Below are positions 1 through 64,000 of a stretch of 64,000 bases of DNA, one piece after another. Every line of letters begins with the position of its first letter. Position 1 is the stretch's first letter. The DNA comes from Anaerolineaceae bacterium (GTDB lineage: Bacteria; Chloroflexota; Anaerolineae; Anaerolineales; Anaerolineaceae), in assembly GCA_002702705.1 (NCBI GenBank), contig PABH01000063.1, positions 1-64,000 on the forward strand, given 5' to 3'. Below the pieces are notes generated by a model. That model was not told the origin of the DNA. It saw nothing but the letters and a program-made list of their open reading frames with translations, and did not search any database. The position numbers and the translations under genes were made by a program.

Positions 1-1
1 T

Positions 2-85
2 CTCATTAAAAAACTTCATAAGCAAGCTGCTAATTTTGGCTATTATTTGGAGCCTTATAATATGGCTATACCTCTAGTTTCTTAG
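2..85 (+). CDS. C-terminal end of a gene cut by the window edge, product unknown
   Basis: Reading frame 2 is open from the first base to a TAG stop at 83-85, giving 27 residues that end in LEPYNMAIPLVS. The Lys/His/Gln-rich stretch followed by a Gly-Tyr-Tyr-Leu turn is reminiscent of the tail of some IS transposases, but this is only an impression from 27 residues. The stop codon lies inside the left arm of the inverted repeat at 74-184, which fits a mobile-element end. It could also be chance readthrough. Confidence 0.3.
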   Translation, partial: LIKKLHKQAANFGYYLEPYNMAIPLVS

Positions 86-184
86 TAGCGAAGCGAAGCG
101 AATCAATCTAAAATCACAGCTCAATAGATCGCTTCGACCCCGCAAGGGGGCAAGTCCCCGCAAGGGGGTCTACTAAGAAACTAG
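74..184. repeat. 111-bp structured inverted-repeat element
   Basis: The ends are an exact 15-bp inverted repeat (74-88 and 170-184, ctagtttcttagtag and its complement). Inside lie a GCGAAGC-rich run (88-102) that can pair with gatcgcttcg at 127-136, and two copies of ccccgcaaggggg (138-150 and 156-168), each of which can fold on itself. The element is GC-rich against AT-rich surroundings. It looks like a REP/MITE-type non-autonomous element; no coding potential is seen. Confidence 0.7.
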
Positions 185-286
185 AAAATTTCTCCCTTGT
201 TTCTTTCCTTATATAGGTTAGGGTATCCCTAACGTACATTTACTCGCGATGACAAAAAGAGCTAAACCAAAACTGATGTTAAATTA

Positions 287-325
287 GTAAAAGCCCAAGA
301 AAAAAATTCTTCTTGGGCTTTTTTT
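287..325. terminator. Bidirectional rho-independent terminator
   Basis: A 12-bp stem (aaaagcccaaga at 289-300 with tcttgggctttt at 311-322) closes a 10-nt loop and has T-runs on both strands. On the minus strand it lies about 50 bp beyond the stop of the PIG-L gene and probably ends the hyp/methyltransferase/PIG-L transcript. Confidence 0.8.
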
Positions 326-374
326 AATCATCGTTGTTTATTTCATCTTGCGGTATTTGATAAAAAAATGGAAG

Positions 375-1031
375 TTAAGCAATTGCCTCAGTTGCAAACT
401 GTGCAACGACGCGGATGATATCGAAACCTTCAGCATACTGCCTTTCAGAGAGGGCACCATGCCGGATCATCGTTGCACGAGTAATTTCAGGGTCAAAATA
501 ATAATGCTGTTGGTATGTTTTATATTCTGCCATTGCAGCTAATTTGTTGTTAACGTCTTGCTCTGTCACTTCAAACAAAAAATGTGGAAAAAAACCATAA
601 CTTGAACGTAAGACATCGTAACCAAGTACGGTGATACCACGGTAAGCCCGCAAGGCTTCCTGGGTTACGGTAACATGGTCTTGGTGCAGATCATTGGTTG
701 TATGGACAAAAACCAGTTCGGGTTGAAAATTTTTCCGGATATCTAATAAAACTTCCAGAATTTCCTGACGCGCATCGGGAAAACGGCGAGTTTCAAAAAT
801 GTGCAAAATATCATTTTCCGGTTTGACACCCAATTTAGCCATGCTGTTCTGGTGTTCTTTCACAAGTTTGGTTAATTTTGGGTTTTTTTGGTTATCGGAT
901 AAAGTGACACATAATACATCAGCTTTATCCCTGATATTTGATATTAATGCACCGCAACCGATTTCAATATCATCCGGATGGGCACCAATAAAGCATATTT
1001 TTTTTCCGTATAACAGTAAGTTTTGACTCAT
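375..1031 (-). CDS. PIG-L/LmbE-family zinc N-deacetylase
   Basis: A 218-residue protein with the family signature AHPDD near residue 17 and a C-terminal zinc-binding HxxDH (LHQDH). Members hydrolyse N-acetyl groups from GlcNAc-type sugars, mycothiol or bacillithiol precursors, or lipid-linked glycans. The length is normal for the family and no signal peptide is seen, so it should be cytoplasmic. It starts 8 nt after the methyltransferase stop, so the two are very probably co-transcribed, which suggests modification of a sugar-containing small molecule or glycan. The substrate cannot be read from sequence. Confidence 0.85.
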   Translation of the reverse strand: MSQNLLLYGKKICFIGAHPDDIEIGCGALISNIRDKADVLCVTLSDNQKNPKLTKLVKEHQNSMAKLGVKPENDILHIFETRRFPDARQEILEVLLDIRKNFQPELVFVHTTNDLHQDHVTVTQEALRAYRGITVLGYDVLRSSYGFFPHFLFEVTEQDVNNKLAAMAEYKTYQQHYYFDPEITRATMIRHGALSERQYAEGFDIIRVVAQFATEAIA

Positions 1032-1039
1032 ATTTCGAC

Positions 1040-1840
1040 CTATTTCGTGGCAATAAATCCACCAACCACTTTGGTCATGACCAATTTTCCGTCCTTATCA
1101 AGGCGTTTCTGAGCAACTTTGGTGATTTCACTCATAATACGTTCAAAATCATCCTTGTTATTAAAGAATGAATTCCATAATTTTCTATCTTCAGTTAATG
1201 ATGCACGGGTATAGGCGATGAAAGGATCAATGGTCGGGAATGTAAGTGCGTTTTCAAAAACATGAACATCCACTTTAGAGAAAGTATTTTTCATTGCATC
1301 CAAAATTTGAGTCGAATAACGAGAGCTGCCAGGCATAGGAGGAATTTCGAGCCCAGTAGCTTCGGTAATGACATCATAAAACATACGTTTGTTATCTGGC
1401 ATTGGGCCGCTGGAGAACAAACGACCACCTGGTTTTAATACGCGGTGCATTTCACGAATGGTGAAGGGAATTTCCTCTGCATAATAAATTGCAAAACAGC
1501 ATGATTCAAAATCATACTGGTTACTTTCCAGTGGAAACTCCTGATTAAAATTGAGGTCAATGAAATTGATATCCGTTTGTCGTTTTTCGTTTTCTTTGCG
1601 AGCTTGCGCCAGTAATTCGTCATTTACATCACCACCGGTGATATCTGCTTTCCCACTAAGGTAACTATGGTAAGAAAAACACTGTTTTCCAGCACCGCAG
1701 CCCACATCTAAGATTTTCATTCCGGGTTTTAAGTCAATTATATTCAGCATCCATTCATCAATATTGCCTGATCCGAACTGGGTGTGAATGTCAATTCGTT
1801 TTAATAAATCATTGGTTGTTTCACGATAATCAATTTTCAT
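1040..1840 (-). CDS. SAM-dependent class I methyltransferase
   Basis: A 266-residue protein with SAM-binding motif I ILDVGCGAGKQ near residue 43, an acidic motif II position (GGDVND) and a motif-III-like HRVLKPGGRLF, which is the UbiE/Methyltransf_11 pattern. A long C-terminal region (about residues 150-266) probably supplies the acceptor pocket. It sits 57 nt after hypE and 8 nt before the PIG-L deacetylase. Its pairing with PIG-L is more informative than the hyp context; methylation target is unknown. Confidence 0.8.
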   Translation of the reverse strand: MKIDYRETTNDLLKRIDIHTQFGSGNIDEWMLNIIDLKPGMKILDVGCGAGKQCFSYHSYLSGKADITGGDVNDELLAQARKENEKRQTDINFIDLNFNQEFPLESNQYDFESCCFAIYYAEEIPFTIREMHRVLKPGGRLFSSGPMPDNKRMFYDVITEATGLEIPPMPGSSRYSTQILDAMKNTFSKVDVHVFENALTFPTIDPFIAYTRASLTEDRKLWNSFFNNKDDFERIMSEITKVAQKRLDKDGKLVMTKVVGGFIATK

Positions 1841-1897
1841 ACGGCTCCACCTTAATAATTAAATATATTTGGTAAATTGTAACATGGGGCTACTGAG

Positions 1898-2968
1898 TTA
1901 ACAAATCCTTGGTAACATTTCTCCGGCCATCATATCTAGAATGCGGGTGGTACCGAGGGTTGTTTTCATAAATACTCGACCAGGGTATTTATCTACCACT
2001 TCTCCAATCAGACAACAATTTTCTCCATATTTTGTATTTTTCATGGCAGATAAAACAGCTTCTACTTCAGCTTCCGGAACGATTACAATCAATTTGCCTT
2101 CGTTGGCAATATATAGCGGGTCAAAACCCAATAATTCGCTTGCAGACTGCACCTCATTTTGAACAGGTATGGTTTCTTCAAATAATTGAATCCCGACTTT
2201 ACTTTGTAAGGCAATTTCGTTAAGCGTGGTGGCTAGACCACCGCGAGTAGGATCGCGTAGAACATGAGTCTGAGGGGCAGCATTTATAACAGTTTGAATG
2301 AGATGATTTAAGGGGGCGACATCGGATTGGACTGAGGTAGTCAAACCAAGATCACCTCTGGCGGCAAGCACGGCAATTCCATGATCACCAAGTGTACCGG
2401 ATATGATGATTCGATCTCCTGGCTGTGCCAGATCACCACGGATTTCTCTGCCATCCGGAATCCAGCCGATACCCGTTGTGGAGATAAAGATGCCATCACC
2501 TTTTCCTTTTTCGACAACTTTGGTATCTCCAGCCACAATTTGTATACCGGCTTCTTGGGCTACCTCCTGCATGGATTGAGCAATTTGCTCTAACGTGGCG
2601 ATCGGTAACCCTTCTTCCAGAATGAAACTGGCTGTAATATATAAGGGAACAGCACCTGACATCGCCATATCATTCACTGTGCCGCATACTGCCAGTTTTC
2701 CAATATCTCCACCAGGGAAGATGATTGGAGAAACAATATGAGCGTCCGTAGAGATGGATAACCGACCGTTTCCATCAGGTATTTGGACATTTGCAAAATC
2801 ATTGCCTGCATCTAATATGGCGTTAGAAAAGTATTTTCGGAAGACCAGGTTAATAAGGTCATGTGTCATTTTTCCGCCACTGCCGTGACCCATAACAATG
2901 GTATCTTTATGTTGGAGTGGAACCGGACAAACCGGTCCTTGAAAGGATATAAGATTTTCTTGTGCCAT
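1898..2968 (-). CDS. hypE: Hydrogenase maturation protein HypE (carbamoyl dehydratase)
   Basis: 356 residues of PurM-like fold with the ATP-binding region GHGSGGKMTHDLI and the family's invariant C-terminal cysteine (the protein ends PRIC). HypE receives a carbamoyl group from HypF on that Cys and dehydrates it with ATP to a thiocyanate, the source of the CN ligands of the [NiFe] site. Full length and intact. It lies 9 nt after hypD and closes the core hyp operon. Confidence 0.97.
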   Translation of the reverse strand: MAQENLISFQGPVCPVPLQHKDTIVMGHGSGGKMTHDLINLVFRKYFSNAILDAGNDFANVQIPDGNGRLSISTDAHIVSPIIFPGGDIGKLAVCGTVNDMAMSGAVPLYITASFILEEGLPIATLEQIAQSMQEVAQEAGIQIVAGDTKVVEKGKGDGIFISTTGIGWIPDGREIRGDLAQPGDRIIISGTLGDHGIAVLAARGDLGLTTSVQSDVAPLNHLIQTVINAAPQTHVLRDPTRGGLATTLNEIALQSKVGIQLFEETIPVQNEVQSASELLGFDPLYIANEGKLIVIVPEAEVEAVLSAMKNTKYGENCCLIGEVVDKYPGRVFMKTTLGTTRILDMMAGEMLPRIC

Positions 2969-2977
2969 GGTGTGCCT

Positions 2978-4096
2978 TTAATGTGTTGTTTCTAAGTTTA
3001 AAGCGTAGCGATAATAAGCTGAACAAGCGCCTTCTGTACTAACCATTGGTGCTCCCAGTGGGTTGGAAGGAGTACATAAACTACCAAAAGCAGGGCACTG
3101 GTTGGGTTTTTTTAAGCCCTGTAAAATTTGTCCCGCAATACAGATTTCAGGTTCCTTGGTTTGAATATGTTCCACAGAAAATCGTTTTTCCGCATCAAAT
3201 AACGCATAATCTGCCCGTAATCCCAGCCCACTATTTGGAATGGTGCCAATTCCACGCCAATTGCGGTGACAGGGTTCAAATACCTTGTTGATCATCTTTT
3301 GGGCAGCAGTGTTCCCATTTTCTGTAACTGCTCGTTGATAAGCATTTTCAACCTGGAATTGGTTATTTTCCAATTGTTTAACTGCTGCCAAAATGCCTTG
3401 TAATAAATCGGTTGGTTCAAAACCGGTTACAACGATCGGCACCTGATATTTTTGAGCAATTGGGAAGTATTCCCAATAACCCATGACGGTACAAACGTGA
3501 CCGGCGGCTAAAAAAGCCTGAACTCTATTTTCCGGTGAGCCTAAAATGGCGTGCATAGCGGGGGGAACCCGTACTTGTGATGTGAGGATGGAAAAATTGG
3601 TTAATCCGAGCGCTTTGGCTTGTAAAACGCTGGCTGCATTGGCTGGGACAGTGGTTTCAAAACCAATGGCAAAAAAAACAACTTCTTTATCAGGATTCTC
3701 TTGTGCGATTTGAACCGCATCCAAAGGTGAATAAACCACTCTTACCTGTCCACCTTTTGCACGGATTTTAAATAAATCTACCTGAGAACCAGGGACTCTC
3801 AGCATATCACCAAACGAGCAGAAGATGACATTCGGCTGCATCGCAATGGCATGTGCGCGGTCGATTTGTTCGAGGGGGGTGACGCATACAGGACAGCCAG
3901 GCCCATGCACCAATTCAATTTCTGGCGGCAGCAGTTGATCCAAGCCATACTGCATGATGGCATGGGTTTGTCCACCGCAAATTTCCATTAACACCCATGT
4001 GCGGGTGACGTTTTTTTTAATTTCCTCAACCAAACCTTTGGCTAAAACTGGATCACGAAAGGCTTTTGAATAATTAAAATTTTTGTCCATCGGCAT
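2978..4096 (-). CDS. hypD: Hydrogenase maturation protein HypD
   Basis: 372 residues with the HypD signatures CGGQTH (near 40), GPGCPVC (near 70) and the C-terminal Cys-rich region ending in [10 protein letters not shown], which holds the [4Fe-4S] ligands. HypD with HypC forms the scaffold where Fe(CN)2CO is assembled. Its start overlaps the hypC stop by 23 nt, indicating translational coupling. Two Met codons (4096 and 4090) are possible starts. Confidence 0.96.
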
Positions 4097-4334
4097 TTAA
4101 TTCTTCTTCAATATTCGCAATTTCGTTTAACATATCAAGGGTCTCTTTAGCCTCGGATTCGCTTAATACATTCAAGGCAAATCCAGCATGAATTATGGTG
4201 TAATCTCCCACTTTTGCTTCGGGGATGGCTTCAACACACGCCTGTCGGACAACGCCGTCAAAATCGATTTTGGCCATCCGCATCCCGCTCGAACTGTCGA
4301 TATCAATAATTTTTCCTGGAATTCCTAAACACAT
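4074..4334 (-). CDS. hypC: Hydrogenase maturation chaperone HypC
   Basis: 86 residues starting with the invariant MCLGIPG, in which Cys2 binds the Fe(CN)2CO intermediate. The OB-fold core (residues 1-70) is followed by an acidic helical tail. It carries the iron ligand complex between HypD and the large-subunit precursor. It starts 18 nt after hypF ends and overlaps hypD. Confidence 0.95.
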
Positions 4335-4352
4335 GGTTGACCTTCTTTATTT

Positions 4353-6638
4353 TTATGATTGATTTAAAAGAGCGGCGATAACCGCCTGTCCCAGAGCGAT
4401 GCCACCATCATTTGGTGGGGTTTGCTGATGGGTTAATACATCAAATCGGTGATTATGTAGTATTTTTATCGTATTATTTAATAATACCTTGTTTTGCCAA
4501 ACACCGCCACTAAGTACAACTGTGTTAATATGCTTTTCTGTCCGAATTTGTAAACAACAATCCAGGCATAACTTCATGATGCTGTTGTGAAAGCGGGCTG
4601 TTAAAACTGATTGGTTTAATCCGCGGTATTTGTCGTGAATTAAAGCTTCCCATAAAGGGGCGGGGTTAATTTCATCACCCTCGATTTGGAAATCGTAAGA
4701 TCCTTTTTCCGAGGAATCAACAAGCTGTTCCATCTCAATGGCAGCCTGGGCTTCGTAGTTTACTTTTTGGCGTACACCAATCATGGCTGCAGCAGCATCA
4801 AATAAACGACCCATGCTGGAGGTTGGCACCGCATTAATTCCAAGTTCGAGTTGGTTTCTTAATACCGTGCGTTCTTCCATGCATAATTCTGTTGTACAGG
4901 GTAAAACTTCTTCCCATGGCAGCCCTGCATTCCACAAATGGGATAACGCTACCCTGGCTGGAGTTTTCGTAGCTAGATCTCCGCCTGCTAAAGGTATGTA
5001 TTTTAAGTGATAAACGCGATCAAAAGTCTTGTAATTGCCAATTAACACTTCACCGCCCCAGATAGCTCCATCAGGTCCGTATCCAGTGCCATCAAAAATT
5101 AAACCAATTACCGGTTTATCATTATCCATCCAACCGTTATCCGCTAAACAAGAGGCTAGATGGGCATGATGATGTTGAATAAGATATAAAGGTAGATTAT
5201 TTTCATTTGCGCGTTGTTTTGCGTAGCGTGTAGCCAAATAGTTTGGGTGAAGGTCTGCCGCGATTATTTGAGGAGAGATGGAAAACAAGGTTTGATAATG
5301 TTGAATAGCAGCTTCAAAGGCTTCCAATGTTTCTAAATTTTCAAGATCACCGATATGGTGCGAGAGAAAAGCATAATCTTCTCGAGTTAAACAAAAGGTG
5401 TTTTTTAGTTCAGCACCCGCCGCTAATATTTGTGGTGTTTGAAATGGGAGATGAATTGAGTTGGGAGAATATCCTCTGGAACGACGTAATATATATGGAT
5501 GGTTGTGAATTACCCTGGTAACGGAATCATCTACTCGCATGTAAATTTCACGATTGTGAATTAAGAATGCATCTGCTATGCTGCCCAAACGTGTAAAGGC
5601 GTCTTCATCTTTGTAGACGATTGGTTCATCACTCAGGTTGGCACTGGTCATCACCAGCACTTCGGGGAAATCTGATGCTGGCTCCAATAGAAGATAATGC
5701 AAAGGGGTATAAGGCAGCATAAAACCGAGTGTGGTTTGAAAAGGTGCGATCTGAGAAGAAAGATCGGTGTTTTCTTTTTGATCAAGGATGACAATCGGAC
5801 GCTGCCTGGATGAGAGTAGATTTTCCTCTTCCTCTGAAACGAGACAGTACTTCTGGATGGTTTGGACATCATTTGCCATTAACGCAAAAGGTTTATCACT
5901 TCTTTTTTTGCGGTTTCGTAATTCGGAAACAGCTGTTTCGTTTTTTGCATCACAGGCCAGGTGATACCCACCCAATCCTTTGATTGCCAGGATTTTTCCT
6001 GATTTCAATAACGAGCGGGTTTGTTGGATCGCTTCTTCTCCGCTGATTTGGTTAGATTTTGTTATTAATTTCACCTGTGGTCCGCAGGCTGGGCAAGCAA
6101 CCGGCTGAGCATGAAATCGACGGTTAAGAGGGTTTTCATATTCGGATCGGCACAGCTCACACATTGGGAAATCAGCCATTGTGGTATATGGACGATCGTA
6201 AGGAATATTTTTAATGATTGAAAAACGTGGTCCGCAGTTGGTACAGTTAATAAACGGATAACGGTACCGAAAATTCGACGAATCAAACAATTCATCCTGA
6301 CAATCCTCGCAGATACTCATATCTGGTGATATGGGAATAAAATCACCGGGATTGGGTTTACTGCTAAAAATATCGAAGGTTGAAAAATCTTGATAGGTGA
6401 TGGTTTCGGTTGAAAAATGATCAATTCTTGCCAGGGGTGGGGGACTTGATTTTAACTGACTTATAAATTGATTTATAACATCTTCCACACCAGAGACCAG
6501 GATTTCGACACCTTTGGAAGTATTACGTACCCAGCCAGTGAGATGGTATTGTTTAGCCAGAGAATAAACAAACGGCCTGAATCCAACCCCTTGAACGATG
6601 CCGGTTATTCCAATTTTTTTGGATTGAAGATTTTGCAT
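4353..6638 (-). CDS. hypF: Carbamoyltransferase HypF
   Basis: 761 residues with all HypF domains in order: acylphosphatase (GIVQGVGFRPF, about 12-90), two zinc-finger pairs (CEDC/CTNC and CELC/CPAC, about 107-185), a YrdC-like carbamoyl-adenylate domain (about 200-380) and a Kae1-like transferase domain with HHHAHLAS and FDGTGYGPDG. It makes carbamoyl-AMP from carbamoyl phosphate and passes the carbamoyl group to HypE. The start shares one base with the hypB stop. Confidence 0.97.
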   Translation of the reverse strand: MQNLQSKKIGITGIVQGVGFRPFVYSLAKQYHLTGWVRNTSKGVEILVSGVEDVINQFISQLKSSPPPLARIDHFSTETITYQDFSTFDIFSSKPNPGDFIPISPDMSICEDCQDELFDSSNFRYRYPFINCTNCGPRFSIIKNIPYDRPYTTMADFPMCELCRSEYENPLNRRFHAQPVACPACGPQVKLITKSNQISGEEAIQQTRSLLKSGKILAIKGLGGYHLACDAKNETAVSELRNRKKRSDKPFALMANDVQTIQKYCLVSEEEENLLSSRQRPIVILDQKENTDLSSQIAPFQTTLGFMLPYTPLHYLLLEPASDFPEVLVMTSANLSDEPIVYKDEDAFTRLGSIADAFLIHNREIYMRVDDSVTRVIHNHPYILRRSRGYSPNSIHLPFQTPQILAAGAELKNTFCLTREDYAFLSHHIGDLENLETLEAFEAAIQHYQTLFSISPQIIAADLHPNYLATRYAKQRANENNLPLYLIQHHHAHLASCLADNGWMDNDKPVIGLIFDGTGYGPDGAIWGGEVLIGNYKTFDRVYHLKYIPLAGGDLATKTPARVALSHLWNAGLPWEEVLPCTTELCMEERTVLRNQLELGINAVPTSSMGRLFDAAAAMIGVRQKVNYEAQAAIEMEQLVDSSEKGSYDFQIEGDEINPAPLWEALIHDKYRGLNQSVLTARFHNSIMKLCLDCCLQIRTEKHINTVVLSGGVWQNKVLLNNTIKILHNHRFDVLTHQQTPPNDGGIALGQAVIAALLNQS

Positions 6639-7312
6639 TACCGGTGATTTTTTTGTGCTTTTACTTTTTCTCTTAACCAGTCAATCCAGTCTTCAATACC
6701 TTCTCCTGTTTTACAGGAAACCTCAAAAAATTTTAAATTCTGATTAAGGGCATGAATTCCATCTTTAAAATAATCTAACCTGAAATCAATATAAGGTAAA
6801 AGGTCGGTTTTATTCAGCAGTAATACATCAATACCACGGTAAATATTGGTGTATTTGTATGGTTTATCGTCCCCTTCGGGTACACTGGCAACGACTACAT
6901 TTGAGTGGGTGCCAATCTTAAACGATGCAGGGCAAATCAGGTTGCCGACATTTTCTACAATCAATAGATCGATATCGGATAAGTCAAGTGCATCAACACC
7001 TTGCTCCATTAATACGGCATCCAAATGGCACTGTCCGCCGGTGTTAATTTGAACTGCTGGCATCCCAAGTGCAGTGACTTTATCGGCATCAATTGTGACG
7101 GCGGCTGTATCACCTTCGATGACGGCAATATTCATCTCACCTTTTAGTTTTTCAATGGTTTTTAAGATGACGCTCGTTTTTCCGGAGCCAGGGGAAGCCA
7201 TTATATTTATGGCAAATATCTCGGCATCGTTAAGTTTTTTTAAGATCTGATTGGCCAATTGGTCATTGGCATCCAATATTTTTTCAACAATCTGCACTTT
7301 TTGTGTACTCAT
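6638..7312 (-). CDS. hypB: Nickel-insertion GTPase HypB
   Basis: 224 residues of SIMIBI-class GTPase with P-loop MASPGSGKTS (near 38-47), a Walker-B-like acidic stretch and a conserved GGQCHLDA metal-binding motif at the dimer interface. It lacks the N-terminal CxxCGC or His-rich nickel-storage extension found in some HypB proteins. It works with HypA to load Ni into the hydrogenase large subunit. It lies 11 nt after hypA. Confidence 0.96.
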   Translation of the reverse strand: MSTQKVQIVEKILDANDQLANQILKKLNDAEIFAINIMASPGSGKTSVILKTIEKLKGEMNIAVIEGDTAAVTIDADKVTALGMPAVQINTGGQCHLDAVLMEQGVDALDLSDIDLLIVENVGNLICPASFKIGTHSNVVVASVPEGDDKPYKYTNIYRGIDVLLLNKTDLLPYIDFRLDYFKDGIHALNQNLKFFEVSCKTGEGIEDWIDWLREKVKAQKNHR

Positions 7313-7323
7313 AAGAATATTAA

Positions 7324-7668
7324 CTACCTTTCAATTTCAATACTATCCAGCCAGAATTCTTCTCCCTTAATGACTTTAAGACGCATGGATTGACATTTCG
7401 GGCAAGGGGTTAATTCGCCAGGTAATTCAAATTCAAAGCTGCAATTTAAACAGAGGACTTTGGCCGGAACTCGTTCAAAATGAAGTTTTGCATTCTCACA
7501 AAGGGTATTCTTGCTGATGATATCCCAATAAAATTGAATGCTGTCATTCACAATGCTGGATAACCTGCCAATGACAATGTGGACGTCGGTTACTTTTTTT
7601 GCCTGTGACTGGACGGCATGTTTTTCAGCAATTTTTAATATACTTTCCGTAACGGCTAATTCATGCAT
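7324..7668 (-). CDS. hypA: Nickel metallochaperone HypA
   Basis: 114 residues starting MHELAVTESI, with His2 as nickel ligand, and a zinc site built of CLNC (about residues 73-76) and CPKC (about 90-93). This is the first gene of the minus-strand hypABFCDE operon, so the promoter should lie in the repeat-containing gap at 7669-8020. Confidence 0.95.
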   Translation of the reverse strand: MHELAVTESILKIAEKHAVQSQAKKVTDVHIVIGRLSSIVNDSIQFYWDIISKNTLCENAKLHFERVPAKVLCLNCSFEFELPGELTPCPKCQSMRLKVIKGEEFWLDSIEIER

Positions 7669-7703
7669 TCTTCAATTATAATCCCAAAACGGAGCACACA
7701 GAC

Positions 7704-7975
7704 AAAAATTATCGGGTGGGTTGGTTTGTGGATAAAAGAATTTTCTCATTGGAAAATTAACCCACGCATGGCTTAAATTGCAAACAACCCACTATGAGAA
7801 TTGTCGATTGAGACTATCACACGGATACACGGAAGCGCAGAAAAAGCAGTTAAAAAGAGCATAAAAAAATCTTTTCTCTGTGTCTCAGTAACTCCGTGTG
7901 AGATTAAAAGCACACAGAAGCACGGATACACAGAGAGTTAATAGAGAAAAATTATCGGGTAGGTTGGTTTGCGGA
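7704..7975. repeat. 29-bp direct repeats flanking a palindromic segment
   Basis: Two 29-bp copies (7704-7732 and 7947-7975) starting aaaaattatcgggt differ at only two positions and lie 243 bp apart. Between them is a larger inverted repeat: tctctgtgt at 7875-7883 pairs with acacagaga at 7928-7936, with inner cgtgtg/cacac complementarity. This accounts for most of the 352-bp gap between hypA and the cNMP-binding gene. No ORF or tRNA is seen in the gap. Confidence 0.6.
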
Positions 7976-8020
7976 AATTCGCAAAGGATGGAAACCTTTT
8001 TTGTTTATTGAGGGCTTTGT

Positions 8021-8506
8021 TTACCCCGAATTCGCATTGTTTTGGATCAGTAAGTCAAAGAGTTGGTTCCGCATGGTTAAGAGACGGCTGGCAATAATAT
8101 TACTTAATCTTCGCATAATGATATAACCAATTTTTTCATCCTGGTCACAAAGTTCCATTAAGGCTGGTCCATCAAAATAAATCAGGCAGCTGGGTTGTAC
8201 GGCGGTGACGGTGGCCGGTCTTTGGCGTACCATGGGTGTCATGCTGGACCAACCTATAATATCAAGTGGTTCGGCATGATAGATGCGCAGATCGCCATGG
8301 GTGGGGACGTGTATATCAATGGCGACCTTTCCTTCTGAGATAACATACAGCAGGTTGTCGTTATCACCCTCCAAATATAAAGTTTCCCCGGATTCAAGCC
8401 GGGTTAAGCCGGAAATTTTTTCCAATTGACTGATTTGTTTGGGTGTTAAATCAAAAAACCAGGGAATACTGTCAAGTGATGGGCGAATTTCGGTTTTATT
8501 CTTCAT
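8021..8506 (-). CDS. Cyclic-nucleotide-binding-domain protein without a DNA-binding domain
   Basis: About 161 residues forming a single Crp-type cNMP beta-roll (LESGETLYLEGDNDNLLYVISEGKVAI, then a PBC-like segment at RQRPATVTAV). The chain ends in a helix and has no winged helix, so it is not a Crp/FNR transcription factor. I prefer the ATG at 8506, preceded by a gcaggt ribosome site, over a TTG 12 codons upstream at 8542. It stands alone between the hyp operon and the hydrogenase locus, so a sensory or docking role for hydrogenase is possible but unproven. Confidence 0.75.
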   Translation of the reverse strand: MKNKTEIRPSLDSIPWFFDLTPKQISQLEKISGLTRLESGETLYLEGDNDNLLYVISEGKVAIDIHVPTHGDLRIYHAEPLDIIGWSSMTPMVRQRPATVTAVQPSCLIYFDGPALMELCDQDEKIGYIIMRRLSNIIASRLLTMRNQLFDLLIQNNANSG

Positions 8507-8701
8507 ATGGATACCTGCGATGTTTGATAAAGAGGAAATCAATTAATCTACTTTGATTGTCCATTTTTATCATTGTTCGCAGTGGTTCATAAGTGTTGTC
8601 TATCCTAAATCGTGAAGCAAATTGTCACAAAGGCGATAAATGTAGATAACCAGACTTATTTTCAAAAATTTCTTTTCCCCCATAGATTTAATTTTCTTTT
8701 C

Positions 8702-9250
8702 TCATTTTTCCAGCAGCCAGACCATGATTTTCTCTATTGCCTGATCTGCCAGCGCTTGCGTCCGTTCGGATAAGCGGCGGTGAAAACCAAACTGGTATCC
8801 TCGTACCGAAACCAAGACGGCTTCCGGTTTTTGATGGTAGACGTTTTCCAAAATGGAGACAACCGTTTGGGGAGTCATGTGATGGGTGAGGGGTGAGTTT
8901 TGGAAGATGGGCTCAATCGGCTGCCAGTTCAAGTCTGCTTCCAGTGCACCCGTGTGGGCATCAATAAAACATATTCGTTCATACCCTAGCATTTCCTCTG
9001 CCATTTCCGGCATTAACTGCATATCAAACAGGATGTCAAAATAACGCCCTTCGGGGATAAATCCGACTTCAAGACCGCTGGGGATGGGTACGTCGAATTT
9101 ATGTGCCAGTTTCAGCAGAATATACCAGGCAACCCCGTCGTCTTCACGATCCGGGTTGCCGTAACCAACGATGAGAGTCTTTTTTGAAGGAAGCAGACCC
9201 TTTTCAGGGTTTTGAAAAGAGTCTGCTTTGTTATTGATTCCTTCGGGCAT
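8702..9250 (-). CDS. Hydrogenase maturation endopeptidase (M52 family)
   Basis: 182 residues with the nickel-sensing GNxxREDDG motif (GNPDREDDG, about 31-39) and the conserved HHMTPQ histidine region (about 121). The enzyme removes the C-terminal tail of the [NiFe] large subunit once nickel is inserted. It begins 2 nt after the large-subunit stop, so its substrate is almost certainly the adjacent HoxH-like protein. The N-terminal 23 residues extend beyond the usual family start. Confidence 0.92.
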   Translation of the reverse strand: MPEGINNKADSFQNPEKGLLPSKKTLIVGYGNPDREDDGVAWYILLKLAHKFDVPIPSGLEVGFIPEGRYFDILFDMQLMPEMAEEMLGYERICFIDAHTGALEADLNWQPIEPIFQNSPLTHHMTPQTVVSILENVYHQKPEAVLVSVRGYQFGFHRRLSERTQALADQAIEKIMVWLLEK

Positions 9251-9252
9251 GC

Positions 9253-10680
9253 CTAATCCCGGCGTAAGGTTTGGATCGTTTTACCCTGAGCATCTACGAT
9301 GTCAACGATCATCGGCATTTGACCAACGGCATGGGTTGAGCAGGATAAACAGGGATCGTGCGCCCGCACCGCGGCTTCAACTCGGTTTAACAAACCTTCC
9401 CGGATTTCCTGTCCGTTCAGATAGGTTTTTGCAACCATATCGACGGATTTACTCATGGCGTAGTTGTTATGACCGGTAGAGACGATCAGGTTCACTTTTT
9501 CGAGCTGTCCGCTGGGTCTGGCTTTGTAATGGTGAATTAATGTACCTCGCGGGGCTTCGATCACACCAACACCTTCACCCTGGAAATTGTGTTTGGTATT
9601 CAGGATTTGATTGGAGAGGATGTCTGCATCATCGAGCAAGACGCGCACTTGTTCAGCTGCGTACAGGGTCTCGATCAGACGGGCATAATGATAATGTAAG
9701 GTGTTTTCTACTGGTTTGCCATCGTTCAGTTGTTTGAAGATTTTTAATTCTTCGTTAGCGAGCGGGGTGGAGATTTTATCGGCAATGTTTAAGCGGCCAA
9801 GCGGACCGACACGATAGACACCATCAGGCCAACCCATTTTTTTATAATAGGGGAATTTGAGGTAAGACCAATTTTCGACGTGTTCTGCAATGATATCAAG
9901 GTAGTTTTTGATCTCAAATCGTTCCAACTCAGTACCAAATTGGTCAATTAGGCGGATCTTACCATCAAATAATTCCAAAGCATTGTCATCAGCAATCAAG
10001 CCAAAATAGCCAGTGGGAAAGACTGCAAATTTGTTGATATCTTCCGCATTTTTTTCTGCCCATTCTTTTATGATTTGAATACCTAATTGAGTGGTAGCGA
10101 TGGCATCGTCCAATCCTGCTAAGATGGTATCGCGGTCTGCAGCAGAAAGGGCTTTATTAACACCGCCTGGTACAGCAAAATTAGGGTGTACGCGGCGTCC
10201 GCCTAATAAGCGGATAATTTCCTGTCCATATTTTCTTAATTGCACAGCTTTGACGGTGATTTCAGGAGCGGCTTGCACCAGGCCAACTACGTTTCGGATG
10301 GCTGGGTCGGCATCAAATCCTAACAACAGGTCTGGGCCGGCTAATTCAAAAAAGTGCATTCCATGGGATTGAATCATTTGTCCCATGTGCATTAATTCGC
10401 GTAATAAGTTTGCGGGGCGGGGTGGGGTGACACCGTATACCGCATCGCCTGCCTTAGCAGCGGCTAAATGGTGGCTAACCGGGCAGATGCCGCAAATACG
10501 CGGGGTAATAAGCGGCATTTCAAATACCATACGCCCTTCGCAAAATTTTTCAAAACCTCGGAATTCATTTACATGCAAATAGGCATGATCCACATCACCA
10601 TCTTCTTTCATGTTGATCGTGATTTTGGCGTGGCCTTCAATCCGGGTTACGGGTTCAATCGTAATTTTTTCAGTTACCAT
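9253..10680 (-). CDS. hoxH: [NiFe] hydrogenase large subunit, HoxH/group 3d-like
   Basis: 475 residues with both Ni-Fe ligand pairs: RICGIC (Cys63/Cys66) near the N terminus and DPCLSC (Cys444/Cys447) near the C terminus. His450 of CSTH is the usual cleavage point, so the protease would remove about 25 residues. The N-terminal VTRIEGHAK and [12 protein letters not shown] motifs match NAD-linked cytoplasmic hydrogenases (HoxH and HydL types). It oxidises or evolves H2. No signal peptide; cytoplasmic. The gene lies 10 nt after the small subunit. Confidence 0.95.
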
Positions 10681-10690
10681 TATTTATCTC

Positions 10691-11233
10691 CTAATGCCAA
10701 TGCAACTTCTCGTCTTTAATTTCAGGGATTCGACCTTGAGCTAATTCAGCAAGGACGTGAAAGATGACATCAGCATCCGGCGGGCAGCCAGGCACATGCA
10801 GGTCAACTTTGACCACTTCGCTTACTGCGCGTACATTGGTGGGTTTACAAAGTTCCGGGTCATCCGGAATTTTTCCACTATCATCGGTGCTTTCTGTTTC
10901 AACATAAGCTCTCCGCAGGGTTTCTTCGATTGTGAAGAAATTTCTCATGGCAGGCACACCACCAAATACGGCACAATCACCCAGTGCAACCAGGTATTTA
11001 CATCGGGAGCGCATTTGTTTGGCAACAGCTTCGTTGGCGGTGTTATTGATACCGCCCTCCAGAATGCCAACGTCTACACCGTCTTCATCGGGGTGTTTAA
11101 GATCAGTAATTGGTGTGGCACGCAGGTCCGCCAGTTCAAGGACCTGTAAAATTCTCTCGTCAATGTCTAATAGTGACATATGACAGCCTGCACATCCTGC
11201 CAACCAATCTGAAGCAACTTTTGGTTTACTCAT
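10691..11233 (-). CDS. hoxY: [NiFe] hydrogenase small subunit, HoxY-like
   Basis: 180 residues carrying only the proximal [4Fe-4S] cluster: GCAGCH (Cys14/Cys17), GDC (near 87) and PGCPPD (near 150). Short one-cluster small subunits like this belong to soluble group 3 enzymes (HoxY, HydS) rather than membrane hydrogenases with three clusters. There is no Tat signal. It passes electrons from the Ni-Fe site to the NuoG-like subunit encoded 34 nt upstream. Confidence 0.94.
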   Translation of the reverse strand: MSKPKVASDWLAGCAGCHMSLLDIDERILQVLELADLRATPITDLKHPDEDGVDVGILEGGINNTANEAVAKQMRSRCKYLVALGDCAVFGGVPAMRNFFTIEETLRRAYVETESTDDSGKIPDDPELCKPTNVRAVSEVVKVDLHVPGCPPDADVIFHVLAELAQGRIPEIKDEKLHWH

Positions 11234-11267
11234 AACAAATTACCTTTCCTAATCTACAAGTAAAAAA

Positions 11268-13172
11268 CTAAACAGCTTTTTCGGCAGCAACTAACGATTC
11301 CGCGCTCAATTCCAGATTGAGTTTTGCTGCTAACAATTCCAGCACATCCAGATTTGATTTGACATCGATGGGTGATTGCAGAGATTTATGCGCTTCTTGA
11401 ATCTTGCCGTCTAAGTTGACATAATGCCCGTCTTGTTCCAACCAGGTGGTGACCGGTAAAACAACATCTGCTTTTGCGGTTAGAGCGGAATGGTAACTGG
11501 ATAAAACAACTAAGAAGGGACTATTTTCAACTTTTTTGATCATCGTTTGAGTCGGTTCTTCATCGCCCAAAACAATCATAGCAGATTGATGACCATTCAT
11601 CACAAACGGCTTATCCAGGTGATACTGGGCTGCTGCGGTACTATTCGCCTTGCCCGTAATACCCACCAACTTGCTATTGGTTTCTTTTGCCAGTTTGACT
11701 AAAGCGCGGAAGGTTTCCTCGGGTTGTGTAAAATCTGCTCCATAAACCAAAACGGATTTTTCGGCGGATTTGAGGATAGAAGATATTTTATCGATTTCTG
11801 CTGTTTCTAAACCTGCTTTATTTTGTAATTCGGCTGCTTCTTCGTTATTAAGGTTGGCTGAGAGTGTTTTAACAAAAGCAAGATCAGCATTTTTATTAAT
11901 CTTTGTGGCATAGGGGGTAAACGCATCCATACCATTGGCTTCATAATTAACGGGAATAACCTTTGTTCCATTGGGGATAGCGCGTTTGATAAAGAAACCG
12001 GCGACCTGGTGATCTTTTGTCAGGTCAATTCCGACCGTCATAACAGCATCGGCTTCTTCTAAATCTGTTAATTTACCTTCGTAAACACCTACTTCTGATT
12101 TAACACTGTTTAGTGTTGCAAATTTTTCTTCATCGGTGCTGGTGACCATATTACTGCCAAAATTGTCGGCAAATACTTGCTTGAATGTATAAAGAACTTC
12201 GGCTGGCAAACGGGTGGAAACCATGGCGGCTACACCATTGTTGGCGTGGCCAATTAAAGGTTGATATTTTTCCGCGATGGTATTTAAGGCTTCTTCCCAT
12301 GTGGCGGCTTTTAATTTTCCATCTTTACGAACCATTGGGGTGACAACGCGGTCGCGTTCTTCAACCATCGGCAGGAAGCGTCCAACTTCACACAAAACAC
12401 CACCATTAACCTCGGCATCCCAATTTCCTTCTACCCGGACCAAATTATTGTTTCGGGAAAGTACTTCAATACCGCAGCCAACAGAACAACCAATACATAC
12501 GGTTTGGGTGGATTGTGTATCTTTATCTTTGCCAAGATAAGCGCTCCAGCGGTCAATCAAGGCGCCGGTTGGGCAAACTTGAATACAAGAACCGCAAGAT
12601 ATACAGGAACTATCTCCTAATGGAATGCCTAGGTCAGCGACTAAAATCGTTTTTGCGCCGCGTTCTTCCATACCCAAGGTGAAATTACCAGATAATTCGG
12701 CACAGGCTCGGACACAACGGCGGCAGAGGATGCAGCGGTTGTGATCCATTACAAAATATGGATGAGATGCATCCACTTCGTAAGGCTGCCAATTGGGTTG
12801 AATCGGCCAGTGGGTCATATCTTCGCCGTAAGCGGCATTTTGTAATTCACAATCTCCACCACTAACCTGGCAGTACATGCAGAAGTGGTTTCGTTCACTA
12901 AATATCATGGACAAAACAAATTTTCTGGCAGATTTTACTTTTTCTGTTGCTGTATGGACAACCATGTTGTTGCCAGCAGGCATCGTACAAGCGGGCTGTA
13001 AAGTGCGAGCCCCTTCAACTTCAACCAGGCAAAGGCGGCATCCACCGTAGGGTTCTAAAGCAGGGTGATCACATAAAGTAGGAATATCTACACCGGCTTG
13101 TCGTGCTGCGTTCAGAACTGTGGTCCCTTCTGGTACCTCTAATTCTTTGCCATCGATTTTGATATGAATCAT
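11268..13172 (-). CDS. NuoG/HoxU-like multi-iron-sulfur subunit (HydA-like, no H-cluster)
   Basis: About 634 residues. In order: plant-type [2Fe-2S] domain (CDHPALEPYGGCRLC), His-Cys3 cluster motif (HFCMYCQVSGGDC), two [4Fe-4S] ferredoxin motifs (CILCRRC, CISCGSC), a further [4Fe-4S] motif of the molybdopterin-oxidoreductase type (CIGCSVGC) and a shortened molybdopterin-like domain. It should be the wire between hydrogenase and flavin subunits; the C-terminal domain probably has no metal, as in complex I NuoG. ATG at 13172 follows an aaggagag site and is preferred to the ATG at 13199. Confidence 0.9.
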   Translation of the reverse strand: MIHIKIDGKELEVPEGTTVLNAARQAGVDIPTLCDHPALEPYGGCRLCLVEVEGARTLQPACTMPAGNNMVVHTATEKVKSARKFVLSMIFSERNHFCMYCQVSGGDCELQNAAYGEDMTHWPIQPNWQPYEVDASHPYFVMDHNRCILCRRCVRACAELSGNFTLGMEERGAKTILVADLGIPLGDSSCISCGSCIQVCPTGALIDRWSAYLGKDKDTQSTQTVCIGCSVGCGIEVLSRNNNLVRVEGNWDAEVNGGVLCEVGRFLPMVEERDRVVTPMVRKDGKLKAATWEEALNTIAEKYQPLIGHANNGVAAMVSTRLPAEVLYTFKQVFADNFGSNMVTSTDEEKFATLNSVKSEVGVYEGKLTDLEEADAVMTVGIDLTKDHQVAGFFIKRAIPNGTKVIPVNYEANGMDAFTPYATKINKNADLAFVKTLSANLNNEEAAELQNKAGLETAEIDKISSILKSAEKSVLVYGADFTQPEETFRALVKLAKETNSKLVGITGKANSTAAAQYHLDKPFVMNGHQSAMIVLGDEEPTQTMIKKVENSPFLVVLSSYHSALTAKADVVLPVTTWLEQDGHYVNLDGKIQEAHKSLQSPIDVKSNLDVLELLAAKLNLELSAESLVAAEKAV

Positions 13173-13211
13173 ATCGGTTCTCTCCTTCGTTCGGATCATT
13201 GAGTTCGGAAT

Positions 13212-14846
13212 CTATTTTCTTTTGCCACTCATCGGACATACGCCGGTTGGACAAACTTTTAATTTAATATGTGCTTCTACTTCAGCACGGAAATGATCAA
13301 GGACATCACGGATGGGTGTACCAGCGGTCTGCCCTAAACCACAATTCGACAGTTCACTCAGGTTGGTGCTGATCATGGTTAAATCTTCCAGATCTTGCAT
13401 GGTGCCGGTTCCCTCAGATATATTATTGAGGATTTGATAGGCGCGTTCGTTGCCAATCCGGCAGGGATTACATTTGCTGCAGCTTTCCACACGGAAGAAG
13501 TTTTGTAAAACTTTTGCTAAGTCGACTACGCAGTTGTTATCATCACAAATCAGCAGGGCACCGGAACCTAATGAAACACCAGATCGACTGAATGAATCAT
13601 AATCCATGGGGGTATCTTGCAGGCTGGCAGGAATAATCGATCCGCTGGAACCACCGGTTTGTGCCATTTTAAAAGTGGCTCCATTTTTCATGCCTTTGGC
13701 ATAAATGGTGATCACTTCTCGTAGGGTAATTCCCATCGGCACCTCGATCAGACCGGTGACGTTCACATTACCAAGAATAGTGTAAACTTTGGTTCCAGGG
13801 CTGCTGGGAGTTCCAAAACTGCGGAACCAATCTGCACCGTGGAAGATAATAGCCGGAACGTTTGCCAGGGTTTCGACATTGTTTACTAAGGTCGGCTTAC
13901 CCCATAAACCTTCGGTTGTGGGATAAGGTGGTCGGGGACGGGGCTCACCACGCCGGCCTTCAATGGATTCTAAAAGGGCGGTTTCTTCCCCACAGATATA
14001 AGCTCCTGCTCCGGAATGGACATGGATATTAAAGCTGAAATTTGTCCCGAAGATATTGTCACCCAACATGCCCATTTCTTTGGCTTGTTCGATGGCAATT
14101 TTCAATCGTTCCTGAGCCAGGGCATATTCACCACGTACATATACGTACCCTTCATCCGCACCAACAGCATAAGCTGCGATTGTCATTGCCTCTAAAATGC
14201 TGTGTGGGTCGCCTTCCAAAATGAGTCGATCTTTAAATGTGCCGGGTTCGGATTCATCGGCGTTACAAACAACGTATTTTTTCTTGTTTCCGGTTCCAGC
14301 AACAAAACCCCATTTTAAACCGGTCGGAAAACCAGCACCACCCCGTCCACGCAGGCCTGAGTTTTTAAGCTCGTTAATCACATCAGCAGGGGTCATCTCC
14401 GTTAACACTTTTCCCAAAGCCTGGTAGCCATCATGGACGATATAGTCTTCAATATTGGTGGGGTCAATGATGCCTGCTCGCTGTAAAACGATACGCTGTT
14501 GGGCGGGGATGGTGCCTTTACGGGCGTTTACCCAGGCGATCTTGCCGGAAAGTTCGCGGATAGAGGCCGTTAATTCAGATGCAGTTCGCCCTTTATAGAG
14601 ATGTTCTTCTACAAGTAAGCGGGTGTCCTGGGGTTTGACGGGGCCATAAATGGTTGCTTCGGGGTAAACGATCACCAAAGGTAACGCATCATGGCGGCCA
14701 ACGTCACCAACCATACTAAGGGAGATTTCATCTTCCAGACCAAATGATTTGATTTCACTTTGTAAATTGTCAAAAACTTGTTGGGCACCACGTTCCATAC
14801 TAAGTGGATCACTTGATACCAATACCATTGAACGGATAGTTTTCAC
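13212..14846 (-). CDS. NuoF/HoxF-like NAD(P)H-flavin subunit, copy 2 (reduced form)
   Basis: 544 residues with the FMN site GRGGAGFPTG, the nucleotide region GEETALLESIEG and the [4Fe-4S] ligands CSKCNPC plus SNCGLGQ. The N-terminal thioredoxin-like domain (about 1-110) has no cysteine at all, so its [2Fe-2S] cluster is lost, and there is no C-terminal ferredoxin domain. This makes it HoxF/NuoF-like rather than HydB-like. Start is GTG at 14846 behind a strong aggagg site. It lies between nuoE-like copy 2 and the NuoG-like gene. Confidence 0.92.
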   Translation of the reverse strand: MKTIRSMVLVSSDPLSMERGAQQVFDNLQSEIKSFGLEDEISLSMVGDVGRHDALPLVIVYPEATIYGPVKPQDTRLLVEEHLYKGRTASELTASIRELSGKIAWVNARKGTIPAQQRIVLQRAGIIDPTNIEDYIVHDGYQALGKVLTEMTPADVINELKNSGLRGRGGAGFPTGLKWGFVAGTGNKKKYVVCNADESEPGTFKDRLILEGDPHSILEAMTIAAYAVGADEGYVYVRGEYALAQERLKIAIEQAKEMGMLGDNIFGTNFSFNIHVHSGAGAYICGEETALLESIEGRRGEPRPRPPYPTTEGLWGKPTLVNNVETLANVPAIIFHGADWFRSFGTPSSPGTKVYTILGNVNVTGLIEVPMGITLREVITIYAKGMKNGATFKMAQTGGSSGSIIPASLQDTPMDYDSFSRSGVSLGSGALLICDDNNCVVDLAKVLQNFFRVESCSKCNPCRIGNERAYQILNNISEGTGTMQDLEDLTMISTNLSELSNCGLGQTAGTPIRDVLDHFRAEVEAHIKLKVCPTGVCPMSGKRK

Positions 14847-14857
14847 GTTGATCCTCC

Positions 14858-15340
14858 TTAGTCGTTATAACGTTCTAAAATCGCGGGGATTTGTTCCGCT
14901 GTCAAATTGCCATAAGCATCATCATCAATGACAACCACTGGACCAACACCGCACAAACCCAAGCAGCTGGTGGTAATTAGAGTCCATTTTCCATCCTCCG
15001 AAGTTTCACCGGAATCAAGTTGGAGGGTGTCTTGTAATGCCTGCCAAACTTCCCGTCCGCCAACAACATGGCAAGGGGCACTTTCACAAAATTGGATAAC
15101 ATGTTTACCACGAGGTTTGGTAGATAACATGTGGTAAAAACTTGCTACGGAGAATAACTGAGATCGGGGAGATTTTAATTTTCGACTGATCTCTTCTAAA
15201 GCTTCTGAAGGAAGATAACCCAAGGTCCGATTCACATCCGTAAGGATAGGAATCAGTTCATCCCGGCTATCTCCATGTTGTTGGATCGCTTTTTCTACTG
15301 CATCCAACATTCTTTGTTCGTTTTCTTTTACAATCGTCAT
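14858..15340 (-). CDS. NuoE/HoxE-like [2Fe-2S] thioredoxin-fold subunit, copy 2
   Basis: 160 residues: an N-terminal helical bundle and a thioredoxin-fold domain with the NuoE ligand set Cx4C (CESAPC) and Cx3C (CLGLC). It partners a NuoF protein and shuttles electrons next to the flavin. It lies 11 nt upstream of the cysteine-poor NuoF copy 2, giving a HoxEFUYH-like run with the downstream genes. An SD-like ggag precedes the ATG. Confidence 0.92.
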   Translation of the reverse strand: MTIVKENEQRMLDAVEKAIQQHGDSRDELIPILTDVNRTLGYLPSEALEEISRKLKSPRSQLFSVASFYHMLSTKPRGKHVIQFCESAPCHVVGGREVWQALQDTLQLDSGETSEDGKWTLITTSCLGLCGVGPVVVIDDDAYGNLTAEQIPAILERYND

Positions 15341-15376
15341 GTAGTGCTCCTTGGGTGTTAGGTGTAAAGGTGGGGA

Positions 15377-17158
15377 TTAGACCACTTCTATAGCGTTAAA
15401 ATTACATACCTGGACACAAATTCCACACCGGATACAGGTATCCGGATCAATTAAGTGGGGTTGTCTACGTTCACCCGTAATGGCATTAACCGGACAATTA
15501 CGGGCACAAACAGTACAACCAGTGCAAGAGTCTTCCATAATTTCATATCGGATCATGGCTTTGCAAACTTTTGCTGGGCATTGTTTGTTGTAAATGTGGG
15601 CTTCATATTCATCTCGGAAATGTTTCAGGGTAGATTCCACCGGATTTGGGGCGCCCTGACCCAGGCCACACAATGAATTTGATTTAATTTCCTGGCATAA
15701 CATTTCAAGCTGCTCAATATCGCCATCACGACCTTCGCCATCACAGATGCGTTCGAGAATTTCTAAAATCCGTTTGGTACCTACCCGACACGGGGTGCAT
15801 TTTCCACAGCTTTCTTCCTGTGTGAATTCCATAAAGAAACGGGCAATGTCGACCATACAGGTATCTTCATCCATAACGATCATTCCGCCAGAACCCATCA
15901 TCGATCCTGCCTGTACTAAGGATTCATAATCCACCGGCAAATCGAGATATTCTTTTGGTAAACAACCGCCCATTGGACCGCCTGTTTGGACCGCTTTAAA
16001 CTCTTTACCGTTCTTAATCCCCATTCCCACATCAAAAATGATTTCACGAAGACTGATGCCCATCGGAACTTCTATTAAACCGGTGTGGTTAATATCACCA
16101 GCCAGAGCGAAGGTTTTGGTACCTTTGCTTTTTTCTGTACCCATTGAAGCAAACCAATCAGCCCCTTTTAAGATGATTTGAGGAACATTGGCATACGTTT
16201 CAACATTGTTGATATTTGTGGGTTGTCCCCACAAGCCTTTTACGGAAGGGAATGGTGGTCTGGGGCGGGGTTCTCCGCGATTGCCTTCAATCGAACTCAT
16301 TAAGGCTGTTTCTTCACCACACACAAAAGCGCCGGCACCCATCCTAACTTCCAAGTTAAACGAAAAGTCTGTTCCGAGGATATTATCACCTAATAATCCA
16401 ATTGATTTGGCTTGTTCAATTGCCCGATTTAGCGTGGCTACTGCGATTGGATATTCAGCTCGGCAATAAACATAACCTTGTGAAGCGCCAATGGCGTATG
16501 CTGCAATGGTCATCCCCTCAATAACAGAGTGAGGATCTGATTCTAAAACACGCCGGTTCATAAATGCGCCGGGGTCACCTTCATCCGCATTACAAACAAC
16601 ATACCTTAGATCAGAGGGGGTATTGCGGGTTAATTGCCATTTTAAGTAAGTTGGGAATCCAGCACCACCGCGTCCACGTAAACCTGATTTTTTTATGACT
16701 TCAATTACATCTTCCGGACTCAATGAGCTGAGAATATTTCCAAGCGCCATATAACCATCTTCGGCAATATAATCCTCAATATTTTCAGGATCAATTTGAC
16801 CGCAGTTTCGTAAAACAACACGAATTTCTTTTGAAGTCGGAGCGGATAACTCTTCATCTTCTATCGATTTTCCGGGAATGAGGAATTTTTTGGCGATCCG
16901 ACCTTTAAGGAAATGTTCTTCTACCAGAAATGGCACATCATCCGTGGTTAACCCTGCGTAATGTACCCCTTCAGGATAAACCATCATTTCAGGTCCGTTG
17001 GCACACCCGCCAATACGGGATGTTTCCAAAACCTGAACTTCATTAATTAATCCTGTGGCTACCAATTCGTCATTAAGGGCATCAATCACTTGATGCGCAC
17101 CTTTATTTAGACATTCTGGATCAACGCACACCAGGACATGGGAGCGAAAATATTTCAT
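15377..17158 (-). CDS. HydB/HndC-like NuoF flavoprotein with extra iron-sulfur domains, copy 1
   Basis: 593 residues with the full bifurcating-type layout: N-terminal thioredoxin-like [2Fe-2S] domain (Cys at CVDPEC and GGCANG), FMN/NAD core (GRGGAGFPTY, GEETALMSSIEG), [4Fe-4S] site CGKCTPC, and a C-terminal ferredoxin domain with CTGCTVC and CIRCGIC. This matches HydB of electron-bifurcating hydrogenases and HndC. It is expected to bind FMN and exchange electrons between NAD(P)H, ferredoxin and the hydrogenase. It lies 30 nt after the small ferredoxin gene. Confidence 0.93.
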   Translation of the reverse strand: MKYFRSHVLVCVDPECLNKGAHQVIDALNDELVATGLINEVQVLETSRIGGCANGPEMMVYPEGVHYAGLTTDDVPFLVEEHFLKGRIAKKFLIPGKSIEDEELSAPTSKEIRVVLRNCGQIDPENIEDYIAEDGYMALGNILSSLSPEDVIEVIKKSGLRGRGGAGFPTYLKWQLTRNTPSDLRYVVCNADEGDPGAFMNRRVLESDPHSVIEGMTIAAYAIGASQGYVYCRAEYPIAVATLNRAIEQAKSIGLLGDNILGTDFSFNLEVRMGAGAFVCGEETALMSSIEGNRGEPRPRPPFPSVKGLWGQPTNINNVETYANVPQIILKGADWFASMGTEKSKGTKTFALAGDINHTGLIEVPMGISLREIIFDVGMGIKNGKEFKAVQTGGPMGGCLPKEYLDLPVDYESLVQAGSMMGSGGMIVMDEDTCMVDIARFFMEFTQEESCGKCTPCRVGTKRILEILERICDGEGRDGDIEQLEMLCQEIKSNSLCGLGQGAPNPVESTLKHFRDEYEAHIYNKQCPAKVCKAMIRYEIMEDSCTGCTVCARNCPVNAITGERRQPHLIDPDTCIRCGICVQVCNFNAIEVV

Positions 17159-17188
17159 AAATTAAACCTTCCAATCGGTACCAATAAT

Positions 17189-17557
17189 TTACATTGGAAT
17201 AACTTTGTCTTTTAATACGTTTCCATTGACTACATGTTCTTCAATAATACGTTGTGCAGTAGCTTTATCGACCTTACCATAGGTGATTTTTTCGCCTTCT
17301 CCAATTTGGACCTGAACAATCGGTTCCATTTCACACACACCAATACAGCCGGTTTGGGTAACAACGATACCGCTCAAATTATCGTTTTCAATCGTTTCCA
17401 AAATCGCTTTCATGGTTTCTCTTGCACCTGCTGCAATCCCACAGGTTCCCATACCGACGATAACCTGTTTTTGTCCAGCTGTGTTTTTAACATCTCGTTT
17501 TTTTAATGCTTCTTCACGAATTTTTTTCAAATCATCTAAACTATTAATGGTCGGCAT
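17189..17557 (-). CDS. Thioredoxin-like [2Fe-2S] ferredoxin (HndB-like)
   Basis: About 122 residues with the HndB/thioredoxin-like ferredoxin pattern GMGTCGIAAGARET and a C-terminal GCIGVCEMEP. The upstream ATG at 17596 would fall just before the preceding gene's end; the ATG at 17557 has an aggagaaa ribosome site and yields the usual start MPTINSLDDL, so I choose it. Small proteins of this kind sit between nuoE and nuoF in Hyd/Hnd operons; electron transfer role inferred from that context. Confidence 0.88.
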   Translation of the reverse strand: MPTINSLDDLKKIREEALKKRDVKNTAGQKQVIVGMGTCGIAAGARETMKAILETIENDNLSGIVVTQTGCIGVCEMEPIVQVQIGEGEKITYGKVDKATAQRIIEEHVVNGNVLKDKVIPM

Positions 17558-17585
17558 TGGTTTTCTCCTATTTTTAATCAAAAAA

Positions 17586-18140
17586 TTAGTATTCAAATTC
17601 AGGACGAATATTCTTTATTCCTGATTCTATTTCTTCTCGAAGGAAGGCTAACACAAGTGGTTCAGTAAGTGAGAGACCTTCCAATTCATTCTTTATGGGC
17701 ATGTCATCGAATATATATTCTTCTTCATTTACTTGATAATGGAAAACCCAGTTAATCTGTGGGCTGCCGATCACCAGATGGAGAATGGTTTGTGCCAGGT
17801 TTCCAATCGGCATCCGGTCTATATGACTTCTCTGAAAGCTGACTTGAATTGTGGTTCCGACATTTATTTCAGATTCAATGGTCAAATTTCCATTACACAT
17901 TTCGGCTGCTGCTTTTAATAATGGGATGCCTAAACCGACTTTCCGAGTAGTTCTGGAAGTGACAAAAGGATCAATGATCTTTTTTGTGGCTTCCTCATCC
18001 ATGCCTTTGCCGTTATCTTTCACACAAATCATTAAGCGATCATTGATGGTATTTTCATTTACGAAAATTTCAATTTTTTTTGCGTTCGCTGCAATGCTGT
18101 TTTCCGCTATATCTAAAATGTGTAGTGATAACTCTTTCAA
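17586..18140 (-). CDS. Histidine-kinase-like ATPase (HATPase_c) protein of hydrogenase operons
   Basis: 184 residues with the GHKL N box (LDIAENSI), G1 box (DNGKGMD) and a GLGIPLLK G2-like box. It has no HisKA domain and no sensor, so it resembles the stand-alone ATPases found next to NuoE in HydABC operons and anti-sigma kinases. The start is TTG at 18140, chosen because the HATPase fold begins there and the preceding gene stops 15 nt earlier. Function is unknown; regulation of the hydrogenase genes or assembly is the usual guess. Confidence 0.85.
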   Translation of the reverse strand: MKELSLHILDIAENSIAANAKKIEIFVNENTINDRLMICVKDNGKGMDEEATKKIIDPFVTSRTTRKVGLGIPLLKAAAEMCNGNLTIESEINVGTTIQVSFQRSHIDRMPIGNLAQTILHLVIGSPQINWVFHYQVNEEEYIFDDMPIKNELEGLSLTEPLVLAFLREEIESGIKNIRPEFEY

Positions 18141-18155
18141 TCGATTTTGCCGCCG

Positions 18156-18665
18156 TTATTCTTGTTGAAGATTTTTAAAGACCTGAGGTATCTTTTTTGC
18201 AGGGAAACGACCCATTACGTCATCATCCACTACAATAACAGGTGCTTGACTGCAAGCACCCACGCAGCGACAGGCTTCCAATGTAATATTTCCATCAGCG
18301 GTGGTTTCACCCAGATTTATTCCTAAAACCTGTTTGGCTTTTTCAATTAATTGGGGCACACCGCCAACATAACAAGCTGTACCCATACAGAATTTAATGG
18401 TATGTTTACCACGGGGAGTGGTTGTAAAAAATGAATAAAACGTAACCACACCATGAACTGTGGATACGGGCACTTCTAATTGTTTGGCAACATAGATCTG
18501 CATCGCATCAGAAATATAGCCAATTTTATTTTGTAATTCACTTAAAACCACCATGGTAGCACCTGGCTTGTGACGATTTTCATTAAGGATCTGGTCAATG
18601 ATCGCTCTTTGTTCCGGGTTATTAACCGGATCGTTTACCGCTATTTTATCTACTGTTTTCACCAT
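18156..18665 (-). CDS. NuoE/HydC-like [2Fe-2S] subunit, copy 1
   Basis: 169 residues with the NuoE fold and ligands Cx4C (CMGTAC) and Cx3C (CVGAC). It is the first gene of the hydrogenase structural run, so the promoter should be in 18666-18861. Together with the ATPase, small ferredoxin and NuoF copy 1 it reproduces the standard HydC-HydB gene order of bifurcating hydrogenases. Confidence 0.92.
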   Translation of the reverse strand: MVKTVDKIAVNDPVNNPEQRAIIDQILNENRHKPGATMVVLSELQNKIGYISDAMQIYVAKQLEVPVSTVHGVVTFYSFFTTTPRGKHTIKFCMGTACYVGGVPQLIEKAKQVLGINLGETTADGNITLEACRCVGACSQAPVIVVDDDVMGRFPAKKIPQVFKNLQQE

Positions 18666-18861
18666 TTAGGAAAGCTCCATCATTAATCTGGATTAAATTG
18701 GTAATAATTATTTTAAATTTTACTTGCGGCCTACCTTAAGTTAACTACTAAAAGTCATATAAAAGGCAGGACAAAACTCGATTGTTATATTTTTCACGAA
18801 TAAATTGTAAAATTTTTTATCTCCTTTTTAACTTATTTTAATATTTTTATTTACAAATTAG

Positions 18862-19659
18862 TTACAGATTTGGGAGATTAGGAGAAATTGAGAGAGAGCG
18901 TCCTTCAAGGCCTTTAATTGCCATTCGGATTTCTTCTATCGAGGGGGATTTTATAGTTAAATATGTTGTACCAATAAATTCGTCTAAGCGGTGCACATCG
19001 CCGCTTTGGATTAGTGGATAACCAGTGATTTGAGGGAATTTTTCAACGGCCATCTTGGGTGTGATATGACGTGAAATTTCCAAGGCAATGACTGGAATAT
19101 CATTTGGGACAAATCCTAGGTTCTCAAGCAAACCATTAGCTTTTCTGTTAATGTGCGCCGGAATGATTATACCACCAAGTTTATTTACCAAATTATAAGA
19201 TTCTGTAATAGATATGTTAGCAGAAGTGATTAATAACTGGTCTTGCCTACGAATAAAGTCACCTGTGTGGTCAACAATGAACTGCTCACCAAAAAAATCC
19301 GGTTTGTTTTTTAATTTTGGCAAACGCTGGTTAACAATTTCTTGAAGAGTCTGAATTTGTTCGATGGTATCAAATAAACATAAAATATGAACTTCTTCTT
19401 TGGTCTGAAGTTCCATGCCTGGAAGTACGGTCAAATTTGTGTTTTCTGCTGCTTTTTGGACTGCTAAGATATTCTCACTTGCATTGTGGTCCGTGATGGC
19501 AATCAGGTTAATTCCTTTGGAAATTGCTTCGGTTACAATCAATGGGGGAATCATCTCAATTTCTGCACAAGGTGATAATACCGTGTGGACATGCAGGTCA
19601 GAACGAAAAGTGAGGAAGTTTTCCACGGTGTTTATTCGGCGTGAATCCCTAATTCCCAC
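18862..19659 (-). CDS. PHP-domain phosphoesterase-like protein
   Basis: About 265 residues with PHP metal motifs DLHVHTVLSPC (near 19), ITDHN and a late SGDVH. The PHP fold binds up to three metals and cleaves phosphoesters; close relatives with no known substrate occur in hydrogenase operons. The GTG at 19659 overlaps the upstream DRTGG gene by 28 nt; a second GTG at 19626, just after that gene's stop, is equally plausible. Neither has a strong ribosome site. Confidence 0.82.
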   Translation of the reverse strand: MGIRDSRRINTVENFLTFRSDLHVHTVLSPCAEIEMIPPLIVTEAISKGINLIAITDHNASENILAVQKAAENTNLTVLPGMELQTKEEVHILCLFDTIEQIQTLQEIVNQRLPKLKNKPDFFGEQFIVDHTGDFIRRQDQLLITSANISITESYNLVNKLGGIIIPAHINRKANGLLENLGFVPNDIPVIALEISRHITPKMAVEKFPQITGYPLIQSGDVHRLDEFIGTTYLTIKSPSIEEIRMAIKGLEGRSLSISPNLPNL

Positions 19660-19979
19660 AATTTTCCAGCCACGTAAAACGATGAATTTTCGGTGCTTAA
19701 TAAGGTGATTTCTTCCTGGTTTGCTTTTTGAATGGTGGCTTCATCCGGCATTGCGCCTTCTGTGATGATAATTGCGGATAGATCAAGAAGGGCTGCTACG
19801 GCGATGATATTATTATGTGCTTGTAAGGTTACCCAGATACCCTGGTTTGGGGCACCAGCCATTACACAACTTAATAAATCAGATGTATATCCAGCACTGA
19901 CTTGAATGGAGGAAAAGTCTTTTTCTTGAGTTAAGAGGGTTAAACCCAGTTCATTGATAACGGTAGCTAAATCTGTCAT
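19632..19979 (-). CDS. DRTGG-domain protein
   Basis: 115 residues resembling the DRTGG domain found in some phosphotransacetylases and CBS proteins, with the region VMAGAPNQGIWVTLQAHNNI. It probably binds a small ligand or nucleotide. It lies 8 nt after the CBS-HATPase gene and overlaps the PHP gene. A second DRTGG gene lies at 21007-21384; the pair brackets the CBS-HATPase gene. Confidence 0.75.
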   Translation of the reverse strand: MTDLATVINELGLTLLTQEKDFSSIQVSAGYTSDLLSCVMAGAPNQGIWVTLQAHNNIIAVAALLDLSAIIITEGAMPDEATIQKANQEEITLLSTENSSFYVAGKLWELGIHAE

Positions 19980-19987
19980 TTTCTCTC

Positions 19988-20977
19988 CTAAGATTCGTTC
20001 TCTTCTGATTCTTTACTTCGGTCGTCAAGGAAAATTCGAATTCGCAGCCGGGTTCCTTTTCCCCATACCGATTCCAATTTCATCTGGTCCACACAGCGAC
20101 TGATGTTCACCAATCCCATGCCAGCTCCAAAGCCCATTTCTCTAACGGATTCGCTGGCAGTAGAAAAACCGGGTTTCATCGCTTGTTCAACATCTTTAAT
20201 ACCAGGACCGTAATCATAGGTATCAATTGTTATTTGGTTTGATTCAATTTCTACCCGAATTACCCCGCCTTCTGTGGTATGAATGATTAAATTCATTTCG
20301 GCTTCATAAATGGCGATACCGCATCGCCGCGCAATTTGTTTTGGTGCACCCAAACGAACCAAAGCCCGTTTGATATTACTGGAAGCCTGACCGCCGGTTG
20401 TAAAATCTCCTTGTTTAATATTGTATCGGAGTATGAGACTGGTCCGATCTGATTCAATGTCTTCAAATAAATGGCTGGCGCGATATTTTCGAACTTCTTC
20501 TTCCTGATAATCGTATTCGAGCGCTTTTAATAAGCCAGTATTGATATCACCTTTGGTTATAATTCCAACCATTTTTTGGTCCTGGTCTACAACGATCAGT
20601 CTACCAAAATTAGTTGCAACGAATTTTTTAAGCGCTTCTACCAGTGGATCGTTATAATAGATGGTAGCAAGTTTGGTCGTCATATATTCATTAATGCTGG
20701 CTTCCAAATCGGTGTTCATTAAACAGCGAATCAGATCTTCAATACTTAATATGCCGACTAGATTATCTTTACCAGCAAGAATTGGTGCTCCGGAAATGCG
20801 CTTTTGCCGGAATATTTCTAATGCTTCACGCATATGCATATTCGGGGCCAAGGTAATGGGGTCTTTGGTCATGACCTCATTTACTTTAATTTCGTATGCC
20901 AGTTCTTCAACGCGCGAGATGTTCTCGGCTTCCTGGTCCGTTATTATTCTTGTCCTTTTTTGAGTTGGCGAAGCCAT
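19988..20977 (-). CDS. CBS-pair protein with C-terminal anti-sigma-type HATPase
   Basis: 329 residues. Residues about 30-150 form two CBS repeats (VMTKDPITLAPNMHMREAL and MTTKLATIYYNDPLVEAL), which usually sense adenine nucleotides. Residues about 195-315 are an RsbW-like ATPase domain (GPGIKD, GFGAGMGLVNISRCVD). It may couple energy charge to control of the adjacent hydrogenase genes; this is inference from domain roles and context. It lies 29 nt after the first DRTGG gene. Confidence 0.85.
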   Translation of the reverse strand: MASPTQKRTRIITDQEAENISRVEELAYEIKVNEVMTKDPITLAPNMHMREALEIFRQKRISGAPILAGKDNLVGILSIEDLIRCLMNTDLEASINEYMTTKLATIYYNDPLVEALKKFVATNFGRLIVVDQDQKMVGIITKGDINTGLLKALEYDYQEEEVRKYRASHLFEDIESDRTSLILRYNIKQGDFTTGGQASSNIKRALVRLGAPKQIARRCGIAIYEAEMNLIIHTTEGGVIRVEIESNQITIDTYDYGPGIKDVEQAMKPGFSTASESVREMGFGAGMGLVNISRCVDQMKLESVWGKGTRLRIRIFLDDRSKESEENES

Positions 20978-21006
20978 AATTAATTCTTTCTAAAGAGAGG
21001 CTTAAT

Positions 21007-21384
21007 TTAACAGCCGCAGTCTTGTTCACCTTCGACGGGTTTTTCAAGGCTTGGAAGGCCAGCTTTATGTAATCTCCCGCATAATTCAAACATTCCAAAC
21101 GGAGAAGATATCAAAGGAATATCTTCTTCCAGTGCAAGATCGATAGTTTGCGGTGGGGGAATTTTTCCACGAACTAATACAATAGCTGCTACATCAGCCA
21201 TTACAGCTGTACGTACAACTTGGGGATTACATAAACCAGTTAAAAGGACAGCTCCTGGCTCAATGGATGCTAAAACATCACTCATTAAATCTGCGCCACA
21301 TCCGCCTAGAATTTGAATGGACCCGTCGATTTTTTCATTATGTAAATACCCGTCAACAATTTCGATTAACTCATTAAGGATCAT
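21007..21384 (-). CDS. DRTGG-domain protein with Cys-rich tail
   Basis: 125 residues with the hydrophobic DRTGG core (SDVLASIEPGAVLLTGL, DVAAIVLVRGKIP). The protein ends EGEQDCGC, a Cys-x-Cys tail that could bind metal or be redox-active, a feature the second DRTGG protein lacks. First gene of the minus-strand sensory module; its promoter shares the 296-bp divergent gap with hisS. Confidence 0.75.
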   Translation of the reverse strand: MILNELIEIVDGYLHNEKIDGSIQILGGCGADLMSDVLASIEPGAVLLTGLCNPQVVRTAVMADVAAIVLVRGKIPPPQTIDLALEEDIPLISSPFGMFELCGRLHKAGLPSLEKPVEGEQDCGC

Positions 21385-21680
21385 TTTTTACCTACAATTA
21401 AGGATGAATACAAGTATGCTTTATTTTACTCGATAAATGGAGAATAATCGAATGTTTTTGTGAAAAATTTCATTAATGAAATTCTTTTAAGGAAAATATT
21501 TATAAAAAGGTTAATTCAACAGATAAATTACGGTTTCATAGTTAAAAAAATGGTATTAGAAGAAATCTTATGATTCAAAGCACGATAATTATAAACTTTT
21601 AAATGAACGAATATTCTCAATTAAAAAAGGGTTATGATAAGATTAATCGGCAAAAAAAATTTATTAATGAAGGTATTAAA

Positions 21681-22949
21681 ATGAATTCAATTATTTCATC
21701 TGTAAAAGGAACACGTGATTTTTATCCGGAGGATATGGCGATACGCACATGGTTATATCAGATGGTAAAAGAGGTTTCAGAAGTATTTGGATATTCTGAA
21801 TATGAAGGACCATTTATTGAAAAGATTGACCTATATGCTGCGAAATCTGGTGAAGAACTGGTAAAAGAACAAGCTTTTGTTTTTGAAGATCGTGGTGGTG
21901 ATCTAATTTCTTTACGGCCTGAATTAACACCAACCTTAGCTCGAATGATCGCCCAACGCCAAAAACAATTGGTCTTTCCGCAACGTTGGTGGTCCTTTGG
22001 TCCTTTTTGGCGATATGAGAGACCACAAAAAGGGCGTACACGTGAATTTTTTCAATGGAATATTGATTTATTGGGTACGGACTCAGCTGTTAGTGATGCA
22101 GAACTCATAACTGTTTGCGCCTACTTTTTTAATAAAGTTGGTTTATCTCCTGATGAGGTAAAAATTTTTGTAAACAGCCGAAAGTTAATGGATCAAATTT
22201 TAGAAGAGCTATCCATTTCACCGGAATTAAAACAAGATATTTTTCGACTGATTGATCGTAAGGAAAAATTGTCTCCCTCCGCTTGGAAAGATTATGCAGA
22301 TAACTTGGGATTAAGCGAACAGCAGTTTGAGGGATTAAAAAGTGTATTAAACGATAAGGAACTTTGGAAACGTTCGGAAGATTTAGTTACGGTGTTTGAA
22401 ACCTTGAACACAATTGGTTTTGGTGATTATGTGGTTTATGATCCACAAATTATTCGCGGCTTGGATTATTACACTGGAATTGTTTTTGAAGCAAAGGATA
22501 TCGACAAAGAAGGTCGTTCGATATTAGGGGGCGGGCATTATGGAAATCTGGTAGGTGATGTGGGAGGTGATCCGTTGCCTGGTGTGGGTTTTGCGATGGG
22601 TGATGTGATGGCACGCATCATTCTCGAGAAATATGGTTGTCTGCCGGATTTTGCTTCTAGCACTGCAGATGTATTGGTAACGGTTTTTGATGAGGCTTTG
22701 TTTAATGATTCGTTAAAAATCGCATCGGAATTACGTAATGCGGGGATAAAAACGATATGTTTTACTGAAGTAACGAAATTTCAAAAACAATTAAAATATG
22801 CCAGCCGGATTGGCGTGCCTTATTTAATCATTGTTGGGCCAGATGAAAAAGAAGCAGAGGAAGTTACTTTTAAGGATTTAAATAATCGCACGCAGGAAAA
22901 TTTGAAACGTTCTGAAATGGTTCGAATAATCAAAGAAAAGCTTGCGTGA
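21681..22949 (+). CDS. hisS: Histidine--tRNA ligase
   Basis: 422 residues of class II synthetase: motif 1 region (YEGPFIEKIDLYAAKSGEE), motif 2 (FGPFWRYERPQKGRTREFFQWNIDLLG), the histidine-binding GLDYYTGIVFE and a C-terminal anticodon-binding domain (about 330-422). ATG at 21681 follows a gaagg ribosome site and gives the typical start with GTRDFYPEDM; a further ATG at 21603 has no such site. It attaches His to tRNA-His and is followed 33 nt later by that very tRNA gene. Confidence 0.95.
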   Translation: MNSIISSVKGTRDFYPEDMAIRTWLYQMVKEVSEVFGYSEYEGPFIEKIDLYAAKSGEELVKEQAFVFEDRGGDLISLRPELTPTLARMIAQRQKQLVFPQRWWSFGPFWRYERPQKGRTREFFQWNIDLLGTDSAVSDAELITVCAYFFNKVGLSPDEVKIFVNSRKLMDQILEELSISPELKQDIFRLIDRKEKLSPSAWKDYADNLGLSEQQFEGLKSVLNDKELWKRSEDLVTVFETLNTIGFGDYVVYDPQIIRGLDYYTGIVFEAKDIDKEGRSILGGGHYGNLVGDVGGDPLPGVGFAMGDVMARIILEKYGCLPDFASSTADVLVTVFDEALFNDSLKIASELRNAGIKTICFTEVTKFQKQLKYASRIGVPYLIIVGPDEKEAEEVTFKDLNNRTQENLKRSEMVRIIKEKLA

Positions 22950-22970
22950 GTATTCTCCCTGTGATAAAAT
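22942..22970 (+). promoter_or_regulatory. Candidate sigma-70 promoter for tRNA-His
   Basis: TTGCGT (22942-22947), 17-bp spacer, TAAAAT (22965-22970). The -35 overlaps the hisS stop codon. Transcription would start near 22977, about 6 nt before the tRNA. It would give tRNA-His its own promoter besides hisS readthrough. Confidence 0.5.
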
Positions 22971-22982
22971 TCGCGTTGTTAT

Positions 22983-23055
22983 GGTGGCTGTAGCTCAATG
23001 GCAGAGCTCCGCACTGTGGATGCGGCGGTTGAGGGTTCGACCCCCTTCAGCCACC
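22983..23055 (+). tRNA. tRNA-His(GTG)
   Basis: Full cloverleaf: acceptor gtggctg/cagccac, D stem gctc/gagc, anticodon stem ccgca/tgcgg with loop CTGTGGA (anticodon GTG), T arm gaggg-ttcgacc-ccctt. The extra G at 22983 opposite C73 is the G-1 identity element of tRNA-His. The full CCA is not encoded. Confidence 0.96.
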
Positions 23056-23056
23056 C

Positions 23057-23087
23057 AAAAAAACCGGTAAAAAACCGGTTTTTTTAT
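23057..23087 (+). terminator. Rho-independent terminator of the hisS/tRNA-His unit
   Basis: Inverted repeat aaaccggt / accggttt around a short A-rich loop, directly followed by a T-run, starting two bases after the tRNA. Confidence 0.85.
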
Positions 23088-23147
23088 TTAAAAATGATCT
23101 ATTTTAATTACCACTGGATCGATCACGTGAAAAAAGGGATTATTTTT

Positions 23148-23182
23148 CGTTAAAAAAATGAAAGAAAAATTTAGTCTTTCTT
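23148..23182 (-). terminator. Probable terminator after the EamA gene (minus strand)
   Basis: On the minus strand gaaaga (23175-23180) pairs with tctttc (23160-23165) and is followed by a run of T (23152-23158). It lies just beyond the EamA stop and would end the long signalling transcript. The stem is only 6 bp. Confidence 0.45.
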
Positions 23183-23188
23183 GTGATC

Positions 23189-24142
23189 TTATGGTTCTGG
23201 TTTCCAAGGGAATTCTGAGGAGACGATTTGTGGCGGATTTAACCAGGCCAATATTCCGGTTGTTTTTCTCTTCTGAGGAGTGATTTTATCGAATCCGACC
23301 AGAAAAACATTTACACAGATTAAGAAAGCCCCAACCCATTGATTTACGGTTAATCGATCTCCTAGCCAGATATAAGCTAACCCGATTGTAACAACCAACT
23401 CTCCTAACCCTAATAAAGCTGTTTGTAAACCACCCAGGTGTTTGACCCCCATAAATAGGGTGATTCTTGATAAAAAAGTAAAAAAAGCCATCGCAAGTAA
23501 AGGCCAATAAGGTGTGCCTGAAGGCGGCAATGAGCGATCACCGATGAGGTAGGCAATAATCACCGTTGCACTCATGGCGATTAATGTATATAAGGTGACT
23601 GTGGGGGCTGGCACATCCACCAATATCCTTTGATTAATAATAAGATGCAGCGCGTATAATAAGGAAGCACCAAACATCATCAAAATACCACCCATATCCA
23701 CGCTGTTTCCACTTAAATCGAGCAGCAGATAAACCCCCGGAATACTAAGTGCAAGTCGAAAAATGGTGATTTTTGATATAGGAGACCGGTCTAAAAACAG
23801 TAAAAACGCAACAAAAATGGGATAGAAGGAATAAATTAAATGGGCGACACTGGTATCTAGGCGTTGGATTGCATTGTAATATAATAAAGATCCCAAACCA
23901 TTGATCGTTCCTGCTAAAAAACAACCCGCCAATCCAATCGGATAGATATAAAAAAATTGCCGTTTAAAAACCGACATAATACTTAACAGCAGCAGCATGG
24001 CAATCGTGGTACGAAAGGCAGTGACAGCTAACGGTGCAAATCCGACATTGATGGATTGTTTTCCAAAAACAGGAATAACACCCAAAAATAATGCAGAGGC
24101 AAGCCCTGCTTGAATACCGGAGTTGCGAAAAAAAATTTTCAT
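23189..24142 (-). CDS. EamA/DMT-family transporter
   Basis: 317 residues with about ten hydrophobic segments arranged as two EamA repeats (about 5-145 and 155-290), the drug/metabolite transporter pattern. The start is 12 nt after the threonine synthase-receiver fusion. Since this family includes threonine/homoserine exporters such as RhtA, amino-acid efflux is a reasonable but unproven role. Last gene of the minus-strand signalling run. Confidence 0.85.
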   Translation of the reverse strand: MKIFFRNSGIQAGLASALFLGVIPVFGKQSINVGFAPLAVTAFRTTIAMLLLLSIMSVFKRQFFYIYPIGLAGCFLAGTINGLGSLLYYNAIQRLDTSVAHLIYSFYPIFVAFLLFLDRSPISKITIFRLALSIPGVYLLLDLSGNSVDMGGILMMFGASLLYALHLIINQRILVDVPAPTVTLYTLIAMSATVIIAYLIGDRSLPPSGTPYWPLLAMAFFTFLSRITLFMGVKHLGGLQTALLGLGELVVTIGLAYIWLGDRLTVNQWVGAFLICVNVFLVGFDKITPQKRKTTGILAWLNPPQIVSSEFPWKPEP

Positions 24143-24154
24143 AACAGTAAGTTC

Positions 24155-25840
24155 TTATAACAAAGAACGAATTTCATCCATTAATTCATCACTCATAAAA
24201 TCCCCTTTTTGCATCAGGGTTTGAATATGTCCATTTAACCGCTTCTTTTCCTCAGTTGTGAGCTCTTTTGCTGTAACCACAATGATGGGAATATCTGCTG
24301 TTTCCGGATCATTTTGTAAGGCATCCATGACCGCAAATCCATCTAATTCGGGCATCATTAAATCCAGAATAACCAGGTTCGGTTTTTCACGCATTACCAA
24401 ATCTATGCCTTTTCGGCCATTATCCGCTTCAAAAATAGTGTAACTGCCTTGTGATTGTAAAATCCTTCTGATTAGTCTTCTTACATCAGCATTATCGTCA
24501 ATGATTGCTATTCGCGGGAACCTGTCTGTAGCAACTTTACTTAGAGCCGACAATAAACCTTCTTCTGGCGTTTCTTCCATAGTCTGAGATGATAAGACAA
24601 CATTTCTTGCCCAACGGTCTCCAAGAATATTTCTTTCAATTGGCATTGTGTGGCCGGTACAATTCACGACGATGATTTCATCCGATTTAATCACTCCTGC
24701 TCGAATCAATTTTATTAAACCGGCGAATGCAACACCGGTCGCAGGTTCTACGGATATGCCTTCCATTTTGGCGAGAATATGCATCGTTCGGAAAGCTTCT
24801 TTATCACTCACATCTTCAAAAGTGCCCCCAAACGAATTTTTGATTCGATCCGATAAAATGGTATACGTTCTACCCGGATCTCCTGTTGCCAGGGTAGCGA
24901 TTAATGTGCGTGGTGATTGAATGGGAATGGCTGTATCTTTGTTTTGTTTCCAGGCATGCACCATCGGAGCACATCCTTCGGACTGAATTAGCCCAAACTT
25001 AGGCAAGGAACTAGTCATCCCTAGTTTTAATAGTTCTTCATACCCTTTCATTACCCCATACGGTCCTGGACCACCACTAACGGATTGGATATACCAATCG
25101 GGGGCTCGCCATGGTGCCGTAGGGTGTTGGGTGTTTGACGCAAAAGGTGGTCCCATGATTCCGGTTAATTGTTCCGCTATCTCGAACCCAACAGTCTTCA
25201 TTGCTTCAATAGTTGGAACATTCATGGCACCTGGATCACGATAAATATTTTTTTGTTTTGCAAATTCTTCAGCTACTTTTTTTGCCTGGTCATAAGAGCC
25301 GGTTACTTTGATAACTTGGGTTCCATATAAAGCAACTTCCCGCATTTTTGAGGCGGGAACAAGACTGGTTAAAAACGCATATAGTTTAATTCCTGCTCTA
25401 GCGGCATAAGCAGAATAAGAAATTGCAACATTACCGGTTGACGCGATAACTAACTCGCTGATTCCCGCTTCTTTAAGCGCGGCAATCGTGACAGCAGCTT
25501 GGCGATCTTTAAATGAGGCCGTTGGTCCTTGGCGTTCGTCTTTGATAAAAATATTCGGACAACCCAACATCATGCCTAAATTTGTTGCTTTGATCAGTGG
25601 CGTTCCACCTTCACCTAAGGAAAGAGCCGGATTTGGGCTTCGGATTGGAAGAAGTTCGCGATATCGCCACAAATCAAATGGACGGCCTGGTAAGGACAAT
25701 GGTAAAGAATGTGCTAAGTGTTTATAGTCATATTCAGCTTCTTTCCAGGTTCCACCGCATTTCGGACAGATTAATTGTGTTGGTAAAAACGGGGTAGGGT
25801 GCCCACAATCGATACATTTAACAATAAAATGAGCTGACAT
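24155..25840 (-). CDS. Threonine synthase fused to a response-regulator receiver domain
   Basis: 561 residues. Residues 1-30 form a zinc ribbon (Cys9, Cys12, Cys25, Cys28); residues about 70-420 are a PLP fold-type II threonine synthase with the PLP lysine Lys111 in GPTASFKD, STGN phosphate loop and a late GHT segment. Residues 443-561 are a receiver domain with acidic pair Asp448/Asp449, phosphoacceptor Asp493 (LDLMMPELDG), Thr523 and Lys545. The reading frame is continuous. It begins directly after the hybrid kinase stop. A phosphorylation-controlled threonine synthase is suggested; the catalytic part could have another substrate. Confidence 0.9.
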   Translation of the reverse strand: MSAHFIVKCIDCGHPTPFLPTQLICPKCGGTWKEAEYDYKHLAHSLPLSLPGRPFDLWRYRELLPIRSPNPALSLGEGGTPLIKATNLGMMLGCPNIFIKDERQGPTASFKDRQAAVTIAALKEAGISELVIASTGNVAISYSAYAARAGIKLYAFLTSLVPASKMREVALYGTQVIKVTGSYDQAKKVAEEFAKQKNIYRDPGAMNVPTIEAMKTVGFEIAEQLTGIMGPPFASNTQHPTAPWRAPDWYIQSVSGGPGPYGVMKGYEELLKLGMTSSLPKFGLIQSEGCAPMVHAWKQNKDTAIPIQSPRTLIATLATGDPGRTYTILSDRIKNSFGGTFEDVSDKEAFRTMHILAKMEGISVEPATGVAFAGLIKLIRAGVIKSDEIIVVNCTGHTMPIERNILGDRWARNVVLSSQTMEETPEEGLLSALSKVATDRFPRIAIIDDNADVRRLIRRILQSQGSYTIFEADNGRKGIDLVMREKPNLVILDLMMPELDGFAVMDALQNDPETADIPIIVVTAKELTTEEKKRLNGHIQTLMQKGDFMSDELMDEIRSLL

Positions 25841-28800
25841 TTATCCTTCTTTGATTCTTTGATTGCTTACTCGTAATGTGTTTTCCAGCGTTGTTAATAA
25901 TTCTTTTTCGCCGAGGAGTCCCTTTAACAGTAATTGTTGGCCTGATGTTGTTAATCGATTATATTGTTCGGGGCTGAGGTCTGCACCGGTAAGAATAATG
26001 ACTGGCAAATGTGCAAAGGTTTGATGGGAATGAATTTCATCTAATACATCAAATCCATCTTTACCTGGCATCATTAAATCAAGTACAACTGCGTCCGGCA
26101 GATTGGATTTAAGCAGATTTAAACCTTCATCGCCATCTTTTGCAAATGTCAGTTCGAAATTTTTATGTTCATTTAATATTTTTTCAATTAAACGTTGATC
26201 ACCTTCATCATCATCGATGATGAGAATTTTATGAATTTGACCATCAAAATTTAAGCGATTAATTGCATTTAATAAATCTTCTTGCAAAAAAGGCTTAATT
26301 AAATAATCAGTAGCTCCCAAATTAAATCCTTTTTCTTCTTCCTCTAAGATGCTGCAAATAATTACTGGAATATTTTTTGTTTCGGGATCATTTTTTAATT
26401 CCTGAATAATTTGCCAACCATCTCTACCGGGCATCATAATATCGAGTGTAATAGCAAAAGGATTCACTTTTTTTGCAGTTTCAACTGCCTTTTTTGATTC
26501 GTTAAGAGAAATTACCTGATATCCATGATTGCTTAAAAACCGTTCATACAAACTGGTAATTTGTTTATCATCATCAATGGATAAAATTGCCTTATGCGGG
26601 GAGTTTGAATTGTCAAATTCCTGATGTGAATATTCTTGTGATTCTTCCTCAATCAAAGGAATTGTGAAGAAAAATGTAGACCCTTTGCCTACTTCGCTGG
26701 TTAAGAGGCCAATTCGTCCATTGTGCATTTCAATAAATGAACGACAGATAGAAAGACCAAGACCAGTTCCTCCGGTTTTTCGCGTAGGTGAATCGTCTAC
26801 TTGTGAGAATGGCATAAATAATTTGATTCTATCTTTTTCAGCAATACCAGGACCGCTATCTGTGACGGTAAACATTACTTCTTTTTCGCCAGAAGGACTT
26901 ATATTCTCCTTGGCTTTTACAAGAATTTGCCCTTTTTCAGTAAATTTTGCTGCATTGGATAAGAAATTTAGCAATACTTGGCGAATCCTGGTTTGATCAA
27001 CCATGATGGTAGGAAGATCTTCTGGAATATCGTATTCGAGTTTTATTGGCTTATCTTTAATTAAACCAATCGCAGTGGACATTACACTATTTACAAGATC
27101 TGGAACATTCGATTCCGTCATTTGAAGCTGCATTTTACCAGCTTCAATTTTGGATAAGTCAAGAATATCATTAATCAGCCGTAAAAGATGTTGGCCGGAG
27201 TTGTAAATTGCATTTAAATCCTGTTCCTGCGTATCATTAATCGGACCGTCAATTCCTTTCAGAATTACTCTTGAAAAACCAATGATTGAATTTAATGGTG
27301 TGCGTAATTCGTGACTCATGTTCGCTAAGAATTGACTTTTGATACGGTCAACTTCGCGCATGTCCTCGATTGCTTGCTGTGAGATTTCATATGATTTAGC
27401 GTTTTCAATCGCAACGGCAATTTGATCGGTAAGAATTTGAAGTACAGTAATTTCTGCCTGGTTAAAAGCATTTTTCCGAGTTGAGTGAATGTCCAGAACT
27501 CCAATTACCTGGGCGCCAATTTTGAGGGGTAGACCAATCTCGGATTCAGTATCAGGTAAAAGCTGAGATTTATCAAAGAGAGGATTGTCTCGAACATCAT
27601 GGATGGTTACGGGTTCACCACTTGCAGTAACAGTTCCAATGATATTTTTTGAACCAATAGCGTACTTTTGTTGTTTTAGTTTTAACATTAAACCAGCTTC
27701 ACCAGTTGCCTCTTGGATTTCCGCAAACCGTTTATCTTCATCAACAAGATAAATAGCCGTATGGTGAAAACGAAACCGTTCACTAATCAATTTCACAATA
27801 CCATCCAACAATTCTGCAAGACTGAGTGTAGATGTGGTGTCTCGGGCAATTTCAGCGGCTGTTTGAAGCTCTAAAGCACGCTGTTGTGTGTTTTCAAGCA
27901 GTAATTGGCGTTCTACAGCTACTGCAATACCATTTGCTGCAATTTTTAACATTCTGTATTCATCTTCAGAAATGTAAAAACGTTTTTCAGAAAATACAGA
28001 CAAAATACCGACTAGTCGTTCACCACTATAGAGGGGAAGGACAATACCGCCACCGATATTCATGTCGATTAAGGTTCGTTTAGAAATTTCATCCAATGGG
28101 TCACGATGGACATCTTCTATTAACAATCGTTCTTGGGTTTCCAGAGTTTTTAAGGCAGGGAAAACGTTAATGGAAAAGAAATCTTGTTGTGGATTCTGAA
28201 TAGATTTTTTATTAAAATAACCCACAATTTCCAAAGAAGTTGGAGTTTCATCGGCCCCTGAAGTTCGAATCATCATTAAAGCAACCCGGTCGGCTGCAGC
28301 AGGTAAAATATTTTGTGATACTAGATCGACAAGATCTTGATTGTTTTTCGCTAAAGAAATACCACCTGAAATTTTATATAATTGTTCCGTTTCATTTAAG
28401 GCTTCTTGGGTTTGTCCAAACAATCTCAGGTTTTCCACCGTTGTTGCCATCTGATCAATTAATGGGGGAAATGTTCTTTTTTCACGATTTGTAAACGTAT
28501 GTTTATTTTCTGATTGGAGTAAAACAGCCCCTATTCTGCGTTTACCAGACCATAGAGGTAATACAGCCATGGATCGAATATTTTGGTTTTTAAAGATCTC
28601 CATCATATTCTTCGACAAACCAGCATTTAAAATGTCATCATAATAAGATGGCATTTGTGGGGTAAAAATATCTTTATAAATCGCAACATCATATTCCGCA
28701 TTTACAAAGGGAGGAGGGGTGCCATTTCCATTATGCCAATTTGCATAAACCTGCATATGGGTTACCTCAAACTGGCTATCACTTTCAAACAAAACCAGTA

Positions 28801-30805
28801 CCCCGCGATTAATGTCGGGAATATATAACCCATGTGTAATGGATTGAAGCATTTCTTCAAATGAATTAGCTAAGGATAGTTGGTGAGAAGCATTGTATAG
28901 ATTTTCTGTTTCGTCAAGCGAGACTTGAAGCTGATCGACCAAATCTTCACGAATATATGTATTACTTAAAGCATCTGCTGCAACGCGTAAAAAGCCAATT
29001 TCTTCATTTCGCCAAGTTCGTTCAGTAGTAACGTTTTCAAAAGCAATAATACTGGGTGTTGACGATTTACCATGAACTGCCAATAAGAGAATGGATTGAG
29101 TTTCTCTGGCTTCCATCCACTTATTCAAAGGTTCATTCAATTTATCATCCTTTTGTATGGAGACCCAACCACTTTCTTGTAATTGACTTATCCATTCGGT
29201 AAATAACGCAATAGGAACATTATTCACGGGATGGGGGCGAAAGCTGGACTTACAAGCAGGCGCAATCCATTCAACGGTTTGATGCCAATAAGGAGATACA
29301 CTTTCTTCACGGATTTGAGCAAAGTAAATTCGTTCTGATTCAGATGCGAGTCCTAAATAATCCAGTACCTCTCTGATTGAATTTGAACCAAATTTAGTTA
29401 AAGTTGCGACAGCCAAAGCAACGTTTGATTGGTATTTTTCACGTGATTCAATTGAAGAAAGGGCGGTACGGATTTCCTGAAAGAGACCAGCATTTTCTAA
29501 TGCCGACGCGGTTTGGAGGGCTATGGTAGTAATTAAGTCTGTATCAGAAGGAGAAAATGCATTCTTTATTTCGTAATTCATTAATATGATGACCCCCTTG
29601 ATTGATTTTCCAACTGGCATTGGAATTGCCAATAATGTTTGTGGGGTCTTGTCTAATAAAAATAAACCATATTGTTGAATTTGGTTTTCAATATCTTCTG
29701 AAAAATTTAACGTCATCTGTTTTTCAAAAACTTCCTCAGGAATTTGATGTATGTAATCCATATCATCAACCTGAATGTATCTTCCGTTTTCAAAAACCAA
29801 AGGAAAACTGAGTTTTTTTGAATTTTGTTCCACAAAAGCAATCGTTAACTTATGATAATCAACAATTGTATCCAGCATTTCCTTTGTTAATTTGAAAATA
29901 TCTTCGGAATCTGTATAGCGGGAGAGCTGTTGTCCAAATTCATTCAACGAAGCTAGATCTTTGTTCAGTTCCAAAATCTCTTGCTGTGCCTTTACCCTTT
30001 CTGACAACTCTTTTTGGGCAGCATTGTACAATTGAGCATTTTCGATTGCTAGTGAAAGTTGTTTTGCTACTTCTTCTACTAGTATGCTATCGTCTTCTGT
30101 CCATTTTCTGGATGGATCATAATCAATTAATTCTAGAACACCATAACCATCCTCCTGCATATTTACAGGGATGGCAATTACGGCAGGACTATTTTCAGAC
30201 CCGGCTTGGGTTACTAACCGGTTAATTTTCATTGCTTGAAGACCTGCATCCGTAGTTGGAACGGTCGAATGATGAAAATCGATATTTCCTATTTCTTTAA
30301 ATTCCTGGTTAACCTGGTTGATTAATTCAGTAATTTGGATGTTCGATTCATTTTTATTTGATGGTGTTTCTGTTACATATGGTTCAACAAAATTCTCAGA
30401 AAGAACTTGGACAAAACCATAAAAACCAGCTTTCGTTCCATTATGCGCAGGTGAACTAAAAATTTGAAAACGGGTGGGTACAAAAACGCCTTCAGCTGTT
30501 TGGAAATAAACGTCAATTTCAGCCGGATAAATTCCCTTAAGAAATAAATTTCGTAATCTTTCACCGGATTGTGGGGTAATTGCATATTGGAAGATGGATT
30601 TCCCAGAAAAGTTTTCGTTATTTATCCCTAAACAATCCGTTACTTCAGAGGAAACTTTTGTGTAAAAACCATCTTCATCTGAAGACCAATTCCAAGAAGG
30701 CAAACTATTTTGAAAAGTGTTTTCTGGGATTGGCGTTTCTTCTTTGATTTGCAGATCACTAAACAAATTGTCAAGCCGGTGTTGCAATTGTTTCTTTTTC
30801 GACAT
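25841..30805 (-). CDS. Hybrid histidine kinase: PAS, six GAF-like domains, HisKA, HATPase, two receivers
   Basis: About 1654 residues. Order: PAS-like (about 30-150), six GAF-like domains (about 160-1120), HisKA with MSHELRTP (phosphoacceptor His near 1164), HATPase_c (NAAKFTEKG, TGGTGLGLS), then two receivers (LDIMMPGRDG and LDLMMPGKDG). No membrane segment, so it is cytoplasmic and may receive signals from the membrane GAF proteins of the same locus. ATG at 30805 has a gaggagg site; upstream ATG at 30916 lies deep inside parA and is rejected. It overlaps the parA end by 35 nt. Confidence 0.92.
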   Translation of the reverse strand: MSKKKQLQHRLDNLFSDLQIKEETPIPENTFQNSLPSWNWSSDEDGFYTKVSSEVTDCLGINNENFSGKSIFQYAITPQSGERLRNLFLKGIYPAEIDVYFQTAEGVFVPTRFQIFSSPAHNGTKAGFYGFVQVLSENFVEPYVTETPSNKNESNIQITELINQVNQEFKEIGNIDFHHSTVPTTDAGLQAMKINRLVTQAGSENSPAVIAIPVNMQEDGYGVLELIDYDPSRKWTEDDSILVEEVAKQLSLAIENAQLYNAAQKELSERVKAQQEILELNKDLASLNEFGQQLSRYTDSEDIFKLTKEMLDTIVDYHKLTIAFVEQNSKKLSFPLVFENGRYIQVDDMDYIHQIPEEVFEKQMTLNFSEDIENQIQQYGLFLLDKTPQTLLAIPMPVGKSIKGVIILMNYEIKNAFSPSDTDLITTIALQTASALENAGLFQEIRTALSSIESREKYQSNVALAVATLTKFGSNSIREVLDYLGLASESERIYFAQIREESVSPYWHQTVEWIAPACKSSFRPHPVNNVPIALFTEWISQLQESGWVSIQKDDKLNEPLNKWMEARETQSILLLAVHGKSSTPSIIAFENVTTERTWRNEEIGFLRVAADALSNTYIREDLVDQLQVSLDETENLYNASHQLSLANSFEEMLQSITHGLYIPDINRGVLVLFESDSQFEVTHMQVYANWHNGNGTPPPFVNAEYDVAIYKDIFTPQMPSYYDDILNAGLSKNMMEIFKNQNIRSMAVLPLWSGKRRIGAVLLQSENKHTFTNREKRTFPPLIDQMATTVENLRLFGQTQEALNETEQLYKISGGISLAKNNQDLVDLVSQNILPAAADRVALMMIRTSGADETPTSLEIVGYFNKKSIQNPQQDFFSINVFPALKTLETQERLLIEDVHRDPLDEISKRTLIDMNIGGGIVLPLYSGERLVGILSVFSEKRFYISEDEYRMLKIAANGIAVAVERQLLLENTQQRALELQTAAEIARDTTSTLSLAELLDGIVKLISERFRFHHTAIYLVDEDKRFAEIQEATGEAGLMLKLKQQKYAIGSKNIIGTVTASGEPVTIHDVRDNPLFDKSQLLPDTESEIGLPLKIGAQVIGVLDIHSTRKNAFNQAEITVLQILTDQIAVAIENAKSYEISQQAIEDMREVDRIKSQFLANMSHELRTPLNSIIGFSRVILKGIDGPINDTQEQDLNAIYNSGQHLLRLINDILDLSKIEAGKMQLQMTESNVPDLVNSVMSTAIGLIKDKPIKLEYDIPEDLPTIMVDQTRIRQVLLNFLSNAAKFTEKGQILVKAKENISPSGEKEVMFTVTDSGPGIAEKDRIKLFMPFSQVDDSPTRKTGGTGLGLSICRSFIEMHNGRIGLLTSEVGKGSTFFFTIPLIEEESQEYSHQEFDNSNSPHKAILSIDDDKQITSLYERFLSNHGYQVISLNESKKAVETAKKVNPFAITLDIMMPGRDGWQIIQELKNDPETKNIPVIICSILEEEEKGFNLGATDYLIKPFLQEDLLNAINRLNFDGQIHKILIIDDDEGDQRLIEKILNEHKNFELTFAKDGDEGLNLLKSNLPDAVVLDLMMPGKDGFDVLDEIHSHQTFAHLPVIILTGADLSPEQYNRLTTSGQQLLLKGLLGEKELLTTLENTLRVSNQRIKEG

Positions 30806-31556
30806 ATTGCAGAACCTCCTCGGCGAGCTGCCTATATTGAATTGATGCGCGGCATTTTGGAGAATGGAAGATGATTGGCAGCCCGGCGATGGCACTCTCA
30901 CGAATTTTTGTATCAATTTGTATAATTGTAGTTAATAATCCGGACTGAAATGAAGTACGTAAATGTTCAAATAACGTGCGGTGAATTTTATTCCTTTTAT
31001 CAAACATAGTTAATAAAATTCGGTAGGTTAAGGATGGATTATTTTGAGTCCGAATTCTTCGGATTAATCCCATCATATTTCTGAGTGCATAAATGGAGAA
31101 ATATTCCGCCTGAGTAGGAAGAATTAGTAAATTGGTTGCAGTTAATGCGTTGAGCGTTAAAGCACCTAAAAAAGGTGGGCAATCTATAATGACCACATCA
31201 TAAATATCCTTTACATCATCAAGTGCAATTTTTAAAGTGTTTTCGTATCCTGGACGAGTGGGTAAATAACGTTCAGCAAACCCCATCTCATTATTTGATG
31301 GTAGAAGATCTAAATTCGGTATGCCTGTTTCCACCTTGACTTCATGGATGGGAACATTTTCCATTAAAACATTGATGGAGGTTTTTCGACTTTGTTGTGG
31401 ATCAACTCCCATTGACAATGTTAAGTTGGCTTGTGAATCAAGATCAATCATCAATACCTTTTTTTCTTTTTCAACAAATGCAGCACTCAAGGCTAACGCA
31501 GTGGTTGTTTTAGCGACTCCACCTTTTTCATTGGATATGGCAATTACATAACTCAT
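30771..31556 (-). CDS. ParA/Soj-family ATPase
   Basis: 261 residues with the deviant Walker A KGGVAKTT (about 11-18), MIDLDSQANLT switch and IIDCPPFLG Walker B. No N-terminal DNA-binding domain and no ParB gene alongside, so it is an orphan ParA, like those that position chemosensory arrays, carboxysomes or other cargo. It overlaps the upstream GAF protein by 4 nt (ATGA) and the downstream kinase by 35 nt, so it is embedded in the signalling operon and may position the receptor complex. Confidence 0.9.
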   Translation of the reverse strand: MSYVIAISNEKGGVAKTTTALALSAAFVEKEKKVLMIDLDSQANLTLSMGVDPQQSRKTSINVLMENVPIHEVKVETGIPNLDLLPSNNEMGFAERYLPTRPGYENTLKIALDDVKDIYDVVIIDCPPFLGALTLNALTATNLLILPTQAEYFSIYALRNMMGLIRRIRTQNNPSLTYRILLTMFDKRNKIHRTLFEHLRTSFQSGLLTTIIQIDTKIRESAIAGLPIIFHSPKCRASIQYRQLAEEVLQYVEKETIATPA

Positions 31557-34486
31557 CCTAGTTCACTCCGATCCCCGTTTATAATCTCCTGAGCGCGATC
31601 AGATCCGTTATGTCCATTCCCTGAATTATGGTCGTTTGAGGGATTTTCAGTTTGGATCTGTTGGTCTTTTAAAACAATTTGTGCTTTCGATGTCCCTAGT
31701 GCTTTTTTAAGCTCCATCATTGCGATCTGAACCATTTCTTGTGGATTATTGGTTGAACGAATCTTACTCGTAATTTCCACAACTTTTTGTTCTCGATTGG
31801 CACGTCGCATCGTTTGTTCAAATAAACGAGCGTTTTCTAAAGCTAGTCCCACATTTTCTGCGATGGTTTGAACCGAATTTAGCTCTTCTTCACTCCAATA
31901 TTGCTTCACAGCTTTTTGGTCCTTTACTTTAATTACGCCGATTGTCTGGCCGCGTAAAGTAATCGGAATGACCATTTGAATTTCATCATCTGTTCCACCA
32001 TTATTATTAACAACCATCGGTGATCCAGTTTTTAATACATTTGAAATTTCATCTGATACTTGTCGTTCAGCATATTTAATGCCCTGGTCGGTGAATATAA
32101 TACTGCGTTCTTGATCGGCTTCCGTTGTTTTTTGCCATTCTTGTTGCAAATATTGACGGTGGATACGTTCGGTTGCTTCCAAAGCAGAACGGGTTTCATT
32201 GTATAACCGGTTACTATAAATCGCGATTGCGACCTGATCCGCTAATGTTCTAAAGAGTTCAATATCTTCATCAGTAAAGGCATTTGATTCAGTGGACTGA
32301 ACATCCAAAGCACCAATGATTTCGTCATTGGCAATCAATGGCAAGGCCATTTCCGAACGGGTGAGTGGTAAATCAGGGTTGTTAAAATATGTAGCGTCCT
32401 GACCAACATCGGTGGCAATTCTAGCTTCACCCATACCAGTAGCATAACCAACGATACCAACCTTACCTATGCGCAATTTGTGGTTTCGGGCTAACATACG
32501 CTGTCCGCCTTCGGAATTTGCTGCCCGCAATACTGCATATTCGCGTTGTTCATCCAAAAGGAAAATACCAACATGATAAAAATTGAAACGTTCACTGATT
32601 GTTTTTGTGATATCGTTCAGAAATGTTTCCAACTCCTGCGAAGAAACAATACTTCGTGCCACTTCTGCAACGGTTCGTAATTGATAACCACGATAAGAAA
32701 GTGCTGTGTTTTGCAATTCTAATTCTTTTGTACGCTCAGCAACCCGATTTTCAAGCGATCCAATCGCTGCACGCAGCTGATCTGTCATAAGATTAAATGC
32801 CTGTCCTAATATACCAATTTCATCAGAAGAGGTGACTTCTGCTCGGGTTTCGAGTTTTCCCGCTGTAATATCATTGGCGGTTTCACTTAGTTTAATAATT
32901 GGCTGACTGAAAGACCTTGAGAAAATAGTTGCTAATAATCCAACCAATGCAGAAACGATTGCACCAATAATTATGAAGATATTTGCCTGATTTTTTGCTA
33001 TTTGCAATAGAATATTTTGTTCTTGTGCATAAACCAGGAACCAGGGTTGTGTATCAAGTTTTGTAATAATACCCGAATCTAAAATTGTAGAATCTTCTCC
33101 ACGGATATTGGCTGTAAAAAATTCCGTATTTAAGTATTGATCGATCGTTAATGCAAAATCATTTAAGTTAGATGACATTTTATCCATTGTCTTATTGGGA
33201 ATCCAATGAAACGCTCTTAAGGTTTTACTCGTCTCTTCATCTAACGTAACCAGCGTATGGTAAAGTTGGTTTGGAGAAATTGAATCGGCAATTCGTAAAT
33301 AATATTCATTAATTAAGATTGCATTTGAATTAGGACCAATCAGATTTGGATAGGTTTCTAATATTTTCTGTAAAACGAGAGCATCGTATTCCATTCGTAA
33401 TACACCGATCAAACGGTTTTGCGAATCGCGGATAGGCGCGGAAAAATATAAATAAGGATGATCAAATGTATCAAACCTTAATTCAGAAGCATAAGCTTGT
33501 TCGGTGCGAAGGGTCTGAACAAAATAGTCCGTTGATGCCTCAGAACCACCCAAACGGTGTGGATTGGTATCATAGATATTTTTCCCTTGGAGATTCAAAA
33601 TGCCATAATTAAACAAATATGAATAGTCTTTTAGTTTTAATGAATCAATCGTAGCTGATAATTCGTTATATACCTGGTCAGTAGGTTGGTTCGTGGAAGA
33701 GGCAAGAATATATTCAGCAAAAATTGGAAAAGCTGCTTCTTTTTCCAGTATTTCAAGATTACTTGAAATAAAATCGTCCACTTGTGAGGATACCTGTTTG
33801 GCAGCCAACCGTAATGTATTATTCCGTTGGTTTTCGAGTATGTTTTGGACAAAGGTGGATTGAATAACTGAAACCAATACCAAAGGAACCAGGGTAATGG
33901 CTAATGAAATAAAAACAAGTTTCAGGCGGATATTGGTTGTTAAAATACCATTTTGAACAAATGTGATAAAAACTAAAAGCACAATACCAAAAGCAATCGG
34001 TAAGATAACATTTACAGCTGGCATGGAGAGTTGCGGTAAGGGAGAGAGAAAACCTGAAACAGCTGCCACCGTGGCACTTAACATACCAATTGATATACCT
34101 GTATCTGATCGGCTATCCAATAAAGCTGTTGAGATAGCGATCGATAAGATTAGGTTCATTGCGGCTGAAGGTATTGCGGCGTTCTTAAATACGGCACTTA
34201 AGAGAATAAAAGAAATATTAACAGTGATTAATAATCCAAATATAAAAGGGTAATAATTATTCTTATTAATTTCTCTTAAAGATAAAGCACTGATAATACT
34301 GGTAACAGCCAAAAATGAAGATACTAATAACAACTGCCACTGAGGAGAAATTGCAGAAGCGATCAAAAATAAAATTACAGCAAGCGTAGCATTCACTAGA
34401 ATAATGAATGAAACAAGTTTTGCAAAACCGGTATTCCTTTGAATTTTATTTTGGTCGTATTGGGGTGAAATCTGGGCAATTTCCAT
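31553..34486 (-). CDS. Membrane sensor with Cache, HAMP and GAF domains, no output domain
   Basis: 977 residues. An N-terminal block of about seven membrane helices (about 20-215), an extracytoplasmic Cache-like region (about 225-500), another helix, HAMP (FSRSFSQPIIKLSETANDI), then two GAF domains (about 620-775 and 800-900). The C terminus is a partial GAF-like helix module and an Asn/Gly/His-rich tail (NSGNGHNG). No kinase, cyclase, methyl-accepting or receiver domain is present. It must signal through a partner, most simply the hybrid kinase encoded two genes on. Confidence 0.88.
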   Translation of the reverse strand: MEIAQISPQYDQNKIQRNTGFAKLVSFIILVNATLAVILFLIASAISPQWQLLLVSSFLAVTSIISALSLREINKNNYYPFIFGLLITVNISFILLSAVFKNAAIPSAAMNLILSIAISTALLDSRSDTGISIGMLSATVAAVSGFLSPLPQLSMPAVNVILPIAFGIVLLVFITFVQNGILTTNIRLKLVFISLAITLVPLVLVSVIQSTFVQNILENQRNNTLRLAAKQVSSQVDDFISSNLEILEKEAAFPIFAEYILASSTNQPTDQVYNELSATIDSLKLKDYSYLFNYGILNLQGKNIYDTNPHRLGGSEASTDYFVQTLRTEQAYASELRFDTFDHPYLYFSAPIRDSQNRLIGVLRMEYDALVLQKILETYPNLIGPNSNAILINEYYLRIADSISPNQLYHTLVTLDEETSKTLRAFHWIPNKTMDKMSSNLNDFALTIDQYLNTEFFTANIRGEDSTILDSGIITKLDTQPWFLVYAQEQNILLQIAKNQANIFIIIGAIVSALVGLLATIFSRSFSQPIIKLSETANDITAGKLETRAEVTSSDEIGILGQAFNLMTDQLRAAIGSLENRVAERTKELELQNTALSYRGYQLRTVAEVARSIVSSQELETFLNDITKTISERFNFYHVGIFLLDEQREYAVLRAANSEGGQRMLARNHKLRIGKVGIVGYATGMGEARIATDVGQDATYFNNPDLPLTRSEMALPLIANDEIIGALDVQSTESNAFTDEDIELFRTLADQVAIAIYSNRLYNETRSALEATERIHRQYLQQEWQKTTEADQERSIIFTDQGIKYAERQVSDEISNVLKTGSPMVVNNNGGTDDEIQMVIPITLRGQTIGVIKVKDQKAVKQYWSEEELNSVQTIAENVGLALENARLFEQTMRRANREQKVVEITSKIRSTNNPQEMVQIAMMELKKALGTSKAQIVLKDQQIQTENPSNDHNSGNGHNGSDRAQEIINGDRSELG

Positions 34487-34506
34487 AACTTAATAGCTCC
34501 AAAAGG

Positions 34507-36210
34507 CTAGGATTGGATTGAAGGATCTAGTTGAATAAGAACTTCGGATGCGCCGAGTGATTTTCCGAGTTCTTCAGCAGCGGTTTTTAATATGTGGTCA
34601 ATCTCTGTTGTTGCTCGCACTTTATTAGTAATCTGAGCAATTAATTTTTCTTGCACAGTACGATCTTCCAATTCTTCAACCAATCTTGCGTTTTCTAAGG
34701 CAATAGATAAACGAGCATTGATGGCATCTGATAATTGAAGTAAGTTTTCTGGAACATAAGGTAAATCTACATGAACATCAATTACGCCAATGACTTCATC
34801 CCTGATTTTTATTGGCATAGCTAACACACTGAATTTATCATCATTTTCTGCTGCATTTTTAACCAGACGGTTTTTATGTTTCATTACTTCAGTTATATCT
34901 TCATCAGGAGAATCTAGTGATTCCATTTGATTATCTTTCACGCTTAAAGAAAGAGTACGTTTTTTCTTAGATAAGAATGAGTCCCAATGCGCTGTAACCA
35001 GACCTGTATTTTTACTTTCTAGCTCCGTTATGTGTTGATTTAATTTGGAAATTTCTTGAAGATTATAAATGGTAGTTGCCAAACCATTTGCAATAAATTT
35101 AAGGGTTTCTAAACCTTCTTCATCAAAAGCATTTTCCTCTACACTTTGTACATCTAAAGCACCAATAATCTCATTTCGATAAATTAATGGTATAGCGACT
35201 TCTGAACGAGTATCAGGTAGAAGCGGGTTTTTGTAATGAACAGAATCTAACAAAACATTAGAAGCGATCCGCACTTCTCCTTTTTGGACTGCATAACCTA
35301 CAACACCTTCTCCAAAATGGAGTCTGTGTTTTCTAGCTAATAATTGCTGTCCTGCTTCACCAGTAGATGCTTTGATTACAGCAAACTCTTTATCTTCATC
35401 TACAACAAAAACACTGGCATGATAATAATTAAGGCGGCTACGGATGAGATTTACAGTAGCATTAAAAATTGTCTCAGGATTTCTTAATACAGCGAGTTCT
35501 TCTGTGATCTGGTTCGCAGTAATTAGTTGGTTTGCCTTTTTAGAGATGGTAAGGGTACGATCTTCGATTGCTGCTTCCAAATTTTTTCGTTCTTCTGAAA
35601 GTTGGGCTGTCGTTTGGTTAAGGCTGGTTAAGCTTGAACTGAGTCCAGTGAGCGCAGAAGATAGCGCACTAATAAAAATGGTTGCAATTAATGCAAAAGT
35701 GATCGAGCCAGTAAACCAGTCCATTCCATAACTTGAATTTGCTAGGATTTCTACCGGTGGGACAGGGATAAACCCAGTTGACATTCCCCAGCCAAAGACA
35801 GCTAAGGTGAGTAAACCGATCACTCCCGTTATTATTCCCACACGAAATCCGAATAAAAATGCAGCTAGAATGATAAAAGATAATAAAAAGATGCGGCCGT
35901 CTCCACTTAATCCGCTTTCCAATAAACCTGATACGGCTAGTAGATAAAATAATATTAGTAAAACGCTGGCTTTAAAAACGTAAGGTAATTTTTTTATAAA
36001 TGTAATAGCCAACAGCCCAATGTATGCAATGAAATAGATGCCAATTAATATCCAATCTCTTCGCAAAAACATGGTGTAGGCTGAGGCAAAGAGTAAAATT
36101 GTCCCAATAATTAATAGACCTGTAAATATGTTCTGCAATATGGAAGAGCGATAATACTTAATATCATGAACAATTACTTCTTGAGTGTTTGGGTTTGTTG
36201 ATACACTCAT
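34507..36210 (-). CDS. Membrane GAF-domain sensor without output domain
   Basis: 567 residues: about six membrane helices in residues 25-205, a coiled-coil linker with LTSLNQTTAQLSEERKNLE, a strong GAF domain (about 235-395, GEAGQQLLARKHRLHFGEGVVGYAV) and a second degenerate GAF (about 410-515), ending with the partial helix module shared by its neighbours (EKLIAQITNKVRATTEI). It lies 20 nt upstream of the Cache-HAMP sensor gene and is paralogous to the neighbouring 560-residue sensor. Confidence 0.87.
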   Translation of the reverse strand: MSVSTNPNTQEVIVHDIKYYRSSILQNIFTGLLIIGTILLFASAYTMFLRRDWILIGIYFIAYIGLLAITFIKKLPYVFKASVLLILFYLLAVSGLLESGLSGDGRIFLLSFIILAAFLFGFRVGIITGVIGLLTLAVFGWGMSTGFIPVPPVEILANSSYGMDWFTGSITFALIATIFISALSSALTGLSSSLTSLNQTTAQLSEERKNLEAAIEDRTLTISKKANQLITANQITEELAVLRNPETIFNATVNLIRSRLNYYHASVFVVDEDKEFAVIKASTGEAGQQLLARKHRLHFGEGVVGYAVQKGEVRIASNVLLDSVHYKNPLLPDTRSEVAIPLIYRNEIIGALDVQSVEENAFDEEGLETLKFIANGLATTIYNLQEISKLNQHITELESKNTGLVTAHWDSFLSKKKRTLSLSVKDNQMESLDSPDEDITEVMKHKNRLVKNAAENDDKFSVLAMPIKIRDEVIGVIDVHVDLPYVPENLLQLSDAINARLSIALENARLVEELEDRTVQEKLIAQITNKVRATTEIDHILKTAAEELGKSLGASEVLIQLDPSIQS

Positions 36211-36213
36211 TTC

Positions 36214-37896
36214 TTAAACCTCTTTCCCATTGGCTTTGGTTGAGTTCATCGGATCAACCTGAATGTTTACTTCAGAAACGTAAGGAATAGTGGAGATTTC
36301 TCTAATGGCAGTGCGAATGACATCTTCAATTCTGACGGCCTTAAAAAATTCTGTTGATAATTCATTGGCTTTTTGTTCGTGTGTAGCCTGGCGAATGGTT
36401 TGTTCCATTAGGCGCGTATTTTCCATAGCATACGCGATTTGATCTGATAACACATCAATTAAATCGGAATCATAATTTTCAATTTTTGATGCGGGTACAT
36501 CTATTTCAATTTCACCAATAACTTGGTTTCTTAATTTAATTGGAATTGAAATTGTTTTTAATACTTCATTGGAACTTACGATAGTATCGGAAGCCTGAAA
36601 TTGTGCTGTTAATTCTGAGTTTTCAATTAGAAAATCATTCCAAGTCCGTTTAATATACAATTGATTTAACATTTCAATTTCTTTAAGCGCTTGTTGGGAT
36701 TGTTGAAATAATTCAGCATTTTCTAGTGCAACAGCCAAAGAATTTGCGACATTTTGTAGAATCAAGATATCATCTTCATCGAAATCATTTTGTCGGTGTG
36801 ATTGAATGGTCATCGCACCCAAAACTCTTTCATTTTTTCCGACCAAAGGAATTGCCATTTCAGAGTGTGTAAATGGCAAATAGGGGTTATTAAAGTGAAC
36901 CGCATCCTCACCAACATCTAAAGCGATGCGGGATTGTTTTTTGCCAGTCGCCCACCCAATCATAGAAGGTCCATTCACTGCCAACTTGTGTTCTGCAGCT
37001 AACATTTTTTGTCCTTCTTCACCTGATCCGGCTTTTAATACAGCAAATTCGCCATAATCATCAATCAAGAAGATTCCAACATAATACAAATCAAAACTGG
37101 TTTTCACCATTTCGACTACTTTAATAATCAATTCATTACTATCAAGTGTTTTATTGATTTCTGCAGAAATTTCTGCAACGGTATGTAACTGGCGTAGACG
37201 GTCTTGTAAATTTTTGGTTTGTTTATCTACCTCAATTGCTAGTTTTGACCGTTCGCTATCCAACGCTTTTGAAAGATGAATTTGTTGTTTTGCGTTTTGG
37301 CTGTAATTGGTGAGAATTTGATTAATAGAACTTGATACTGCATATAACACCACAAATGTAAACAAAGCCCAAATAATCCAATTGATAGGTGCTAATGGGC
37401 TGGCTAATGAGTTAAACGAATTATCCGGATAAGGAAATAAATTATTTACAAAACCAAAACCGGAGAGTGCGATGATTACAACACTAATAACGGTATAAAA
37501 GACTGCACTTCGGAAATTTATTAGTATCGCTGTAAAGATGGGAGCAGAAATCAATACAAGGCTGACAGTACCATTTACTCCTAAAACCTGTAATAAGACA
37601 ATTGATGCTACTGATAATAATACGGCAATTAAATGAGTCCGTTTTTTATAGGAAATGAAACGAAGTAATAAAATCGTATGAATAACAACCAGATAAATTA
37701 TTAAGACTGTATTTAGTTGAGGGTAAGTTCGATTTAACTTCAAAATTGCCGACAAAATCACCCCGATCCAAGCCACGGATGCGGAAATTAATAAAATAAA
37801 TTGAAGAGCTTTTTCTTGCCAGATTGAAATAACATCATGTTCTTTTAAATAGGATGGTGTTTTGTTTGGATTAAAGTAATTTAAAATCGCACCCAT
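36214..37896 (-). CDS. Membrane GAF-domain sensor without output domain (paralogue)
   Basis: 560 residues with the same plan as its downstream neighbour: about six membrane helices (about 25-200), coiled coil, one well-conserved GAF (about 235-390, GSGEEGQKMLAAEHKLAV) and a reduced second GAF, then the shared C-terminal module (EQKANELSTEFFKAVRIEDV). The start shares one base with the preceding stop (TAATG), and the next gene starts 3 nt after its stop, so translation is coupled along the array. Confidence 0.87.
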   Translation of the reverse strand: MGAILNYFNPNKTPSYLKEHDVISIWQEKALQFILLISASVAWIGVILSAILKLNRTYPQLNTVLIIYLVVIHTILLLRFISYKKRTHLIAVLLSVASIVLLQVLGVNGTVSLVLISAPIFTAILINFRSAVFYTVISVVIIALSGFGFVNNLFPYPDNSFNSLASPLAPINWIIWALFTFVVLYAVSSSINQILTNYSQNAKQQIHLSKALDSERSKLAIEVDKQTKNLQDRLRQLHTVAEISAEINKTLDSNELIIKVVEMVKTSFDLYYVGIFLIDDYGEFAVLKAGSGEEGQKMLAAEHKLAVNGPSMIGWATGKKQSRIALDVGEDAVHFNNPYLPFTHSEMAIPLVGKNERVLGAMTIQSHRQNDFDEDDILILQNVANSLAVALENAELFQQSQQALKEIEMLNQLYIKRTWNDFLIENSELTAQFQASDTIVSSNEVLKTISIPIKLRNQVIGEIEIDVPASKIENYDSDLIDVLSDQIAYAMENTRLMEQTIRQATHEQKANELSTEFFKAVRIEDVIRTAIREISTIPYVSEVNIQVDPMNSTKANGKEV

Positions 37897-40800
37897 TAAT
37901 TATCTCCATGACCATTCCGGCCGTTGTGACCATTATTACTCACTGGTTGTGCTGTTTCTTTCTCATTCGGTAAAAAGACTTTTATCTTTGTTGAATATGC
38001 ACCCAACATTTTACTGATTTCATTTACAGATGTTTCTAAAACAGATTGCATATTTGGTGATTGACGGATTTTATTTGCTGCTTCGAACATCTGCCTTTGG
38101 CGGGCTGCCTGGGTGTTGATTTGGTAAATTAATTCAATTACCGATAATGTAGAAGCAAGATTCGCGCCTAAGGTCACCATAATTTCTAAGTCGGTTTCAT
38201 CAAAAGCAGCAGCTTCTTTTGCTTCAACATTTAACACACCATATAAACGATCACCAAATAAAATAGGAACAGCAAGTTCAGATCGATTGTTTGGACTCAA
38301 GAAAACATATCTTTCATCATTAAATGTGTCGTTAATCTTTACTGCTTTTTTGTAAAGGGCAACTTCACCTATCACACCTTTACCAAATGCGATTCGTCGA
38401 TTTGTGAGTTCTTGTTCATTTCCTGCTACGGCTTGCAGTGTAAGGTATTCATTATTTGTATTCACAAAAACAGATACTTCATAATTTGGCATTGAAGTGT
38501 GAATACTATTAACAATATTTTGATAGGCTTCTTCTGTATTGGTAGCAGTAGCTGCAGCCCGTGAAATTTGATGGGCAAATCTATGTTTACTTAAATTTTC
38601 CTCGGTTCGAGCAAATAAACGAGCAGTTAAAATAGCGGTTGCTAATTGATCTGCGAGAATTTGCAAGGTTTGAATGTCCTCTTCCAAAAAGGCATCTTTT
38701 TCTGTACTTTGAACATCAATAGCTCCGATTACTTCATTCCGCACAATTAGTGGAATTGCTAATTCAGCTTGCGTCTCCGGTAACAAAGGATTGGGATAAT
38801 AATTGATACTTGCAGTTACGTCATTATTAACAACAGGTTTTCCGGTTGCTGTTGCAGCACCAACTGTGGATTGGGACCCAACCGCTAATTTATGTTTGGC
38901 TTCTTTCATTTTTTTGCCGGCTTCGCCCGTAGATTCTTCTAATACGGCATATTCCCCTAATGGATCAATCAAGAAAATAGAGGCATGGTAAAAACCAAAC
39001 CTTTCACGAACCAAATTTACCGCATTGGTTAAGAATGAACGCAGTTCCAAAGTTCCAGATGTATCACGAGCAATTTCAGCAGCTGTTTTAAGTTGTTGTG
39101 CACGGTTTTGTGCAATATCTTCGGCCAATTTTAAGTCAGTTATATCCTGGCTAAATCCGAAAATCCCAATTGGTTGTCCTTTTTCAGAGGTCATTGGAAG
39201 TTTGTAATGTTGAATCCAGCGTTTGCCATTGCCTTTTAGTGAGGTCTGTTCAATTTCACCAATAACCTCTTGATTTTCATTAATGATTTTTTGTTCTTCC
39301 AGATAGGTTTTATTACCAATTTCTGCGCCAAAAAGCTCATTGTCCGTTTTATTAACAAACTGTTTTCGATCCAGTTGCATAAAGTCTGCATAAGAATCGC
39401 TGATTCTGATATAGTGACCTTGATTATCTTTAAATGTCACAAAGTCAGGAATATTGTCTAATAAAGCATTAAATAAATATTGGTCCAATTCAAATTGAGT
39501 TAATGAGGTTGTTAATTCGTTCTTTTGATTGGCATTGTGGATAATAATACTGAGCGAGGGAGTGATACTTTTAAGTAAGTCTAAATCTTTTTCTGTAAAT
39601 CGATTTTCTTTATGGGAATCTTGGATTACTATGGCACCAATGGTCTGGTTTTGAATGATTAAGGGTACCCCCATCCAGGATTTCGCGATTTTTCCGATTA
39701 TTTTTGAACCTAACTTTATTGCTTTTTCTTCAACATTTTCCACAAGTAATAAGGGTTTTTGATTTTGAATGACATAAGAAGTTAAACCTTCTCCTATCGG
39801 GTAAGGTGCCACATCCAATAATTCCTGGTTTTCATAAATATAAGGAATTTCGATGGTTTCTTGTTCCTTGTTATAAAGCGCAAATAAGAGATTGATATCA
39901 TCACCAAGAGTAGAAGAAAGAATTTTGTGGGTAGAGTGAAAAATTAATTGGAGATCATCTTCTATTCCGATTGATTCAATAAGTGTAGCCAGAATTTCAA
40001 GGTTGTTTTTTCTGGTTTCGAGCAAATTAAATTGAATTAATTTTTCGATCGCATTACCGGTTACTTCTGCAAGATTAACAAATGGGTCTAAAACGACATT
40101 ATTAAATTCTTTTAATTCTCGTGAACCAAGGGCAATCAATTTAAATGGTTTCCCGGATTTATTTATAGGGAGTAAAGCTGCCGAGATACAACCTCGCCGA
40201 TTTAAAAACGAAAATAAATTTTTAAAATTGACTTCATTTTCAAGATCATTACTGATAATAACAAGTTGATCTTCCAATAAATTTAAGTTCTGATCCTCTA
40301 ATGGAATTGCAATATTTGAAAGATTTGTTTGAAACTTTTTGCCTTTACGATCGCTGAACTTTACTAAACGGAGATGATGAGGAGAGATTTCAAAAATAGC
40401 ACTAACATAGTTGGTTTTATCCAGTGCCTGGTAAACACTTTCGATGATTTCTTCTTCATCGGTTAAAGTCGATATTTGTTTTGTCGTTTGATATAAAATA
40501 TTCGTTGACGTAAGATCAAACTGGGTCGATTCGAGTAAGGATAAGTTTCGAATACCACTTCCAATTTGTCCAGCTAATGCTTCAAGAGCTTTTACAAACT
40601 CCGTGTCAAAAACATTGATCTGATCAGATTGAATATCTAAAACACCTAGAATTTCATCTCCTACCCGAATTGGAACTTGAACCAATGCTTTGGAGTTTGG
40701 TATTAATATTCCCTTATAATGAAATACATCTTCTTGATCCACATTATTAGAAACGTAACTTTGTTTATTTTTAATTACGTTTCCAATGATTGAATTAACA

Positions 40801-42227
40801 TTTAATGGCACAAAAAAATCGTCAAGATAGGATTCATCGAAAGAGGGGTTTTTAAACGTATTTACATATCCCCTGAGATTTAATTGATTAAACACTTTGT
40901 CAACTAAATACACCCCAGTGTAGTGGAAACCAAAATGGTCCGTGATGAGATTAACTGCATTGTTAATAATCTCGTCCTGAGAAGCCGCTGAGGTTGCCAA
41001 TTGCGCAATTTGAGAAGCTGTATTCATTTGTTGCGTACGGGCAACCACTTTCTCTTCCAGGGATCTGTACAATGCGGAAAGCTGTTCAACCATTTGATTA
41101 AAGGCATAAGCCAACAATCCGATTTCATCACGGCGGTTAACCTTTGCTCGATGATGCCATTCTCCTTGGGCAAACCTGTTTGCACTTTCAGACAAACGAA
41201 TCAAAGGATTAATAATTTGGGATGCACCGTAATAAACGATCATACCGCTGATTAGAATTAAATTTAGAAATATAAATAAATTAAAAGGACCAATGGAATT
41301 TACTTGGGCCAGTGCAATACTCTCAGGAAGGGTAACTAGTAAGCTTGTATTCAACCCATCAAGTGGATAAGAATACAAAAAATAAGATTTGTTATTGAGA
41401 GAAAAAGTTCTTCGTTTAATATTTTTGGGATTGATATTTTTTATTTCGGTTTGTTGGTCAATTGAAAGAGGTATTAGTTCATATCCATTTAATTCAGGAT
41501 TGAAAGAAATTAGCAAATCATTTTTTAATTGATAAAAAGCTTTTGAATTGGGATAATAGTTTGCAATGGTTTCAAATATTTGATTGGGTAAGGTGTTTCG
41601 AGCAATACCCACTAAAAAAACAGGTGATTTTTCACTATCAAACTTTACGGGAGAAACAGACAATTCGATTAAATCTTCAGGGAATAATTCTTTTAAATCA
41701 TAAACCAAGTAGTTTACTGGTTGGTTTGCGTTAATCGCTTGCCGGATTGATGGTATATCGAATAAATTGATATCATTCCATCGTATATTTGACGAAAGGA
41801 TGATTGTGCCTTCATCATTCATTAGGAATGTTTGGTCAAATTCAGAATCCCTTTGACTATTATTAATCAAAGTGTCAAAGGAATCCAAAATTCTTTCTCT
41901 ATAAAAAACTTGTTCGTCTGCCGGAGTATCCGGATTTGAAATTGTTTTAATGTAAGTTAAAAAATTGTTGTCATCCGCTACACTGGTTATCGCTTTTGTT
42001 TTTTCTTCAGCATATTGATCAATTTGATGTCCAATGGCGTTTCCCGTATTTATTAATTGACTAGTGGTCTGGTCTTTGATTAGTGAAGTGGAGCGAAAGT
42101 AGGTTATTCCACCAATTAAGCCCACAGGAATAATGGTCAAAAGCAGCATAACTAAAATGATAGACCTTGTTAAACTACGATTAAATTGTGGTTTTTTGGT
42201 TTGGAATTGTGAACTTACATCCGCCAT
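37896..42227 (-). CDS. Large membrane sensor: Cache, HAMP, five GAF and one PAS, no output domain
   Basis: About 1443 residues. Helix near 20-40, extracytoplasmic Cache-like domain (about 45-300), second helix, HAMP (QIINPLIRLSESANRFAQG), three GAF domains, a PAS domain (DNIPDFVTFKDNQGHYIRISD, ending ITDLKLAE), then two more GAF domains and the shared C-terminal helix module plus a tail NNGHNGRNGHGDN. No kinase or other effector domain. ATG at 42227 has an aggaga site and lies 14 nt after the upstream receiver gene, so it is preferred over the ATG at 42254. Confidence 0.88.
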   Translation of the reverse strand: MADVSSQFQTKKPQFNRSLTRSIILVMLLLTIIPVGLIGGITYFRSTSLIKDQTTSQLINTGNAIGHQIDQYAEEKTKAITSVADDNNFLTYIKTISNPDTPADEQVFYRERILDSFDTLINNSQRDSEFDQTFLMNDEGTIILSSNIRWNDINLFDIPSIRQAINANQPVNYLVYDLKELFPEDLIELSVSPVKFDSEKSPVFLVGIARNTLPNQIFETIANYYPNSKAFYQLKNDLLISFNPELNGYELIPLSIDQQTEIKNINPKNIKRRTFSLNNKSYFLYSYPLDGLNTSLLVTLPESIALAQVNSIGPFNLFIFLNLILISGMIVYYGASQIINPLIRLSESANRFAQGEWHHRAKVNRRDEIGLLAYAFNQMVEQLSALYRSLEEKVVARTQQMNTASQIAQLATSAASQDEIINNAVNLITDHFGFHYTGVYLVDKVFNQLNLRGYVNTFKNPSFDESYLDDFFVPLNVNSIIGNVIKNKQSYVSNNVDQEDVFHYKGILIPNSKALVQVPIRVGDEILGVLDIQSDQINVFDTEFVKALEALAGQIGSGIRNLSLLESTQFDLTSTNILYQTTKQISTLTDEEEIIESVYQALDKTNYVSAIFEISPHHLRLVKFSDRKGKKFQTNLSNIAIPLEDQNLNLLEDQLVIISNDLENEVNFKNLFSFLNRRGCISAALLPINKSGKPFKLIALGSRELKEFNNVVLDPFVNLAEVTGNAIEKLIQFNLLETRKNNLEILATLIESIGIEDDLQLIFHSTHKILSSTLGDDINLLFALYNKEQETIEIPYIYENQELLDVAPYPIGEGLTSYVIQNQKPLLLVENVEEKAIKLGSKIIGKIAKSWMGVPLIIQNQTIGAIVIQDSHKENRFTEKDLDLLKSITPSLSIIIHNANQKNELTTSLTQFELDQYLFNALLDNIPDFVTFKDNQGHYIRISDSYADFMQLDRKQFVNKTDNELFGAEIGNKTYLEEQKIINENQEVIGEIEQTSLKGNGKRWIQHYKLPMTSEKGQPIGIFGFSQDITDLKLAEDIAQNRAQQLKTAAEIARDTSGTLELRSFLTNAVNLVRERFGFYHASIFLIDPLGEYAVLEESTGEAGKKMKEAKHKLAVGSQSTVGAATATGKPVVNNDVTASINYYPNPLLPETQAELAIPLIVRNEVIGAIDVQSTEKDAFLEEDIQTLQILADQLATAILTARLFARTEENLSKHRFAHQISRAAATATNTEEAYQNIVNSIHTSMPNYEVSVFVNTNNEYLTLQAVAGNEQELTNRRIAFGKGVIGEVALYKKAVKINDTFNDERYVFLSPNNRSELAVPILFGDRLYGVLNVEAKEAAAFDETDLEIMVTLGANLASTLSVIELIYQINTQAARQRQMFEAANKIRQSPNMQSVLETSVNEISKMLGAYSTKIKVFLPNEKETAQPVSNNGHNGRNGHGDN

Positions 42228-42241
42228 TTTTTCTCCTGTTA

Positions 42242-42652
42242 TTACAATTCCCAAACGGGGGTTCCGGAGAGAATCCGGTTAATTTGGTCGGGAAATCGAT
42301 CTGGATCGAGAGGTTTGCCGATAAATCCATCAAAACCGGCATTCTTTGCTTTATTGATTTGTGCTTGATCGGCTTCTGCTGTCACTGCAATGACAGGAAT
42401 AGTTCTTAGTTTTTCGGATTCGCGGATTTTTTTTAAGGCACTATAACCATCTTCATAAGGCAATCGAATATCGAGTAATATTAAATCCAATTTTGGTAAA
42501 GTGTCTGCGTACTCCACAACTTCATACCCTGAAGTTTTCCATTCACAATGAATTCCTAAAAACCCTAATAACCTTGCAATTAGGACAAAATTAGAAACGT
42601 TATCTTCAACGACAAGTACAGAGATGTCTTTAGTTCCCGATGTTGATTGCAT
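42242..42652 (-). CDS. Stand-alone receiver-domain protein (CheY-like)
   Basis: 136 residues: VVEDN acidic pocket, LLDIRLPYEDG phosphoacceptor Asp, TAEAD switch Thr and GKPLD lysine. No effector domain. It lies 28 nt after the other receiver gene and 14 nt before the large sensor; it probably works as a phospho-shuttle or allosteric switch in the hybrid-kinase phosphorelay of this locus. Confidence 0.9.
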   Translation of the reverse strand: MQSTSGTKDISVLVVEDNVSNFVLIARLLGFLGIHCEWKTSGYEVVEYADTLPKLDLILLDIRLPYEDGYSALKKIRESEKLRTIPVIAVTAEADQAQINKAKNAGFDGFIGKPLDPDRFPDQINRILSGTPVWEL

Positions 42653-42680
42653 ATCGTCAGTCTTATTCCTTATCTGTAAT

Positions 42681-43058
42681 TTATAACTTTAAAAACTCTG
42701 ACAATTGATCTAAAAAAGTATCCACATTAATTGGCTTTTCAATATACCCATCACAGCCTGCTTGAAGAACTTTTTCTCTGTCGCCTCGCATAACATTTGC
42801 TGTGATCGCGACAATAGGTACGGAAGCATATCCTGGTTTTTCCTTAATTAAGTTTGTTAAAGAATAACCATCCATATCAGGCATGTTGATATCCATTAAT
42901 ATTAAATTGGGTGGATTAATTGTTTCTACGAGGGATAAAGCTTGGGCTGCGTTTTCGGCTTCTATCACTTGGTAATTTTCCGATTGTAATAAACGCCGGA
43001 TTAATACTCGGTTTTCGAAATTATCTTCCACGTGCAAAATCATCGGTGTATCTGCCAT
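42681..43058 (-). CDS. Stand-alone receiver-domain protein (CheY/DivK-like)
   Basis: 125 residues: HVEDN acidic residues, LMDINMPDMDG phosphoacceptor Asp, ITANVMRGD switch and EKPIN lysine, closest in pattern to DivK-type single receivers. First gene of the minus-strand signalling run; ATG follows a ccggagg ribosome site. Confidence 0.9.
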   Translation of the reverse strand: MADTPMILHVEDNFENRVLIRRLLQSENYQVIEAENAAQALSLVETINPPNLILMDINMPDMDGYSLTNLIKEKPGYASVPIVAITANVMRGDREKVLQAGCDGYIEKPINVDTFLDQLSEFLKL

Positions 43059-43216
43059 GTCGTTCGACCTCCGGATTTGATTTTAGCATAAAGAAATTGT
43101 TGTACACGTAAAAAGGGTATGAAAAAATGTACACTGCTACCAACGTAATTATAAAACTTGGTTTCCTGATCGCACTTTGCCTTACACTTTTGTTAATTTT
43201 ATCCCAAAAATAAAAA

Positions 43217-43240
43217 AACAGACTGCTTTGCAGTCTGAAA
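43217..43240. terminator. Terminator hairpin after tRNA-Gly
   Basis: Perfect 8-bp stem cagactgc (43219-43226) / gcagtctg (43230-43237) with a 3-nt loop, flanked by A-runs on the plus strand on both sides, hence T-runs on the minus strand after the hairpin. It lies just downstream of the minus-strand tRNA-Gly. Confidence 0.8.
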
Positions 43241-43244
43241 AAAG

Positions 43245-43315
43245 AGCGGGCAACGGGAATTGAACCCGTGATTAATGCTTGGGAAGCATTCGTTTTACCC
43301 CTAAACTATGCCCGC
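43245..43315 (-). tRNA. tRNA-Gly(CCC)
   Basis: 71-nt cloverleaf on the minus strand: acceptor gcgggca/tgcccgc, anticodon stem aatgc/gcatt with loop TTCCCAA (anticodon CCC, reads GGG), T arm acggg-ttcaatt-cccgt. CCA is not encoded. Confidence 0.93.
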
Positions 43316-43365
43316 AGTCCAATTGTTTCTTGTGTGACGGATTATAGCTAACCTTAAGGCGGGTG

Positions 43366-44193
43366 TCAAGCTGAGTTTTTTTGTGGGGAAGATGATTTTT
43401 TCTGATTGTTTCCTGGTTTAAATATAAGTTGATCAAATTCTGAGAAAACATATTTTTTAATAAAGGTAACCGCCATGATTGATGCAAGGGCTGAGGATGA
43501 AAAAATCATAGCCATAATTACAAATTGATAAATTCCTGCATATATTGGATCACTACCGGAAAGGATCATGCCTGTCATAATGCCGGGTATCCAAACAATC
43601 CCAAGCGATCGTAGAGAATCAATGCGAGGAATTAAAGCTGCAGAAATTGCAGAACGAATATGAGGGCGGATTACAATATTAGGCGAAGCTCCCAAAGCCA
43701 AACCACTTTCAATTTCACCGGTATGATTGAGCACTTGTGATTTAAATCTTTCTAACGATAGTGCTGATGTGTTCATTGAATTGGCGATAATCATACTGCC
43801 AACAGGGATGATGGATTTAAGGTCCCATTCGATAACGCCTAATAATGTCATGGTTATAATCACCAACCCCGATCCGAAGGCGACAGCTTTAAATGTAATT
43901 GTTTTCGCGTGAGGGATTCCTTTTGCTCTTCTTCCAGCAATTGTTCCGGCTGCATACATCATGGCTGCTAGGATGGGTATTGCTAAAATTAATGGCCCTG
44001 TAAAGACAAATATCAAAACTAAACTTATAAGAACTATTTGAATTATTGATCGCAATAGCGCAATCAGACTGTCTTTTAGAATATCTATTTGTTTTGTTTT
44101 CGCAAAGGTTATCACTCCAAGAGATAAAATGGCTGCAATGGAAGCCTGAATAACACCAATGAGAATTTGATTGTTTGTTAGGTTTGTTAACAT
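43366..44193 (-). CDS. FetB-like ABC transporter permease (UPF0014 family)
   Basis: 275 residues with about seven hydrophobic helices and the family's GRRAKGIPHAKTI loop and PGIMTGMILSGSDP segment. FetB with its ATPase FetA exports iron or protects against metal/oxidative stress in Escherichia coli. The gene starts 3 nt after the ATPase stop, a two-gene operon. Substrate is by homology only. Confidence 0.85.
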   Translation of the reverse strand: MLTNLTNNQILIGVIQASIAAILSLGVITFAKTKQIDILKDSLIALLRSIIQIVLISLVLIFVFTGPLILAIPILAAMMYAAGTIAGRRAKGIPHAKTITFKAVAFGSGLVIITMTLLGVIEWDLKSIIPVGSMIIANSMNTSALSLERFKSQVLNHTGEIESGLALGASPNIVIRPHIRSAISAALIPRIDSLRSLGIVWIPGIMTGMILSGSDPIYAGIYQFVIMAMIFSSSALASIMAVTFIKKYVFSEFDQLIFKPGNNQKKSSSPQKNSA

Positions 44194-44196
44194 AAT

Positions 44197-44862
44197 TTAA
44201 ATTTCCAAATAAGAGTCTAACTTTCCTTGTTTCATAATCATACGGTGTGTCGCAAATCGTTGTGTTTGATCAATATTATGGGTAACAAACAAGCAGGTAA
44301 GCTTTTCTTCTTTGATGATTGTGGCCAATAAATCTTCAATCAGTATCTGTGCATCCGGATCCAGTGCCGCAGTTGGTTCATCTAGTAGTAGTAATTCCGG
44401 TTTATTTGCTAATGTACGGGCTAATGAAACTCTTTGTGCTTCCCCACCCGATAAAGTGGATACATCACGTTGTTCAAATCCTGATAAATCAACACGATCT
44501 AAAAGATTGGAGATTTCTTGATCTGTAATGGAACCTCCGCTATTCATGGGTCCAAATTGTATGTTTTCTTGAACGGTACCTGGAAATAAATAGGCTTGCT
44601 GCATCAACATACCTGCCTTTTTACGAAGGTTCATAGGCATTATTTCTTTTGTATTGAGGCCATTAAGCAATATGATTCCAGAGGTGGGTTCATCGAGCCG
44701 GTTGATTAATCTTAAAAAAGATGATTTACCAGCACCACTTGGTCCGGTTATGGCCACAATACTTTCTTTAGGTACTTTAATGTTAATATCATCAACGATG
44801 ATCTTATCGTTAAATTTCCGGGTAAGGTGAATGGTTTCTAATTCAGGTGATAATTCAGACAT
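44197..44862 (-). CDS. FetA-like ABC transporter ATPase
   Basis: 221 residues with Walker A GPSGAGKSS, signature LSGGEAQR, Walker B LLLLDEPTAALD and H-loop VTHN. Paired with the UPF0014 permease, so the call FetA-like rests on context; the sequence alone would also fit phosphate or amino-acid ATPases. Confidence 0.87.
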   Translation of the reverse strand: MSELSPELETIHLTRKFNDKIIVDDINIKVPKESIVAITGPSGAGKSSFLRLINRLDEPTSGIILLNGLNTKEIMPMNLRKKAGMLMQQAYLFPGTVQENIQFGPMNSGGSITDQEISNLLDRVDLSGFEQRDVSTLSGGEAQRVSLARTLANKPELLLLDEPTAALDPDAQILIEDLLATIIKEEKLTCLFVTHNIDQTQRFATHRMIMKQGKLDSYLEI

Positions 44863-44985
44863 AGATGTATTCTACTATGCTTGTCAATTATTTTGTCTTT
44901 TTTGTACCAGGAAGTAATCAAATAATTTCATTGAGAAAAAAATAGTTTAAATTGATAAAGAAATAAGGTCACTTTTATTATATAT

Positions 44986-45399
44986 TCAGATTTTAGGTGT
45001 CATTATTATCGCGTCTATTGGACAAACTTGGCAGCAGAACCCACATCCTATACATCGTTTTATATTTAATAAATAATTAAAATGGTTGGTGTTTTGATAT
45101 AAATTTTGTTCAATTGCATTCACAGGACAGGCATATAAACAAATATTACAAGATGTGCACTGAGTTTGATTCCAAGAGGGGATTTTCCATTCCTTTTTCA
45201 ATAATAAAGAACAAACCTCACCTTCACAATCGATAATGGCTTCGGATCGACAAACTTTTCCGCAAACACCACAAGATATACAACGTTCGGGATCAATAGT
45301 ATGAACTTGTTTATTATGGCCTGTTATCGCTTCGGCTGGGCATATATTTGCACATGCTGTACAACCATTACAATTAGTAGGCAATATTTGATAAGTCAT
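44986..45399 (-). CDS. Polyferredoxin with four [4Fe-4S] motifs
   Basis: 137 residues with four CxxCxxC motifs (CNGCTAC, CISCGVC, CTSCNIC, CIGCGFC), each followed by a more distant CP or CR, giving up to four [4Fe-4S] clusters. It overlaps the end of the aldehyde:ferredoxin oxidoreductase gene by 4 nt (ATGA), so it is likely the dedicated electron carrier of that enzyme. Confidence 0.9.
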   Translation of the reverse strand: MTYQILPTNCNGCTACANICPAEAITGHNKQVHTIDPERCISCGVCGKVCRSEAIIDCEGEVCSLLLKKEWKIPSWNQTQCTSCNICLYACPVNAIEQNLYQNTNHFNYLLNIKRCIGCGFCCQVCPIDAIIMTPKI

Positions 45400-47366
45400 T
45401 GGTTATCCTGAGATTCAACATAGATTGAGATAATTCGGTTGCTAATTTGATCTGTTGGTTGCCCCGTTTTTTCATTCCAACCTAACTCTTGAAAATAAGC
45501 TGGAACAATTTCATTTAAATTCACCTTGCGATTTTGATTAGCACCTTTTTTTTGTGGAGGAAGACCGATCGCTCTTGGCGTGATGCTATGAATTAGAGAT
45601 TCTGAGTGTTTCTGGTTAAAAACCTGTTTTAATTCGTGTATATTGTATCCGATTTGCATATAGTCTTCCGGTGTGTTTTGCCAACCCGTGGCGGCGTTTA
45701 ACCACTCGAAAATCGGGAATCGGTGAACACCAATAAATGCACCAAACAAACAAGCCCCGGCACCATTTAAAAGTGATATAAATTTGGAATTGGCTACAGC
45801 CGCCAAAACATTTTCTCTGGAAGATTGGTATTTTTTATTTTTATGATAAAACCTACTTATTTTGGGATAGGAATTTAATTTTTTCCATAAGGAAAACATT
45901 TCATAATATAGATTTGATCCTAAGGTATGGCGCCCTGGCGTGGCTTCTACTACTGCGTGGATCGCAAAACCAGGGTCATTTCGAGGATCATGCATAGCCA
46001 ATTCTTGTCCGCTGGCATGAACCGGATTTGACATTTTTGAATTACCTAATTTCTGAGCAGCAATTTTTGCTCCATCTGTCAAGAATGCGCCAAATTTTTC
46101 TCTATGGACCATCTGGTGTATTAATTCAGGTAATATTTGTGAATTACCCCAAGTTAGATTTAAACCCCCCGTCTCTTCTAATGAAAGAATACCTTTTTCA
46201 AAACACTCATAAGCATATGCAATGGAAGCTCCAGCTGAGATAGAATCCATGCCTGCTCGATTTAGGATATCATTAATTTCGTAAATAGAACTTATATCTT
46301 CATTTAATAAAAGACTGCCAAATGCTGTTACGGTTTCGTATTCAGGCTTGTGGGTTTCTCCGTCACGATTAGGAAATTTTGAAATACCCCCACAACCGAG
46401 AGGGCAGGAATAACAATGATATTTATTGATTTCAAGTTTTTGAAATCGATCCGGATTATATTTAATATTTTGTTTCGATCTAAAATCCCCGTGGTAGCCA
46501 TCCCAATTCTTTACTGGAGCGTCTCCTTGTTCCAATGAAGTTATATTCATTGAAACGGTTCCCCATTTTTTTAATAAGATTTTGTATAACATCCCGTCAA
46601 TTGCCATTTGAAACGGCAAAATACGCATGATCATTCCAAGAAATCCTGTCATAAAACCAGGCAAAAAAGGTGGTTGAAACTGTATATACCGATTAAATTG
46701 ATGGGAGAGTTTTTTCATTTTTTCCGGTGAATGAGCAGCAATTTTTTTATTGCCTGTTATCACAATTGCCTTTAGCTTTTTTGACCCCATTACAGCACCT
46801 AAACCGGAACGGGCAGCCATTCGTCCACGGTCGTTAACAATACCCGAGATTAGGGATAAGTTCTCTCCTGCTTGGCCGATTACAGCTACACTGGGTTGTT
46901 GTGGTTGATATTTTTTGATTAACGCGTTTTCGGTTTCAATCGCATCGATTCCCCAATATTCCTCAGCTGGAAGAATCATAACTTGATCGTTTTTGATATA
47001 AATATATACGGGGTGACTGCTGGTTCCTTTGATAAAAATCCCATCATATCCCGCTTGTTTTATCGCCGGGGCGAGATTTCCACCGCAATTTGCATCACCC
47101 CACGTGTTTGTTAAAGGTGATTTTGCTGCCACTATCCAACGTCCTGTTAAAAAACTACCTGTTCCGGTTAATAACCCGGAAACAAAAGCCAATATATTAT
47201 CCTCCCCTAATGGATCGGAGTTGGGTGGGATATGTTTATTTAAGATCACCGCAGCTAATCCCAATCCAGACAATACATTTTTATAAAGTTCTTCAGGTAT
47301 TTTTTCTTCGTAAGAGGTTTTATTTGATAAATCTACCCATAATATTTTTCCGGTGACAGCATGCAT
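45396..47366 (-). CDS. Aldehyde:ferredoxin oxidoreductase (tungsten/molybdopterin type)
   Basis: 656 residues of the AOR family: N-terminal ILWVDLSN, pterin-loop GDANCGGNLAPAIKQAGYDGIFIKG, a CYSCPLGCGG cluster region and DPRNDPGFAIH. These enzymes oxidise aldehydes to acids with a tungsten bis-pterin and one [4Fe-4S], reducing ferredoxin. The ferredoxin made here could feed the bifurcating hydrogenase of this window; that link is inference. Slightly longer than the archaeal enzymes (about 605 residues). Substrate cannot be assigned. Confidence 0.88.
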   Translation of the reverse strand: MHAVTGKILWVDLSNKTSYEEKIPEELYKNVLSGLGLAAVILNKHIPPNSDPLGEDNILAFVSGLLTGTGSFLTGRWIVAAKSPLTNTWGDANCGGNLAPAIKQAGYDGIFIKGTSSHPVYIYIKNDQVMILPAEEYWGIDAIETENALIKKYQPQQPSVAVIGQAGENLSLISGIVNDRGRMAARSGLGAVMGSKKLKAIVITGNKKIAAHSPEKMKKLSHQFNRYIQFQPPFLPGFMTGFLGMIMRILPFQMAIDGMLYKILLKKWGTVSMNITSLEQGDAPVKNWDGYHGDFRSKQNIKYNPDRFQKLEINKYHCYSCPLGCGGISKFPNRDGETHKPEYETVTAFGSLLLNEDISSIYEINDILNRAGMDSISAGASIAYAYECFEKGILSLEETGGLNLTWGNSQILPELIHQMVHREKFGAFLTDGAKIAAQKLGNSKMSNPVHASGQELAMHDPRNDPGFAIHAVVEATPGRHTLGSNLYYEMFSLWKKLNSYPKISRFYHKNKKYQSSRENVLAAVANSKFISLLNGAGACLFGAFIGVHRFPIFEWLNAATGWQNTPEDYMQIGYNIHELKQVFNQKHSESLIHSITPRAIGLPPQKKGANQNRKVNLNEIVPAYFQELGWNEKTGQPTDQISNRIISIYVESQDNQ

Positions 47367-47508
47367 GATATCCTCATTATCAGTATTTGGTTATTTGTAA
47401 AATAATTATTGGTTTTGAATTAAGAAATAGTAATAAAGTTTTACAAATTATATCCTTTATAATTGGTTTAATCCGGTTGTTGATGTTAGAAAGAATTCAA
47501 TTACGCGT

Positions 47509-47537
47509 TTGATTTTTAATTAGGCTTCGGCTATATT
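47509..47537 (+). promoter_or_regulatory. Candidate promoter of the SARP regulator gene
   Basis: TTGATT (47509-47514), 17-bp spacer, TATATT (47532-47537), then a leader of about 110 nt to the ATG at 47653. Found in the divergent gap between AOR and the regulator. Confidence 0.45.
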
Positions 47538-47652
47538 TTATAATGGTAATGTTTTTCCAAACAATATCCTTGTTACCATAAATTAATAAAAAAAAATATG
47601 CCTACTGCAATATTTTTTTAATCGGATCTATTTCTGTTTTTAAGGAAGTTTT

Positions 47653-50600
47653 ATGAATAAGCCTCTGATGCGAACCAAGATAAGTGTTCCGCGCCCAAGA
47701 AAAGATTTAATCCATCGCCAACGATTGCTTAAACAATTAAATGAAATCCTTGAAAACAAATTAATCATGGTTTCTGCTCCAGCGGGGTATGGAAAAACGA
47801 CCTTAATGATTGATTTCGCCAGCCGGGAAGAAATTCCTGTGTGCTGGTATTCGTTAGATGAAAATGATAAGGATATGATCCGGTTTGTTTCTCATCTAGT
47901 TGCTTCTATCAGTGTAAGATTTCCCCATTTTGGAGCTGACACATTATCTTTACTCAAATCTTTCAATGATCGAGCTTTTGATATTGACGTTCTCATTACA
48001 ACATTTGTTAATGAATTGTATGACAAGATCTTAGAACACTTTTTAATCGTTATTGATGATTTTCATTTAATTGAAGAAAATCCGCATATTGTCAGCTTTT
48101 TAAGCAGGTTGATAGAATATGTAGATGAAAATTGTCATTTTGTGGTTTTATCAAGAACATTATTAGGTTTGCCGAATTTACCATTATTAGTAGCTAGAAA
48201 CCAGGTTGCTGGTTTAAGTTTTGAAGAATTAGCTTTTAGAAAAAATGAAATTCGGTTATTGTTCCAAAATAATTATCAGATCAATTTGTCTAAGGAAGCG
48301 ATTGATACCCTATATGCCGAATCGGAAGGGTGGATCACTGGATTATTATTAACCGCTGCAAATGTAGATGGAAAAGAAACATTACAATACCGTACTCCCA
48401 GGGTAGTTGGTGTGGGTATTGATGAGTATTTGGGACAACAAATTCTTGAACCATTGTCTGAAGATATGCGGACTTTTCTTTTTCAAACATCATTACTGGA
48501 AGAATTTGATGCTGCTTTATGTAAAAAAGTTTTGGACCCAATTAATGATAAGGTTTTAAATTGGGATCGATTAATGGATGAAGCCCTTCAAAAAAATCTG
48601 TTTTTGATCGCGGTGCCGGATGCTGAAAATGATATTGTTTATTTAAGATTTCATCATTTATTTCGAGATTTTTTACAAAAAAAAATGATCGAAAGATCAA
48701 AATCTAAAGCAGATCAAATTCGATTAAATTTGGCGAACTATTATGCTGAAACAAAAGAGTGGCAGATCGCAATAAATATTCTTTTTTCCATTAATCAGAC
48801 GGAAAGAATTGCTCAATTATTGGAAACTGGGGGACCTGAACTGATATCTGATGGTAAATATGATTTGATTACAGAGTGGTTGTCTAAATTAACGGGAGAG
48901 ATTCGATATAAATATCCTGTTTTATTATCACTGCAAGGTATGATTTCATCGATAAAAAATGATGTTTTAGCAGGTATCAATTCTTTATCCGATGCGATTC
49001 AATTACTCCAAAATCAGCCTGACAAAAAAAGCCTATTGTTACAAACTTTATCCAGACGAGCAACAGCCTATCGTCTGATTGGGGATTTTTTTCATAGTGA
49101 AGAAGATATTAAGATCATACAGCAACTCACTACCCAATCACATGAGCATCATAAAGTTATCAGTAATGCGCTTCGTGAGAAAGCTTTATTAAACTATAAC
49201 AAAGGTAAGTTTAATGAAGCTCTACAAGATATTAAAGCTGCGGAGCAAATTTCCATTAATGTGGGGGATAATGCAAATCGCAATCAATTTGCAATTGACA
49301 TTGGGATGATTCACCGTGGGTTGGGCAATTATGATGAAGCAGAACGTTATTATATTTCAGCTTTAGAATACCTACAGAAATATGGTAATTTTTCAGCTTT
49401 AACAATTTTACATAATAATCTGGCGTTTTTATATCATAAATTAGGTAGGTACTCTCAAGCAGTTTTGCATTATGAAAAAACGATTGAATATGCAAAATTT
49501 ATAAAATTTACAAAATTTGAGGCTTATGGGATTGTTGGGATTGCTGATGTTTATTCCGATATACAAGCAATAGAGGAAGCAGAAGAAGCCTATCAAAAAG
49601 GATTAGCCTTCTTTAATATTATTCAAGACAGCCAATTGGATCTGTATATTCGAATTGCAATGGTTCGCTTATTTTTATATAACCAGAAAATAAAAGAAGC
49701 AAATATATTTTATAACGAATTATTTAAAAGTGAAGTAGAGACCCCGGTAATTAATGTTTTAAAAATGGAGCTGGCTTATTTTGATGGAAATTATCATTTA
49801 GCGAAAGATATTTTATCTGATTTATTAAGCAAAGAAAATCAAAAAATAGGGAAAGACGAAATCGCTCTTGTAAACTTTTATGAGTTGTTGTTGAATGTAA
49901 AGATGGGTTTGACTATTGAACCGTTGATAGATGATATTACCGCTATGATTTCCGACAAAAAGGAAAAAATGGCAATCTTATCGGCAGGAAAAAAACTATA
50001 TAACGAATTAAGTCTTTTAAAAACTGAAAATCCACTGGTTGAGAGAAAGTTAAAATCAATATTGGAACAAATAAAAAAATATGGGGAATCTGTTCCTGAG
50101 GTGAAACGAAGGATTCGACAACATGGTAATCACATCCCGGTGCCCCCAGCAAAAATTGAAATTTTTTCATTTGGGAATCCAAGAGTTATTAAAGGCGGCG
50201 AAGAAATTTCAAGTCAAGAGTGGCAGGCTAATATTGCAAAGGAGTTATTATTTTATATTCTTTTTCAAAAAAATGGTGTCACAAAAGAACAAATCTTTAA
50301 TGCCCTATGGCCAGATGTAAATGATGATTTATCATTACGGTTCAAAAACACGATTTACCGGTTACGACGAGTAATGGGGAAAGACGCCATTTTATTATTA
50401 AATAATCGTTATTTTTTCAATACTGAACTGGATTATAGTTATGATGTTGAATTATTTGATAGTTATTTAAATTCAGATCGTGTGGAACAATTAAAAAAAG
50501 CAATCGATATATATAAAGGGTTTTACCTGGAAGGGTTTGATAATATTTGGTTATTACCCGAACGAACTAGAACTCATTTTATGTATCGAAACGCTGTATT

Positions 50601-50850
50601 AAAATATGTAAATTGGTTGCTTGAAGAGAAAAAACAACTGCTTGATGTGATCGTTATTACGGAAGAGTTATTAAAATACGATCCTGAATTTGAAGAAGCC
50701 TATCGAGTTCTTATGAAGGTTTCTTATGACATGGGGGATATTAAAAAAGTAATGGGATATTACCGGTTATGTTCACAAGTCTTAAAAGAAAATTTAGATT
50801 TAGAACCTTCTATTAAGACCAAACAATTATTGGAAACATTAACTAAATAA
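47653..50850 (+). CDS. MalT-like STAND ATPase fused to SARP/BTAD DNA-binding activator
   Basis: 1065 residues. Residues about 15-340 form a MalT-type STAND ATPase (P-loop SAPAGYGKTT at 41-50, Walker B FLIVIDDFH), residues about 350-800 are helical TPR-like repeats, and residues about 833-1065 are an OmpR-type winged helix (KELLFYILFQKNGVTKEQIF, FKNTIYRLRRVMG) plus the BTAD helical domain. The order is reversed relative to classic SARPs, where the DNA-binding part comes first. ATG follows aaggaag. The adjacent unit at 50991 has SARP-like repeats in its promoter and is the probable target. Confidence 0.92.
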   Translation: MNKPLMRTKISVPRPRKDLIHRQRLLKQLNEILENKLIMVSAPAGYGKTTLMIDFASREEIPVCWYSLDENDKDMIRFVSHLVASISVRFPHFGADTLSLLKSFNDRAFDIDVLITTFVNELYDKILEHFLIVIDDFHLIEENPHIVSFLSRLIEYVDENCHFVVLSRTLLGLPNLPLLVARNQVAGLSFEELAFRKNEIRLLFQNNYQINLSKEAIDTLYAESEGWITGLLLTAANVDGKETLQYRTPRVVGVGIDEYLGQQILEPLSEDMRTFLFQTSLLEEFDAALCKKVLDPINDKVLNWDRLMDEALQKNLFLIAVPDAENDIVYLRFHHLFRDFLQKKMIERSKSKADQIRLNLANYYAETKEWQIAINILFSINQTERIAQLLETGGPELISDGKYDLITEWLSKLTGEIRYKYPVLLSLQGMISSIKNDVLAGINSLSDAIQLLQNQPDKKSLLLQTLSRRATAYRLIGDFFHSEEDIKIIQQLTTQSHEHHKVISNALREKALLNYNKGKFNEALQDIKAAEQISINVGDNANRNQFAIDIGMIHRGLGNYDEAERYYISALEYLQKYGNFSALTILHNNLAFLYHKLGRYSQAVLHYEKTIEYAKFIKFTKFEAYGIVGIADVYSDIQAIEEAEEAYQKGLAFFNIIQDSQLDLYIRIAMVRLFLYNQKIKEANIFYNELFKSEVETPVINVLKMELAYFDGNYHLAKDILSDLLSKENQKIGKDEIALVNFYELLLNVKMGLTIEPLIDDITAMISDKKEKMAILSAGKKLYNELSLLKTENPLVERKLKSILEQIKKYGESVPEVKRRIRQHGNHIPVPPAKIEIFSFGNPRVIKGGEEISSQEWQANIAKELLFYILFQKNGVTKEQIFNALWPDVNDDLSLRFKNTIYRLRRVMGKDAILLLNNRYFFNTELDYSYDVELFDSYLNSDRVEQLKKAIDIYKGFYLEGFDNIWLLPERTRTHFMYRNAVLKYVNWLLEEKKQLLDVIVITEELLKYDPEFEEAYRVLMKVSYDMGDIKKVMGYYRLCSQVLKENLDLEPSIKTKQLLETLTK

Positions 50851-50860
50851 TTTTTATACA

Positions 50861-50880
50861 ATTGTTAACGTATTGTTAAC
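50861..50880 (+). promoter_or_regulatory. Tandem attgttaac repeat, 11-bp period
   Basis: Two identical 9-bp copies (50861-50869 and 50872-50880) spaced one helical turn apart, upstream of the SARP-like promoter. Candidate upstream activator site. Confidence 0.4.
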
Positions 50881-50906
50881 ATAAACAAAAAATTTATCTC
50901 AACCTC

Positions 50907-50941
50907 TGATGCCTGTTTTGATGCCTGCGCCTCGGTATAGT
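50907..50941 (+). promoter_or_regulatory. SARP-type promoter: direct repeats 8 bp from a -10 box
   Basis: Two identical 9-bp direct repeats tgatgcctg (50907-50915 and 50919-50927, period 12 bp). The second ends exactly 8 bp before TATAGT (50936-50941). Known SARP operators have direct repeats near 11-bp period with the last copy 8 bp upstream of the -10. Transcription would start near 50948, about 43 nt before the peptide gene. Confidence 0.55.
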
Positions 50942-50990
50942 CTTTTTTATACGAAATTCCAAGTCAGATTATCAATTTCGGAGGAAAAAG

Positions 50991-51134
50991 ATGAATATTT
51001 TATCAAAACTCTACCAAAACTATATCGCTCAAGACCCCCAAGGCACAGTGCGAATCGCTCTGTTTACTTTAACAATCGTTTTATTTGTAATTGGTGCCGG
51101 CGCTCCTGAAAGTGGATCAGGGTTCAACGGATAA
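50991..51134 (+). CDS. 47-residue single-pass membrane peptide
   Basis: ATG at 50991 with a clear gaggaaaa ribosome site; encodes 47 residues. Residues 1-20 are polar/amphipathic (SKLYQNYIAQDPQG), residues about 22-36 are a hydrophobic helix (IALFTLTIVLFVIG), and the tail is small and polar (AGAPESGSGFNG). It is the first gene of a compact unit; DUF5317 starts 5 nt later. It could be a membrane regulatory peptide or an exported signal-peptide precursor. No family recognised. Confidence 0.75.
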   Translation: MNILSKLYQNYIAQDPQGTVRIALFTLTIVLFVIGAGAPESGSGFNG

Positions 51135-51139
51135 GTTGG

Positions 51140-51736
51140 ATGATTTTGACTTATGCGATCTTTGTTGGTTTTTTTGTTGGTATTTCTATTCATAAATTGT
51201 TTGGAAAGCCATACCAGCTACCAAAAATTAAATCCATTGAACTTGTCTTCATAGCCGTATTACCACAGATTGTTATTTTTCAATTGAACTTTACCAGAAC
51301 TTTTTTTTCAGATAGGTTTGCTTCCCTATCCTTAATAATCAGTCAATTGATCCTTGTTGTTTTTTGTTTCATAAATTTTAAACAGCCAGCTTTTTGGTTT
51401 TTGACTGCGGGATTAATTTTGAACCTGATTGTTATCGTAACCAATGGTGGATTTATGCCGATCAGCCCTAAAAATGTCAGTTGGTTAATTCCAAATATAA
51501 CGGATACAGCAGGTTTGATGGGTAAGCGATTGGGATTTGGAAAGGACATTGTTCTTTTGGAAAACCAAACAAAACTACTCTTGTTATCGGATTATTTTCG
51601 ATTTGATTTCTTAAATCAAAAATTTATGTACAGTATCGGCGATGTAATTTTAGCAATTGGTGCATTTTGGTATATGTTGGGACTAAAAACAGAATTATTA
51701 ACAATGCCGGGATTAATGGAGAAAAACAATGTTTAA
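51140..51736 (+). CDS. DUF5317 membrane protein
   Basis: 198 residues with about five hydrophobic helices and the conserved loop NGGFMPISPKNV (near 100), the hallmark of DUF5317, a family with no assigned function. Helix 1 follows the start directly, so it is an inner-membrane protein. It overlaps the next gene by 8 nt. Its position between a tiny membrane peptide and an NHLP-like protein suggests it handles or anchors one of them, but this is speculation. Confidence 0.82.
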   Translation: MILTYAIFVGFFVGISIHKLFGKPYQLPKIKSIELVFIAVLPQIVIFQLNFTRTFFSDRFASLSLIISQLILVVFCFINFKQPAFWFLTAGLILNLIVIVTNGGFMPISPKNVSWLIPNITDTAGLMGKRLGFGKDIVLLENQTKLLLLSDYFRFDFLNQKFMYSIGDVILAIGAFWYMLGLKTELLTMPGLMEKNNV

Positions 51737-52034
51737 TCGTTCAATCTCATCCTATGACGAAATGAAATCGGGACATGCAGCACAAAAAGATTATCAGGAC
51801 TCCTGTAAGATGTTGGCAGCAGCAGTAATAAATAAACATTTTAGAAAACAATTGCTGGATAACCCAGAAAAAGCACTGGAAACCGGCTTTGGTGGTCAAA
51901 GCTTTCAAATTGGGCTGGAGATGAAAGAAAAAATCGGAACAATTCGAGCAAATGATTTGTCTGATTTTGCATTTCAATTCACACAACAAATGGAACCATC
52001 TACGCTGATGGTTTCGTCTTACGCAGGAGATTAA
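51729..52034 (+). CDS. Small NHLP/Os1348-like protein, possible RiPP precursor
   Basis: 101 residues. The segment about 30-85 (LAAAVINKHFRKQLLDNPEKALETGF, shown in part) has the LxxNPxxAL pattern of nitrile-hydratase-leader-like (NHLP clan, Os1348-type) small proteins described from Chloroflexota. The tail (QQMEPSTLMVSSYAGD) lacks Cys but has Ser/Thr. No RiPP-modifying enzyme is in the window, so it may be a repurposed leader-like domain. It starts inside DUF5317 and ends 8 nt before the HD-GYP gene. Confidence 0.6.
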   Translation: MFNRSISSYDEMKSGHAAQKDYQDSCKMLAAAVINKHFRKQLLDNPEKALETGFGGQSFQIGLEMKEKIGTIRANDLSDFAFQFTQQMEPSTLMVSSYAGD

Positions 52035-52042
52035 TCTTTTTT

Positions 52043-53149
52043 ATGCAGTCGTATTCATTTTTACAATCCGCATTACTTCAAACCAATGCGCTTGATTCCT
52101 TAATTGTTCAGGAACCAAGGTATGGTTTATTGGATTGTAATTTCATACAATTGCAGCGATTAATCAATATTATATTGGATGTTTTTAATATTAAATATGG
52201 TCAATTATTTCAGTTAAAAGATAATGGAGAATATGTAATCCTTAATCCTGGACTTGGTTACGAAAATGATATCCTTGATTATGAACTTTGGAATCATTTT
52301 AATACGGTATCAGCTTCTTCATCCCCAAGAAAATTACCTTACCATGCGGTTCAAACTTTGTTTAGTCCGCCCTTTACTTCTGAGCCTTTGAGTTTCATAT
52401 CTTATCCCCTCCGAAATGAAAATGGCCCGCTGGGTATCTTTATCTTAGGCGGCACAAGCAATGGGGTTCCTTACGCTTTTCAGGGAATGAACGCCCGGGT
52501 CATAAAAAATATTATCAATATTATCAGCATGAGTTTAAATCGTATTAAGCAAGGTGCTGATTTGGTCGACAGTTCAGGTCAAACGTTAAATTACCTTATC
52601 TACAGCATTTTTGATCACGATGCTTATACCAGTAAACACAGCAATACAACTGCGATTAGAGCAGAAAAAATTGCAAAAATTATGGGTTGTACGGAAAGAG
52701 AAATTCAAATCTTAAAGTGGTCAGCCATTTTACATGATATTGGAAAAATGGTTGTACCGGTAAAAGTGCTAAATAAACCAAATCCGCTCAACCTTTCCGA
52801 ATGGAAGGTTATGCGATTACACCCAGAAATAGGCTCATTAATTATTGGATTAACCACCGGGTTAAGTGCAATTGCAGAAATTGTTTACACTCACCATGAA
52901 CATTATGACGGAAAAGGATATCCGCTTGGTTTGCAGGGGGAGCAAATTCCGCTTCCCAGTCGAATTTTATCCGTAGTGGATGCTTATGGGGCAATGACTG
53001 AAAACCGTTCTTATCAGTCGGCAAAATCCGTTTTACAAGCGCAGCAAGAGTTAATGAAATGCGCAGGCACCCATTTTGATCCAGCAGTTGTGGATAAATT
53101 CTTGAATATCTTAAATACTGGTAGATTAATTTCGGAGAATATTGTATAG
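52043..53149 (+). CDS. GAF-HD-GYP phosphohydrolase
   Basis: 368 residues. Residues about 10-185 form a GAF-like sensor; residues about 205-365 are an HD-GYP domain with HD at 231-232 (LHDIGKMVVP), HPEIG, THHEHYDGKGYP and DAYGAMT. HD-GYP proteins usually hydrolyse cyclic di-GMP to GMP. The canonical metal and GYP residues are present, so activity is likely. Last gene of the unit; a terminator follows 20 nt after the stop. Confidence 0.88.
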   Translation: MQSYSFLQSALLQTNALDSLIVQEPRYGLLDCNFIQLQRLINIILDVFNIKYGQLFQLKDNGEYVILNPGLGYENDILDYELWNHFNTVSASSSPRKLPYHAVQTLFSPPFTSEPLSFISYPLRNENGPLGIFILGGTSNGVPYAFQGMNARVIKNIINIISMSLNRIKQGADLVDSSGQTLNYLIYSIFDHDAYTSKHSNTTAIRAEKIAKIMGCTEREIQILKWSAILHDIGKMVVPVKVLNKPNPLNLSEWKVMRLHPEIGSLIIGLTTGLSAIAEIVYTHHEHYDGKGYPLGLQGEQIPLPSRILSVVDAYGAMTENRSYQSAKSVLQAQQELMKCAGTHFDPAVVDKFLNILNTGRLISENIV

Positions 53150-53170
53150 GGAGGTACAGTATTCTATATA

Positions 53171-53229
53171 TGAGGACATTCTCTCAGTCAATGTTAAAAT
53201 TGGCCAGGTGGGTGTCCTCATTTTTTTTA
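53171..53229 (+). terminator. Terminator of the peptide/DUF5317/HD-GYP unit
   Basis: tgaggaca (53171-53178) pairs with tgtcctca (53213-53220), followed by a run of eight T. The loop is long (34 nt) but the stem is perfect and its position, just after the HD-GYP stop, is right. Confidence 0.75.
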
Positions 53230-53339
53230 AAAATGGCTGGTCGATAAGCCGCATTACCGGTAAATAAAACGGGGGGGTAATGATGGACATAATTTCTAGT
53301 ATCAGCTAGTTAAACGTTAAATTTATTTCGGAGTTATTT

Positions 53340-54455
53340 ATGAACGAGTCCTTAAGCAAACCTTTAAAAATTGCTATTGATTTTGGTTTCCATAGCATAA
53401 AAGCAGCATCATTTAATGAATCTGAATGTATAACTTTTTCATTACCTTCGGTTGTTGGAGTGGGAGATACATCGATAGGGCTACTAAAAACAGGAATCTC
53501 CAGAGCCAAAAAAGATGTACCTTACACAGTAGTATATAAGGGCCAATCATATCTGGTTGGTCCCTTTGTTTCTAAATTTTGTCGCCCTGTTGAGCGTGTA
53601 GATTTTGATCGTTTGATAGATTGTATTGAATTGCGTGTGATGATTTATGCAGCACTATCAGGGTTGATCGGAAAACTGGCTACCAGTGATGCCGAAAATT
53701 CGAAGAATAATTCTTATAATGTAACTCTTGTTATTGCTTTACCAGTTCAAGTTTTACAAAGTGAAACAGCAAAAAAAACTGTGCGAGATATTGCAAATTG
53801 GCTTGAGGGTTATCATGAATTTTCAGTTGATAAACTTGGATGGGATATTAATGTTATTCAGATTATACCGATGGCACAACCTTTAGGGCGTTATTTTGAA
53901 TGGGGATTAAATAATGATGGAAGTTGGGGGTTATCTAAATTTGATTTCAACTCTTCAGTAGGTATCCTTGATCAAGGATTTAACACAATTGATCTTCTTC
54001 ACGTACAAGAAGGCCAAATTATTCGTCGATTCACCGGTGGGGAGACTCTAGGACAACGTAGAGCCGCACATTTAATTCAGAAAGAAATATTTACTCTTAC
54101 TTCTCGTAAGTTAACATTACATGAAGCAGATGAAATATTCATCAAACATTTACTTAATTCACAAGATACTGATCATTATCAGGGAATAGCTGATATTAGT
54201 GCAGTTTGCAAAAAAGTATTTGATATGTCAATAGGTGAATTACGTTCCTTTTTAGAACAGTATTGGGATAATGGAAAACAGTTTGATGTTATTTTGTTAT
54301 CAGGCGGTGGTTCTATCGTTTTACAGTATTATATTGCTTCTATGTATCGTCATTTGGAAATACCAGCCCAACCAGTCTTCTCAAATGCAATTGGGTTTTC
54401 GAAATTTGCTCAAAGAAAGAACCTTTTTAAACGTGTTTCCAATTGGGTAGCATAA
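53340..54455 (+). CDS. ParM/actin-like ATPase
   Basis: 371 residues of actin-fold ATPase: phosphate-1 loop IAIDFGFHSIKAA (about 11-23), phosphate-2 GILDQGFNTIDLLHV (near 210) and adenosine motif LLSGGGSIVLQ (near 325). Best match is the ParM/Alp class, which polymerises to push plasmid copies apart. The neighbours (ParR-like protein, recombinase, replication initiator) support a plasmid-segregation role. An ATG with cggag ribosome site starts the gene. Confidence 0.85.
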   Translation: MNESLSKPLKIAIDFGFHSIKAASFNESECITFSLPSVVGVGDTSIGLLKTGISRAKKDVPYTVVYKGQSYLVGPFVSKFCRPVERVDFDRLIDCIELRVMIYAALSGLIGKLATSDAENSKNNSYNVTLVIALPVQVLQSETAKKTVRDIANWLEGYHEFSVDKLGWDINVIQIIPMAQPLGRYFEWGLNNDGSWGLSKFDFNSSVGILDQGFNTIDLLHVQEGQIIRRFTGGETLGQRRAAHLIQKEIFTLTSRKLTLHEADEIFIKHLLNSQDTDHYQGIADISAVCKKVFDMSIGELRSFLEQYWDNGKQFDVILLSGGGSIVLQYYIASMYRHLEIPAQPVFSNAIGFSKFAQRKNLFKRVSNWVA

Positions 54456-54485
54456 TTAAGTTGTTAAAGGTTTTGGGTAGCATAA
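54443..54485 (+). repeat. 13-bp direct repeat pair between parM-like and parR-like genes
   Basis: ttgggtagcataa occurs at 54443-54455 (overlapping the ParM stop) and again at 54473-54485, offset exactly 30 bp and ending right before the next ATG. Could be an operator/centromere half-site or a slippage duplication. Confidence 0.5.
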
Positions 54486-54719
54486 ATGGCGAGGTTAAAA
54501 CGAAAAAACAAGGTAATTGTCCCATTAAAGCTTTGGTTAATTCCAGGCCGCGATGATGACTTGATAGAATTCTTTGCGTTAGTTCCTCCAGGAAAAAAAG
54601 CATGGGCAGTTATGCGTTCTCTTAGAACAGGAATTCGATCTGAAATTGTGCACGAGAAAGATGAAATCGATAATTTTGAGACTAAGCTTGATAGTTTGGG
54701 TGAATATTGGGTGTTCTGA
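54486..54719 (+). CDS. Small ParR-like protein (putative centromere-binding partner)
   Basis: 77 residues with a basic start (MARLKRKNKVI), then VPLKLWLIPGRDDDLIEFFALVPPGKK shown in part, which matches the pattern of ParR/RHH-type proteins: short strand, helix DDDLIEFF, turn, helix AWAVMRSLRTG. It follows the ParM-like gene directly, the normal parM-parR order. The call rests on pattern and position and needs a profile search. Confidence 0.5.
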   Translation: MARLKRKNKVIVPLKLWLIPGRDDDLIEFFALVPPGKKAWAVMRSLRTGIRSEIVHEKDEIDNFETKLDSLGEYWVF

Positions 54720-54734
54720 TTAAGAGAGGAGCTT

Positions 54735-55658
54735 ATGGAAAACTTTTCATATATCGGGGATTTTAAAAGGTTTTTGATTGATTCAGATAAGTCGATAAAG
54801 ACAATAAGTGGTTATGTAACTGATGTTTTATTTTTTATCGATTGGTATGTTGAGAAATCTCAAGAGGCTTTTAAGCCAGAACTTGTTTTACCAGTTGATA
54901 TTAGATTGTATAGAGATTTTTTACATGAAACTCTATCATTAGCACCTAGCTCAATCAAACGAAAACTTTCATCCCTCAACTCATTTTTTTTATGGGCATT
55001 GGAAGCAAATATTGTTTTAAATAATCCAGTGAAGGGAATTAAATCAATATCACAATCAGTTACCGCTCCGAAGTGGCTAAGCAAAAATGAAATCTGTAAA
55101 TTTCTCAGGATAATAGACCGAGAATTATATCTTTCAAAGAATAAATATCCGGTAAGATGGTTATCACGTCATCGGGATTGTTTAATTGCACTAACTTTTT
55201 TGTTTACAGGAATCAGGGTTAACGAAGGTGTGGCATTGACGTTAAACGATGTTCAAATTAGTGATCGCAGTGGTTATTTAGTTATACGGAGTGGAAAAGG
55301 AAAAAAACACCGAAAGATTCCTCTTAATAAATCGGCACGAAATGCTATTGATTCGTGGTTATCTATACGACCTGAATCAGATTTGCCTAATCTTTGGTTG
55401 TCGTCAGATAATAATTGGCAAAAACCATTAACAAGTCGGACAATTCAAAGATCAATTCAACGACTTGGGCTTGAAGCAGGGATAAACTTACACCCGCATG
55501 TTCTTAGGCATACATATGCTAAACAATTAATCGATTTGGGAATTGGGATTGAGAAAGTTGCCGTACTGTTAGGCCATTCAAATATAAATACAACAAGCAT
55601 ATATATAACTCCCTCTCTACAAGATCTTCAAGAAGCAGTAGATAAAATAGAATTATAG
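54735..55658 (+). CDS. Tyrosine recombinase/integrase (XerC/D-like)
   Basis: 307 residues with an N-terminal SAM-like core-binding domain (about 1-95) and a catalytic domain with all active residues visible: Arg in TGIRVNEG, Lys in RSGKGKKHR, HxxR in HVLRHTYAKQL, His in LGHSNINTT and the nucleophile Tyr in SIYIT. It could resolve dimers or integrate the element. Ribosome site agagga before the ATG. The Xer-like length suggests site-specific recombination at a dif-like or att site. Confidence 0.92.
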   Translation: MENFSYIGDFKRFLIDSDKSIKTISGYVTDVLFFIDWYVEKSQEAFKPELVLPVDIRLYRDFLHETLSLAPSSIKRKLSSLNSFFLWALEANIVLNNPVKGIKSISQSVTAPKWLSKNEICKFLRIIDRELYLSKNKYPVRWLSRHRDCLIALTFLFTGIRVNEGVALTLNDVQISDRSGYLVIRSGKGKKHRKIPLNKSARNAIDSWLSIRPESDLPNLWLSSDNNWQKPLTSRTIQRSIQRLGLEAGINLHPHVLRHTYAKQLIDLGIGIEKVAVLLGHSNINTTSIYITPSLQDLQEAVDKIEL

Positions 55659-55671
55659 AAAGGACATGGAA

Positions 55672-56118
55672 ATGTTAGAAAAACCAAATGCCGCTGAATG
55701 CGACTCAGCGGCAGTAGTTCAACTTGTCAACGATGAATTTCCTAAGTTCAAGAACAATTATAACATTGATTCCATTTCATTAGTTAAGAAAATCTGCATA
55801 GCAAAATGCTTAAGCGGATTGTCTATCAGTGAAGATAAAATGGTTTCTATTGTTCCTGTTAATGACTTTCCGATCAATAACACCAATAGTTCTGAGTTAT
55901 TGATTGAATCTTATCTGTTTTTGCATGTTTATTTTCAATGCCGTGATTCTTTTTGGATAGATCACCCAACGGGACTATGGCTGTGTGAGTATGTATGGTT
56001 CGCTTCTCTTGCTGTACCAATGGCTGAAGAATTTTTTCACATAAGAAAGGGGATGGTAGGTAAGGACTGCGGAAAAACCGTTTTAGAAATAGAATTGGAG
56101 TCAGAATCATGCAGTTAA
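55672..56118 (+). CDS. Hypothetical protein of the plasmid-like module
   Basis: 148 residues, no family recognised. A mixed polar N-terminal half and an aromatic stretch (FLHVYFQCRDSFWIDHPTGLWL) with several Cys. ATG at 55672 sits 8 nt after aaagg and is preferred over ATG at 55666. A perfect 8-bp hairpin lies 18 nt inside the gene. It overlaps the initiator gene by 10 nt, so the two are coupled; a replication or copy-control partner is possible. Confidence 0.65.
   Translation: MLEKPNAAECDSAAVVQLVNDEFPKFKNNYNIDSISLVKKICIAKCLSGLSISEDKMVSIVPVNDFPINNTNSSELLIESYLFLHVYFQCRDSFWIDHPTGLWLCEYVWFASLAVPMAEEFFHIRKGMVGKDCGKTVLEIELESESCS
55690..55712 (+). other. Perfect hairpin at the start of the hypothetical gene
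   Basis: gccgctga (55690-55697), loop atgcgac, tcagcggc (55705-55712). GC-rich stem in AT-rich DNA, positioned to affect translation initiation or to serve as a recombination/replication structure. Confidence 0.5.
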
Positions 56119-57119
56119 CCGTGGAACGCATCCGAACATTAAAAGGAGCGCCGCTATCGATCTTGATGGCGCTGGTATTGAGTAAGCAGCCGGTCACCAG
56201 TGATTGGCTGCAGGCTGTCACGGGGTACAGTGACAAATCGGTCACCTCCGGATTAAAAGCCCTACAAGAATTTGGATACATCACCCGCAACGGGCGGTAT
56301 GCCTGGCAGCTGGCCGGAGAGATTAACCAGTTACCTTTGATGACAAACCTGGCAGAAGAACCGGATAATCAACCCGGAGAAATTCCGGGTCCCGAATTAG
56401 ATGGGGATGTGGTGAATATCGATTCTTGGGATGATTGCGGCTCGCCAGATCAAAATTCAATGGAAAACCGGTTGTCAGATGACCAAAGTATGCCTGACCC
56501 GGAAAATTTCCGGGTGCGACCCGGAGAAATTCCGAGTCCAGATGCTCTAGCTAGTCTAGAATCATTAACTAGTTTTAAAAAACCTAGAAAAGAAAAGAAT
56601 CTAGCTAGAGGCGAGCCTGACCCGGAAATATTCCGTATCCTGGACGAAAACGGCATCCGTGAACCAGCCCGATCCCAAATTGCAAACCAGCCGGAGGTTT
56701 CCGCGCGCCTGGTGGCCTATCACTGCAAAACGGCACCGAATACAAGCATGGCGATTTGGCGCATCCAACACAATTGGCGGGTGCCCAAACATTGGCAGAT
56801 GCCCGTGGTACTGCCGGCTGTGGTTGACGAACCGGACGTCCCGTCCGAAATCTATGATCCGCTGCCGGAAGACCTGATTCAACGCTGGGACCAGACCCTG
56901 GCCCTGCTAGAAGGGCAGCTTTCCCGCGCAGATTTCCACACCTGGGTAAAAGCTATGAAGCCGCTCACCCTACGTAAAGGTGTCTTGGTAATTCGCGTTG
57001 CCAATAGTTTTGCGATGGAGTGGCTCGAAGCAAACATAAAGAAACAACTTGAAGATGGGTTGGGGATAAAATTTCTGATTGAAGTTAGTGATGAACGACC
57101 AAGAAAACCTAATCCCTGA
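56109..57119 (+). CDS. Replication-initiator-like protein: winged helix plus DnaA N-terminal-like domain
   Basis: 336 residues. Residues about 1-75 form a winged helix (VTSDWLQAVTGYSDKSVTSGLKAL). Residues about 80-175 are a low-complexity linker coded by repeat-rich DNA. Residues about 255-336 match the DnaA N-terminal (DnaB-contact) domain: LPEDLIQRWDQTLALLEGQLSRADFHTWV in part, then VLVIRVANSFAMEWL. There is no AAA+ domain. The layout resembles RepA_N plasmid initiators. GC and codon use are clearly higher in GC than in the flanking genes, a sign of separate origin. Confidence 0.75.
   Translation: MQLTVERIRTLKGAPLSILMALVLSKQPVTSDWLQAVTGYSDKSVTSGLKALQEFGYITRNGRYAWQLAGEINQLPLMTNLAEEPDNQPGEIPGPELDGDVVNIDSWDDCGSPDQNSMENRLSDDQSMPDPENFRVRPGEIPSPDALASLESLTSFKKPRKEKNLARGEPDPEIFRILDENGIREPARSQIANQPEVSARLVAYHCKTAPNTSMAIWRIQHNWRVPKHWQMPVVLPAVVDEPDVPSEIYDPLPEDLIQRWDQTLALLEGQLSRADFHTWVKAMKPLTLRKGVLVIRVANSFAMEWLEANIKKQLEDGLGIKFLIEVSDERPRKPNP
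56373..56637 (+). repeat. Iteron-like palindromic repeats inside the initiator gene
   Basis: Four copies related to cccggaaaatttccggg: 56373-56389, 56498-56514, 56520-56536 and 56621-56637. Copies 2 and 3 start 22 bp apart (two helical turns). Between copies 3 and 4 lies an AT-rich stretch (56545-56610) bounded by inverted ctctagctag/ctagctagag and holding seven CTAG tetranucleotides. This is the arrangement of iterons plus an unwinding element; proposed oriV. Confidence 0.55.
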
Positions 57120-57835
57120 AATCTTTGGCTTGCCTAAGCCACGGCAAATTAACTGGTTGTAAAGCTGAGATGAAAACGGTATAGTTACAATCCTATCGTT
57201 TAGGACAGGCCAATAACATCCCCTACACGGTAGTGGGATCTAATTAAAAAAAGAAACTAATTCTGTTTACAAGTATAGAAAAAATTTTTTCTCGATGAGG
57301 ATTTCCATTACAAGGATTGATAATAAATTGGTCTTTAAAATTCTTTTTTGGTTTGTTTAAATATTAAACGAAATATATCCAATTGAATGCAAAAAGATCT
57401 ACATTGTTTGGAGTAGATGCAGATAGAAAAAAACAATAGATTTTCTTCTTGAAGGCGAAGTTGAAACGATGTTGTTGAATTAAAAATTTGAAATTTTGGT
57501 TAGTATATCACCATTGGTTTGTGAAAGCATTTAAAGATAAAAAAACAAGGATATTAATTCATTAATTGGTTATCAGTAAGTTTTTATGTGGATGAAAATG
57601 ATAATCCCGGGCAAATTTAAAAGGATTTGATTTATATTTCGATAAAAATTGCGCATAGCCAGGAGGTTTTTAGGTTTTGATATGTTGAATTTTTCAAAAG
57701 TAAATAGCCTTATTAAGGGTTAAATTGTGATTAAATAAAAAATATTTTGGATACCTACTAATTGGTCCTATGGTGCTCCAGGTAATTATATATATCGAAT
57801 AAATAATTCAATTATCTGCCGAGGTTGGCGGCAAG

Positions 57836-57901
57836 GAGTGTTTTTGGCTGCTGTAAAAAAGAGGAGTTTTCGAGGCCTGCCGGCCTGGGGCGTGGAGCGG
57901 G
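57836..57901 (+). repeat. GC-rich interspersed repeat, family 1, copy A
   Basis: Shares about 52 bp with copy B at 63091-63170, including ggctgc, gtaaaaa, gttttcgaggcctgccggcct and gcgtggag, with few mismatches. Core palindrome aggcctgccggcct. Non-coding. Confidence 0.75.
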
Positions 57902-58049
57902 TAGAGTTTAGTGAATAAGAAGACAGACATCGGATTTGTTATGGTGTCGTCTTGATTTTAATTGGATTCTTTCGTAATTATAAAAATGGATGTGCGTATC
58001 AATTATATACAGCGGGCGAGTGCTTATGGGGGCGTAGCCTAGTCCAGGT

Positions 58050-58126
58050 GACTGCTGGTTTGGTAGGTGAGGCTTGGCCGACGCCGCGAGTGGAGGGAAA
58101 GCGAGTGAGCGGTTGTACCAGATCAG
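58050..58126 (+). repeat. GC-rich interspersed repeat, family 2, copy C
   Basis: Aligns over about 70 bp with copy D at 59203-59273: gctggtttg, tgaggc, gtggaggg, gtgagcggtt and gatca are shared in the same order, roughly three quarters identical. The tgaggc...gtggag layout is also seen in family 1. Confidence 0.65.
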
Positions 58127-58155
58127 TGGGATATTTTTTCCTATTAGGTAAAGAA

Positions 58156-58935
58156 CTAATTTTCTATACATTTTTGTAATTTTATATTCCCAACCCATGT
58201 TATTGCTTCTCCCCCATTAAAACTTGGCCCAGCATTTATTCCAATAATCATAATTGAGGAATCTTTATTCCAATCTTTTGGGTTAAACTCTAAACTTCTT
58301 AATTCAATCCATTCATATGAGCCATTTCCAGGAAATGGTGGGGCTTTGGCCATTTGATTTGTGTTATTTATGTAGATATCTTGCATAAAAGTGTTTTGTG
58401 CAACTACAGAAATATGACTTTCCATAGTATTTTCCGTTTTCATCCACGCAATAACTCTATAAGTAGCATCTTCTACAGGAATAACTTGTGAATTCCTAAT
58501 CCAACTAAAGGAATTCGGATCGGCTAAAAAGTTTGATACCTGATGGTTGGTAAGAATTTTTAAACTTTCTTGTGTGCTATCAAAGGAAGTTTTATAGTAA
58601 GAGCTTAATGGATTTAGCAAAGAATTATTTATTTCCTCTAATGATGTAGGATTGAAATCCCAAACAGTTTCCCAACAATCTTCGTTATCTAACGCTTCAC
58701 TTTTATCTTTATTACCTTTTTCAACAACTATCGTTGGCGCTCTAACCGTTATAATATTTGCTGTTGATGAGTTTATAACAGGTTCAAATTTTATGGGTCC
58801 AATACCAATCTCAATAAGTTTAATTTGACCACCAGATAATAAAACATATCCAAGAGCAATCAGACCAAGAAAGGCCATAAAAAGTGCCACAAGTAATGCA
58901 TTAATTCCCGACTTATTAGAATCTTGATTCCCCAT
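58156..58935 (-). CDS. Membrane-anchored protein of unknown function
   Basis: 259 residues. A single hydrophobic helix near residues 13-35 (ALLVALFMAFLGLIALGYVLL, shown in part) follows a short basic start, so the rest (about 40-259) is probably outside the membrane. The C-terminal part is beta-rich with Trp and Asn (WIELRSLEFNPKDW, INAGPSFNGG), which hints at a carbohydrate-binding-like jelly roll, but no family is recognised. It stands alone in AT-rich DNA. Confidence 0.65.
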   Translation of the reverse strand: MGNQDSNKSGINALLVALFMAFLGLIALGYVLLSGGQIKLIEIGIGPIKFEPVINSSTANIITVRAPTIVVEKGNKDKSEALDNEDCWETVWDFNPTSLEEINNSLLNPLSSYYKTSFDSTQESLKILTNHQVSNFLADPNSFSWIRNSQVIPVEDATYRVIAWMKTENTMESHISVVAQNTFMQDIYINNTNQMAKAPPFPGNGSYEWIELRSLEFNPKDWNKDSSIMIIGINAGPSFNGGEAITWVGNIKLQKCIEN

Positions 58936-59521
58936 AATTTTCTCCTAGTTTCTTATCCTTGATTATTTTTAAGAAATTTCCATAAAAACTATCCCCCACT
59001 TTATAAAAGAGGTTTTAATTAATATTACCCATTTTTTCTAATATGTAAAGAATTATTTTGAGTAAAAAGCAGATGGCCTCGTTGGAAGAAACTAAACCGG
59101 CTTTTTTAATTCAGGGTTTTGCAACCCCTGAAAAGCAATTGGGAAAAAATCCTAGTGCAAACACGTCCTTACAAATTATCCAAGCATAACGTAGTGGTCC
59201 ACGCGGCTGGTTTGCAAGATGAGGCGTGACCTCGGCTGCGCGTGGAGGGTGAGCAGGTGAGCGGTTAGGATCAATCAAGCGTTTTTTCACAGGGGATCAG
59301 ATCAGAAGGAAACCCAAAACTAACAAAAATATATTTCACAATTTAATGTTGTTGCAAAATGTAAATAAAGACTTGTAATCAAGACCCACCCAATTACTAG
59401 GAATATATTCCAAAAAGATTTTTGCAAATAGGAAATTATTTTTCTTGTATTTAATGTTTTTTTATCCAAAAAAATACTGCATATAAACTAATTATTGATT
59501 TTATTGAGTAATAAATTTAGT
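58936..59521. other. 586-bp non-coding stretch with hairpin and repeat copy D
   Basis: It contains a hairpin ttcaggg/ccctgaa (59110-59132) and the GC-rich repeat copy D (59203-59273). A 38-codon ORF at 59073-59189 lacks a ribosome site and is not called. The rest is AT-rich with no visible gene. Confidence 0.6.
59203..59273 (+). repeat. GC-rich interspersed repeat, family 2, copy D
   Basis: Partner of copy C at 58050-58126; same order of conserved blocks gctggtttg, tgaggc, gtggaggg and gtgagcggtt. Confidence 0.65.
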
Positions 59522-62500
59522 TTAATATTCTTTTGCAAACCTTTCGTGAACCCAAAGAAATTCCTGTCGTTTATTCATTACTCGGACGAGTCCACCAAAT
59601 CCAGGATCTTTCTTTTTTAAGATAAAATGTAACTCGCGCAGTGTAGATGATTGAGCGCGAATCGCTTCACCTTGTTCAAGCCGAGAAGTATCAGCTGGAT
59701 TCCAAAAATCGCTGATATTTGATGTTTCTCCGATTGTTGCGTCTATGACGTTTTTACCAAATGCAAGTTCATTCTCTATTGCTTTATACCCCTCTTCGTC
59801 AAAATTTAATTTGATTGCTGATGAAGCAATAGGAAGAACTAAGCTTAATGTGCCTGCAAGTAATTTTAAGTACGGGCCAGCAAGCCTGAACCACTCACGA
59901 GTGAGTTCAAGCTCATAAACTCCTTTTTTGCTTTCAATGCCATTTAGATTAGGACTGTTCAATGGTAAGCGAGAATGTTCGCACCACAATGTTAACCGGA
60001 ATTGTGTCCGTACCCATTGTCGTGGATTAAAATTATTACGGTCAACCGGTACCAAGCTAAATAAGCGTGGACCTTCTTTCGCATCGTCAGTAAAAATACG
60101 AAGTAAATCATTATAAGAATTATCAATTCGACTAAGAATGCTTCGTTGTCGATCATCAAGTTGATCAAAACGCCCCATTACAATTTCATCCTGATTACTT
60201 AATTGACGTCTAACCCCCACTAATTCGGCTTTAATTTCTGCAAAACCAGTAAAGAGGATGTTAGCATCATTTTGTGTTGCAGAAGGTGAATTAAGTAAGA
60301 GGCTTTCTATATTTTGCCATTCATTGCATACAGGGCAAGGTTGCTCAGGGCGACCGCGTTTTTTATTCTCAATGAGTTTTCGTACTTCAAAAAGCCCTTT
60401 ACAAGGAATTTGATTCAAACAAGGGACAGTTACATCACATCGTAGACCTTCCCAGAAACTCTCAATCAAGTATTTAACTTCATACGTCAACATTGCAAGA
60501 AAATTCACAGGGAAAGGCGCGCGCACAGTAATTCGCACATCATTACCGATATGTTCCAATAGGGCACGGCCATTATAATCACCATCTAAAATTAAACCAC
60601 GTTGCCAATGAATACTGTCTTTGTATATTACACGACCTAGAGAAAATTTGTGCAAACGAACTATTAACTGATAGAACAAACCTTCCGCATTAGCGGATTG
60701 TCCACTCTGAGCATCAACTATACGACAAACTTGAATTTGTTGAATATCTCCATCTGAAGGTTTTTCCTTCCATACATCCGATATATTTTTCGGACGAATA
60801 TCTGGGACAAGTTGTCCAATGAGACTTAATGGGTTTAATTCATTTTTTTCTGAAGGATCAGCAACACGATATGAGAGATCAAAACGTTCCATCAGACGCA
60901 AAAAAATTGGATGGAGAGTCTCTTGGTAACGTGTGTCACTGCTACGAGTTGGGTTATTCCATAAATAGCTTAGGTGCGAGAACTTTACTAAACCATGAGC
61001 AAGGCGGGTTTGCTCATCATCAAGGACATAACTCATAGCGGTAGCGAGCCAGTCCGGACGCAAGATAATGATGTCTCTTAGAGTGGGGTCATTTTCGTAA
61101 TGAGTAAGGTGGCCGAGACTATGTGAGATTTTTATGAAAAGACGGGATATCTCATCGTCCATTTTGTACTTGCGGCAAATATTTAATACTTCATCCAGAG
61201 GAAGGAATGGTACTGCTTTTTCTAGTAATTCAGTACGAACATCCTGAAAACTTTTCGGTACAAAACGTCCTACTTCAGGTAAAGCTGCCGCAACATGAGC
61301 TATAGCAAACTTAAGCTCGGTAATTCCTTTGCGATTCCCGCTTCCATCAGGTTTACTATCAACAAAGAAAAAATCAACGATACTTTCCCTCCCAAATAAG
61401 TCCCATAATTCTTGGCGATCTATATCTGGTTGGCGTTGCTGTGGTCCACCGTGCGTTGCAACTACAATAATCTTTGCACTCGGCTCACGTCGTTTAATAA
61501 GTTGAATCCATTCCTTCACAAAGCCTTGTTGTGTACCCTCCCGAGGTTTCCATACAACAAGATAAACTGCAGGGGCACTAAAGAATAATTGATGTGTAGG
61601 ACGGTAAACACGCTGCCCCCCAAAATCCCATCCATTGAGAGTAATTTCTTTTTCAATCCCTGAGTTGTCTTCAGTAATAATGATTTTAACTTGACGAATT
61701 TCTATACCATGGGTGGACGGATGTACCTTCCATTCATTCCCAAGCAAGGCGTCCATAAGGCAAGTTTTACCCACTTCGCCTTCCCCAACCAGAATAAGTT
61801 TAGCTTCATTAATAATGATCTGCTCTTTTGCTTTTGCACGTAAATAAGCCTTGACACTGTCAAGGCCATTTTTATACGCCTCAGCAAGTTCAAGGTTGAT
61901 TGGATTTTCATCTAGGAACAAATATTGAAGCTGGGTAAGTTCACTTAATTTATCAGGCAAATCCTTTAAGTAATTATTTGAAATATTTAAATATTTCAAT
62001 TGCGAGAGGTGTCCTAATGCCTCTGGAAGTGATTTAATTTTATTGAAACCAATATTCATTTCATTTAATTTGTCGAGGTTACCAATCGTATCTGGTAATT
62101 CAATTAAATAATTGAATGAACTATCAAGAAAGTTCAATTGAGAAAGTTGACCAAGAGACTTTGGCAAAGTATTGAATATATTATTGTGAATATCTAAAGA
62201 TTTTAAACTTTTGAGTTTGCCTATAGAATATGGAAGTTCCTTCAACCGATTACTGGAAAGATCCAAATCTTCCAAATGTTCTAGTTCTCCAATTGAATTA
62301 GGTATCAATTCAATTTTATTATTGTTAATTTTAAGGTGCTCTAACCGTTTCAGATTTCCTATCGTGTTTGGGACCGATGAGATTTGGTTATTATTAAGGA
62401 CAAGTGACTGCAAATTTTGGAATTGACATAGCCATTCAGGTATGGATTTCAACAAATTATCACTTATATTGAGATACTCCAAGGATGTTAACAAACTAAA

Positions 62501-62728
62501 CCATTCTGGCAAATTAATTATTCGATTATTTGCCAGATTTATTCTCCATAATTTCTTTGAAAGAAATTCAATCGCATCAATATTCATACGTAATGAATGT
62601 TCGTAAAACAATTCTCTTCCAGGAAGAACCTTGATATCAATTCCTCCTAGATTGAGATCGTGAGTACCTGAATACAAAACATGCACGATTCTTCTTTCTG
62701 CTTCACGATTTGCTTCACTTTTCCCCAT
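59522..62728 (-). CDS. Roco protein (LRR-Roc-COR GTPase)
   Basis: 1068 residues. Residues about 45-285 form about ten leucine-rich repeats of roughly 23 residues (LxxLxxLNISxN pattern). Residues about 305-470 are a Roc GTPase: P-loop GEGEVGKT (near 314), switch WDFGGQ, and a THGG at the G4 position instead of the usual THxD, which may alter base specificity. Residues about 480-680 are COR (PLDEVL, LRPDWLATAMSYVL). The C-terminal 350 residues include a zinc-like CPVCNEW and have no kinase domain. Bacterial Roco proteins are dimeric GTPases of unclear function. Confidence 0.9.
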   Translation of the reverse strand: MGKSEANREAERRIVHVLYSGTHDLNLGGIDIKVLPGRELFYEHSLRMNIDAIEFLSKKLWRINLANNRIINLPEWFSLLTSLEYLNISDNLLKSIPEWLCQFQNLQSLVLNNNQISSVPNTIGNLKRLEHLKINNNKIELIPNSIGELEHLEDLDLSSNRLKELPYSIGKLKSLKSLDIHNNIFNTLPKSLGQLSQLNFLDSSFNYLIELPDTIGNLDKLNEMNIGFNKIKSLPEALGHLSQLKYLNISNNYLKDLPDKLSELTQLQYLFLDENPINLELAEAYKNGLDSVKAYLRAKAKEQIIINEAKLILVGEGEVGKTCLMDALLGNEWKVHPSTHGIEIRQVKIIITEDNSGIEKEITLNGWDFGGQRVYRPTHQLFFSAPAVYLVVWKPREGTQQGFVKEWIQLIKRREPSAKIIVVATHGGPQQRQPDIDRQELWDLFGRESIVDFFFVDSKPDGSGNRKGITELKFAIAHVAAALPEVGRFVPKSFQDVRTELLEKAVPFLPLDEVLNICRKYKMDDEISRLFIKISHSLGHLTHYENDPTLRDIIILRPDWLATAMSYVLDDEQTRLAHGLVKFSHLSYLWNNPTRSSDTRYQETLHPIFLRLMERFDLSYRVADPSEKNELNPLSLIGQLVPDIRPKNISDVWKEKPSDGDIQQIQVCRIVDAQSGQSANAEGLFYQLIVRLHKFSLGRVIYKDSIHWQRGLILDGDYNGRALLEHIGNDVRITVRAPFPVNFLAMLTYEVKYLIESFWEGLRCDVTVPCLNQIPCKGLFEVRKLIENKKRGRPEQPCPVCNEWQNIESLLLNSPSATQNDANILFTGFAEIKAELVGVRRQLSNQDEIVMGRFDQLDDRQRSILSRIDNSYNDLLRIFTDDAKEGPRLFSLVPVDRNNFNPRQWVRTQFRLTLWCEHSRLPLNSPNLNGIESKKGVYELELTREWFRLAGPYLKLLAGTLSLVLPIASSAIKLNFDEEGYKAIENELAFGKNVIDATIGETSNISDFWNPADTSRLEQGEAIRAQSSTLRELHFILKKKDPGFGGLVRVMNKRQEFLWVHERFAKEY

Positions 62729-63196
62729 TTGTGCTGCCTTTCTGCATAGGAGCTATCAATTATTATTTTCCACCATTGCAATAAATTCACTCAATAATTA
62801 GTCCAAATATAAAAATTGCACTTTTATTGAAACTTAGTTAGCATAAAGTCTATGAATTCTTTTGATTTCCAATTTTATTATAAATTTTTTTTGTAAATTC
62901 ATAACCAAGCTAAGTTATTAACAACCACCTTATTGTCGAGTGATTAACTGAAATTTCGCAATATGGTAATAGACCAACCCAACAAACAAATTGATTACAA
63001 AAGTATAGATTTTTTTTAACTAAAATAAAAGGAAATATTGGTATGAAAAACCTTATTAATAGATTAATATCAGGAGAGCGAAGCGGAACTGGGTGTTCTT
63101 GGCTGCGGTAAAAATGAGGCGTTTTCGAGGCCTGCCGGCCTTGTGCGTGGAGTTGCGGAGCGTGGAGCGGAATTACCTAAAATTTGAACAAGAAAT
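62729..63196. other. 468-bp non-coding stretch with repeat copy B
   Basis: AT-rich DNA upstream of the Roco gene, where its promoter should lie, followed by the GC-rich repeat at 63091-63170. No gene seen. Confidence 0.6.
63091..63170 (+). repeat. GC-rich interspersed repeat, family 1, copy B
   Basis: Same core as copy A (gttttcgaggcctgccggcct) and the same strand. It carries an extra internal duplication, gcgtggag appearing twice about 15 bp apart, where copy A has it once. Confidence 0.75.
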
Positions 63197-63916
63197 TTAT
63201 TTACAAGCACTATTTAATGGTTTAATTGCTTCAGCTAAGCCAAATAGGTCAAATGTTGTTGATACTGGAGATGAGTTAAATGGAGTGAATCCAAATGTCA
63301 TTTTTTCGCTAACCAACATTTTATCTATTAAATTGTTAGGATAATCAAAAAACAATGCTTCACCATCCGTTGATTGTGTCCCTATCAACTCAAAAGCTTC
63401 GTTTGAATCAAACCGGATACGAACGGTTGCTCTACCATACAAACCGTATTCAACGTCAAAACTCATACCAACATCAATATACACTTCTTTTTTACCTTCC
63501 AAACAACGAACATGCAACCTTGGTGTGTATGAATTATTTGGCCAACCTGAGACACCTGTATTTGCTTTCAGTTCTAAATCAACTGAAGTTGAGTCATCAA
63601 ATGATGATTTCCCCATATATGTAAACCATTTCCCTTCAGGGTCTGTTGTTTTTGTTGGCCTTGTCGTTTTTGTAGGCGTTATTGTCTTAGTTGGAGCTAA
63701 TGTAGGGGTTAGTGTATTTGTTGGTCTTTTTGTTAACGTTGGTGTGAGCGTAAACGTTGATGTTGGTTGAGGTGTTTGCGTTTCAGTTGGAAAAAAAATT
63801 AATTGTTTGTTTATTGAAAATGAAACTGAATAGAAACCCAATAAATAAAAAAATAAAAGCACAAAAAAAACTAAAACAATAGAAATACTGGCAATTTTTA
63901 ATATTTTGTCACCCAT
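63197..63916 (-). CDS. Membrane-anchored protein with Thr/Pro-rich linker
   Basis: 239 residues. A hydrophobic helix near 8-30, then a Thr/Pro-rich linker (about 43-92, repeats of TPTLTxxPTxT and TKTTRPTKTT), then a folded beta-rich domain (about 95-239) of unknown family with two Cys (VRCLEG and the C-terminal SACK) that could form a disulfide. The linker is typical of surface proteins of Anaerolineae and is a likely glycosylation site. The stop lies just after the GC-rich repeat. Confidence 0.7.
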   Translation of the reverse strand: MGDKILKIASISIVLVFFVLLFFYLLGFYSVSFSINKQLIFFPTETQTPQPTSTFTLTPTLTKRPTNTLTPTLAPTKTITPTKTTRPTKTTDPEGKWFTYMGKSSFDDSTSVDLELKANTGVSGWPNNSYTPRLHVRCLEGKKEVYIDVGMSFDVEYGLYGRATVRIRFDSNEAFELIGTQSTDGEALFFDYPNNLIDKMLVSEKMTFGFTPFNSSPVSTTFDLFGLAEAIKPLNSACK

Positions 63917-63946
63917 TACAATTTTCCTTTATTGTTGAATTATTAA

Positions 63947-64000
63947 TCAGCTTCCTGGTATTTCCCATTCATCTAATTTATTCCGACTTACGACAAGTTT
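63947..64000 (-). CDS. C-terminal end of a gene cut by the right window edge
   Basis: On the minus strand one frame is open from the window edge to a TGA at 63947-63949, giving 17 residues ending DEWEIPGS; the other two frames stop at once. It would lie 30 nt upstream of the Thr/Pro-rich gene. Too short to assign. Confidence 0.35.
   Translation of the reverse strand, partial: KLVVSRNKLDEWEIPGS

Follow-up and report, generated by a model that had tools for sequence, protein, structure and literature searches.

The window analyzed here, a 64,000-nucleotide stretch of an Anaerolineaceae contig, contains a STAND-SARP regulator gene followed by four closely packed genes, which raises the question of whether these five genes work as one unit and, if so, what that unit does. 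A preliminary description had placed the regulator ORF ahead of a unit of four ORFs that are separated by overlaps or gaps of less than 9 nt and have their own promoter and terminator. Rereading of the ORFs recovered all five at the claimed positions on the + strand (Table 1), with a 5-nt gap between the peptide and DUF5317 genes, an 8-nt overlap between the DUF5317 and small-protein genes and an 8-nt gap before the HD-GYP gene; the SARP and peptide genes are 140 bp apart. The direct repeat, the TATAGT box and the hairpin with its U8 tract were likewise present. The hairpin has a folding energy of −25.6 kcal/mol (z −6.6, RNA fold), and was missed by a generic promoter/terminator scan, uninformative here, because the loop limit of that scan is 8.

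Table 1. Features of the locus, in window coordinates
Feature	Position	Strand	Details
STAND-TPR-SARP regulator	47653..50850	+	1065 aa; wHTH + BTAD at C terminus
11-bp direct repeat ATTGTTAACGT/ATTGTTAACAT in the SARP-operator interval	50861..50882	+	from sequence
Proposed SARP operator TGATGCCT GTTT TGATGCCT	50907..50926	+	direct repeat spaced 12 bp; from sequence
Predicted −10 box TATAGT	50936..50941	+	17 nt from second-repeat start
Shine-Dalgarno GGAGG of peptide gene	50980-50984	+	
47-aa peptide precursor	50991..51134	+	basic N terminus, one TM segment, GAP motif, tail APESGSGFNG
DUF5317 membrane protein (PF17248)	51140..51736	+	Pfam 2.9e-26
Small helical Os1348-like (NHLP-clan) protein	51729..52034	+	101 aa; homologue matches to NF038399
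HD-GYP protein (predicted c-di-GMP phosphodiesterase)	52043..53149	+	GAF-like N terminus; HD_5 3.6e-34
Intrinsic terminator at the unit's end	about 53170..53221	+	hairpin then U8

The same genes recur together across genomes. Of 160 distinct DUF5317 loci, 54 contain the full order SARP > peptide > DUF5317 > Os1348-like > HD-GYP, and 111 contain SARP, peptide and small protein. Among 298 Anaerolineae genomes, 73 encode both the peptide and DUF5317, 1 the peptide only, 10 DUF5317 only and 214 neither (Fisher P 3e-57, a value uncorrected for phylogeny and inflated by coinheritance in an operon). The small ORF is conserved at the codon level, with a median dN/dS of 0.15 over 110 pairs indicating purifying selection. 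Because of this selection and the peptide/DUF5317 co-occurrence, the gene combination is more than chance. The earlier proposals that the small ORF is real, that DUF5317 keeps these neighbors and that the combination is conserved yet undescribed are borne out: neither of the outcomes named beforehand as refuting, a small ORF lacking codon-level conservation or DUF5317 not co-occurring with NHLP-like and HD-GYP genes, was observed, and none of the papers searched mentions DUF5317. Other Chloroflexota classes show the variant order peptide-HD-GYP-DUF5317, with DUF5317 often fused to an MFS transporter. No mobile or phage version was present in the plasmids and viral contigs searched, and a defense system was rejected, as PADLOC matched only generic TPR and HD models.

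The regulator carries the domains of the SARP class. Pfam detects BTAD (2.8e-11), TPR_12 (6.7e-14) and further TPRs, residues 5 to 430 resemble the MalT NTPase region (NCBIfam MalT, 4e-62, which is below that model's cutoff), and the wHTH-like stretch, with an NTIYRLRR helix, was recognized by sequence and alignment reading, Trans_reg_C being absent from the Pfam matches. In common with large SARPs such as AfsR (PMC10936776, PMC10972967), it combines wHTH-BTAD, NTPase and TPR parts with a predicted direct-repeat operator near −35. However, the NTPase and TPR regions here come first and the wHTH-BTAD last, the target would be the peptide/DUF5317 operon rather than an antibiotic cluster, and the repeat spacing is 12 bp in most lineages compared with the classical 11 bp. 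The SARP gene lies upstream of the peptide gene in most loci. A direct repeat matching at ≥9/10 positions at 11 or 12 bp is found in 74 of 116 SARP loci (1.7 in shuffles), and in the largest group of loci TANNNT is located 17-20 nt from the second repeat. The window repeat has a single perfect copy in its own genome; no second one, which would point to a regulon beyond the operon, was found there. In addition, the half-site shows covariation with two residues of the SARP recognition helix, 896 and 899 (R896 and N899 in the window copy), a signal inflated by coinheritance in the operon and derived from tests that ignore phylogeny. Given the repeat, its uniqueness in the genome and the covariation, the SARP belongs to the unit, likely as its direct regulator; the preliminary description had placed it upstream but left it outside. 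Repeats akin to the additional 11-bp pair occur in the close relatives L120 and L123.

The HD-GYP protein harbors HDIGK and HHEHYDGKGYP motifs, providing both the HD and the GYP signature, and is predicted to hydrolyze c-di-GMP. Its earlier label as a GAF-HD-GYP protein holds for the HD domain and for orthologues, which contain GAF or PAS (GAF at 1.6e-10 in L162 and 3.4e-13 in L106), but Pfam detects no GAF in the window copy. Since histidine kinase or receiver genes replace it in other loci, HD-GYP is, as judged from gene content, one of several outputs.

The DUF5317 protein scores 92.7 bits against a gathering score of 25. Its AF2 model (pLDDT 93.5) contains five helices, with small strands in the helix 4-5 segment, and the invariant residues (alignments A1 and A3) are N79, G91, N95, N102, G104, M106, P107, D151, S165, G167, D168 and G174, the polar ones mostly lying in the region predicted to be outward. 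No PDB match was found by Foldseek or by sequence searches of solved structures, and structure comparison revealed neither a protease nor a receptor fold. The spacing D151...S165xGD168xxxxxG174 recalls D...F(N/S)x(A/G)DxxxxxG of LspA (Peptidase_A8), likewise a small polytopic membrane protein, although the GAP peptide is without a lipobox cysteine. We keep homology to LspA only as a weak hypothesis: hhalign gave probabilities of 3% and 0.5%, PF01252 did not match, DUF5317 being the sole Pfam match at E up to 1, and LspA was absent among the listed Foldseek matches. We regard the resemblance as motif-level. DUF5317 is also present in Thermotoga maritima and Thermus; we take TM0504 of Thermotoga to be a peptide gene.

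The peptide, which gives a profile match of 5.6e-13 in its own genome, belongs to a family mostly 26-60 aa long with an invariant G37-A38-P39 (alignment A6), an N-terminal net charge of +2.3 and a tail that is non-positive in 91%. The tail after GAP has a median of 10 residues and probably faces outward. There are 127 distinct tails among 148 peptides, and between genomes tails diverge faster than the TM segment. Within loci, 19 of 26 tandem pairs have identical tails (54 nucleotide changes in 624), most of these being young duplicates with few differences anywhere; the N termini of tandem copies differ, down to 6/18 in L129, the strongest single case, and L129 and L161 contain arrays of three to four precursors. 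Tails that vary between genomes and stay constant across diverged tandem copies suggest a pheromone-precursor pattern, and repeated pheromone copies are known in RRNPP systems (PMC11343458).

At the sequence level, the analysis shows that the operon is conserved and preceded by a SARP-type operator, that the peptide has a defined architecture and that peptide and DUF5317 form a near-obligate partnership. For the release, processing, receptor and activity of the peptide, we infer the following course. The peptide would insert N-in/C-out, and a cut near GAP would free a tail such as APESGSGFNG, with DUF5317 performing or assisting cut or export, possibly via D151/D168. The tail would be sensed, most simply by the STAND-SARP TPR domain after uptake, and the tail-bound SARP would activate the operon through the direct repeat, giving positive feedback. 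HD-GYP, or the histidine kinase/receiver replacing it, would form the output arm, such that switching on the circuit lowers c-di-GMP, and the Os1348-like protein may act alongside the peptide and DUF5317 as a small partner.

On balance we lean toward such an autoregulated peptide-signaling circuit, RRNPP-like in its working but not RRNPP, and the link between a peptide circuit and HD-GYP put forward in the preliminary description remains the best reading. It is favored by the retained gene order, the co-occurrence, the selected peptide with its charged N terminus and short variable tails, the tandem-copy pattern and the operator covariation. It is also favored because peptide genes remote from DUF5317 still mostly follow a SARP, because DUF5317-MFS_3 fusions in other classes suggest a link to export, and because the peptide family was not found beside the remaining STAND paralogues, as far as these were checkable. 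A general habit of pairing STAND proteins with small peptides was rejected, as no peptide follows the three paralogues whose downstream sequence extends for at least ~1 kb (too little sequence was available for the others). Against the circuit count the negative fold comparisons of DUF5317 with proteases and receptors, the motif-level nature of the LspA resemblance, some DUF5317 loci without SARP, small protein or both, the location of peptide and DUF5317 genes on separate contigs in several genomes, and the fact that no dedicated peptide importer or exporter was seen to recur in the Anaerolineae class loci.

The near-perfect co-occurrence, the GAP invariant at the membrane exit, tails of just 5-8 aa in certain peptides and the MFS fusions would also fit an unreleased microprotein, a constitutive small subunit of a DUF5317 membrane complex. 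Such a complex would monitor the envelope or its redox state and pass the signal to HD-GYP, kinase or receiver outputs, with the SARP setting only the peptide level. We consider this rather unlikely, as it fails to predict the tail pattern, the precursor arrays or the several genomes that carry the peptide and DUF5317 genes on different contigs. In a further alternative, the TM peptide would be toxic or resemble a bacteriocin, DUF5317 would confer immunity or export it, and the SARP would be the switch. This would account for a small hydrophobic peptide with tandem copies, variable tails and a dedicated, sometimes MFS_3-fused membrane partner, but it is improbable given the strong purifying selection, the close linkage with genes for HD-GYP, kinase or receiver and the PADLOC result.

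The 101-aa protein had been described as leader-like. It shows distant sequence similarity to the clan of the NHLP RiPP precursors (PMC2887384); of 46 homologues, 42 reach E 1e-3 or better against NF038399 (best 3.3e-10). Its AF2 model is helical (pLDDT 76.8), with no PDB fold match and none in sequence searches of solved structures. A RiPP system with this protein as precursor and its C terminus as product would agree with the NHLP likeness and the variable extreme C terminus, but is highly improbable, since conservation extends through the C-terminal IRAxSLADFAxQ helix, no maturase/ABC peptidase-exporter cluster was seen to recur among the annotated clusters of about 88 neighborhoods and the window copy scores 22.7 bits against an NHLP-clan model's curated cutoff of 40. 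Unlike NHLP precursors, the protein is conserved nearly throughout and behaves like an accessory gene.

RRNPP pairs such as Rap/Phr, PlcR/PapR and Rgg/SHP comprise adjacent genes for a 10-100-aa propeptide, which leaves the cell through Sec (or PptAB) and is processed by peptidases, and a TPR-containing receptor of 250-500 aa (PMC10075063). The 47-aa peptide is within this range, its basic N terminus and TM segment appear compatible with such export and maturation, it ends in a short C-terminal tail, and the neighboring candidate receptor, a cytoplasmic TPR regulator, keeps its position across loci; at 1065 aa, however, that regulator is well outside the receptor range, which counts against the circuit. 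The invariant GAP, near-obligate DUF5317, frequent Os1348-like partner and proposed c-di-GMP output set the unit apart from RRNPP systems, whose hosts are Bacillota rather than Chloroflexota.

Chloroflexota abound in sludge, sediments and hot springs, and we know of no peptide-signaling system in this phylum; a literature query on Anaerolineae, SARP and quorum sensing returned nothing. We tentatively entertain the possibility that this is a new class of peptide communication between bacteria, common throughout Anaerolineae and present as a variant in other Chloroflexota classes, in which DUF5317 would be an undescribed membrane peptidase or exporter that frees the tail and the STAND-SARP would sense it and control c-di-GMP and two-component outputs. 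If true, peptide sensing, STAND-SARP regulators and c-di-GMP would be joined in one testable unit. The cassette itself provides a first functional hypothesis for DUF5317, a candidate regulator whose operator is predicted, and concrete candidates for the signal in strains available in culture, such as Ornatilinea apprima P3M-1, Bellilinea caldifistulae GOMI-1 and Anaerolinea thermolimosa IMO-1. Candidate tails that begin at the Ala of GAP or close to it include APEAGGGIINSIINFPGW, APEDTGGFYH and APFCVGGVGG, the last of which is encoded four times in Ornatilinea apprima.

The cassette is a conserved operon that encodes a real peptide and carries an operator signature. Its five open reading frames and their spacing are as first described, according to the sequence and to Pfam and NCBIfam searches of the window, and the promoter-like region and terminator attributed to the unit are likewise present in the sequence, the latter supported by its RNA fold. 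In the SARP, a MalT-like STAND NTPase is combined with TPRs and, at the C terminus, a wHTH-BTAD module; DUF5317 matches PF17248 (2.9e-26), and the 101-aa small protein has only a weak NHLP-clan match. In the last protein, annotated earlier as GAF-HD-GYP, the HD-GYP motifs are intact; no GAF domain was detected in the window copy, but orthologues have one, some with PAS. The source genome holds twelve other STAND paralogues, among which only the copy on contig C9 (L248) matches the SARP at full length (25%). The genes 3′ of the unit (see table) suggest a plasmid-like or integrated element, and the ABC transporter pair 5′ of it is FetAB-like by eye.

The peptide is a real family, and its pairing with DUF5317 is near-obligate. 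Of 298 genomes sampled from the Anaerolineae, 83 encode DUF5317. The search of Chloroflexota genomes advised in the preliminary description, done by reading the DNA around DUF5317 genes, revealed in most surroundings a short open reading frame 3′ of a SARP gene, whose product has a basic N terminus, one transmembrane (TM) segment, an invariant G-A-P (GAP) and a Gly-rich tail. Codon-level conservation, on which that description had staked its proposal, was found: dN/dS has a median of 0.15 and a maximum of 0.47 (110 usable pairs), with differences concentrated at third positions (1198/687/2485). The peptide profile was then searched across whole genomes regardless of position (E of 1e-4 or better), which answers the worry that its source loci had been selected by DUF5317. 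Among the 298 genomes, 73 contain both, 10 DUF5317 only, 214 neither and one the peptide only (Fisher P of 3e-57, phylogeny ignored); this last genome, G245, is 83% complete and its match lies at a contig end. Away from DUF5317 there are 14 peptide places: a SARP lies immediately 5′ of 10, the small protein comes next in 7, and among the rest several are contig ends or weak matches.

The peptide N termini have a mean net charge of +2.3 and the tails are not positive in 91%, which predicts an N-in/C-out topology. Counted from the Ala of GAP, the tail has a median length of 10 aa, and 127 distinct tails occur among 148 peptides. Between genomes, tails diverge faster than TM segments (identity 0.24 vs. 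0.43 at 45–55% DUF5317 identity). Within loci, on the contrary, 19 of the 26 pairs formed by tandem copies keep the tail unchanged despite 54 nucleotide differences in 624, and their N termini differ. Because many other pairs are young duplicates, most weight falls on locus L129, where copies share 6/18 residues in the N terminus, 10/18 in the TM segment and 11/11 in the tail. A purely structural TM subunit does not predict such constancy within a cell together with divergence between species. Judged by sequence, this is the pattern of a pheromone precursor, and the tail looks like a signal.

The DUF5317 model is confident (pLDDT 93.5): helices 1–4 are followed by a ~60-residue stretch that includes small strands, and then by the fifth helix. 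By the positive-inside rule this stretch would face outward, and it may adjoin the membrane exit of the peptide's GAP. Alignments show invariant N79, G91, N95, N102, G104, M106, P107, D151, S165, G167, D168 and G174. The spacing D151...S165xGD168xxxxxG174 resembles that of LspA, but the profile comparison is very weak and we claim no membership; a structure search returned no PDB fold match.

SARP operators are described as direct repeats overlapping the −35 element, classically of 11-bp units (PMC10972967). Between SARP stop and peptide start, 55% of 124 loci contain exact 8-mer repeats spaced by 12 bp, compared with 0.1% for shuffles; at a spacing of 11 bp the figures are 17% and 0.4%. When the 116 distinct loci that have a SARP upstream are scored for repeats of 9/10 or better, 74 carry one, where 1.7 would be expected. 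The largest set of these SARP loci shows TANNNT 17–20 nt downstream of the point where the second repeat begins. The half-site is lineage-specific (GNAGCCT, GCATCCT, GTGAGT, GTAAGC). Within the last 300 SARP residues, positions 896 and 899 of the recognition helix are most informative on its class, with shared ancestry contributing. The source genome has a perfect copy of the predicted operator only at this locus. Given the repeats, the covarying residues and the single perfect copy, the SARP most likely controls the peptide operon specifically. The predicted operator is also present without an adjacent SARP at L052, L132, L162 and L164. A second direct repeat lies upstream of the main operator, and the close relatives L120, L121 and L123 have comparable ones.

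Features beside the unit and in related loci
Feature	Location	Remarks
ABC transporter pair (permease and ATPase), ferredoxin-like protein, aldehyde ferredoxin oxidoreductase	window, 43366-47366	minus strand, 5′ of unit
Second direct repeat	window, 50861-50882	ATTGTTAACGT/ATTGTTAACAT (11 bp), between SARP stop and main operator
Actin-like (ALP) protein, tyrosine recombinase, DnaA_N-domain protein	window, 53340-57119	3′ of unit
KQIVRDIESLL-motif protein	L102:4820-5464	no Pfam match
KQIVRDIESLL-motif protein	L064	no Pfam match
KQIVRDIESLL-motif protein	L056	no Pfam match
KQIVRDIESLL-motif protein	L275:4253-4900	no Pfam match

The co-occurrence of DUF5317 with the small protein and HD-GYP, on which the proposal also hung, recurs: the full five-part order is found in 54 of 160 distinct DUF5317 loci, and SARP, peptide and small protein in 111. 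Named genomes, among them those of Bellilinea caldifistulae, Ornatilinea apprima, Anaerolinea thermolimosa and Leptolinea sp., contributed a further 80 loci, picked by similarity to the window's DUF5317, with gene order not a selection criterion; the frequencies therefore lean to the window's type. Elsewhere in the class, the final gene codes for a histidine kinase or receiver protein instead of HD-GYP. A different arrangement, peptide > HD-GYP > DUF5317, in which the small protein is usually missing, is shared by some class members with other Chloroflexota classes. Outside the class, the peptides have other ends (e.g., AAGADLKWH, AGGASLKGF), a MASE9-like sensor forms part of the HD-GYP protein, and DUF5317 may be joined to an MFS transporter in one protein. 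Such fusions lie 3′ of HD-GYP at L260, L263, L265 and L266 (three confirmed by Pfam). HD-GYP > DUF5317 loci encode a protein of ~215–275 aa with the motif KQIVRDIESLL; its gene is located 5′ of HD-GYP and, if a peptide gene is found, 5′ of that too.

The small protein is predicted to be helical, and most of its homologues (42 of 46) match the Os1348 model of the NHLP clan. The "leader-like" reading was not upheld: a RiPP precursor is unlikely because alignment conservation extends through the C-terminal IRAxSLADFAxQ helix and no maturase cluster was found to recur among the annotated gene clusters of about 88 neighborhoods. At L271 the DUF5317 C terminus is weakly small-protein-like (one case).

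In the mechanism we propose, the peptide would be released, with DUF5317 processing it, the TPR domain would sense it, and c-di-GMP would be the output. The cassette would work like an RRNPP pair, but its SARP falls outside the receptor-length criterion of that signature, which also does not include some parts of the cassette (PMC10075063).

Pelolinea-type loci carry tandem arrays of peptide and small-protein genes; at L129, L145 and L155 these alternate after DUF5317, with no SARP adjacent. Four tandem peptide genes at L161 (O. apprima) share the tail GAPFCVGGVGG. Among control genomes, DUF5317 was also found in Thermus composti and Thermotoga maritima, where it may be linked to a Thermotoga peptide, TM0504.
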